Part shown: piece by piece, positions 1-27,725 of the stretch
Layout: the number at the start of each line of letters is the position of its first letter
Position numbering within the stretch: position 1 is the first letter of the stretch
Origin: Streptobacillus canis
GTDB lineage: Bacteria > Fusobacteriota > Fusobacteriia > Fusobacteriales > Leptotrichiaceae
DNA: 27,725 nt
Assembly: GCF_009733925.1 (NCBI RefSeq)
Contig: NZ_WOEI01000023.1
Location: forward strand, 1 to 27,725
Direction of reading: 5' to 3'
Notes under the pieces: model-generated
The model's input: the letters and a program-made list of their open reading frames with translations, nothing else
What the model was told of the DNA's origin: nothing
The model's database searches: none
Program-made: the position numbers and the translations under genes

Positions 1-42
1 CCTTGATTTTATCTAGTTTTTAAGTGATTTAATATACTTTTT

Positions 43-98
43 TTGTAAAAAAAAGAGATAAAATTTATATGAATTTTCATATGTTTTTTATCTCTTTT
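43..98 (-). terminator. Rho-independent terminator of the TtcA-like gene
   Basis: A 13-bp perfect inverted repeat (arms 51-63 and 86-98) encloses a second 7-bp repeat (67-73 with 76-82). Read on the minus strand, the hairpin is followed by a U-run (the A-run at 47-54 on the plus strand). It lies just beyond the stop codon of the minus-strand gene and explains the end of that transcript. Confidence 0.85.
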
Positions 99-104
99 CA
101 TTAA

Positions 105-980
105 TTAGGACTTTTCAACAGCCCCTTCTTTTTTAGTATATTGATCTTTAATATGAAATTTTTCTGTTTTAGTCTTATATCCATATACATAATCAAGATG
201 TATATTTTCCATAGATTTAAAGACCTTTTGTTTAAGTCCTGGGTTATTAGCTTCAAGACTTTCTAGCATATCTTTTATTTCTTTTCTTTTACTTGATGTT
301 TTACCTGCTTCAATAACACAACCACAGTTCATAGCTCTTATTCCATTTTTCTTAGTAAATTTAATAATGTCAGCTTCATGAACATTAACCATAGGTCTTA
401 TTAATGTAAGATTTCCAGAAGTAGAAGGCATTTTAGGTAACATAGTTTTTAATGTTCCCCCATAGAATAAATTGATTAAAGTAGTTTCTATAACATCATC
501 AAAGTGATGTCCAAGAGCTAATTTATTGTATCCCATTTGTTCTATATTTTTATATAATATTCCTCTTCTCATTTTAGCACAAAGGAAGCAAGGATAGTCA
601 TTAGCCATTTCATTAGCAATCTTCCATATATTTGTATCTATAATCTCACAATCTATATTTAATTCTCTTAGATTAAATTTAAAATGTTCAAGATCTTCTT
701 CTCTAAATCCCGGGTTTAAACTAATAGCTTTAAATTCAAAATTAAATCTCTTATCTTTTTTTAATTCTTGGAATAATTTAACTAAAAGTAGTGAATCCTT
801 ACCTCCAGAAACTGCTATTGCAATTTTATCCCCATCTTCAATTAATCCATATTCTAATATTGCACCTAAGAATTTAATATATATATCTTTTCTAAACGTA
901 GTTCTTATACTTTCTTCTATTTCTTCCACTGGTTTAAGTGGTCCATCAGGTATTATTGCATTACAACTTAAATTAACCAT
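105..980 (-). CDS. TtcA-like PP-loop ATPase (tRNA thiolation family)
   Basis: A 291-residue adenine-nucleotide alpha hydrolase of the TtcA/TilS superfamily. In TtcA these enzymes adenylate a tRNA cytidine and replace its oxygen with sulfur using an Fe-S centre. The PP-loop SGGKDS is at residues 58-63, GHHFDD is at 157-162, and a PCFLC pair gives Cys131/Cys134. Canonical TtcA has a later CxxC-type motif followed by SQ; here the corresponding segment reads NCGCVIEAG (Cys219, Cys221), so the cysteine spacing differs. The family is clear but exact substrate specificity is not. The ATG at 980 follows an AGGAGATAGG ribosome site, and an extended -10 promoter lies at 1010-1038. It is a single-gene transcript ending in a strong hairpin. 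The substrate could be tRNA C32 or another RNA position. Confidence 0.8.
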   Translation of the reverse strand: MVNLSCNAIIPDGPLKPVEEIEESIRTTFRKDIYIKFLGAILEYGLIEDGDKIAIAVSGGKDSLLLVKLFQELKKDKRFNFEFKAISLNPGFREEDLEHFKFNLRELNIDCEIIDTNIWKIANEMANDYPCFLCAKMRRGILYKNIEQMGYNKLALGHHFDDVIETTLINLFYGGTLKTMLPKMPSTSGNLTLIRPMVNVHEADIIKFTKKNGIRAMNCGCVIEAGKTSSKRKEIKDMLESLEANNPGLKQKVFKSMENIHLDYVYGYKTKTEKFHIKDQYTKKEGAVEKS

Positions 981-1009
981 TACCTATCTCCTATTAATAA
1001 ATATATTTG

Positions 1010-1038
1010 ATTATATCATTAAAAGTATAATTATTCAA
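1010..1038 (-). promoter_or_regulatory. Promoter of the TtcA-like gene
   Basis: On the minus strand, TTGAAT (1033-1038) and TATAAT (1010-1015) are separated by 17 bases, and TGA before the -10 gives an extended -10. It is back-to-back with the plus-strand promoter at 1047-1075. Confidence 0.75.
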
Positions 1039-1046
1039 TTCATATA

Positions 1047-1075
1047 TTGCAACTTGATTATTACTGTAGTATACT
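1047..1075 (+). promoter_or_regulatory. Promoter of the small membrane protein gene
   Basis: TTGCAA (1047-1052) and TATACT (1070-1075) with a 17-base spacer. The gene's ribosome site begins 7 bases downstream, so the leader must be very short. Confidence 0.65.
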
Positions 1076-1093
1076 TAGGTTGGAGGTATAGAT

Positions 1094-1366
1094 ATGTGTT
1101 TAATTATAGGAATAGTAGCACTGATTTTCTTTCTAGTAATAATTGGATTTGTTGGAAGTGCAGCAATAAGCTTAATTAGTATAATATTTGGATTAATTAA
1201 AGTACTATTAATTAGTCCATATTTTTGGGTAGCACTAATAATTATAGTACTTTTAGGCTTCATATCAGAAAATTCAAGTTCATGTCTTGGATGCTTCATA
1301 ATTACTGTTATAGTATTAGGAGTAACTATATATTTTTTCTTTAAGTTTATCCTAACAATAGCTTAG
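1094..1366 (+). CDS. Small three-helix membrane protein, unknown function
   Basis: A 90-residue, very hydrophobic protein not recognised by family. Three membrane segments are visible, at roughly residues 2-32, 36-58 and 65-88. A short polar loop (SENSSSCLGC) between the second and third holds the two vicinal-type cysteines Cys64 and Cys67. GGAGG at 1082-1086 lies 7 bases before the ATG, which with the promoter at 1047-1075 makes it a credible gene despite its size and low-complexity composition. No clear terminator follows, so transcription may read into the next gene. An antisense open frame over the same stretch lacks such signals. No function can be assigned. Confidence 0.65.
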   Translation: MCLIIGIVALIFFLVIIGFVGSAAISLISIIFGLIKVLLISPYFWVALIIIVLLGFISENSSSCLGCFIITVIVLGVTIYFFFKFILTIA

Positions 1367-1382
1367 ATAAGTATTAGAAGCA

Positions 1383-1411
1383 TTTACTTGAAAATTAAAA
1401 TATAGTATAAT
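1383..1411 (+). promoter_or_regulatory. Candidate promoter for the exported repeat protein
   Basis: A consensus TATAAT at 1406-1411 has a weaker -35-like TTTACT (1383-1388) 17 bases upstream. The start codon is 33 bases further on, after GAAAGGAAG. Confidence 0.55.
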
Positions 1412-1443
1412 TGTACTATCAAAGGTAGACGAAAGGAAGTTTA

Positions 1444-2598
1444 ATGAAGAAAAGATTATTATTACTTGCAACTTTATTATTGGTTACAATAAGTTTTGCA
1501 GGAACAAAAGAAGATTTTGAAAAAGCATACGAAAAATATGAAACAACTAAAAATATAGAGCAATTAGAAAAGGACTTATTAAAAATATCTAAATTAAAAA
1601 CAGATAACTATACTATAAGTTCAAAATTTGAATTAGCAAAAATTAAAATAATGCAAAATAAAAATGAAGAGGCTAAAAAATATATTAATGAAATACTAGC
1701 AGATAAAGTAGTAAGTGCTGAAGGAATTAAAATGGCAAAAACTATGCTTTATTCTATAGAAGATAATTATGATAAAAAAATAAAAATATTATCTGAAATA
1801 ATAGCTTCAGATAAAAAAGATTTAGGGTTACAAATAGAAATGTTAAAACAAGTTTCTATGAAAGGTGATACAGCTAAATTTGATAAACTTTACAAAGAAT
1901 ATACTAAAAAATTATCAGGAAATGAAAAAGTAAAAGTTTCATTAGATATTAATTTAATTGAAACATTATTAACAGATAAACAATATATGAATGCTGAAAA
2001 AATAGCTAAACCATATTTAACAAGTAAAGATAATGATTTAAAAGCATTAGCAAACCACTATATGGCGTTATCTAAATTAGATCAAAATGATCTTAAATCA
2101 GCTATCAAATATTCAGATGAAGCAAGTAAATTATCTAAAGAGCTTGATTCAGATATAGAAAACTTAAACTATATCTTAGCAATGAATAATAAAGACTATG
2201 TAAAAGGATTAAATAAATTAATAGTATTAAAAAATATTACTAAAGATAAATCAGTATACTTTGAGTTAATTACTCTTGCTGAAAGCTTAGGAAAAGTAGA
2301 TCTTGCAGAAGCTACTATTAAAGAATTTAGAACTATATTAGATGAAAAACAAAACAAAGCTTTAAATGATACATTATCTAAATTATTCTTATCAGATAGA
2401 ATGTATGAAAAATCTATTAAATATGCAGGAAAAGCAGTTAAAGAAGATAAAGTAGACGATGGATATTTAGTTTTAGCAGTAGTATATGCTAACTTAAATA
2501 ATAAAGAATTAGCACTAAAAAACATTAAAGAAGCAATAGCTAAAAATGTTGAAGGTGCAAAAGATGTAGAAAAACAAATATTAGAAAACTTAAAATAA
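1444..2598 (+). CDS. Exported TPR-like helical repeat protein
   Basis: A 384-residue protein with an N-terminal signal peptide: MKKR, then a leucine-rich hydrophobic core to about residue 17, and a likely cleavage after SFA (residue 19). The mature part is Lys/Glu-rich and almost wholly helical. It has repeated alternating motifs typical of tetratricopeptide repeats, for example YMALSKLDQNDLKSAIKYSDEAS, YEKSIKYAGKAVKE and a C-terminal LVLAVVYANLNNKELALKNIKEAI. Such proteins act as periplasmic or envelope scaffolds, but no partner can be named. Lysine-rich composition matches the AT-rich genome and is not a sign of transfer. It lies upstream of sodA with its own terminator, so the two are probably separate transcripts. 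A purely helical coiled-coil protein is the main alternative to TPR. Confidence 0.75.
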   Translation: MKKRLLLLATLLLVTISFAGTKEDFEKAYEKYETTKNIEQLEKDLLKISKLKTDNYTISSKFELAKIKIMQNKNEEAKKYINEILADKVVSAEGIKMAKTMLYSIEDNYDKKIKILSEIIASDKKDLGLQIEMLKQVSMKGDTAKFDKLYKEYTKKLSGNEKVKVSLDINLIETLLTDKQYMNAEKIAKPYLTSKDNDLKALANHYMALSKLDQNDLKSAIKYSDEASKLSKELDSDIENLNYILAMNNKDYVKGLNKLIVLKNITKDKSVYFELITLAESLGKVDLAEATIKEFRTILDEKQNKALNDTLSKLFLSDRMYEKSIKYAGKAVKEDKVDDGYLVLAVVYANLNNKELALKNIKEAIAKNVEGAKDVEKQILENLK

Positions 2599-2599
2599 T

Positions 2600-2623
2600 G
2601 GGATGCTATGCATCCCGTTTCAT
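2600..2623 (+). terminator. Hairpin terminator after the repeat protein
   Basis: GGGATGC (2600-2606), loop TAT, GCATCCC (2610-2616), followed by a short GTTT tail. The stem is GC-rich for this genome, but the U-run is weak, so termination may be partial. Confidence 0.65.
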
Positions 2624-2709
2624 ATTATGGAATGAAAAAATATAAATATATCAAGCTAGATATAAAAACAAATAAAAAGATAAATAAATAAAATAAAGGT
2701 ATAAAAAAA

Positions 2710-2738
2710 TTGTATAGTCTAAATATATATGCTATACT
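2710..2738 (+). promoter_or_regulatory. sodA promoter with overlapping inverted repeat
   Basis: TTGTAT (2710-2715) and TATACT (2733-2738) are 17 bases apart with TGC before the -10 (extended -10). A 6-bp inverted repeat, GTATAG (2712-2717) and CTATAC (2732-2737), overlaps both promoter elements and could be an operator, or chance in such AT-rich DNA. Confidence 0.65.
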
Positions 2739-2774
2739 TTAAATATACCCAAAGATTAGACAGGAGGAATTAAA

Positions 2775-3371
2775 ATGAGTTTTATACTTAAAGATTTACC
2801 ATATGCTTATGATGCATTAGAACCAGTAATAGATAAGGAAACTATGCACTTCCATCATGATAAACATCATAATGCATATATTACAAACTTAAATAACCTA
2901 TTAGAAGGTACAGGATTTGAAAATGCAACTATAGAAGAAATATTAACATCACTTGATAAAATGCCAGAAGCTAAGAAAAATGGTATTAGAAATAATGCTG
3001 GTGGAACATATAACCACGATTTATTCTGGGAATCAATGATACCTGGTGGATCAAAAGAACCAGTAGGAAAATTAAAAGAAGCAATTGATAAAACATTTGG
3101 TTCATTTGAAGAATTCAAAACTTTATTTAACGCTAAAGGAGCGGCTCAATTTGGTTCAGGTTGGGTATGGTTAGTAAGCGATAATGAAGGAAACTTAGAA
3201 GTAGTTTCAACTGCAAACCAAGATAGTCCAGTATCAAATGGTAAAAAAGTAATTTTAGGTAATGACGTATGGGAACATGCTTACTACTTAAATTACCAAA
3301 ACAGAAGAGCTGACTATTTAAAAGAATGGTTTAATGTAGTTAACTGGGATGTTGTAAGCGCAAGATATTAA
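2775..3371 (+). CDS. sodA: Superoxide dismutase, Mn type
   Basis: A 198-residue cytoplasmic enzyme that dismutates superoxide to oxygen and peroxide. Metal ligands by comparison with E. coli SodA are His27 (in HFHHDKHH), His81 (TYNHDLFW), Asp164 and His168 (DVWEHAYY). The outer-sphere glutamine lies in the C-terminal domain (Gln149, ANQDSP) and Gly77 sits at the position that holds the glutamine in Fe enzymes. This is the manganese or cambialistic pattern, not the iron pattern. Length and the C-terminal QNRRADYLKEWFNVVNWD block are normal for the family. AGGAGG precedes the ATG. It has its own promoter and a strong terminator. Its presence in a genome with NrdDG suggests an anaerobe that regularly meets oxygen. 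Confidence 0.97.
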   Translation: MSFILKDLPYAYDALEPVIDKETMHFHHDKHHNAYITNLNNLLEGTGFENATIEEILTSLDKMPEAKKNGIRNNAGGTYNHDLFWESMIPGGSKEPVGKLKEAIDKTFGSFEEFKTLFNAKGAAQFGSGWVWLVSDNEGNLEVVSTANQDSPVSNGKKVILGNDVWEHAYYLNYQNRRADYLKEWFNVVNWDVVSARY

Positions 3372-3377
3372 TAATTT

Positions 3378-3406
3378 TTGCCCTCAAAAGAGGGCAATTT
3401 TTTTTT
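3378..3406 (+). terminator. sodA terminator
   Basis: TTGCCCTC (3378-3385), loop AAAA, GAGGGCAA (3390-3397) and nine T residues: a textbook intrinsic terminator just downstream of the sodA stop. Confidence 0.95.
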
Positions 3407-3460
3407 ACAAAAAATATTTTTGAAAAAAAATATATTTTACTTTCCTTTTTCTAATTCATG

Positions 3461-3469
3461 TGCTATACT
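3461..3469 (+). promoter_or_regulatory. nrdDG extended -10 promoter
   Basis: TGC followed by TATACT (3464-3469) is an extended -10 like that of sodA. The -35 region (TTTCCT at 3441-3446) is poor. Predicted start near 3476, leaving a leader of about 75 bases containing the candidate NrdR boxes. Confidence 0.55.
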
Positions 3470-3479
3470 ATCAGTAAAT

Positions 3480-3526
3480 ACAAGATATAGAGAAAAAATA
3501 AAATATATATTCACAATATATTGAGT
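3480..3526 (+). promoter_or_regulatory. Candidate tandem NrdR boxes
   Basis: The second site (3511-3526) has the 10-base palindromic core CAATATATTG with CA/AG flanks. It matches every core position of the NrdR box consensus as I remember it (C-W-A-T-A-T-A-T-W-G). A weaker match (7 of 10 core positions) lies at 3480-3495, shifted by exactly 31 bases, the three-turn spacing usual for NrdR box pairs. Both lie just downstream of the -10, where NrdR-ATP/dATP binding would repress. No nrdR gene is in this window. AT-rich chance matches are possible, above all for the first box. Confidence 0.5.
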
Positions 3527-3552
3527 TAATCTAGGAAAGGGGAGAAAGTGGC

Positions 3553-5667
3553 GTGAACATACTAAAGAGAGATGGTAGAGAAGAAAAATATGATTCTTCA
3601 AAAATATATAACGCTATATGCAAAGCTAATGAAACAGTATTACCAGAAGAAAGAGTAAGCACTAAAAAAATAGAAGAAATAATACAACATATAGAGGATA
3701 AAAAAATCTCAACAGTTGAAGAAATACAAGATTTTATTGAAAAATCTTTAGTCGAACAAGGATTATATAAATTAGCCAAAAACTACATAGTATACAGATA
3801 CACTAGATCTCTTGTAAGAAAGGCTAACACTACTGATGAATCTATACTTGCATTAATACAAAATGCAAATAAAGAAGTTGGTGAAGAAAATTCAAATAAA
3901 AATTCTGCAGTTGCATCTACTCAAAGAGATTTAATAGCTGGGGAAGTAAGTAAAGATTTAACAAGACGTATAATCTTACCTGAAAATATTAGTAGAGCAC
4001 ATGATGAAGGTATGATACATTTCCATGATGCAGATTATTTTATACAAAATATATTCAATTGTTGCTTAGTTAATATAAAAGACATGTTAGATAATGGAAC
4101 AGTAATGAATTCAAAATTAATAGAATCACCTAAAAGTTTTCAAGTTGCATGTACTGTATTAACTCAGATTATCGCAGCAGTTGCAAGTGGACAATATGGT
4201 GGACAAAGTATAGATATTAGACATTTAGGAAAATATTTACGTGTAAGTAGAGAAAAATATTTAAATAAATATAGAGAAAAATACACTAACTTAGATGAAG
4301 AAACTTTAAAATCTTTAGTAGAAGATAGAGTTAAGGATGAACTAAAGAGTGGAGTTCAAACTATACAATATCAAATTAATACTTTAATGACTACTAATGG
4401 ACAATCACCATTTGTAACATTATTCCTTTATGTTAGAGATGATGATGAATATAAAGATGAAGTTGCAGATATAATAGAAGAAATATTAAATCAAAGAATA
4501 CAAGGTATAAAAAATGACCAAGGTGTATATGTTACATCTGCTTTCCCTAAACTTGTATATGTATTAGATGAAAATAATGCTCTAAAAGGTGGGAAATATG
4601 ATTATCTAACAAGAAAAGCAGTAGAATGTACATCTAAGAGAATGTATCCAGATTATATTAGTGCTAAAATAATGAAAGAAAATTATGAAGGTAATGTATT
4701 TTCACCTATGGGATGTAGATCTTTCTTATCACCATATAAAGATAAGAATGGAGAATATAAATTTGAAGGAAGATTCAATCAAGGAGTTGTTAGTTTAAAT
4801 CTGGTTCAAATAGCCTTAATTGCAAAAACAGAGGAAAAATATTTTGAGTTATTAAATGAAAGATTAAAACTTTGTTTTGAAGCATTAATGTTAAGACATA
4901 ATAGATTAAAAGGAACAGTTTCAGATATATCACCTATACATTGGCAATATGGGGCAATAGCTAGACTTGAAAAAGGTGAAAAGATTGATAAATACTTAAT
5001 GGATGGTTATTCAACTATATCTTTAGGGTATATAGGAATATATGAAGCAACTAAAGTAATTACAGGTAAATCTCATACAAGTTCAGAAGGTAAAGAATTT
5101 GCTCTTAAAGTTATGAAGAGGCTTGAAGAAGCAACTTCAAATTGGAAGAAAGAAACAGGTATAGGTTTTGGTCTTTACGGTACACCAGCTGAAAGCTTAT
5201 GCTATAGATTTGCTAAAATAGATAGAAAGAAATTTGGAGTAATAGAAGATATTACGGATAAAGGATATTATACTAATTCTTATCACGTTGATGTTAGAGA
5301 AAATATTTCAGTATTTGAAAAATTTGATTTTGAATCAGACTTCCAAAAAATTTCTAGTGGTGGAGCAATTTCTTATGCAGAAATACCAAATATGACTAAA
5401 AATATTGAAGCATTAGAAGAATTAGTAAAATACATTTATGATCATATACAATATGCAGAATTTAATACTAAGACAGATTATTGTCATGTATGTGGATTTG
5501 ATGAAGAAATGATAGTAAATGAAGAGAATAAATGGGAATGTCCACAATGTAAAAATACAGATAAAAAGAAAATGAATGTAATTAGAAGAACTTGTGGATA
5601 TTTAGGAGAAAATTTCTGGAATGAAGGGAAAACTAAAGAAATAAGCAAAAGAGTATTACATATATGA
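3553..5667 (+). CDS. nrdD: Anaerobic ribonucleoside-triphosphate reductase (class III)
   Basis: A 704-residue glycyl-radical enzyme reducing ribonucleoside triphosphates to deoxy forms without oxygen. An N-terminal ATP-cone (about residues 1-95, beginning NILKRDGREEKYD) is the allosteric site. The catalytic barrel includes Cys170/Cys171 (FNCCLVN) and Cys388 (SPMGCRSF), the region of the thiyl-radical cysteine. A zinc ribbon is formed by Cys644, Cys647, Cys663 and Cys666. The glycyl-radical motif RTCGYLG puts the radical on Gly682. The start is GTG at 3553, chosen because AAAGGGGAG at 3535-3543 precedes it by 9 bases and the ATP-cone begins directly. The stop overlaps nrdG by four bases (ATGA), so the activase is translationally coupled. 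Length is normal. Candidate NrdR boxes lie in the leader. Confidence 0.97.
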   Translation: MNILKRDGREEKYDSSKIYNAICKANETVLPEERVSTKKIEEIIQHIEDKKISTVEEIQDFIEKSLVEQGLYKLAKNYIVYRYTRSLVRKANTTDESILALIQNANKEVGEENSNKNSAVASTQRDLIAGEVSKDLTRRIILPENISRAHDEGMIHFHDADYFIQNIFNCCLVNIKDMLDNGTVMNSKLIESPKSFQVACTVLTQIIAAVASGQYGGQSIDIRHLGKYLRVSREKYLNKYREKYTNLDEETLKSLVEDRVKDELKSGVQTIQYQINTLMTTNGQSPFVTLFLYVRDDDEYKDEVADIIEEILNQRIQGIKNDQGVYVTSAFPKLVYVLDENNALKGGKYDYLTRKAVECTSKRMYPDYISAKIMKENYEGNVFSPMGCRSFLSPYKDKNGEYKFEGRFNQGVVSLNLVQIALIAKTEEKYFELLNERLKLCFEALMLRHNRLKGTVSDISPIHWQYGAIARLEKGEKIDKYLMDGYSTISLGYIGIYEATKVITGKSHTSSEGKEFALKVMKRLEEATSNWKKETGIGFGLYGTPAESLCYRFAKIDRKKFGVIEDITDKGYYTNSYHVDVRENISVFEKFDFESDFQKISSGGAISYAEIPNMTKNIEALEELVKYIYDHIQYAEFNTKTDYCHVCGFDEEMIVNEENKWECPQCKNTDKKKMNVIRRTCGYLGENFWNEGKTKEISKRVLHI

Positions 5668-6269
5668 GAATAGCTAAAATAAAACCTACAGATATTTCAA
5701 ATGGATTTGGAATAAGAGTAAGCGTCTTTGTCTCAGGATGTAGACATGCGTGCCCTGGATGTTTTAATAAGGAAATATGGAGCTTTGAAGAAGGAGAAGT
5801 GCTTGATAAAAGCATATTAGATAAGATATTTACTTGTCTTGATAAGGAATATATTAGAGGAATTACTTTTTTAGGAGGAGAACCTCTTGAACCTAAAAAC
5901 CAAGAAGGAGTATATTTGCTCTTAAAGGCAGTTAAAGAAAGATTTCCTGATAAGAACATTTGGCTTTACTCAGGTTTTACTTATGAATATTTAAAAGAAG
6001 AAATGATTCCTTTTTTTCCATATTTAGAAAAAATACTAAATTTAATTGATGTTTTAGTTGATGGAAGATTTGAAATAGCTCTACTAGATTTAAAACTTAA
6101 ATTTAGAGGTTCAAGAAATCAAAGGATAATAGATATGAAAAAATCAGCTGAAATTAATGAGGTAGTTTGGTTAGAAGAAATAGAAGATAAAAACCTCTAT
6201 GTTTCACCAAATGAAACAATACCAGAGAGAATGGACAAATTAATAAAATTAGATAAAATGGGACTTTAA
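5664..6269 (+). CDS. nrdG: NrdD-activating radical SAM enzyme
   Basis: A 201-residue radical S-adenosylmethionine protein that uses a 4Fe-4S cluster to generate the glycyl radical on NrdD. The cluster motif CRHACPGC gives Cys26, Cys30 and Cys33. The SAM-binding FLGGEPL is at about residues 69-75, followed by IWLYSGFTYE. The start codon overlaps the nrdD stop. It is longer than many NrdG proteins (about 155-180 residues). The extra C-terminal tail after about residue 160 is Glu-rich and of unknown role, while the core RFRGSRNQRIIDM block is present. The stop codon lies inside the terminator hairpin. Confidence 0.95.
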   Translation: MRIAKIKPTDISNGFGIRVSVFVSGCRHACPGCFNKEIWSFEEGEVLDKSILDKIFTCLDKEYIRGITFLGGEPLEPKNQEGVYLLLKAVKERFPDKNIWLYSGFTYEYLKEEMIPFFPYLEKILNLIDVLVDGRFEIALLDLKLKFRGSRNQRIIDMKKSAEINEVVWLEEIEDKNLYVSPNETIPERMDKLIKLDKMGL

Positions 6270-6284
6270 GTCCCTTTTATTTTG
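6260..6284 (+). terminator. nrdDG terminator overlapping the stop codon
   Basis: GGGACTT (6260-6266), one-base centre, AAGTCCC (6268-6274), then TTTTATTTT. The nrdG stop TAA (6267-6269) is inside the hairpin. Confidence 0.88.
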
Positions 6285-6316
6285 CATATAATTTGATTAG
6301 CAAGAACCGAATTTTA

Positions 6317-6345
6317 TTGCTTTTAGTATAGCTTTGGTATATAAT
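6317..6345 (+). promoter_or_regulatory. Promoter of the nine-gene plus-strand cluster
   Basis: TTGCTT (6317-6322) and consensus TATAAT (6340-6345) with a 17-base spacer. This is the only good promoter I see before the terminator at 13411-13439. Confidence 0.7.
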
Positions 6346-6376
6346 ATAATTAATAAAAAAAATGAGGGAGTTGTTT

Positions 6377-7363
6377 ATGAAATTAAAAAAAGTTTTAATA
6401 TACAGTAGGCATGGAATAAGGTACCCGTTATTTAATCTTGAAGAAATAAGTAAAGTAGTTGATCCAGAAAAGATTAAATGGGATTTTGAAGATGCTGTAC
6501 TTACAAAAAAAGGTGAAATTTTAGAGTATGAGTTTGGTAAATATTTAAAGAAATATTTAGATAAGTTAGATATAAATATATTAACTAAAGAGTTTCACAC
6601 AAATTCTATGAAAAGAACAGTGCTTACATCTAAATTATTAGCCTTAGCTATGTTCCCATTTGAAGATATAGAAACAGAATATATGTTTAAAGATTTAAGT
6701 AAATTAGATATTAATTACAATATCTTATTAACACCAGAAGTTGTAAATTTAAAAAAATTAGAAGAGTCTGATAAAAAATTAAGACATTCATACAACTTAA
6801 TAGAAGCTAGTTTAGGTATAGAAAAAGATAGTATATATAATCTTAAATCAGGAGTAACTATAGATGAAAGAGGAATAATTTATTCTGATGGAGCATTTAG
6901 ATATGGAACAGACCTTGTTGATATGTATATACTTAAATACTACGAAGGATTTAAATATGATGAAATCTTTAGAAGTAATGATTTTAGAAAAGATCTTAAA
7001 GAAATGTCTAAAGTAAAAGATGCTTTACTTGACCTTTTATTTGCTGATAAAGAATATATAGCTCACTCAGTAAGCAATGCTTATCAATTAATGTTAAGAC
7101 ATGCAAGAAATGGTGTAGATTTATCCGTAATAGTAGGGCATGATTCAAATATTGCAACTATATTATCTGCTCTTGATGTAAATACAGAAGGTATAGGAAA
7201 TGAATTTGAAAAATATCCTATAGGATCAAAATTAGTATTTAAAATATATGAAGATGATAGTTTTGATTTAGATATGCTGTATTATGATGTAGATAGAATA
7301 AGATACATGGAAGATAGAGATCCAATATGTAAAACATTATTAACTAATGGAAGATTTAAATAG
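6377..7363 (+). CDS. Histidine phosphatase superfamily protein, branch 2
   Basis: A 328-residue acid-phosphatase-like enzyme. SRHGIRYP near the N-terminus holds the phospho-accepting His12 and the phosphate-binding Arg11/Arg15 (RHGxRxP signature). GHDSN later supplies His255-Asp256, the HD proton-donor motif of the histidine acid phosphatase branch (phytases, glucose-1-phosphatase, inositol polyphosphate phosphatases). Unlike secreted members there is no signal peptide, so it is probably cytoplasmic. The substrate is unknown. An ATG at 6362 is in frame, but GAGGGAG (6364-6370) lies inside that extension and 6 bases before the ATG at 6377, so I chose the latter. It is the first gene of a tightly spaced cluster; the next gene starts 9 bases after the stop. 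Confidence 0.85.
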   Translation: MKLKKVLIYSRHGIRYPLFNLEEISKVVDPEKIKWDFEDAVLTKKGEILEYEFGKYLKKYLDKLDINILTKEFHTNSMKRTVLTSKLLALAMFPFEDIETEYMFKDLSKLDINYNILLTPEVVNLKKLEESDKKLRHSYNLIEASLGIEKDSIYNLKSGVTIDERGIIYSDGAFRYGTDLVDMYILKYYEGFKYDEIFRSNDFRKDLKEMSKVKDALLDLLFADKEYIAHSVSNAYQLMLRHARNGVDLSVIVGHDSNIATILSALDVNTEGIGNEFEKYPIGSKLVFKIYEDDSFDLDMLYYDVDRIRYMEDRDPICKTLLTNGRFK

Positions 7364-7372
7364 AGGTGTAAA

Positions 7373-8122
7373 ATGAGTAATGAAATAATTAAAACAATAA
7401 ATAGTAGAAAATCAGTAAGAAATTTTACTGGAGAAAAAGTAAAAAAAGAAGATTTAGAATTAATTTTAAAAACAGTTTTAAGAATGCCAAATTCAAGAAA
7501 CTTACAACAATTATCTTTTGTTGTAGTGCAAGATAAGGAAAAAATTGAAAAATTAGCAGAATACTGTGGTAGACAAAAACAAGTTGCTACTGCAGATACT
7601 TTCATAGTAATAGTAGGAGATTACAGTAAATTTATTGGAGCATTAAAAGCTAAAGGTGAAGAAGTAAATGAAGATATTTTCTCTACTTCTATTATAGCAA
7701 ATATGTTTGGCGATGCAGGAATTGCTGCTGCAACTATAGACTTATTAGGACATTCTTTAGGATATGGTTCAACAATAATAGGAGGAGTATTTAGTGTATC
7801 TCCAATTGAAACAGCTAAATTATTAAACTTACCTAAACATACTTTCCCTCTACTTGGGGTAACTTTAGGAGTTCCTGAAGAATTTGTGAAAGCTTCACCT
7901 CTAAAACCAAGAACACATTTTGATAATGTAATTTTCTTTGAAGAATACGCTAAAGAAAAAGCAATAGAAGGTGTAGTAGAATACAATGAGGAATTAAATA
8001 AATACTGGGAAAGCATTAATGTTAATTTACCATCACATATAGAAGTGATTAAATCATATTTAGATGGAATAAACGAAGAAATATTAACAGGATTTATGAA
8101 CGAACAAGGGTTTAAAAAATAA
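7373..8122 (+). CDS. NfsA/FRP-type nitroreductase family flavoprotein
   Basis: A 249-residue FMN-dependent oxidoreductase of the nitroreductase superfamily, the NADPH-dependent NfsA/Frp-like group. The N-terminal NSRKSVRNF (residues 10-18) binds the FMN phosphate. MPNSRNLQQLSFVVV follows the usual pattern of the FMN/substrate region. A mid-domain GLGYG-like helix-loop (HSLGYGSTIIGGV) and a basic PLKPRTHFDN segment resemble the C-terminal FMN/NADPH-contacting part. Members reduce quinones, nitro compounds or flavins; the natural substrate cannot be read from sequence. GAGGTG overlaps the previous stop, and the stop of this gene overlaps the next start by one base, suggesting translational coupling with the Abi-type gene. 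Confidence 0.87.
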   Translation: MSNEIIKTINSRKSVRNFTGEKVKKEDLELILKTVLRMPNSRNLQQLSFVVVQDKEKIEKLAEYCGRQKQVATADTFIVIVGDYSKFIGALKAKGEEVNEDIFSTSIIANMFGDAGIAAATIDLLGHSLGYGSTIIGGVFSVSPIETAKLLNLPKHTFPLLGVTLGVPEEFVKASPLKPRTHFDNVIFFEEYAKEKAIEGVVEYNEELNKYWESINVNLPSHIEVIKSYLDGINEEILTGFMNEQGFKK

Positions 8123-8973
8123 TGGAAAAACAAGAAATACTTTTAGATATAGAGAAACTAATAAATCATTTAGAAAGAAAGAATGTTAGGTTTAGGGACA
8201 AAGAAAAAGCAAAAGATACTTTAAGTAAACTTGGGTATTTTAAATTAAAAGAGTTTTCATATATTTATAGAGATGAAAATGGTAGATATTTTGATAATAC
8301 ATATTTTGAAAACTTTGTAGATAACTTTTATTTGGATAAAAAATTAAGATTAGAAATATTATCTTTAATTGAGAATATTGAGATATATCTTAAAACTAGG
8401 TTAGTTAAGATATTAGGGGAAAAAGGGGCATATACGTACTTAGATTTTCCATCTTGGACTAATAGAAATGCGAAAGAAGAAGATGTTAGAAGAATATCTC
8501 AAAAGATAGTAAAAAAGAATGATAAGATAGTAAATAAAGAATATGTGTTTGATAAAAAGGTTGTAAGTCTCTATGTAGATAAATACAAGAAAAATGTATT
8601 ACCTATATGGGTAATAATGGAAACTTTAACTTTAGGAGAGATAACAGAAATATTAAATGTTGCTTATCCTAAAATGTTTGAAATTGCATATATTGATGTA
8701 TATGAAAATTATGAAGAATTTTTAAGTAAATTAGAAGTTATTAAAGATGTTAGAAATATGGCAGCTCATAATAATGACGTGCTTACAGAAGAATATAGCG
8801 TGGGGAATATTATCGATGTAATAGAGATAATATTGCATTTTTGTAAGACTATAGACATAGATGTGGACTATAGTAAAATTAAAGAAATATTACTTGAAAT
8901 AGAAGAAAAAACATATTGGTTTAAAAATATTTCAAAGGAATATATCGAGGATTTAATAGATAGGAGTTTTTAA
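8122..8973 (+). CDS. Abi_2 (AbiD/AbiF-type) HEPN-like abortive infection protein
   Basis: A 283-residue protein of the Abi_2 family, whose founders (AbiD, AbiF) stop phage growth in lactococci. The N-terminal half has the family pattern: LINHLERKNVRF, a lone GYFKLKEFSYIY, LDKKLRLEIL, and IENIEIYLKTRL. The C-terminal half carries VRNMAAHNNDV, with Arg211-Asn212 and His216 fitting the Rx4H catalytic motif of HEPN ribonucleases, to which Abi_2 is related. I infer RNA cleavage or tRNA/mRNA targeting on induction; this is not shown. No antitoxin gene is adjacent, and the preceding nitroreductase overlaps it by one base, which leaves no room for the structured RNA found upstream of some abiF genes. 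Its 3' end overlaps the deacetylase gene by one base. Composition matches the neighbours. Confidence 0.83.
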   Translation: MEKQEILLDIEKLINHLERKNVRFRDKEKAKDTLSKLGYFKLKEFSYIYRDENGRYFDNTYFENFVDNFYLDKKLRLEILSLIENIEIYLKTRLVKILGEKGAYTYLDFPSWTNRNAKEEDVRRISQKIVKKNDKIVNKEYVFDKKVVSLYVDKYKKNVLPIWVIMETLTLGEITEILNVAYPKMFEIAYIDVYENYEEFLSKLEVIKDVRNMAAHNNDVLTEEYSVGNIIDVIEIILHFCKTIDIDVDYSKIKEILLEIEEKTYWFKNISKEYIEDLIDRSF

Positions 8974-10034
8974 TGAAAAGAAGTGTCAAGGGATTAATCG
9001 CACTGATAATCCTGTTTAGCTTATTTAGTTGTAGCAATGCTAAAGATGAAGAAAAAGTAGTAGAAAGTGTAAGTGTAGAAAAACATGTAGAAGAAATTAA
9101 AGAAGAAGTAAAACAAGAAGAAGAGAAAAAAGAGGAAAAGGTTGAAGAAACAAAAGTAGAGGAAAAAGTTGAAGAAAAACCTAAAAAAGAAGAAACAAAA
9201 GAGGAAGTAGTTACACAAAGCAATGATATATTTAGATATCATTACAAAAAAATTGCAAGAACTATAGATCCTAATGTTAACTTTAATGGTGTAAATATCA
9301 ATAAATATAGAATAACAGATACTGAGATATTTATAGGGGATAATGAAGAGTTAGTACTTAATTTAGAGAAGTTCAAAGCTATATTTAAATCAGGTATGGG
9401 CCTTCCTTCATTATATAATGGTGCTACATTAACACCTAAGAAGAGAGAAGTAGATATGACTAAAAAACATATAGTATTTACTTTTGATGATGGTCCAAGA
9501 AATAAATACCATGAATTAATTAGAGAGGTATTTAATCAATATGATCAAACTGCATCATTTTTCTTAGTGGGCGAAGTAGTTAAGAAAAATCCACATATGG
9601 TAGTTAAAACATATTTAGATGGACATGAAATTATGGGACATACAACAAATCATCCTAACTTAACAAAATTATCTCCAGAAAAAATATGGAAAGAATATCA
9701 ATCAACTAACGATGAGATATTTAGAACTATAGGACTTGATGTTAGACATTTAAGACCACCTTATGGAGCGGCTAATCAAAAAGTTAGAGATGTTGTAGGT
9801 GGAAAAGAAAATATAGTATTATGGAATGTAGATTCTGAAGATTGGAAGAGTAGAAATGTTGATAAAATTGTTTCAAGAGTACTTCCAGTAGTTAAAGATG
9901 GAGATGTAGTATTATTCCATGACCTATATCTTGAATCATATGAAGCCGTTAAATATATGGTTCCAATTTTAATTGAACAAGGCTATCAATTTATTAGTTA
10001 CGAAGATATGGTTAAACTAAAAAAAGTTAGATAA
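8973..10034 (+). CDS. Polysaccharide deacetylase (NodB domain) lipoprotein
   Basis: A 353-residue surface-anchored carbohydrate esterase family 4 protein, probably removing N- or O-acetyl groups from peptidoglycan or envelope glycan. The signal peptide ends in a lipobox, LFSC, with lipidated Cys20. Residues about 25-80 are a low-complexity Glu/Lys/Val spacer. A linker domain of unknown fold (about 83-160) precedes the NodB domain. Motif 1 is TFDDGP (170-175; Asp172 catalytic base, Asp173 metal). Motif 2 is HTTNH (His223, His227 metal ligands), followed by RPPYGA and LWNVDSEDW; the C-terminal VLFHDLY gives the acid histidine. The full metal triad is present, so it should be active. AGGAG lies 6 bases before the ATG, which overlaps the previous stop by one base. 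Confidence 0.93.
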   Translation: MKRSVKGLIALIILFSLFSCSNAKDEEKVVESVSVEKHVEEIKEEVKQEEEKKEEKVEETKVEEKVEEKPKKEETKEEVVTQSNDIFRYHYKKIARTIDPNVNFNGVNINKYRITDTEIFIGDNEELVLNLEKFKAIFKSGMGLPSLYNGATLTPKKREVDMTKKHIVFTFDDGPRNKYHELIREVFNQYDQTASFFLVGEVVKKNPHMVVKTYLDGHEIMGHTTNHPNLTKLSPEKIWKEYQSTNDEIFRTIGLDVRHLRPPYGAANQKVRDVVGGKENIVLWNVDSEDWKSRNVDKIVSRVLPVVKDGDVVLFHDLYLESYEAVKYMVPILIEQGYQFISYEDMVKLKKVR

Positions 10035-10047
10035 GGAGGAGTATATT

Positions 10048-10449
10048 ATGGAAAATATATATATTTGGTTAGGACTTTTTGTAATTTTTACTTTAATTGA
10101 AATTACTACATATAACTTAGTAACAATTTGGCTTGCATTTGCATCATTAATAGTAGCAATTATTAGCTTAGTGTTTACTAATCCACCATTAGAAATATTC
10201 ATTTTTGCAGTATTAGTTATTATCTTCTTACTATATACAAGACCTATACTTAATAAGTACTTTATTAAAGAAAAATTTCATGCAGATTTTAAAGGTACTA
10301 AAGTTAATATAACTGATATAGAAGATGGTAATTATGTAGTTAAATTTAAGGGAAGTAAATGGACAGCAATATCAGAAGATGAATTTAAAGTTGGAGATGT
10401 TGCAGTAATCAAAGGTTTTGAGGGTAACAAAATATTAATAAAAAAATAG
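10048..10449 (+). CDS. NfeD-like membrane protein (short form)
   Basis: A 133-residue protein with two to three membrane helices (about residues 4-24, 26-43 and 48-66) and a C-terminal soluble beta-rich domain (about 75-133; GTKVNITDIEDGNYVVKFKGSKWTAIS) of the NfeD OB-fold type. In many bacteria NfeD genes sit next to SPFH/stomatin genes, and the two proteins are thought to work together in membrane microdomains. Here the SPFH gene starts 15 bases downstream, as in E. coli ybbJ-qmcA. It lacks the N-terminal ClpP-like protease of the long form. A strong AAGGAGGAG site precedes the ATG. No individual enzymatic role is known. Confidence 0.88.
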   Translation: MENIYIWLGLFVIFTLIEITTYNLVTIWLAFASLIVAIISLVFTNPPLEIFIFAVLVIIFLLYTRPILNKYFIKEKFHADFKGTKVNITDIEDGNYVVKFKGSKWTAISEDEFKVGDVAVIKGFEGNKILIKK

Positions 10450-10464
10450 AAAGAGGTATAAATT

Positions 10465-11343
10465 ATGGTAATAGTATTTGGAATTATTTTACTTTTAATT
10501 GCTATGATAGCAATTTCAGGAGTTAGAATTGTACCAGAATCTTATGTTTATGTAGTAGAAAGATTAGGGAAATATTCACAAACTTTAGAATCAGGTTTAA
10601 GTTTTATTAACCCATTTATAGATAGAGTTGCAAAAAGAGTAACTTTAAAAGAACAAGTTGTAGATTTTGATCCACAAGGTGTTATTACTAAAGATAATGC
10701 AACTATGCAAATTGATACAGTAGTGTATTTTCAAATAACTGATCCTAAATTATTTACATATGGAGTTGAAAGACCTATAGCAGCTATAGAAAACTTAACA
10801 GCAACTACATTAAGAAATATTATAGGGGACATGACAGTTGACCAAACTTTAACAAGTAGAGATGTAATTAACTCTAAAATGAGAATGGAATTAGATGAAG
10901 CTACAGATCCTTGGGGAATTAAAGTAAACCGTGTTGAGTTAAAAAGTATAATTCCTCCAACAGAAATTAGAATAGCTATGGAAAAAGAAATGAAAGCTGA
11001 ACGTGAAAAAAGGGCTAAAATCCTAGAAGCACAAGCACAAAAAGAAAGTGCTATACTAGTTGCAGAAGGAGAAAAAACAGCAGCAATATTAAGAGCGGAA
11101 GCAAAAAAAGAAGTAAGTATTAAAGAAGCAGAAGGTAAAGCTAAAGCAATTTTAGCATTAAAAGAAGCAGAAGCAGATGGAATTAAAATATTAAATTCTG
11201 CAGCACCAACTAAAGAAATACTTGCTTTAAGATCACTTGAAAGTTTAGAAAAAGTATCTCAAGGTGAAGCAACTAAGATATTCATACCTAGTGAATTACA
11301 AAATTTAACTTCACTACTTGCAGGTATTAGAGAAATAAAATAA
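10465..11343 (+). CDS. SPFH/Band 7 (stomatin/QmcA-like) membrane scaffold protein
   Basis: A 292-residue protein with one N-terminal membrane helix (residues 2-20). It is followed by a SPFH/prohibitin domain (RIVPESYVYVVERLGKY; GLSFINPFIDRV; TMQIDTVVYFQITDP; RDVINSKMRMELDEAT; WGIKVNRVELKSIIPP). Next comes a long Ala/Glu/Lys coiled coil (about residues 178-250), in which EAKK/EAEG repeats drive oligomerisation. The C-terminal ATKIFIPSEL is typical of QmcA/YbbK and stomatin-like proteins. These form large membrane-bound rings and organise or protect membrane proteins, often influencing FtsH. GAGGTA precedes the ATG. It is paired with the NfeD gene upstream and a CPBP membrane protease downstream, a membrane-quality-control theme. 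Confidence 0.95.
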   Translation: MVIVFGIILLLIAMIAISGVRIVPESYVYVVERLGKYSQTLESGLSFINPFIDRVAKRVTLKEQVVDFDPQGVITKDNATMQIDTVVYFQITDPKLFTYGVERPIAAIENLTATTLRNIIGDMTVDQTLTSRDVINSKMRMELDEATDPWGIKVNRVELKSIIPPTEIRIAMEKEMKAEREKRAKILEAQAQKESAILVAEGEKTAAILRAEAKKEVSIKEAEGKAKAILALKEAEADGIKILNSAAPTKEILALRSLESLEKVSQGEATKIFIPSELQNLTSLLAGIREIK

Positions 11344-11355
11344 TTAAGGATTAAC

Positions 11356-12009
11356 ATGTTAAAAGATTTAAGATTAAAAGATAAGATAATAATGAGTATA
11401 TTACTTGTGGTTACAATATTAGTAACACAAGCAGCAGTAGGATTTTTAATAGGAATGATAGGCGGAATGTTAGGATATAATCAAATAGACCTATATACTA
11501 TATTAGTCGCTTCTAACATAGTAAGTATACTTGCTATTTTATTCATCTTACCAAGATACAAAGTAAAAATATTTAAAGAAGAAAATGTTAAATTTTTAGA
11601 TATAATTAAAGTAATAGTAGTAACAATAGCTGCTAATGTGTTAATAGGAAAAATGATGGAATATTTCAATATTAATCCTAGTAATCAAGAAGCTTTAGAA
11701 TTAATGATGAAGAATAAAAGTTTAATATATATGATATTAGGAAGTGCAATAATAGTTCCAATAGCAGAAGAAATGATATTTAGAGGAATTATTGCTAACT
11801 TATTTAAAAATAGAATAGTAGGATTTTTAATTTCTTCAATTCTATTTGCTTTAGCTCATGGGCCTAAGAGTGTATATGAATTTATTCCATACTTCATTTT
11901 AGGATTACTATTTACAGGAACATATTTTGCTACAGGTTCATTAAAACTTGCAATATTATCACATATGTTTAATAATTTTTTAGCAACATTGTCTTTATAC
12001 TTTAAATAA
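11356..12009 (+). CDS. CPBP-family intramembrane metalloprotease
   Basis: A 217-residue polytopic protein of the CPBP (Rce1/CAAX-like) family, with about six to seven membrane helices. The catalytic signature AEEMIFRG gives Glu138-Glu139 and Arg143. FALAHGP supplies His168, and LSHMFNN gives His203 and the conserved asparagine. All residues expected for a glutamate intramembrane protease are present. The family includes bacteriocin-immunity/processing proteins and CAAX proteases; the substrate here is unknown. Databases often name this family Abi, but that is a historical label unrelated to the Abi_2 gene at 8122. AAGGA lies 5 bases before the ATG. It follows the SPFH gene by 12 bases. Confidence 0.92.
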   Translation: MLKDLRLKDKIIMSILLVVTILVTQAAVGFLIGMIGGMLGYNQIDLYTILVASNIVSILAILFILPRYKVKIFKEENVKFLDIIKVIVVTIAANVLIGKMMEYFNINPSNQEALELMMKNKSLIYMILGSAIIVPIAEEMIFRGIIANLFKNRIVGFLISSILFALAHGPKSVYEFIPYFILGLLFTGTYFATGSLKLAILSHMFNNFLATLSLYFK

Positions 12010-12025
12010 ATAGATAGGAGAAACT

Positions 12026-13093
12026 ATGTGTAAATTAGAACAAATTTTTGAAAAATTAGGAGTAGATGGCTTACTTCTTACAGATCACTACAACAAAAGA
12101 TACTTTACAGGATTTACTGGAAGTACTGGTATTGCTTTAGTAACTAAAAAGCATAAATACTTCATATCAGATTTCAGATATACTGAACAAGCTACAAAAG
12201 AAGTTGGAGAATATGGATTTACATTTATAGAAGATAACGCAAGAAATTACAATAAATTAGTTGAACTTGCAAAAGAAGATGGAGTAACTAAACTTGGAAT
12301 TGATAATTTAGCTCTTTCATTTGCTGAATATGAATCTATTAGTGCTGCATTTGATTTTGTTGAACTAGTTAAAGCTTCAAGTGAGTTATTAATGGCAAGA
12401 AGAATTAAAACGCCAGAAGAAATAGCTAAGATAAAAAAAGCAATTAAGATAAGCGAAGAAGCATTACTTGAAACATTACCTCAAATTAAAGAAGGTATGA
12501 CAGAAATAGAAGTTGCTGCAATCCTAGAATACAATCAAAGAAAAAGAGGCGCTAGTGGTACATCATTTGATACTATAGTAGCAAGTGGATATAGATCAGC
12601 TATGCCTCATGGAGTTGCTAGTGAGAAAAAAATCCAAAAAGAAGAATTCATAACTATAGATTATGGATGCTACTATGATGGATATGTAAGTGATATTACA
12701 AGAACTATATATTTTGGAGAAAATATAGAGCCTAGAATGCTTGAGATTTATGAAAAAGTAAGAAAATCTAATGAACTTGGAATAGAATTAATTAAAGCTG
12801 GTAAAACAGGTAAAGAAATAGATGCAGCAGTTAGAGAATTTATGGGAGAAGATGCTAAATACTTTGGACATTCTTTAGGGCATAGTTTTGGTTTAGAAGT
12901 TCATGAAAGTCCTATGCTTTCAATGAGAGATGAAACAAAACTTGAACCAGGAATGGCTGTAACAGTTGAGCCAGGAATATATGTTTCAGGTTATGCTGGA
13001 GTAAGAATAGAAGATGATGTAATTGTTACAGAAGATGGTTGTGAAATTTTAACTACTTTAGATAAATCATTAATGATGGTATATAGTAAATAA
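12026..13093 (+). CDS. Xaa-Pro aminopeptidase, M24B family
   Basis: A 355-residue cytoplasmic dinuclear metallopeptidase releasing N-terminal residues preceding proline, in the final steps of peptide catabolism. The N-terminal creatinase-like domain (about 1-120, with GLLLTDHYNKRYFTGF and KYFISDFRYTEQA) is followed by the pita-bread catalytic domain. Metal ligands are Asp212 (TIDYG), Asp223 (VSDITRT), His286 (GHSFGLEVHE), Glu315 (TVEPGIY) and Glu329 (RIEDD); His293 is a substrate-site histidine. This is the short, about 350-residue, PepQ/PepP-like class of fermenting Gram-positives and Fusobacteria. TAGGAGAAA precedes the ATG. It could also be annotated as Xaa-Pro dipeptidase; length and domain type do not distinguish these. 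Confidence 0.93.
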   Translation: MCKLEQIFEKLGVDGLLLTDHYNKRYFTGFTGSTGIALVTKKHKYFISDFRYTEQATKEVGEYGFTFIEDNARNYNKLVELAKEDGVTKLGIDNLALSFAEYESISAAFDFVELVKASSELLMARRIKTPEEIAKIKKAIKISEEALLETLPQIKEGMTEIEVAAILEYNQRKRGASGTSFDTIVASGYRSAMPHGVASEKKIQKEEFITIDYGCYYDGYVSDITRTIYFGENIEPRMLEIYEKVRKSNELGIELIKAGKTGKEIDAAVREFMGEDAKYFGHSLGHSFGLEVHESPMLSMRDETKLEPGMAVTVEPGIYVSGYAGVRIEDDVIVTEDGCEILTTLDKSLMMVYSK

Positions 13094-13108
13094 AAGAGAT
13101 GGTAAAAA

Positions 13109-13411
13109 ATGGAATTTGATAAATACGATATAGAATATTTGAAAAAAGTAACAGATGAATATTTAATATTTGTAAGAGAAAATTTAAATGTGATTGAAGA
13201 ACTTTATCTAGAATTATATAACTACTCTATACCAAGAGATGACAGTATATTAATATATGGTGAAAATGATATAGTTAGTAGAAAGATTAAAAAGTTAGAA
13301 AATGAAGAATTTTTAAAATATGAACGTACTTTAAAAAGAGATTTAATTGATGTTTTAAAAAGTAATGGAATATATGTAATAGATAAAGAAAAAAGACAAA
13401 TGATAGATTAA
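13109..13411 (+). CDS. Small acidic/basic helical protein, unknown function
   Basis: A 100-residue soluble protein that I do not recognise. It is rich in Glu, Lys, Tyr and Ile, with predicted helices (YLKKVTDEYLIFVRENLNVIEELYLELY and KLENEEFLKYERTLKRDLIDVLKS) separated by a short turn (SIPRDDSILIYGEND). There is no cysteine, signal peptide or membrane segment. It starts 15 bases after the aminopeptidase stop, following a GAGATGG-type ribosome site, and ends exactly at a strong terminator. It is therefore the last gene of the long cluster, which is the main evidence that it is real. Confidence 0.75.
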   Translation: MEFDKYDIEYLKKVTDEYLIFVRENLNVIEELYLELYNYSIPRDDSILIYGENDIVSRKIKKLENEEFLKYERTLKRDLIDVLKSNGIYVIDKEKRQMID

Positions 13412-13439
13412 AAAAACAGAGATACACTCTCTGTTTTTT
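13411..13439. terminator. Bidirectional terminator between convergent operons
   Basis: A-run 13411-13416, CAGAGA (13417-13422), loop TACAC, TCTCTG (13428-13433), then a T-run. The A and T runs make it work in both directions. It ends the plus-strand cluster and the minus-strand ABC operon, whose stop codon touches it. Confidence 0.93.
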
Positions 13440-15337
13440 TAGTCTAATTCTATATTTCCAGTATATAACTGATAATATGTTCCGTGTTGTTTTATTAAAT
13501 CATGATGATTTCCACGTTCTATTATCTTACCATTTTCTAGAACTATAATTGCATCACTATTTCTAATTGTAGATAATCTATGAGCTATTACAAATACAGT
13601 ACGACCTTTCATTAAATTATCCATACCATTTTGAACTATTCTTTCAGTTCTTGTATCTATATTAGATGTTGCTTCATCAAGTATAAGTACTGGTGGATCT
13701 GCTATAGCAGCTCTTGCAATTGCTATTAATTGTCTTTGTCCTACTGATAATTCTTCAGCATTAGTAGTAAGAACTGTTTCATATCCATTAGGCAACATAT
13801 GTATGAATGAATCAGCATGAGCAAGTTTAGCTGCAGCATATACTTCTTCATCAGTAGCATCTAATTTACCATATCTAATATTTTCCATGATAGTTCCAGT
13901 AAATAGTTTAGTATCTTGTAATACTATACCAAGTGATTTACGTAAATCATCTTTTTTGATATCTTTAATATTTATTCCATCATAAGTAATAGTTCCTTCT
14001 TGTATTTCATAGAATCTATTAATTAGGTTAGTTATAGTAGTTTTACCTGCACCTGTTGCACCAACGAATGCTAGTTTTTGTCCAGGTTTAGCATAAAGAG
14101 TTAAATCTTTTAATATGATTTTATCTTCGTTATATCCAAAAGTCATATTTTCAAATCTAACTTCACCTTTAAGTTCTGTTAAATTACCATTTTCATCACG
14201 CCATGCCCAATGTCTACAATTTTCAACTTGTTCTTGTAATTCATTTCTCTCATTAAAACATGAATTTACTAAAGTGATTTTACCTTCATCTACTTCAGGA
14301 GTTTCATCTAGCATATTAAATATTCTTTCTGCCCCTGCAAGCGCCATAAGTATAGAGTTAAATTGCATAGCCATTTGCATAAATGGTTGAGTGAAACTCT
14401 TAGTAAATTGTAGATATGATACAAGTATACCTACAGTTAGTCCGCCTATACCATTAACGTAAAGTAATCCACCTAAAATTGCTGTAAGTACAAATTGTAA
14501 GTTACCCATATTACCTATTACAGGTGCCATTAAGTTGGCATATATATTAGCACGAGATGAAGCTGTATAAAGATTTTCATTTAATTTATCAAATTCTTCT
14601 TTAGATATTTTTTCATGATTAAATACTTTTATTACCTTTTGCCCACTCATGCTTTCTTCTATATATCCTGTTACATCAGCAATATTTTTTTGCTGCATTC
14701 CAAAGTATTTACCAGTATTTTTACCTATAGTTTTAGTTATAAATATTAAACTACCAACCATAGCAAATGATAATAAAGATAAAAGAGGAGCAAGTATTAC
14801 CATTGATATAAAAGATCCAACTATAACTATAGTTGAAGAAATAATAGCAGGTAAAGACCCATTTATCATATGTCTTAATGCTTCAGTATCATTAGTAAAT
14901 ATACTCATTAAACTACCTGTATTATTTTTATCAAAATATTTTATAGGTAGACTTTGCATATGTTTGAATGATATATCTCTTATTCTTTTTAATGTTCTTT
15001 GAGTTACTTTTACCATTAACATAGTATAAGTAAGTGTTGCAAGTGCACCTGTAAGGAATATTAGTCCTAAAAAACTTATTACCTTATATAAAGGCATGAA
15101 ATCTGGTGCAGTTGAACCTATTAAAGGAGTTATGTAGTCATCTACTATATATCTTAAAGATAAAGATACGGAAATAGATGCAAGTGAGCTAATTATGATA
15201 GAAATTAATACTACTATCATTTCTACTTTATAGTATTTGTATATAAAGGCTAAAAGTCTTTTTAGTGTTTTTTTAGTATTTTCTGGTTTTCTTTTTTTAC
15301 CATTATTTCCAGCGTTCATTCTACTCATTTTCTTCAT
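13439..15337 (-). CDS. ABC exporter half-transporter, catalytically competent subunit
   Basis: A 632-residue multidrug-type exporter half: six membrane helices (about residues 38-340) fused to an ATPase. Walker A is GATGAGKTT (426-434), Walker B LILDE with Glu555 as catalytic base, and the switch His is His586 (AHRLS). The signature is LSVGQ (530-534) rather than LSGGQ. With the partner upstream (15321-17054) it should form a heterodimer in which this subunit supplies the active Walker motifs. A 30-40 residue insertion before the NBD (about 355-390, with CRHWAWRDENG) is seen in this BmrD/LmrD-like class. It overlaps the partner gene by 17 bases. GGGGG directly abuts the ATG at 15337, so the in-frame ATG at 15328, better spaced, may be the real start; numbering here uses 15337. 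Substrate unknown. Confidence 0.92.
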   Translation of the reverse strand: MKKMSRMNAGNNGKKRKPENTKKTLKRLLAFIYKYYKVEMIVVLISIIISSLASISVSLSLRYIVDDYITPLIGSTAPDFMPLYKVISFLGLIFLTGALATLTYTMLMVKVTQRTLKRIRDISFKHMQSLPIKYFDKNNTGSLMSIFTNDTEALRHMINGSLPAIISSTIVIVGSFISMVILAPLLSLLSFAMVGSLIFITKTIGKNTGKYFGMQQKNIADVTGYIEESMSGQKVIKVFNHEKISKEEFDKLNENLYTASSRANIYANLMAPVIGNMGNLQFVLTAILGGLLYVNGIGGLTVGILVSYLQFTKSFTQPFMQMAMQFNSILMALAGAERIFNMLDETPEVDEGKITLVNSCFNERNELQEQVENCRHWAWRDENGNLTELKGEVRFENMTFGYNEDKIILKDLTLYAKPGQKLAFVGATGAGKTTITNLINRFYEIQEGTITYDGINIKDIKKDDLRKSLGIVLQDTKLFTGTIMENIRYGKLDATDEEVYAAAKLAHADSFIHMLPNGYETVLTTNAEELSVGQRQLIAIARAAIADPPVLILDEATSNIDTRTERIVQNGMDNLMKGRTVFVIAHRLSTIRNSDAIIVLENGKIIERGNHHDLIKQHGTYYQLYTGNIELD

Positions 15338-17054
15338 CCCCCTTTACTTGTGAGTTATATATTTCTTGATATATCTTATTATTTTTTAGCATTTGTGCAG
15401 GAGTTCCTATACCATCTATTTCTCCATCTTCAAGTACTATAACTAAGTCTGCATCTTCAACTGAAGATATTCTTTGAGCTATAATTATCTTTGTAGTATC
15501 AGGTATTTCTTCCATAAATGCTTTTCTAATTAAGCTTTCAGTTTTAGTATCTACTGCACTTGTAGAATCATCTAAAATTAATATTTTTGGTTTTTTAAGT
15601 AATGCTCTAGCTATACATAATCTTTGTTTTTGTCCTCCAGATACATTATTTCCACCTTGGTCTATCATAGTTTGATAACCATCTGTGAAGTTTTGTATGA
15701 ATCCATCAGCTTGAGCTTGTTTACATACTCTTATTACATCTTCTAGTGTAGCATTAGGGTTACCCCATTTAATATTTTCTTCTATAGTTCCAGAGAAAAG
15801 TTGGTTCTTTTGTAATACCATAGCAACATTATCTCTTAAAACTTCCATATCATAATCTCTTACATCAATTCCTGCAACTTTAACTGAACCTTTTGTTACA
15901 TCATAAAGTCTAGGTATTAATTGTACTAGAGTTGATTTAGCACTACCTGTTGATCCAAGAATTCCAACAGTTTGTCCTGATTTAATGTTTAAATTAATAT
16001 TTTTAAGAGCTAGATTACCATCATTACCTGAATAACTGAAGTATACATTTTCAAATGAAATATTTCCATTATCAACAGTTTTTATTGCTTCTTCTTTATT
16101 TCTCATTTCAGGTTCTTCATTTAATATTTCTGCAATTCTTGTAATAGCAGCTTCAGATATTAATAACATAACAAATACAAACGAAATCATCATTAATGCC
16201 ATTAATATTTGAATTGAATATACAATAACTGAAGTTAGTTCTCCTGTTTGCATACTTCCAAATACTATACTTTTACCACCTATTAAAAGGATAAGTATAA
16301 TAACAGTATAAACTGTAAATTGCATAACAAATGAGTTTAGAGATGCAAATCCTTCAGCTTTAGTAAATAGTTCAAATATTGATTGTGAAGTGTCTTCAAA
16401 TTTTGAGATTTCAAAATCTTCTCTTACATAAGCTTTAACAACACGAGATGCATTAACATTTTCTTGAACTTTTCTATTTAATATATCATATTCTTTAAAA
16501 GACTTAACGAAATATGGATATGCATTACTAATAATTAAGTAGAAAGCTAGAACTAAAAATGGTATTACACCTAAGAATATTTTTGAAATATGTGGGTTAA
16601 TTCTAAATATCATAATCAATGACATTACAAGCATTATTATAGTTCTAACAAACATTCTTATACTCATCATAAATGCCATTTGTACATTAGATATATCATT
16701 AGTCATTCTAGTTACTAAACTAGGTGTAGAAAATTTGTCTATATTTTTAAATGAAAAATCTTGTATTTTATAGAAAATATCATGTCTTAAATTTTTAGCA
16801 AATCCTGCACCTGCAATAGCAGCCATTCTTCCTGAAAGTATACCAAGTATTAAAGCTAATGCAGCAAGTGTAATTAATACTATACCTTTTTTAATAATGT
16901 ACGTCATGTCTCCATTTTTAATACCTACGTCAATAATCTTAGACATTTGAAGAGGTATTAAAACTTCAGTGAATACTTCAAGTATCATAAATGTTGGAGC
17001 AAGTATTGTTTCTTTTTTGTATTCTCTAATAGAATTTAATATCTTTAGTTTCAT
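15321..17054 (-). CDS. ABC exporter half-transporter with degenerate ATPase site
   Basis: A 577-residue exporter half: six membrane helices (about residues 15-305) then an ATPase. The P-loop reads GSTGSAKST (367-375), with Ala372 in place of the usual last glycine. The Walker B is ILILDD, with Asp496 where the catalytic glutamate should be, and the switch histidine is Gln527 (IAQRIS). The signature VSGGQ (471-475) is intact. This is the BmrC/LmrC/TM287 pattern: it forms the non-hydrolytic site with its own Walker motifs and lends a good signature to its partner. The ATG overlaps the marR stop by four bases (ATGA), and the 3' end overlaps the partner. Its expression should follow the MarR-controlled promoter at 17538-17566. 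Confidence 0.92.
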   Translation of the reverse strand: MKLKILNSIREYKKETILAPTFMILEVFTEVLIPLQMSKIIDVGIKNGDMTYIIKKGIVLITLAALALILGILSGRMAAIAGAGFAKNLRHDIFYKIQDFSFKNIDKFSTPSLVTRMTNDISNVQMAFMMSIRMFVRTIIMLVMSLIMIFRINPHISKIFLGVIPFLVLAFYLIISNAYPYFVKSFKEYDILNRKVQENVNASRVVKAYVREDFEISKFEDTSQSIFELFTKAEGFASLNSFVMQFTVYTVIILILLIGGKSIVFGSMQTGELTSVIVYSIQILMALMMISFVFVMLLISEAAITRIAEILNEEPEMRNKEEAIKTVDNGNISFENVYFSYSGNDGNLALKNINLNIKSGQTVGILGSTGSAKSTLVQLIPRLYDVTKGSVKVAGIDVRDYDMEVLRDNVAMVLQKNQLFSGTIEENIKWGNPNATLEDVIRVCKQAQADGFIQNFTDGYQTMIDQGGNNVSGGQKQRLCIARALLKKPKILILDDSTSAVDTKTESLIRKAFMEEIPDTTKIIIAQRISSVEDADLVIVLEDGEIDGIGTPAQMLKNNKIYQEIYNSQVKGDEENE

Positions 17055-17488
17055 TGTTTTTCTCCTTTTTGTAAATTATCTATCATTTTAAGTAATGTTT
17101 CATTGAAATTAGTTATCTCTTGATTTGAAAGATTTTCTACTAATAAATCTTCAACACTTTGTATATTATCAAGTATTTCTTGTCTTACAATTCTTGATTT
17201 ATCAGTCATTTTTATTATCTTTAGTCTTTGATCTTTCTCAGAAGCTATTCTAATAACTAAGTCATCTTTTTCAAATGATTTAAGTATTTCTGAAACCGTT
17301 GATTTACTTAAACCAAATTGCTGTTCTATATCTTTTTGGTATATTTCTCTATTATCGCTTCCTAATACTATATATTTTAATATATATCTTTGTATATGAT
17401 TTAGATTAACATTTGAAATATTAAAAGTATGTTTCTCTAATTTCTTAAAGAGAGTAATTAGAGACTGTACAGTAATATTTTTATTCAT
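17051..17488 (-). CDS. MarR-family transcriptional regulator
   Basis: A 145-residue winged-helix protein. Helices at about 5-45 (dimerisation) are followed by the DNA-binding part: IYQKDIEQQFGLSKSTVSEILKSFEKDDLVIR (about 49-80) and the wing with SEKDQRLKIIKMTDKS. The order matches MarR, where the basic wing binds the minor groove. AGGAGG lies 5 bases before the ATG. It is the first gene of the operon with the two exporter genes. A 7-bp inverted repeat at 17512-17531 lies across the predicted transcription start, so I infer that it represses its own operon until a ligand releases it. The ligand is unknown. No cysteine sensor is visible: the protein has no cysteines. Confidence 0.93.
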   Translation of the reverse strand: MNKNITVQSLITLFKKLEKHTFNISNVNLNHIQRYILKYIVLGSDNREIYQKDIEQQFGLSKSTVSEILKSFEKDDLVIRIASEKDQRLKIIKMTDKSRIVRQEILDNIQSVEDLLVENLSNQEITNFNETLLKMIDNLQKGEKQ

Positions 17489-17511
17489 ATATCCTCCTAT
17501 TTAATAAAAAA

Positions 17512-17531
17512 ATAGTTCAATCCCGAACTAT
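17512..17531 (-). promoter_or_regulatory. Probable MarR operator
   Basis: ATAGTTC and GAACTAT (7-bp perfect inverted repeat, 6-base spacer) centred between the -10 at 17538-17543 and the marR start. The 20-bp length fits a MarR dimer. Position at the transcription start would block initiation. Confidence 0.7.
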
Positions 17532-17537
17532 ATTTCC

Positions 17538-17566
17538 ATTATATTCTAAAAAAAAATAAAAGTCAA
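17538..17566 (-). promoter_or_regulatory. Promoter of the marR-ABC exporter operon
   Basis: On the minus strand, TTGACT (17561-17566) and TATAAT (17538-17543) are 17 bases apart. It lies 12 bases from the -35 of the divergent tRNA promoter. Confidence 0.85.
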
Positions 17567-17577
17567 TAAAAATTTTG

Positions 17578-17606
17578 TTGACAAAGAAATAATTATATAG
17601 TATAAT
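17578..17606 (+). promoter_or_regulatory. tRNA-Met promoter (full consensus)
   Basis: TTGACA (17578-17583), 17 bases, TATAAT (17601-17606): an exact sigma70 consensus, as expected for a strongly expressed stable RNA. The tRNA starts 22 bases after the -10. Confidence 0.92.
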
Positions 17607-17628
17607 CATTATTGTCATTGGGAGATAT

Positions 17629-17705
17629 GCCTAGGTAGCTCAGTTGGCTAGAGCATGCGGTTCATACCCGCAGGGTCGAAGGTTCGAATCCTTTCTTAGG
17701 CACCA
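17629..17705 (+). tRNA. tRNA-Met (CAU), elongator type
   Basis: A 77-base cloverleaf with encoded CCA. The acceptor stem GCCTAGG pairs with CTTAGGC (one G-U). The D-arm has AGCTCAGTTGGCTAGAGC. The anticodon stem is TGCGG/CCGCA with loop TTCATAC (anticodon CAT), and the T-loop is TTCGAAT. The paired first base and the absence of three G-C pairs in the anticodon stem exclude initiator tRNA. The body resembles Bacillus elongator tRNA-Met, not the lysidine-modified tRNA-Ile(CAU), although only identity-element analysis would settle that. Confidence 0.95.
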
Positions 17706-17751
17706 TATATTTTATACTATATCCCATAAAATTAACTATTTTATATAGTAC

Positions 17752-17779
17752 AAGCTGTAGGGCACGACAGCTTTTTTTT
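17752..17779 (+). terminator. tRNA terminator
   Basis: AAGCTGT (17752-17758), 8-base loop, ACAGCTT (17767-17773) and a T-run to 17779. It lies 47 bases beyond the CCA end. An AT-only 8-bp repeat (17715-17722 with 17743-17750) precedes it and may be part of the 3' trailer structure. Confidence 0.88.
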
Positions 17780-17897
17780 ATTCTATAGGAAATTAGAATT
17801 CTAATAAGATGTATATAATTTTATTGATTAATGTAAAAAGAAGTTACAGTTTATAAAAGATAAAATTAATAAGTAAATTTGTGTAATACAAAAATAC

Positions 17898-18944
17898 CTA
17901 TTTAAATAATAGGCCATTAGGGTTATAGAATTTATGAATAGGAGGTCCAATAGAATTATTTATAAAGAGTTCATAAGCTTCAAGATAAATATTACAATTA
18001 GGACACATAAAAGGATCAAAGCCCCAAATAGATTTAAAGTTCTTTCTAAAAAGAGAAGGAACTTTTTTAAGTTTAGACTTAAATAAAGTAAGAGCTAACT
18101 TTAACTTACTAGATTTTCTTCTAGCATAGAAACCAAATCTATTAATCATCTTAAAATGTTTATAAGGTAAATGAAAAAGTAATTTAGTAACAAAATCTTG
18201 AATAGTTAATTTATGGTAAGAGATTTTCTTATTATTAGCTAAATCATTAAACATAAAAGTAACATAATTCTTTTTAAGATTAATATCAACAATTTTATAC
18301 TCAGCAATAGGAACTCTAGCTAAATATCTACCAAGGTATTTAATAATACCTTTAGGGTTATTAACATCATTATCACCAACATTAAAGAAGAATCTAACAT
18401 CTTCTTTAATCATTTTAGAAGCCATATCTAAAGCATTTTTTTTAATAGTATCATTAGGATAATTAGCTTGACTTAAGGCTCTACATACGACATATCTCCA
18501 TTGATTAGCAATAGAATTAACATGAAAATAATTAAGTTTTTTAAAGATAAAATTTTTGTTTAATCCCCCAAGAGAAACAATAGCATGAATATGAGGATTA
18601 AATTTAAGATCTCTACCAAAAGTGTGAATAACAGTAATTAAACCATAGTGAATGATATCAGAATCAGTAAAGTATTTATCACTAGATTTAGGTATATATA
18701 TTTTTCTTTTCTTTTTATCATGAATATTATGGAATTGATATTTGAAAATATTATTAATATCAGCAGCTAATCTAGAAAGAATAGTTTTATCATAAGCAAT
18801 AAATTTTCTAAATTGTTGAGGAATAGTAAAAAGAAGATGTCTATGAGGAATATTAATTAATTGATTAGTGATGGAGTTAGTCCATTTAATAGAGTAATAA
18901 TAACTACAAGAATTACATAATCTAGATTTACAAGTAAGTTTCAT
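17898..18944 (-). pseudogene. IS91-family (Y2/HUH) transposase, N-terminally disrupted
   Basis: A 348-codon open frame of the IS91/IS801-type rolling-circle transposases. The HUH motif is FNPHIHAIV, and the Y2 region is IIKYLGRYLARVPIAEYK. The N-terminus begins in the middle of the zinc-binding domain (TCKSRLCNSC). No ribosome site precedes the ATG. Upstream in the same frame, an in-frame TAA (18951-18953) separates the ATG from codons reading R-C-H-I-C-N-F (18954-18974), which fits the missing Cys-x2-Cys zinc pair. The first 40 or so residues of a full-length protein are absent. I therefore treat it as a pseudogene by nonsense mutation plus deletion. The catalytic domain looks whole, including a C-terminal MCPNC knuckle, so residual activity from the short frame is not excluded. 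Confidence 0.82.
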
Positions 18945-18965
18945 TTTATGTTAAAAGTTACAGAT

Positions 18966-18999
18966 ATGACATCTAGATGAATTTGATTTTAGATGTCAT
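18966..18999. repeat. 10-bp inverted repeat upstream of the transposase
   Basis: ATGACATCTA (18966-18975) and TAGATGTCAT (18990-18999) with a 14-base loop. On the minus strand the distal arm begins with an ATG preceded by AAAGGAGTGATAAAC, a strong ribosome site, and encodes MTSKIKFI before a stop. This may be the true transposase start left after a deletion, or a hairpin belonging to the element. The rest of 18945-19056 holds no other gene. Confidence 0.6.
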
Positions 19000-19056
19000 G
19001 TTTATCACTCCTTTCTGTTAGTTTTGTTTGGTGATTAAATTATATAGAAAAGAAAG

Positions 19057-19100
19057 AGGTGATTTAAGGATTTTTTAAAATCCCAAATCACCTTTTTTTA
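19057..19100 (+). terminator. Strong two-tier terminator upstream of the dehydrogenase operon
   Basis: AGGTGATTT (19057-19065) pairs with AAATCACCT (19085-19093). Inside it GGATTTT (19068-19074) pairs with AAAATCC (19077-19083), and a T-run follows. No plus-strand gene ends here now, so it either insulates the downstream operon, belongs to the IS, or terminated a lost gene. Confidence 0.85.
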
Positions 19101-19101
19101 T

Positions 19102-19130
19102 TTGTAAATTAATGTTTTTTGAGATATAAT
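19102..19130 (+). promoter_or_regulatory. Upstream candidate promoter of the dehydrogenase operon (P1)
   Basis: TTGTAA (19102-19107), 17 bases, TATAAT (19125-19130), directly after the terminator. It would give a leader of about 200 bases. I recognise no riboswitch in 19131-19338; only short hairpins such as GGAA-AGTA-TTCC (19161-19172) are visible. Confidence 0.6.
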
Positions 19131-19273
19131 GTAAATAGAGATAATATATAGTAAAACGAGGGGAAAGTATTCCATATTGTGAAACAGCAAATAAAATGAG
19201 GTGCTTTTAAATACAGTAAATAGACTAAAAATCAAGAATTGATATTTTTAAAATGTTAATAAAATAACAATAA

Positions 19274-19302
19274 TTGACTTTAAGAATATTTAGTTTTAAA
19301 CT
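19274..19302 (+). promoter_or_regulatory. Proximal candidate promoter of the dehydrogenase operon (P2)
   Basis: TTGACT (19274-19279), 17 bases, TAAACT (19297-19302), 36 bases before the start codon. The -35 is good and the -10 fair. Confidence 0.5.
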
Positions 19303-19338
19303 ATATATATAAATAAGAAACATAAGCGGAGGTTTATA

Positions 19339-20307
19339 ATGAAAAAATTAAAAAAAGCACAATTGCTAGATATGTTTAAAAAGATGCAAGAAGCAAGAAT
19401 TTTTGATCTTAAAGTAGCGCAATTAGTTAAAAAAGGTAAAGTACCTGGAATGACTCACTTCTCAGTAGGAGAAGAAGCAGCAAGTATAGGAGCTATGGCT
19501 GCATTAAATGATGATGATATTATCACATCAAACCACAGAGGACATGCACAAGTTATTGCAAAAGGAATAGATTTAAATGCAATGATGGCAGAAATTTTAG
19601 GAAAATACACTGGAACTTGTAAAGGTAAAGGTGGATCAATGCACATTGCTGACGTTGATAGTGGAAACTTAGGAGCTAACGGAATAGTTGGAGGGGGACA
19701 CGGTATAGCTGTAGGAGCTGCCTTAACTCAACAAATGAAAAAAACAGGAAAAATAGTTGTATGTTTCTTCGGAGATGGAGCAACTAATGAAGGAAGTTTC
19801 CACGAAGCATTAAACATGGCTTCAATTTGGAAATTACCAGTAATTTTCTATTGCATTAACAATGGATATGGAATAAGTGCTGACATTAAGAAAATGACTA
19901 ATATTGAACACATCCACTTAAGAAGTGCTTCATATGGAATACCTGGAATGTTTATACCAGATGGAAATAATGTTTTAGATGTTTATGAAGAATTCAAAAA
20001 AGCTGTTGACCACGTAAGAGAAGGTAAAGGACCAGTTTTAATCGAATCAATTACATATAGATGGTTAGGACACTCTTCTTCAGATCCTGGTAAATACAGA
20101 ACTAAAGAAGAAGTTGAAATGTGGAAGAAAAAAGATCCAGTTGAAAACTTAAGAAAATACTTAATCGAAAACAAAATCGCAACAGAACAAGAATTATTAG
20201 ATATCGATGCTTCAGTTAAAAAAGCAGTTGATGATGCAGTGGTATTTGCTGAAAACAGTCCATTACCACCACTAGAATCAGCATTCGAAGATATTTATGC
20301 AGACTAA
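19339..20307 (+). CDS. pdhA: Pyruvate/acetoin dehydrogenase E1 component, alpha subunit
   Basis: A 322-residue thiamine-diphosphate-binding subunit. With E1-beta it decarboxylates a 2-oxo acid (or cleaves acetoin) and passes the acyl group to a lipoyl domain. The ThDP motif runs from GDGATNEG (145-152) to NNGYG (174-178). GMTHFSVGEEAASIGAM near the N-terminus and YRWLGHSSSDPGKYRTKEE near residue 240 are E1-alpha loops. GGAGG lies 6 bases before the ATG. It is the first gene of four with gaps of 21, 10 and 13 bases. Sequence features are shared by PdhA and AcoA of clostridial type, so pyruvate is inferred from the absence of any acetoin regulator rather than from a residue. Base use is slightly richer in C-ending codons than the neighbours, suggesting high expression. 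Confidence 0.93.
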   Translation: MKKLKKAQLLDMFKKMQEARIFDLKVAQLVKKGKVPGMTHFSVGEEAASIGAMAALNDDDIITSNHRGHAQVIAKGIDLNAMMAEILGKYTGTCKGKGGSMHIADVDSGNLGANGIVGGGHGIAVGAALTQQMKKTGKIVVCFFGDGATNEGSFHEALNMASIWKLPVIFYCINNGYGISADIKKMTNIEHIHLRSASYGIPGMFIPDGNNVLDVYEEFKKAVDHVREGKGPVLIESITYRWLGHSSSDPGKYRTKEEVEMWKKKDPVENLRKYLIENKIATEQELLDIDASVKKAVDDAVVFAENSPLPPLESAFEDIYAD

Positions 20308-20328
20308 TTAAGGAGATGATTTAAAAAT

Positions 20329-21321
20329 ATGGAAACAAAATTAATGTCGTTTAGAGATACAATAATTTTAGCAATGTCAGAAGAAATGAGAAGAGATCCT
20401 GACGTTTTATTAATGGGAGAAGATGTTGGAGTATTCGGAGGAGACTTTGGAACTTCAGTAGGAATGATAGAAGAATTTGGACCAGAAAGAGTAAGAGACT
20501 GTCCTATATCTGAAGCAGCAATCGCAGGAGCAGCTTCAGGAGCAGCTATGACAGGATTAAGACCAATAGTTGACGTTACATTCATGGATTTCGTTGTTAT
20601 AGCAATGGATGCAATTGTAAACCAAGCTGCAAAAACTAGATATATGTTTGGTGGAAAAGGAAAAGTACCTGTAACATTTAGATGTGCTGCAGGAAACGGA
20701 GTAGGTTCTGCTGCACAACATTCACAATCACTTGAAAGCTGGTTCACACATATACCAGGATTAAAAGTTGTTGCACCAGGAACACCAAGAGATATGAAAG
20801 GATTATTAAAAGCTTCAATAAGAGATAATAACCCAGTAATAATATTAGAATACAAATCAGAATTTAACCAAAAAGGTGAAGTACCTTTAGATCCAGACTT
20901 CGTAATACCTTTAGGTGTTGGAGAAATTAAAAAAGAAGGTACAGATGTAACTGTAGTAACTTACGGAAAAATGTTATCAAGAGTTATGAAAGCTGCTGAA
21001 GATTTAGAAAAAGAAGGAATTTCAGTAGAAGTAGTAGATCCTAGAACATTAGTACCATTAGATAAAGAAATTATCTTAAACTCAGTTAAGAAAACAGGAA
21101 AAGTTGTTCTTGTTAACGATGCTCATAAAACAAGTGGATTCATAGGAGAAATTTCAGCAATAATTTCAGAATCAGATGCATTTGATTACTTAGATGCACC
21201 AATTAGAAGATGTGCTGGAGAAGATGTACCTATGCCATATGCACAAAACTTAGAGTTTGCAATGATACCAACAGTAGATACAATAAAAGATGCAATACGT
21301 AAAACAGTAAATAAACAGTAG
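20329..21321 (+). CDS. pdhB: Pyruvate/acetoin dehydrogenase E1 component, beta subunit
   Basis: A 330-residue transketolase-like subunit completing the E1 active site. LLMGEDVGVFGGDFGTS (28-43) and CPISEAAIAGAASGAAMTG (58-76) hold Glu62, the glutamate contacting the ThDP aminopyrimidine ring. QHSQ (130-133) gives His131 near the active site. The C-terminal transketolase domain (about 200-325) includes VVDPRTLVPLDKE and DAHKTSGF. The ISEAAIAGAASGAAMTGLRPIV-type stretch is typical of the AcoB/clostridial PdhB branch. AGGAG precedes the ATG, and the gene is co-transcribed with E1-alpha and E2. Length is normal for heterotetrameric E1-beta. Confidence 0.94.
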   Translation: METKLMSFRDTIILAMSEEMRRDPDVLLMGEDVGVFGGDFGTSVGMIEEFGPERVRDCPISEAAIAGAASGAAMTGLRPIVDVTFMDFVVIAMDAIVNQAAKTRYMFGGKGKVPVTFRCAAGNGVGSAAQHSQSLESWFTHIPGLKVVAPGTPRDMKGLLKASIRDNNPVIILEYKSEFNQKGEVPLDPDFVIPLGVGEIKKEGTDVTVVTYGKMLSRVMKAAEDLEKEGISVEVVDPRTLVPLDKEIILNSVKKTGKVVLVNDAHKTSGFIGEISAIISESDAFDYLDAPIRRCAGEDVPMPYAQNLEFAMIPTVDTIKDAIRKTVNKQ

Positions 21322-21331
21322 AGGTGGAAAA

Positions 21332-22399
21332 ATGGAAAAAAAATTATTTAGAGCTACACCTGCTGCAAGAAAATTAGCATCACAGCTTAATATAGAATTA
21401 TCAGCTGTGCCTGGTAGTGGTGCTCTTGGAAGAATACATAAAGAAGATGTAGCTTCATATAAAGCAGAATCAAGTGTTAAGATATCTCCTGTAGCAAGAA
21501 GAATTGCAGAAGATAATGGTATAAACTGGCAAGAGATTAAGGGAACTGGAGTAAGAGGAAAGATAATGAAATCAGATATTTTAGCTTTATTATCTCCAGA
21601 ACATAAAGATACTTATGTTGCTCCAACTAAAGAAAAAGAATTTATTAATCAAGAAAAAACTAATATAGAACAAGTATTAGATGATAAAAAAGATAAATAT
21701 GGAGAAATAGAAGTTATACCTATGACAGCAATGAGAAAAGTCATAGCTAAACGTATGGTAGAAAGTTATTTAACTGCACCAACATATACATTGAATTATG
21801 ACATAGATATGACAGAAGCTCTTGCATTAAGAAAGAGATTATTAGATCCAATTTTAGCACAAACAGGTAAGAAAATAACTGTAACAGATATTATTTCATT
21901 TGCAGTAGTTAAAACATTAATGAAACATAAATATTTAAATTCTTCATTAACTGAAGATGGTCAAAAAATCATAGCACACAATTATGTAAACTTAGCTATG
22001 GCAGTTGGATTTGACGGAGGATTATTAACTCCAGTTGTATACAACGCTGAAAAAATGAGTTTATCAGAATTAGTAGTTGCATTAAAAGATGTAACTAGCC
22101 GTGCACTTGATATGAAACTTGCGCCAAGTGAATTACAAGGTTCAACATTTACTATAAGTAACTTAGGAATGTTTGGAGTATCATCATTTGGTCCAATAAT
22201 AAATCAACCAAATTCAGCTATACTAGGTGTAAGTGCTACAATAGAAAAACCGGTAGTAGTAGATGGAGAAATTAAGATTAGACCTATTATGTCTTTAGGA
22301 CTAACTATAGATCATAGAGTAGTAGATGGTTTAGCTGGAGCTAAATTCATGAAAGACTTAAAAGAATTATTAGAAAATCCAATTACAATGTTAATATAA
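21332..22399 (+). CDS. pdhC: Dihydrolipoyl acyltransferase E2 lacking a lipoyl domain, with two subunit-binding domains
   Basis: A 355-residue E2. The usual N-terminal lipoyl domain (about 80 residues with a DKA/DKT lysine) is absent; E1-beta ends only 10 bases upstream, so it is not hidden there. Instead two peripheral subunit-binding domains stand in tandem: residues about 6-43 (RATPAARKLASQLNI, GSGALGRIHKEDV) and 50-87 (KISPVARRIAEDNGI, GTGVRGKIMKSDI). A charged linker (88-125) leads to the catalytic domain, with PMTAMRKVIAKRM and the active-site DHRVVDG (His328, Asp332). It should form the complex core and accept acyl groups from a lipoyl domain on another subunit, most simply E3 (next gene). 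GAGGTGG precedes the ATG. AcoC of acetoin systems is an alternative name. Confidence 0.93.
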   Translation: MEKKLFRATPAARKLASQLNIELSAVPGSGALGRIHKEDVASYKAESSVKISPVARRIAEDNGINWQEIKGTGVRGKIMKSDILALLSPEHKDTYVAPTKEKEFINQEKTNIEQVLDDKKDKYGEIEVIPMTAMRKVIAKRMVESYLTAPTYTLNYDIDMTEALALRKRLLDPILAQTGKKITVTDIISFAVVKTLMKHKYLNSSLTEDGQKIIAHNYVNLAMAVGFDGGLLTPVVYNAEKMSLSELVVALKDVTSRALDMKLAPSELQGSTFTISNLGMFGVSSFGPIINQPNSAILGVSATIEKPVVVDGEIKIRPIMSLGLTIDHRVVDGLAGAKFMKDLKELLENPITMLI

Positions 22400-22412
22400 A
22401 GGAGAGAAAAAG

Positions 22413-24116
22413 ATGGCATTAGAAGTTATCATGCCCAAAGCTGGGATAGATATGACTGAGGGGGAAATTGTTAAATGGAACAAACAAGTTGGTGAATTTG
22501 TTAAACAAGGAGAAATCCTTTTAGAAATCATGACAGATAAAACTAACATGGAATTAGAAGCTGAAGAAGATGGATATGTATTAGCAATCTTAAGACAAGC
22601 TGGAGAAACTGTAGCAGTTACAGAAGTTATAGGATATTTAGGAGAACAAGGTGAAGCAGTTCCTACACCAGGAAGCGCACCTGCAGCAGCACCAGCGGCT
22701 GAAGCACCTGCAGCAGCACCAGTTGCAGCTAAAAAAGAAGATGGATATGACGTAGTAGTTATAGGTGGAGGACCTGCTGGATACGTTGCAGCTATCAAAG
22801 CTAGCCAACTTGGAGGAAAAGTTGCATTAGTTGAAAAATCAGAACTTGGAGGAACATGCTTAAACAGAGGATGTATACCTACAAAAGCATACTTACATAA
22901 TGCTGAAATTATAGAAGGAATTTCACATGCTGCAGCACGTGGAATTATGATTGAAAACCCTAAATTCACAGTAGATATGGAAAAAGTATTATCTATGAAA
23001 GGTAAAGTAGTTAAAACTTTAGTTGGTGGAGTAGGAGCATTATTAAAGAGCAACGGAGTTGATGTATTCAAAGGTGTTGCTAGAATTACTAAAGATAAAA
23101 ACGTTATGGTTGATGGAGCTAAAGAATTAGTTACAGATAAAATTATCTTAGCTGGTGGATCTAAAGTTTCAAAAATTAATATACCAGGAATGGATTCAAA
23201 ACTTGTTATGACAAGTGATGATATCTTAGAAATGAAAGAAGTACCTTCTACACTTGCAATTATCGGAGGAGGAGTTGTTGGGGTTGAGCTTGGACAAGCA
23301 TTCTCAACATTCGGTTCTAAAGTTACTGTAGTAGAAATGATGGATAGAATAGTTCCAAGTATGGATGCTGAAGTATCTAACGCTTTAAGAGCTAAATTAG
23401 AACAAAAAGGTATGACTATCATGACTTCAACTAAATTACAAGAAATAGTTGAAAAAGATGGTAAATTACATATTAAATTAGAAGGAAAACAAGACTTAAT
23501 AGTTGATAGAGCATTATTATCAATAGGACGTGTACCTGATTTAGAAGGTATAGGAGAAGTTGAATTCGAAATGGAAAGAGGAAGAATTAAAGTTGACGAA
23601 TTCATGGAAACTTCAGTTAAAGGAATATACGCACCTGGAGATATCAATGGAACTAAGATGTTAGCTCACGCTGCATTTAGAATGGGAGAAGTTGCTGCTG
23701 AAAATGCAATCAAAGGAAACCACGCTACAGCTAAGTTAGACTTAACACCAGCTGCTATCTATACTTTACCAGAAGTTGCAGCTTGTGGATTAACTGAAGA
23801 AGAAGCTAGAAAAACTTATGATGTTTCAGTTGGTAAATTTAGCTTTACAGCAAACGGAAGAGCTATCGCAAGTGACGAAAACTATGGATTTGTTAAAGTT
23901 ATAGCTGATAAGAAATATGGAGAAATTTTAGGAGTACATATAATTGGACCTGCAGCAGCAGAATTAATTAATGAAGCTTCTTCAATTATGGAAATGGAAA
24001 TTACTGTAGAAGAAATGTTAAAAACTATACATGGTCACCCTACATACTCAGAAGTAATGTATGAAGCATTTGCTGATGTATTAGGACTTGCAGTACACGC
24101 ATTAAAGAAAAACTAA
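22413..24116 (+). CDS. lpdA: Dihydrolipoyl dehydrogenase E3 with N-terminal lipoyl domain
   Basis: A 567-residue flavoprotein that reoxidises dihydrolipoamide with NAD. Residues 1-78 are a lipoyl domain (EVIMPKAGIDMTEGEIVKW; lipoyl Lys43 in MTDKTNME; EEDGYV). An Ala/Pro hinge (82-107) follows. The E3 part has the FAD motif GGGPAGYVAA (118-127), redox disulfide Cys149/Cys154 (GGTCLNRGCIP), NAD motif GGGVVGVELG (285-294), FAD-contacting APGDING, and the His542-Glu547 catalytic pair (HPTYSE). All are intact. Lipoyl-E3 fusions are known in some Gram-positive PDH and acetoin systems, but there E2 normally keeps its own lipoyl domain; here this is the only one in the operon. GGAGAG precedes the ATG. 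A bidirectional-type hairpin follows. Confidence 0.96.
   Translation: MALEVIMPKAGIDMTEGEIVKWNKQVGEFVKQGEILLEIMTDKTNMELEAEEDGYVLAILRQAGETVAVTEVIGYLGEQGEAVPTPGSAPAAAPAAEAPAAAPVAAKKEDGYDVVVIGGGPAGYVAAIKASQLGGKVALVEKSELGGTCLNRGCIPTKAYLHNAEIIEGISHAAARGIMIENPKFTVDMEKVLSMKGKVVKTLVGGVGALLKSNGVDVFKGVARITKDKNVMVDGAKELVTDKIILAGGSKVSKINIPGMDSKLVMTSDDILEMKEVPSTLAIIGGGVVGVELGQAFSTFGSKVTVVEMMDRIVPSMDAEVSNALRAKLEQKGMTIMTSTKLQEIVEKDGKLHIKLEGKQDLIVDRALLSIGRVPDLEGIGEVEFEMERGRIKVDEFMETSVKGIYAPGDINGTKMLAHAAFRMGEVAAENAIKGNHATAKLDLTPAAIYTLPEVAACGLTEEEARKTYDVSVGKFSFTANGRAIASDENYGFVKVIADKKYGEILGVHIIGPAAAELINEASSIMEMEITVEEMLKTIHGHPTYSEVMYEAFADVLGLAVHALKKN
22677..22722 (+). repeat. 27-base-period direct repeat encoding the Ala/Pro hinge of E3
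   Basis: A 19-base unit, GCACCTGCAGCAGCACCAG, occurs at 22677-22695 and exactly again at 22704-22722. It encodes APAAAP repeats of the flexible lipoyl hinge and could vary in copy number by slippage. Confidence 0.85.
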
Positions 24117-24127
24117 TAAATAATAGG

Positions 24128-24153
24128 AATAGCGCCAATTAGGCGCTATTTTT
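24128..24153 (+). terminator. Terminator of the dehydrogenase operon
   Basis: AATAGCGCC (24128-24136), loop AATTA, GGCGCTATT (24142-24150), then TTT. It also abuts the stop of the convergent gpx gene and may act weakly in that direction too. Confidence 0.88.
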
Positions 24154-24625
24154 ATAGTAAAGTTTCTATGTATTTTTCTATCTTTTTAGGTGAAGTTATA
24201 GGTGGGAATCTTTTAATAATTTTGCCATTTTTTCCTATTAAAAACTTAGTAAAATTCCATTTAATATTGCTACCAAATATTCCTTTTGTTTCCTTTTTTA
24301 AGTAAGTATATAAAGGGTCTTCATTAAGCCCATTAACATCAATTTTTTTGAAGATTTTAAAGTGTGTATTAAAATTTAAAGAACAGGTACTACTTATTTC
24401 ACTGTCACTTAAGGGTTCTTGATTTAAAAATTGATTACAAGGAAAAGCAAGTATTTCAAATCCTTTATCTCTATACTTATTGTATAGATCTTCTAAATCA
24501 TTAAATTGATTGGCAAGCCCACATTTAGTTGCAGTATTAACTATTAATAGAACTTTACCTTTATATTCATTTAAAGATACATCTTTATTTAGGTTATCTT
24601 TAACTGTAAAATCATAAATATTCAT
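24152..24625 (-). CDS. Glutathione peroxidase-like thiol peroxidase
   Basis: A 157-residue thioredoxin-fold peroxidase of the GPx family, cysteine type. NTATKCGL gives peroxidatic Cys35, FPCNQF is at 62-67, and WNFTKFLI (123-130) supplies the conserved Trp/Asn of the catalytic set. Cys81 (STCSLNF) sits where yeast-type GPx enzymes have the resolving cysteine, so it is probably a thioredoxin-dependent two-Cys enzyme rather than one using glutathione. Gln70-region motif NQEP is present. No selenocysteine codon is seen. GAGGTGAT precedes the ATG. The gene is alone on its strand, between the dehydrogenase operon and lplA. I could not find a clear minus-strand promoter in 24626-24700, although AT-rich candidates exist. 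Confidence 0.94.
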   Translation of the reverse strand: MNIYDFTVKDNLNKDVSLNEYKGKVLLIVNTATKCGLANQFNDLEDLYNKYRDKGFEILAFPCNQFLNQEPLSDSEISSTCSLNFNTHFKIFKKIDVNGLNEDPLYTYLKKETKGIFGSNIKWNFTKFLIGKNGKIIKRFPPITSPKKIEKYIETLL

Positions 24626-24683
24626 ATTATCACCTCTATATATATTTTACTTCATTTTTATAATATTTTCTATTGTAAATTTA

Positions 24684-24712
24684 TTGAAAAAAATGTATAT
24701 ATGATATATAAT
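24684..24712 (+). promoter_or_regulatory. Promoter of lplA-ccdA-msrC
   Basis: TTGAAA (24684-24689), 17 bases, TATAAT (24707-24712). The leader would be about 20 bases. Confidence 0.8.
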
Positions 24713-24738
24713 TAAAGAAAAACAGAAAGGATATGATT

Positions 24739-25728
24739 ATGAAATATATTATTAATGAAAGTAATGACACAGCATATAACATTGCACTTGAAGAATATGC
24801 ATTTAAAAAACTATTAAAAGAAGAAATGATATTCCTTTTATGGATTAACAAACCTTCAATAATAGTAGGAAGACACCAAAATACTATACAAGAAATTAAC
24901 AAAGAGTTTGTTAGAGAAAATAACATTGAAGTTGTAAGAAGAATAAGTGGTGGAGGAGCTGTTTATCACGATTATAATAACTTAAACTATACTATAATTT
25001 CTAAAGAAAGTGAAAATAAAGCATTTGATTTTAAGAGTTTTTCAATTCCTGTAATTAAAACTTTAGAAAGTTTAGGTGTTAAAGCAGAATTTACTGGAAG
25101 AAATGATTTAGAAATAGATGGTAAAAAAATCTGTGGAAATGCACAAGCATATATCAATGGTAGAATAATGCACCATGGTTGTTTATTATTTGATGTTGAT
25201 TTATCAGTATTATCTAAAGCTTTAAAAGTATCAAAAGATAAAATCGAATCTAAAGGTGTTAAATCAGTTAGAGCAAGAGTAACTAATATAGTAGATGAAT
25301 TACCTAATAAAATTGATGTTAAAGAATTTAGAGATTTACTTTTAGATTATATGAAAAAAGAATATCCAGAAATGACAGAGTATGTATTCAGTGAAGAAGA
25401 AATAGCTGAAATAAATAAAGCTAAAGCAGAAAAATTTGGAAACTGGGATTGGAACTATGGAAAATCTCCAGAGTACAATATTACTAGATCAATGAAATTT
25501 GAAAAAGGTAAAATTGAAGTATTTGTAAACGTAATAGATTCAAAAATTGATAATATTAAAATATATGGAGACTTCTTTGGAATAGAAGATGTTGCAGCAG
25601 TAGAAGAAGTATTAAAAGGAGCTAAATATGAACAAGCTGAAGTTCTAGAAAGACTTAACTCTATAAATATTTCAAGATACTTTGCTGGAATTTCTGCTGA
25701 AGAAGTAATGAAAGCAATAGTAGAATAA
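24739..25728 (+). CDS. lplA: Lipoate-protein ligase A
   Basis: A 329-residue enzyme that activates scavenged lipoate with ATP and attaches it to lipoyl-domain lysines. The signature RRISGGGAVYHD (67-78) is followed by NNLNYTII. The FTGRND loop and DGKKICGNAQ hold the catalytic lysine (Lys130), and MHHGCLLF (144-151) follows. The C-terminal accessory domain (about 250-329) is present, so it should carry out both adenylation and transfer. An in-frame ATG at 24733 lies only 2 bases after AAAGG; the ATG at 24739 has proper spacing (8 bases) and is chosen. Its likely target is Lys43 of the E3 lipoyl domain encoded 2 kb upstream. No lipoate synthase is in the window, which would suit reliance on scavenging. 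It overlaps ccdA by one base. Confidence 0.93.
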   Translation: MKYIINESNDTAYNIALEEYAFKKLLKEEMIFLLWINKPSIIVGRHQNTIQEINKEFVRENNIEVVRRISGGGAVYHDYNNLNYTIISKESENKAFDFKSFSIPVIKTLESLGVKAEFTGRNDLEIDGKKICGNAQAYINGRIMHHGCLLFDVDLSVLSKALKVSKDKIESKGVKSVRARVTNIVDELPNKIDVKEFRDLLLDYMKKEYPEMTEYVFSEEEIAEINKAKAEKFGNWDWNYGKSPEYNITRSMKFEKGKIEVFVNVIDSKIDNIKIYGDFFGIEDVAAVEEVLKGAKYEQAEVLERLNSINISRYFAGISAEEVMKAIVE

Positions 25729-26351
25729 TGATATTATTTTACTTGTTTGGAATAATGTCATTTCTAACACCTTGTTTTATGTCTATTATTCCAGTTTATT
25801 TAACTATACTGACAAAAAAAGGAAATAAATTTCTTAATGTTACTCTATTTTTTATAGGTTTATCAACAACATTTGTATTAATGGGTTTAAGTTTTTCATT
25901 TATAGGTTCATATATAAAAAAGGACTTATTTAGAATCTTAGCAGGTATATATATATTTATGATGGGATTAATTCAACTTGAGCTATTTAATAACAAATTT
26001 GTTGATAGGGTAAAAATGATTAATTTAAGAGATGATTATACCAATTCATACTTTTATTCATTTCTTTTAGGATTTACTTTTTCTATGGGATGGATACCTT
26101 GTATTACACCTACTTTAAGTTCTATACTTATAAGTATAGGTGTAGGAGATTTTAGTATTACTAAAGGTATAGTTGCAATGTTAATATATTTCTTAGGATT
26201 AATTACACCATTTATTATTTCAACTTTAATAGTAAAAGATATGAAAAATATTACTAAATATTTGGATGAAATAAAAACTATGAATGGTATTATACTTATG
26301 GTGCTTGGATTACTTATGATATTTAATTTAATTGGTGCTATAGGATTATAG
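25728..26351 (+). CDS. ccdA: CcdA/DsbD-type transmembrane thiol:disulfide carrier
   Basis: A 207-residue membrane protein with six helices. MSFLTPCFMSIIP (Cys16) in the first and MGWIPCITPTL (Cys125) in the fourth are the paired cysteines that move electrons across the membrane in CcdA/DsbD. The GxxSFLTPC and GWxPCxxP patterns match the family. It has no fused thioredoxin domain, so it must receive electrons from cytoplasmic thioredoxin and hand them to a separate exported partner not in this window. The start overlaps the lplA stop by one base with no good ribosome site, so translation is probably coupled. With msrC downstream this suggests repair or reduction of extracytoplasmic thiols rather than cytochrome c maturation, for which no genes are seen. 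Confidence 0.91.
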   Translation: MILFYLFGIMSFLTPCFMSIIPVYLTILTKKGNKFLNVTLFFIGLSTTFVLMGLSFSFIGSYIKKDLFRILAGIYIFMMGLIQLELFNNKFVDRVKMINLRDDYTNSYFYSFLLGFTFSMGWIPCITPTLSSILISIGVGDFSITKGIVAMLIYFLGLITPFIISTLIVKDMKNITKYLDEIKTMNGIILMVLGLLMIFNLIGAIGL

Positions 26352-26361
26352 AAAGGGAAAA

Positions 26362-26796
26362 ATGAATTACGATTTATTATATAAAGAAATTGAAGCTCTA
26401 CTTTCAGATGAAGATTATCAAATATCTAGAATGGCAAATATGTCAGCTTTTATAATGGAATCTATGGGAGATTTAAACTGGGTAGGATTTTATATAGTTC
26501 ATGGAGATGTTTTAAAAGTTGGACCATTTCAAGGAAAACCTGCGTGTTCAAATATACCTAAAGGTAAGGGGGTTTGTGGATATACTTGGGAAAATGAAAA
26601 AACAACAGTAGTAGAAGATGTTCATGAATTTCCAGGACATATTGCATGTGATGCTGCTTCAAATTCAGAAGTTGTGATACCTATATTTGATAAAGAAGGA
26701 AAGATGATAGCAGAACTAGATATTGATTCTCCAAAACTAAATAGATTTAGTAAAGAAGATGTAGAATTTTTAGAAAGATGCGCAAAATTAATATAA
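26362..26796 (+). CDS. msrC: Free methionine-(R)-sulfoxide reductase (GAF domain)
   Basis: A 144-residue single GAF-domain protein of the fRMsr family, reducing free methionine-R-sulfoxide with thioredoxin. Three conserved cysteines are present: Cys62 (GKPACSNI), Cys72 (GKGVCGY) and Cys96 (GHIACDAAS), matching Cys84, Cys94 and Cys118 of E. coli fRMsr. The surrounding GPFQGKPAC, VEDVHEFPGHIACD and AELDIDSP blocks are diagnostic. GAAAGGG precedes the ATG by about 5 bases, and the gene starts 10 bases after ccdA. It is the last gene of the operon and ends at a strong bidirectional terminator. It is somewhat shorter than E. coli MsrC but complete for this family. Confidence 0.94.
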   Translation: MNYDLLYKEIEALLSDEDYQISRMANMSAFIMESMGDLNWVGFYIVHGDVLKVGPFQGKPACSNIPKGKGVCGYTWENEKTTVVEDVHEFPGHIACDAASNSEVVIPIFDKEGKMIAELDIDSPKLNRFSKEDVEFLERCAKLI

Positions 26797-26798
26797 AG

Positions 26799-26834
26799 AA
26801 AAGGATTTAAGCAGTGCTTAAATCCTTTTTGTTT
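26799..26834. terminator. Bidirectional terminator between msrC and the regulator gene
   Basis: AAAAGGATTTAAGC (26799-26812), 3-base loop, GCTTAAATCCTTTT (26816-26829), then TGTTTT. The flanking A/T runs serve both convergent genes. Confidence 0.92.
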
Positions 26835-27511
26835 TAGTCTTTTATAATGTATCCAACGTTTCTTATTGTTTTGATTATCTTAGATGGGAAACCATATTCT
26901 ATTTTTCTTCTTAAGAAAGTAATATATACGTCTCCAATGTTTTTGTGATCAGGTATTTCTTTACCCCATACCTTTTCAGCTATCATTTCTCTAGTAACCA
27001 CTTTGTTTTTGTTCTTAACTAATAATTCTAGTAATTTATACTCTTTATTAGTTAAAGAAACTTCAACATCCCCTCTTTTTGCTTCTCTTGTGTAAGGGTT
27101 TAACGTTAAGTCTTTTACTTTTAATATTGCATTAGAAGTAAATGTAGTTTTTCTAGTTAATAGGTATAAAAGAGCATTTATCTTTGCTAAGAAAGCTTCT
27201 TTTGTAATACCATCGTAAACGTAGTCATTAAGACCAAATGCTAATGCTTCTTCTAAAATGAAACTATTTGTTGGGCTAGTTATAGCAACATAGATAATTT
27301 TATCCATCTTATCTACTTTGTATTGGAATAACTTTTTGTAGTTTAAAATATTTGTTGTATCAAATATTAAAACATCTACTGCCCCTTCTTCTAAACTTTG
27401 AACTACAAATTCTTCATCTGTAGTGAAGTTTACTGTTGCATCAATTAATTTTAACATATCAGCGTATTTCTTTTCAGAATTTAAATCCCAGCTGTAATAT
27501 AAAATATTCAT
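26834..27511 (-). CDS. OmpR/PhoB-type regulator with degenerate receiver domain
   Basis: A 225-residue protein: a receiver-like domain (about 1-115) and an OmpR winged helix (about 130-225; VSLTNKEYKLLELLVKN, VVTREMIAEKVWG, YITFLRRKIE, KTIRNVGYIIKD). In the receiver, Asp51 (VLIFDTT) occupies the phospho-acceptor place. The acidic pair at residues 7-9 is reduced (YYSWD), and the conserved lysine of the DYxTKP motif is replaced by Asp100 (DYVYDGIT). Normal phosphorylation is doubtful. No histidine kinase is adjacent, so it is an orphan. An open frame extends to 27568, but that lies upstream of the promoter -10 (27541-27546). The ATG at 27511, after AAGGAGAG, is the start. It probably binds DNA constitutively or responds to another signal. 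Confidence 0.9.
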   Translation of the reverse strand: MNILYYSWDLNSEKKYADMLKLIDATVNFTTDEEFVVQSLEEGAVDVLIFDTTNILNYKKLFQYKVDKMDKIIYVAITSPTNSFILEEALAFGLNDYVYDGITKEAFLAKINALLYLLTRKTTFTSNAILKVKDLTLNPYTREAKRGDVEVSLTNKEYKLLELLVKNKNKVVTREMIAEKVWGKEIPDHKNIGDVYITFLRRKIEYGFPSKIIKTIRNVGYIIKD

Positions 27512-27540
27512 AAAAACCACTCTCCTTACTTTTTTTTTAA

Positions 27541-27569
27541 TTATATCATAAAAGAAATAAAAAAACAAC
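27541..27569 (-). promoter_or_regulatory. Promoter of the orphan regulator gene
   Basis: On the minus strand, TTGTTT (27564-27569) and TATAAT (27541-27546), 17 bases apart. This fixes the translation start at 27511 rather than 27568. Confidence 0.7.
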
Positions 27570-27687
27570 TAATTTTAATTAATATTTTTTTAATGTGCAA
27601 TATTAATATGATAATGTCTTAATATAATTAAAATAAAAATGTCCTAATTAAGTATAAGATTAAAAATAAAATTAATTAAATAATATA

Positions 27688-27725
27688 TGATATAATATCT
27701 TTTGTAATTTTAATAGTAAGAAAGG
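27688..27725 (+). promoter_or_regulatory. Promoter and ribosome site of a gene starting beyond the window
   Basis: TGA-TATAAT (extended -10; hexamer 27691-27696) is followed at the very end of the window by AAGAAAGG (27718-27725), a ribosome-site-like sequence. The remaining bases from 27570 to 27687 are AT-rich and show no gene. Confidence 0.5.

Follow-up and report, generated by a model that had tools for sequence, protein, structure and literature searches.

A predicted pyruvate dehydrogenase-type complex of Streptobacillus canis with its lipoyl arm very probably on E3 rather than E2

The textbook picture of multienzyme channelling places the swinging arm on E2. In the corynebacterial OdhA/AceF hybrid, an acyltransferase without a lipoyl domain (LD) of its own borrows one in trans, and the borrowed LD sits on another E2 (AceF), not on E3. 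The canonical E2 of 2-oxo acid dehydrogenases, as given in PMC6270654, has one to three N-terminal lipoyl domains. For Mycoplasma hyopneumoniae, PMC7873978 places the LD of pyruvate dehydrogenase (PDH) in the E3 component, PdhD, in agreement with the "novel lipoyl domain arrangement" of Matic et al. 2003; it also describes detection of PdhD by anti-lipoate antibody in cells, modification of K42 in protein lipoylated in vitro, and attachment of lipoate by a ligase. The original prediction, which knew of no described complex with E3 alone supplying the LD, has to yield to this mycoplasmal case. An arm on E3 has been described in that mycoplasma, and relatives of the present locus, oral streptococci among them, have the layout too.

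The locus considered here lies in a 27,725-nucleotide stretch of Streptobacillus canis DNA (contig NZ_WOEI01000023.1; the whole stretch is termed the window), in which the list of open reading frames (ORFs) gives the order E1α-E1β-E2-E3 followed by lplA, all on the + strand. An ORF for a TPP-dependent dehydrogenase E1α of 322 aa (19339..20307; Pfam E1_dh, 280 bits) precedes E1β of 330 aa (20329..21321; Transket_pyr and Transketolase_C; NF006667, 386.6 bits, cut-off 321), the E2 acyltransferase of 355 aa (21332..22399), the E3 dihydrolipoyl dehydrogenase of 567 aa (22413..24116; TIGR01350, 547 bits, cut-off 408.8) and the lipoate-protein ligase LplA (24733..25728; TIGR00545, 435.3 bits, cut-off 280). 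The E1α-E1β-E2-E3 order recurs in all six loci listed, from three phyla. As judged from dN/dS against S. notomytis in four genes (E1α 0.044, E2 0.097, E3 0.098, LplA 0.040), these genes are under purifying selection. Sequence, structure models and analogy together make it very probable that the operon encodes a PDH-type 2-oxo acid dehydrogenase complex in which E3, at its N-terminus, carries the lipoyl arm that E2 lacks.

Pfam assigns to the window E2 two stretches of E3_binding and a 2-oxoacid_dh domain, with no Biotin_lipoyl match at E<=1, a departure from the canonical E2 layout (zero versus one to three N-terminal lipoyl domains). The two subunit-binding domains (PSBDs), residues 7-40 (21350..21451) and approximately 50-86 (21479..21589), are each recognised by Pfam, phmmer, alignment and structure model. 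They are followed by a flexible linker (21590..21703; pLDDT <50 at residues 90-117) and by the catalytic domain, residues 125-354, which bears the DHRVVDG motif (21704..22393; Pfam, alignment and model); the model consists of two helix-loop-helix modules, a disordered linker and an E2-core-like catalytic domain. The original description of an E2 starting directly with a single PSBD was thus correct as to the absent LD and mistaken as to the number of PSBDs, of which there are two in tandem. Arg34 of PSBD 1, Lys77 of PSBD 2 and the catalytic His328 and Asp332 are invariant in alignment columns across 110 of 110 surveyed loci, and, on sequence grounds, the acyltransferase domain is intact. The PSBD counts come from phmmer matches and column counts, and a stricter motif regex gave two motifs in only 20 of the 110 loci. 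A search of the open-licence literature yielded no paper on tandem PSBDs.

NF011416 (PRK14843), a curated NCBI equivalog of 347 positions for dihydrolipoamide acetyltransferase, is matched by the window E2 at 651.3 bits against a cut-off of 429, with residues 1-355 aligned over profile positions 1-347; by our own reading of its length, the model is one without an LD. The family itself does not require LD absence, since the LD-bearing E2 of S. agalactiae also passes (474.9 bits, from residue 123 on). Membership of the window E2 in NF011416, together with the PdhD of M. hyopneumoniae, rules out a categorically new arrangement.

The E3-borne LD occupies residues 1-78 (22413..22646); Pfam places Biotin_lipoyl at residues 4-74 (63.5 bits), ahead of Pyr_redox_2 and Pyr_redox_dim, and the domain matches solved E2 lipoyl domains. 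Its predicted lipoylation site, Lys43 (codon 22539..22541), sits in a DKT motif and is supported by alignment, D42 and K43 being invariant in 17 of 17 aligned E3s. An Ala/Pro-rich linker at residues 79-110 (22647..22742), recognised by composition and structure model, has 13 Ala and 6 Pro in the 30 residues 79-108 and leads to the FAD, NAD and dimerisation domains with redox cysteines 149 and 154 (22746..24098; Pfam and alignment). These results bear out the original account of an E3 with an N-terminal LD, Lys43 and an Ala/Pro hinge. A degenerate lipoyl-motif pattern matches once in the window versus 0 times in 100 shuffles. Confidence in the predicted E3 structure is low (mean pLDDT 62.4).

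Among genomes of the S. notomytis family, LipA was found in 1 of 33 (controls, 10 of 14), which makes uptake the probable source of lipoate. An LplA of at least 230 bits lies on the contig of the E3 LD, within 6 kb of it, in 24 of 24 genomes with an LD-less E2, and the window LplA likely lipoylates the E3 domain. In the cycle that we propose, LplA would attach scavenged lipoate to Lys43 of E3, and the tandem subunit-binding domains of E2 would provide the docking places for E3 and E1. Tethered to E3 by the Ala/Pro linker, the arm would visit E1 for reductive acetylation, pass the acetyl group to CoA at an active site of the E2 core, and return for reoxidation to the E3 that bears it or to one nearby. 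As originally proposed, an arm so placed may alter the stoichiometry required. Such a complex probably works, and the sequences and the analogous systems are best read as a functional PDH-type complex whose sole arm is the E3-borne domain.

The survey of E2 homologues that the original prediction proposed has been carried out with phmmer, and an LD-less E2 accompanied by an LD-bearing E3 was found in 92 of 110 loci, a proportion that is not a frequency in nature because every locus was retrieved through its resemblance to the window E2; in one more, E3 lies beyond the fetched DNA. The 110 include the window itself, L082 comes from the same genome as L001, and L107 and L109 are two copies in one genome. 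This recurrence in independent genomes bears on the suggestion, also made originally, that a sequencing or assembly error conceals an LD at the start of the E2 gene. In the window, only 10 bp separate the E1β stop (ending at 21321) from the E2 start (21332), with a ribosome-site-like AGGTGG between, and therefore leave no room for an LD; the four closest genomes (G001, S. notomytis; G039; G040; G041) share this layout. The gap argument is confined to the window because other LD-less loci show wider E1β-E2 gaps (median 214 bp, 92 loci), and the statistic over all loci is uninformative since ORFs begin at the first possible start codon. Recurrence and the 10-bp gap together rule out such an error, whose probability is practically nil. 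A different possibility is that E2 is served in trans, either by the lipoyl domain of some other complex or by a free-standing lipoyl protein, and that the E3 domain is accessory. The search for other lipoyl domains was run on relatives' genomes of unstated completeness. In 7 of 33 S. notomytis family genomes, which include the window's four closest relatives, it yielded no biotinyl/lipoyl domain besides the E3 LD; no GcvH match was obtained in any of these seven (controls, 13 of 14), and the domain search found matches in 14 of 14 control genomes. In favour of trans supply, 17 of 24 family genomes with an LD-less E2 carry at least one further Biotin_lipoyl match, many in short frames of biotin-carrier size. 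Trans supply is also possible in the Petrimonas family, because frames of about 410-480 aa give additional E2-type matches in 21 of its 23 genomes with a full-length LD-less-E2 match, and Biotin_lipoyl is matched 13 times at E<=0.1 in one Petrimonas genome (G007). In the three LD-less Streptococcus genomes searched (G002-G004), unlike the four nearest relatives of the window, there is one additional strong match, yet it lies in a single frame of 159-164 aa, the size of a biotin carrier; in G003 a 425-aa frame also reaches the cut-off (21.5 bits, or 22.1 when neighbours are included). Overall, trans supply is very unlikely, and for Streptobacillus-type genomes the absence of other LD and GcvH matches in the nearest relatives leaves it close to refuted. 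The claim that the E3-borne domain is the arm thus gains support, and in the Streptobacillus lineage it is most likely so.

What the complex acts on, and whether it acts at all, must also be weighed. The substrate is most likely pyruvate, with some uncertainty because E1α scores 361.7 bits against the PDH equivalog TIGR03182, under its cut-off of 393.85. This score, and the source name "acetoin dehydrogenase complex" borne by 2 of the 120 E2 relatives listed (P0033 and P0100), would suit a dehydrogenase for acetoin or another 2-oxo acid with an identical arm layout; however, no acetoin gene was recognised by eye beside the operon, and the authors who studied the pneumococcal operon found no acetoin and favour PDH, making a substrate other than pyruvate unlikely. 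It is rather improbable, too, that the complex is decaying or lacks PDH activity, with E3 retained for another role. This would fit the pneumococcal literature, in which PDH activity with pyruvate was undetectable in S. pneumoniae lysates, the predicted functions had all gone unobserved in an earlier report, and a 2002 study concerned E3 and its role in infection. Decay is nevertheless difficult to reconcile with dN/dS of about 0.04-0.10 in four genes, with invariant active-site residues of E2 and E3, and with a gene order kept in the six loci listed from three phyla. The pneumococcal operon is likewise described as needed once spxB is deleted, spd1025-1028 not being deletable together with spxB. 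No paper on the LD of pneumococcal E3 was found by title among the matches listed, and the accessible part of PMC7186572 holds nothing on PdhC/PdhD.

In S. pseudopneumoniae and S. mitis, whose layout makes the pneumococcal operon a putative precedent for the window complex, an LD-less E2 accompanies an LD-bearing E3; in pyogenic and mutans streptococci, E2 also bears an LD (12 of 12 loci), which is 84-100% identical to that of its own E3. Trees suggest that these streptococci put the LD back on E2. Across the 12, copies on E2 and E3 of the same operon have a median nucleotide identity of 0.885 versus 0.794 between species (E2 copies), and in the LD tree the same-operon copy is closer than any other E2 copy in only 4 of 12. 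Such likeness of same-operon copies was among the less expected observations. An approximately unbiased (AU) test on concatenated E1β, E2 and E3 (47 rows) rejected a single clade of LD-less rows (p 0.0121), a result to be read with the tested group having been chosen after seeing the tree and the LD-bearing streptococci lying on a long branch; with E2 alone (65 rows), a single clade was not rejected (p 0.217). Starred branches of the E3 tree force one change only. These results fall short of proving that the E2 LD was cleanly lost once and later regained. The trees hold 65, 62, 48 and 47 rows, picked from the 110 loci to thin near-copies, and P0001 (535 aa) and P0005 (466 aa), which appear internally duplicated, were left out. 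Tentatively, and with somewhat less than an even chance of being right, the arm may be viewed as a mobile domain hopping between E2 and E3 of one operon, with tandem PSBDs making an E3-borne arm workable. The LD would have been copied to E3, lost from E2 in the ancestor of the clade with most Leptotrichiaceae, Bacteroidota and streptococci, and regained on E2 from the E3 copy, with repeated gene conversion, in pyogenic and mutans streptococci; the diverged PSBDs (Arg34; Lys77) would give E1 and E3 adjacent seats on a single E2 chain.

If the sole arm is indeed on E3, its attachment point would be free provided that the arm reaches all three sites. Streptobacillus-type genomes, with one LD, one ligase and no lipoate synthase found, would offer a clear-cut example from nature, and operons that have an LD on E2 could be paired with those that lack it for relating arm placement to activity. 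The layout, common to mitis-type streptococci, may also be relevant to the debated PDH of pneumococci.

In comparison with known systems, Neisseria differs in that its E2 also carries lipoyl domains, unlike the window E2. The gonococcal E3 (PDB 5u25), aligned over residues 18-559, shares with the window E3 an N-terminal lipoyl domain, and meningococcal P64K likewise has a lipoyl domain. Also alike in layout are mitis/sanguinis/anginosus streptococcal operons, with two PSBDs, an LD-less E2 of 70-73% identity to that of the window, an LD-bearing E3 and lplA in the locus; the gene order is identical in two such loci listed (L005 and L016). The PDH operons of pyogenic and mutans streptococci (for example S. 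agalactiae and S. ratti) resemble the window in their LD-bearing E3, their tandem PSBDs and the presence of lplA at the locus, and depart from it in the second LD, on E2. NF008815, a short E2 model of 308 positions that we take to be that of Mycoplasma, gives its best alignment with the window E2 starting at residue 48, and so covers one PSBD where the window E2 has two; the layout differs, and the place of the arm does not. M. hyopneumoniae has gcvH, for which the four genomes nearest the window show no match, and its PDH carries its LD on E3 (PMC7873978), as does the predicted complex of the window.

The 2-oxo acid dehydrogenase operon of the window encodes, on the forward strand, E1α (19339-20307), E1β (20329-21321), E2 (21332-22399) and E3 (22413-24116), followed by lplA (24733-25728, forward strand) after an opposite-strand gene that we take, from our own reading of the sequence, to be glutathione-peroxidase-like. 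Pfam searches assigned two E3_binding stretches and a 2-oxoacid_dh domain to E2 and placed Biotin_lipoyl at residues 4-74 of E3, ahead of its Pyr_redox domains, while no Biotin_lipoyl match was obtained on E2, even at E<=1. This domain content bears out the original prediction that the lipoyl domain (LD) lies on E3 and that nothing of the kind precedes the subunit-binding region of E2, but that region consists of two tandem domains (PSBDs) and not one. Upstream, an IS91-type Y2 transposase gene (17898-18944, reverse strand; Y2_Tnp 106.7 bits, Zn_Tnp_IS91 32.9 bits) adjoins the operon; in Streptobacillus notomytis (locus L001), different ORFs occupy its place, as judged by eye from the ORF list.

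An assembly error masking an LD at the 5' end of the E2 gene, the objection foreseen with the prediction, is excluded by the 10 bp that separate the E1β stop from the E2 start, within which AGGTGG lies, and by recurrence of the layout in the four nearest genomes, S. notomytis, G039, G040 and G041. This layout occurs widely in the lineage to which the window belongs. In the proposed survey of E2 homologues for domain content, 92 of 110 loci, all found by similarity to the window E2, combine an LD-less E2 with an LD-bearing E3; 16 carry an LD on both subunits, one has an LD on E2 alone, and in one the E2 lacks an LD and E3 lies beyond the locus DNA. The sole locus with the textbook layout is L105, from genome G033. 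LD-less E2s were found among Leptotrichiaceae, mitis/sanguinis/anginosus-type streptococci and Bacteroidota; within the Petrimonas family, 23 of the 61 genomes gave full-length matches (frames of 367-393 aa), and 21 of these 23 also possess further E2-type frames, about 410-480 aa long.

LDs were counted genome-wide (Biotin_lipoyl, E<=0.001) in 33 genomes of the S. notomytis family, whose completeness is not stated. An LD-less E2 is present in 24 (match from residue 1 or 4 to 355, frame 347-362 aa) and a longer E2 with an LD inside the frame (439-446 aa) in four, with no E2 match at E<=1e-20 in the other five. All 24 have an LD in a 568-592 aa frame, corresponding to E3, on the same contig and at most 2 kb from E2; it was seen directly in the locus DNA of 23, locus L087 stopping before E3. 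Seven (G001, which is S. notomytis, G010 and G037-G041) yielded exactly one Biotin_lipoyl match, on E3, and no GCV_H match, so that, completeness aside, the E3 LD is the sole putative acceptor found there; the remaining 17 yielded two to five matches. In a nine-genome search, S. notomytis again had one match above the cut-off, on E3, and three LD-less streptococci had E3 plus one frame of 159-164 aa, with an extra match at the cut-off (425-aa frame) in LD-less streptococcus G003; four LD-bearing streptococci, in which an E2-size frame (467-486 aa) also matched, provided the positive control. LipA was detected in 1/33 family genomes versus 10/14 controls, and LplA (at least 230 bits) is on the same contig as the E3 LD, no more than 6 kb away, in 24/24 genomes with an LD-less E2, which look like lipoate scavengers. 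One family genome may hold a second lipoate cluster (G028:C1:881733-884360), where a LipA-like frame with one internal TAA lies between two LplA-like frames, adjoined by a 95-aa Biotin_lipoyl frame.

In the E2 tree the window groups with Streptobacillus, adjoining mitis-type streptococci (95/84), a placement shared by the E3 and concatenated trees (SH-aLRT 97 each). LD-bearing pyogenic/mutans streptococci are nested within LD-less rows in all three; a single LD-less clade is rejected by the AU test on the concatenation (p 0.0121) and not rejected on E2 alone (p 0.217), and the starred branches of the E3 tree force just one change. Regain of an LD by the E2 of these streptococci is suggested, not proven, since gene conversion accounts for the likeness of the LDs with or without prior loss from E2. 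The LD tree shows no split into E2-borne and E3-borne clades: the 24 copies from 12 streptococci with an LD on both subunits (L056, L057, L059-L062, L065, L071, L072, L077, L078 and L080; the others of this layout are L106-L109) form one clade (100/96), and those of G033-G036 another. Within one operon the E2 and E3 LDs resemble each other, in L106-L109 as in the streptococci. At the protein level, the E3 copy of the same operon is nearer to the E2 copy than any other E2 copy in four streptococci (L057, L059, L062 and L065), tied in one and less near in seven; in G034-G036 other E2 copies are nearer. Median DNA identity is 0.885 when the E2 and E3 LDs of a streptococcal operon are compared with each other and 0.794 (maximum 0.918, 66 pairs) between E2 LDs of different species; the same 4/12 operons exceed 0.918, two reaching 0.991 and 0.987. 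These values point to copying of the LD within the operon, recently in some species and longer ago in others, and suggest gene conversion between the E2- and E3-borne copies. As for the operons themselves, pyruvate dehydrogenase (PDH) operons of mitis/sanguinis/anginosus-type streptococci (L002-L055, against the window and L001) fall with Streptobacillus inside Leptotrichiaceae, and pyogenic/mutans ones group with other Leptotrichiaceae; the operon may have been transferred between Fusobacteriota and Streptococcus, possibly on two occasions.

Two tandem PSBDs are present in 110/110 E2s (21350-21589 in the window, and the 109 other loci), and two strong matches lie inside the frame in all 28 E2-bearing family genomes. 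LD-bearing E2s have them too, so the pair is not confined to LD-less E2s. Position 34, in the first PSBD, is Arg and position 77, in the second, is Lys, each in 110/110, a contrast that fits separate roles, one for E1 and one for E3. No report of tandem PSBDs of this kind was found among the open-licence papers searched; work on genomes with a single LD or on LD copying inside an operon did not turn up there either, in searches aimed at other subjects.

Most likely, LplA would lipoylate Lys43 of E3, the PSBDs of E2 would serve as docking sites for E1 and E3, and the E3-borne arm would swing to E1, then to the core E2 active site and back to E3; docking, arm motion and stoichiometry are what we infer. 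The path of the arm, as originally proposed, appears sound, and the mechanism is supported by invariant lipoyl (E3 D42 and K43, 17/17 E3s) and catalytic (E2 His328 and Asp332, 110/110) residues, an Ala/Pro-rich E3 linker (13 Ala, 6 Pro in 30 residues), and purifying selection on four genes (dN/dS 0.04-0.10 versus S. notomytis). In the E2 structure model (mean pLDDT 79.2), a pair of helix-loop-helix modules is present, residues 90-117 are disordered and the catalytic domain resembles known E2 cores; the E3 model, though poor overall (62.4), shows an LD rich in β-structure, followed by a linker modelled with low confidence (86-108) and by the FAD portion.

A 2007 paper, by its title, reportedly describes a pneumococcal E3 'harboring its own substrate'. 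For S. pneumoniae spd1025-1028, PMC5214746 gives genetic evidence of a functional PDH and undetectable PDH activity in lysates. The window E2 passes the NCBIfam model NF011416 (651 bits). In Mycoplasma hyopneumoniae, the PDH LD is on E3, as in the window and in agreement with a 2003 prediction cited in PMC7873978; that paper detected E3 as lipoylated in cells and found K42 modified in protein lipoylated in vitro. The observation stands and the proposed mechanism is a sound inference, but the claim that lipoyl supply by E3 alone was undescribed is wrong, given the NF011416 match and the work on M. hyopneumoniae, one organism with an E3-borne arm that has been studied by experiment.
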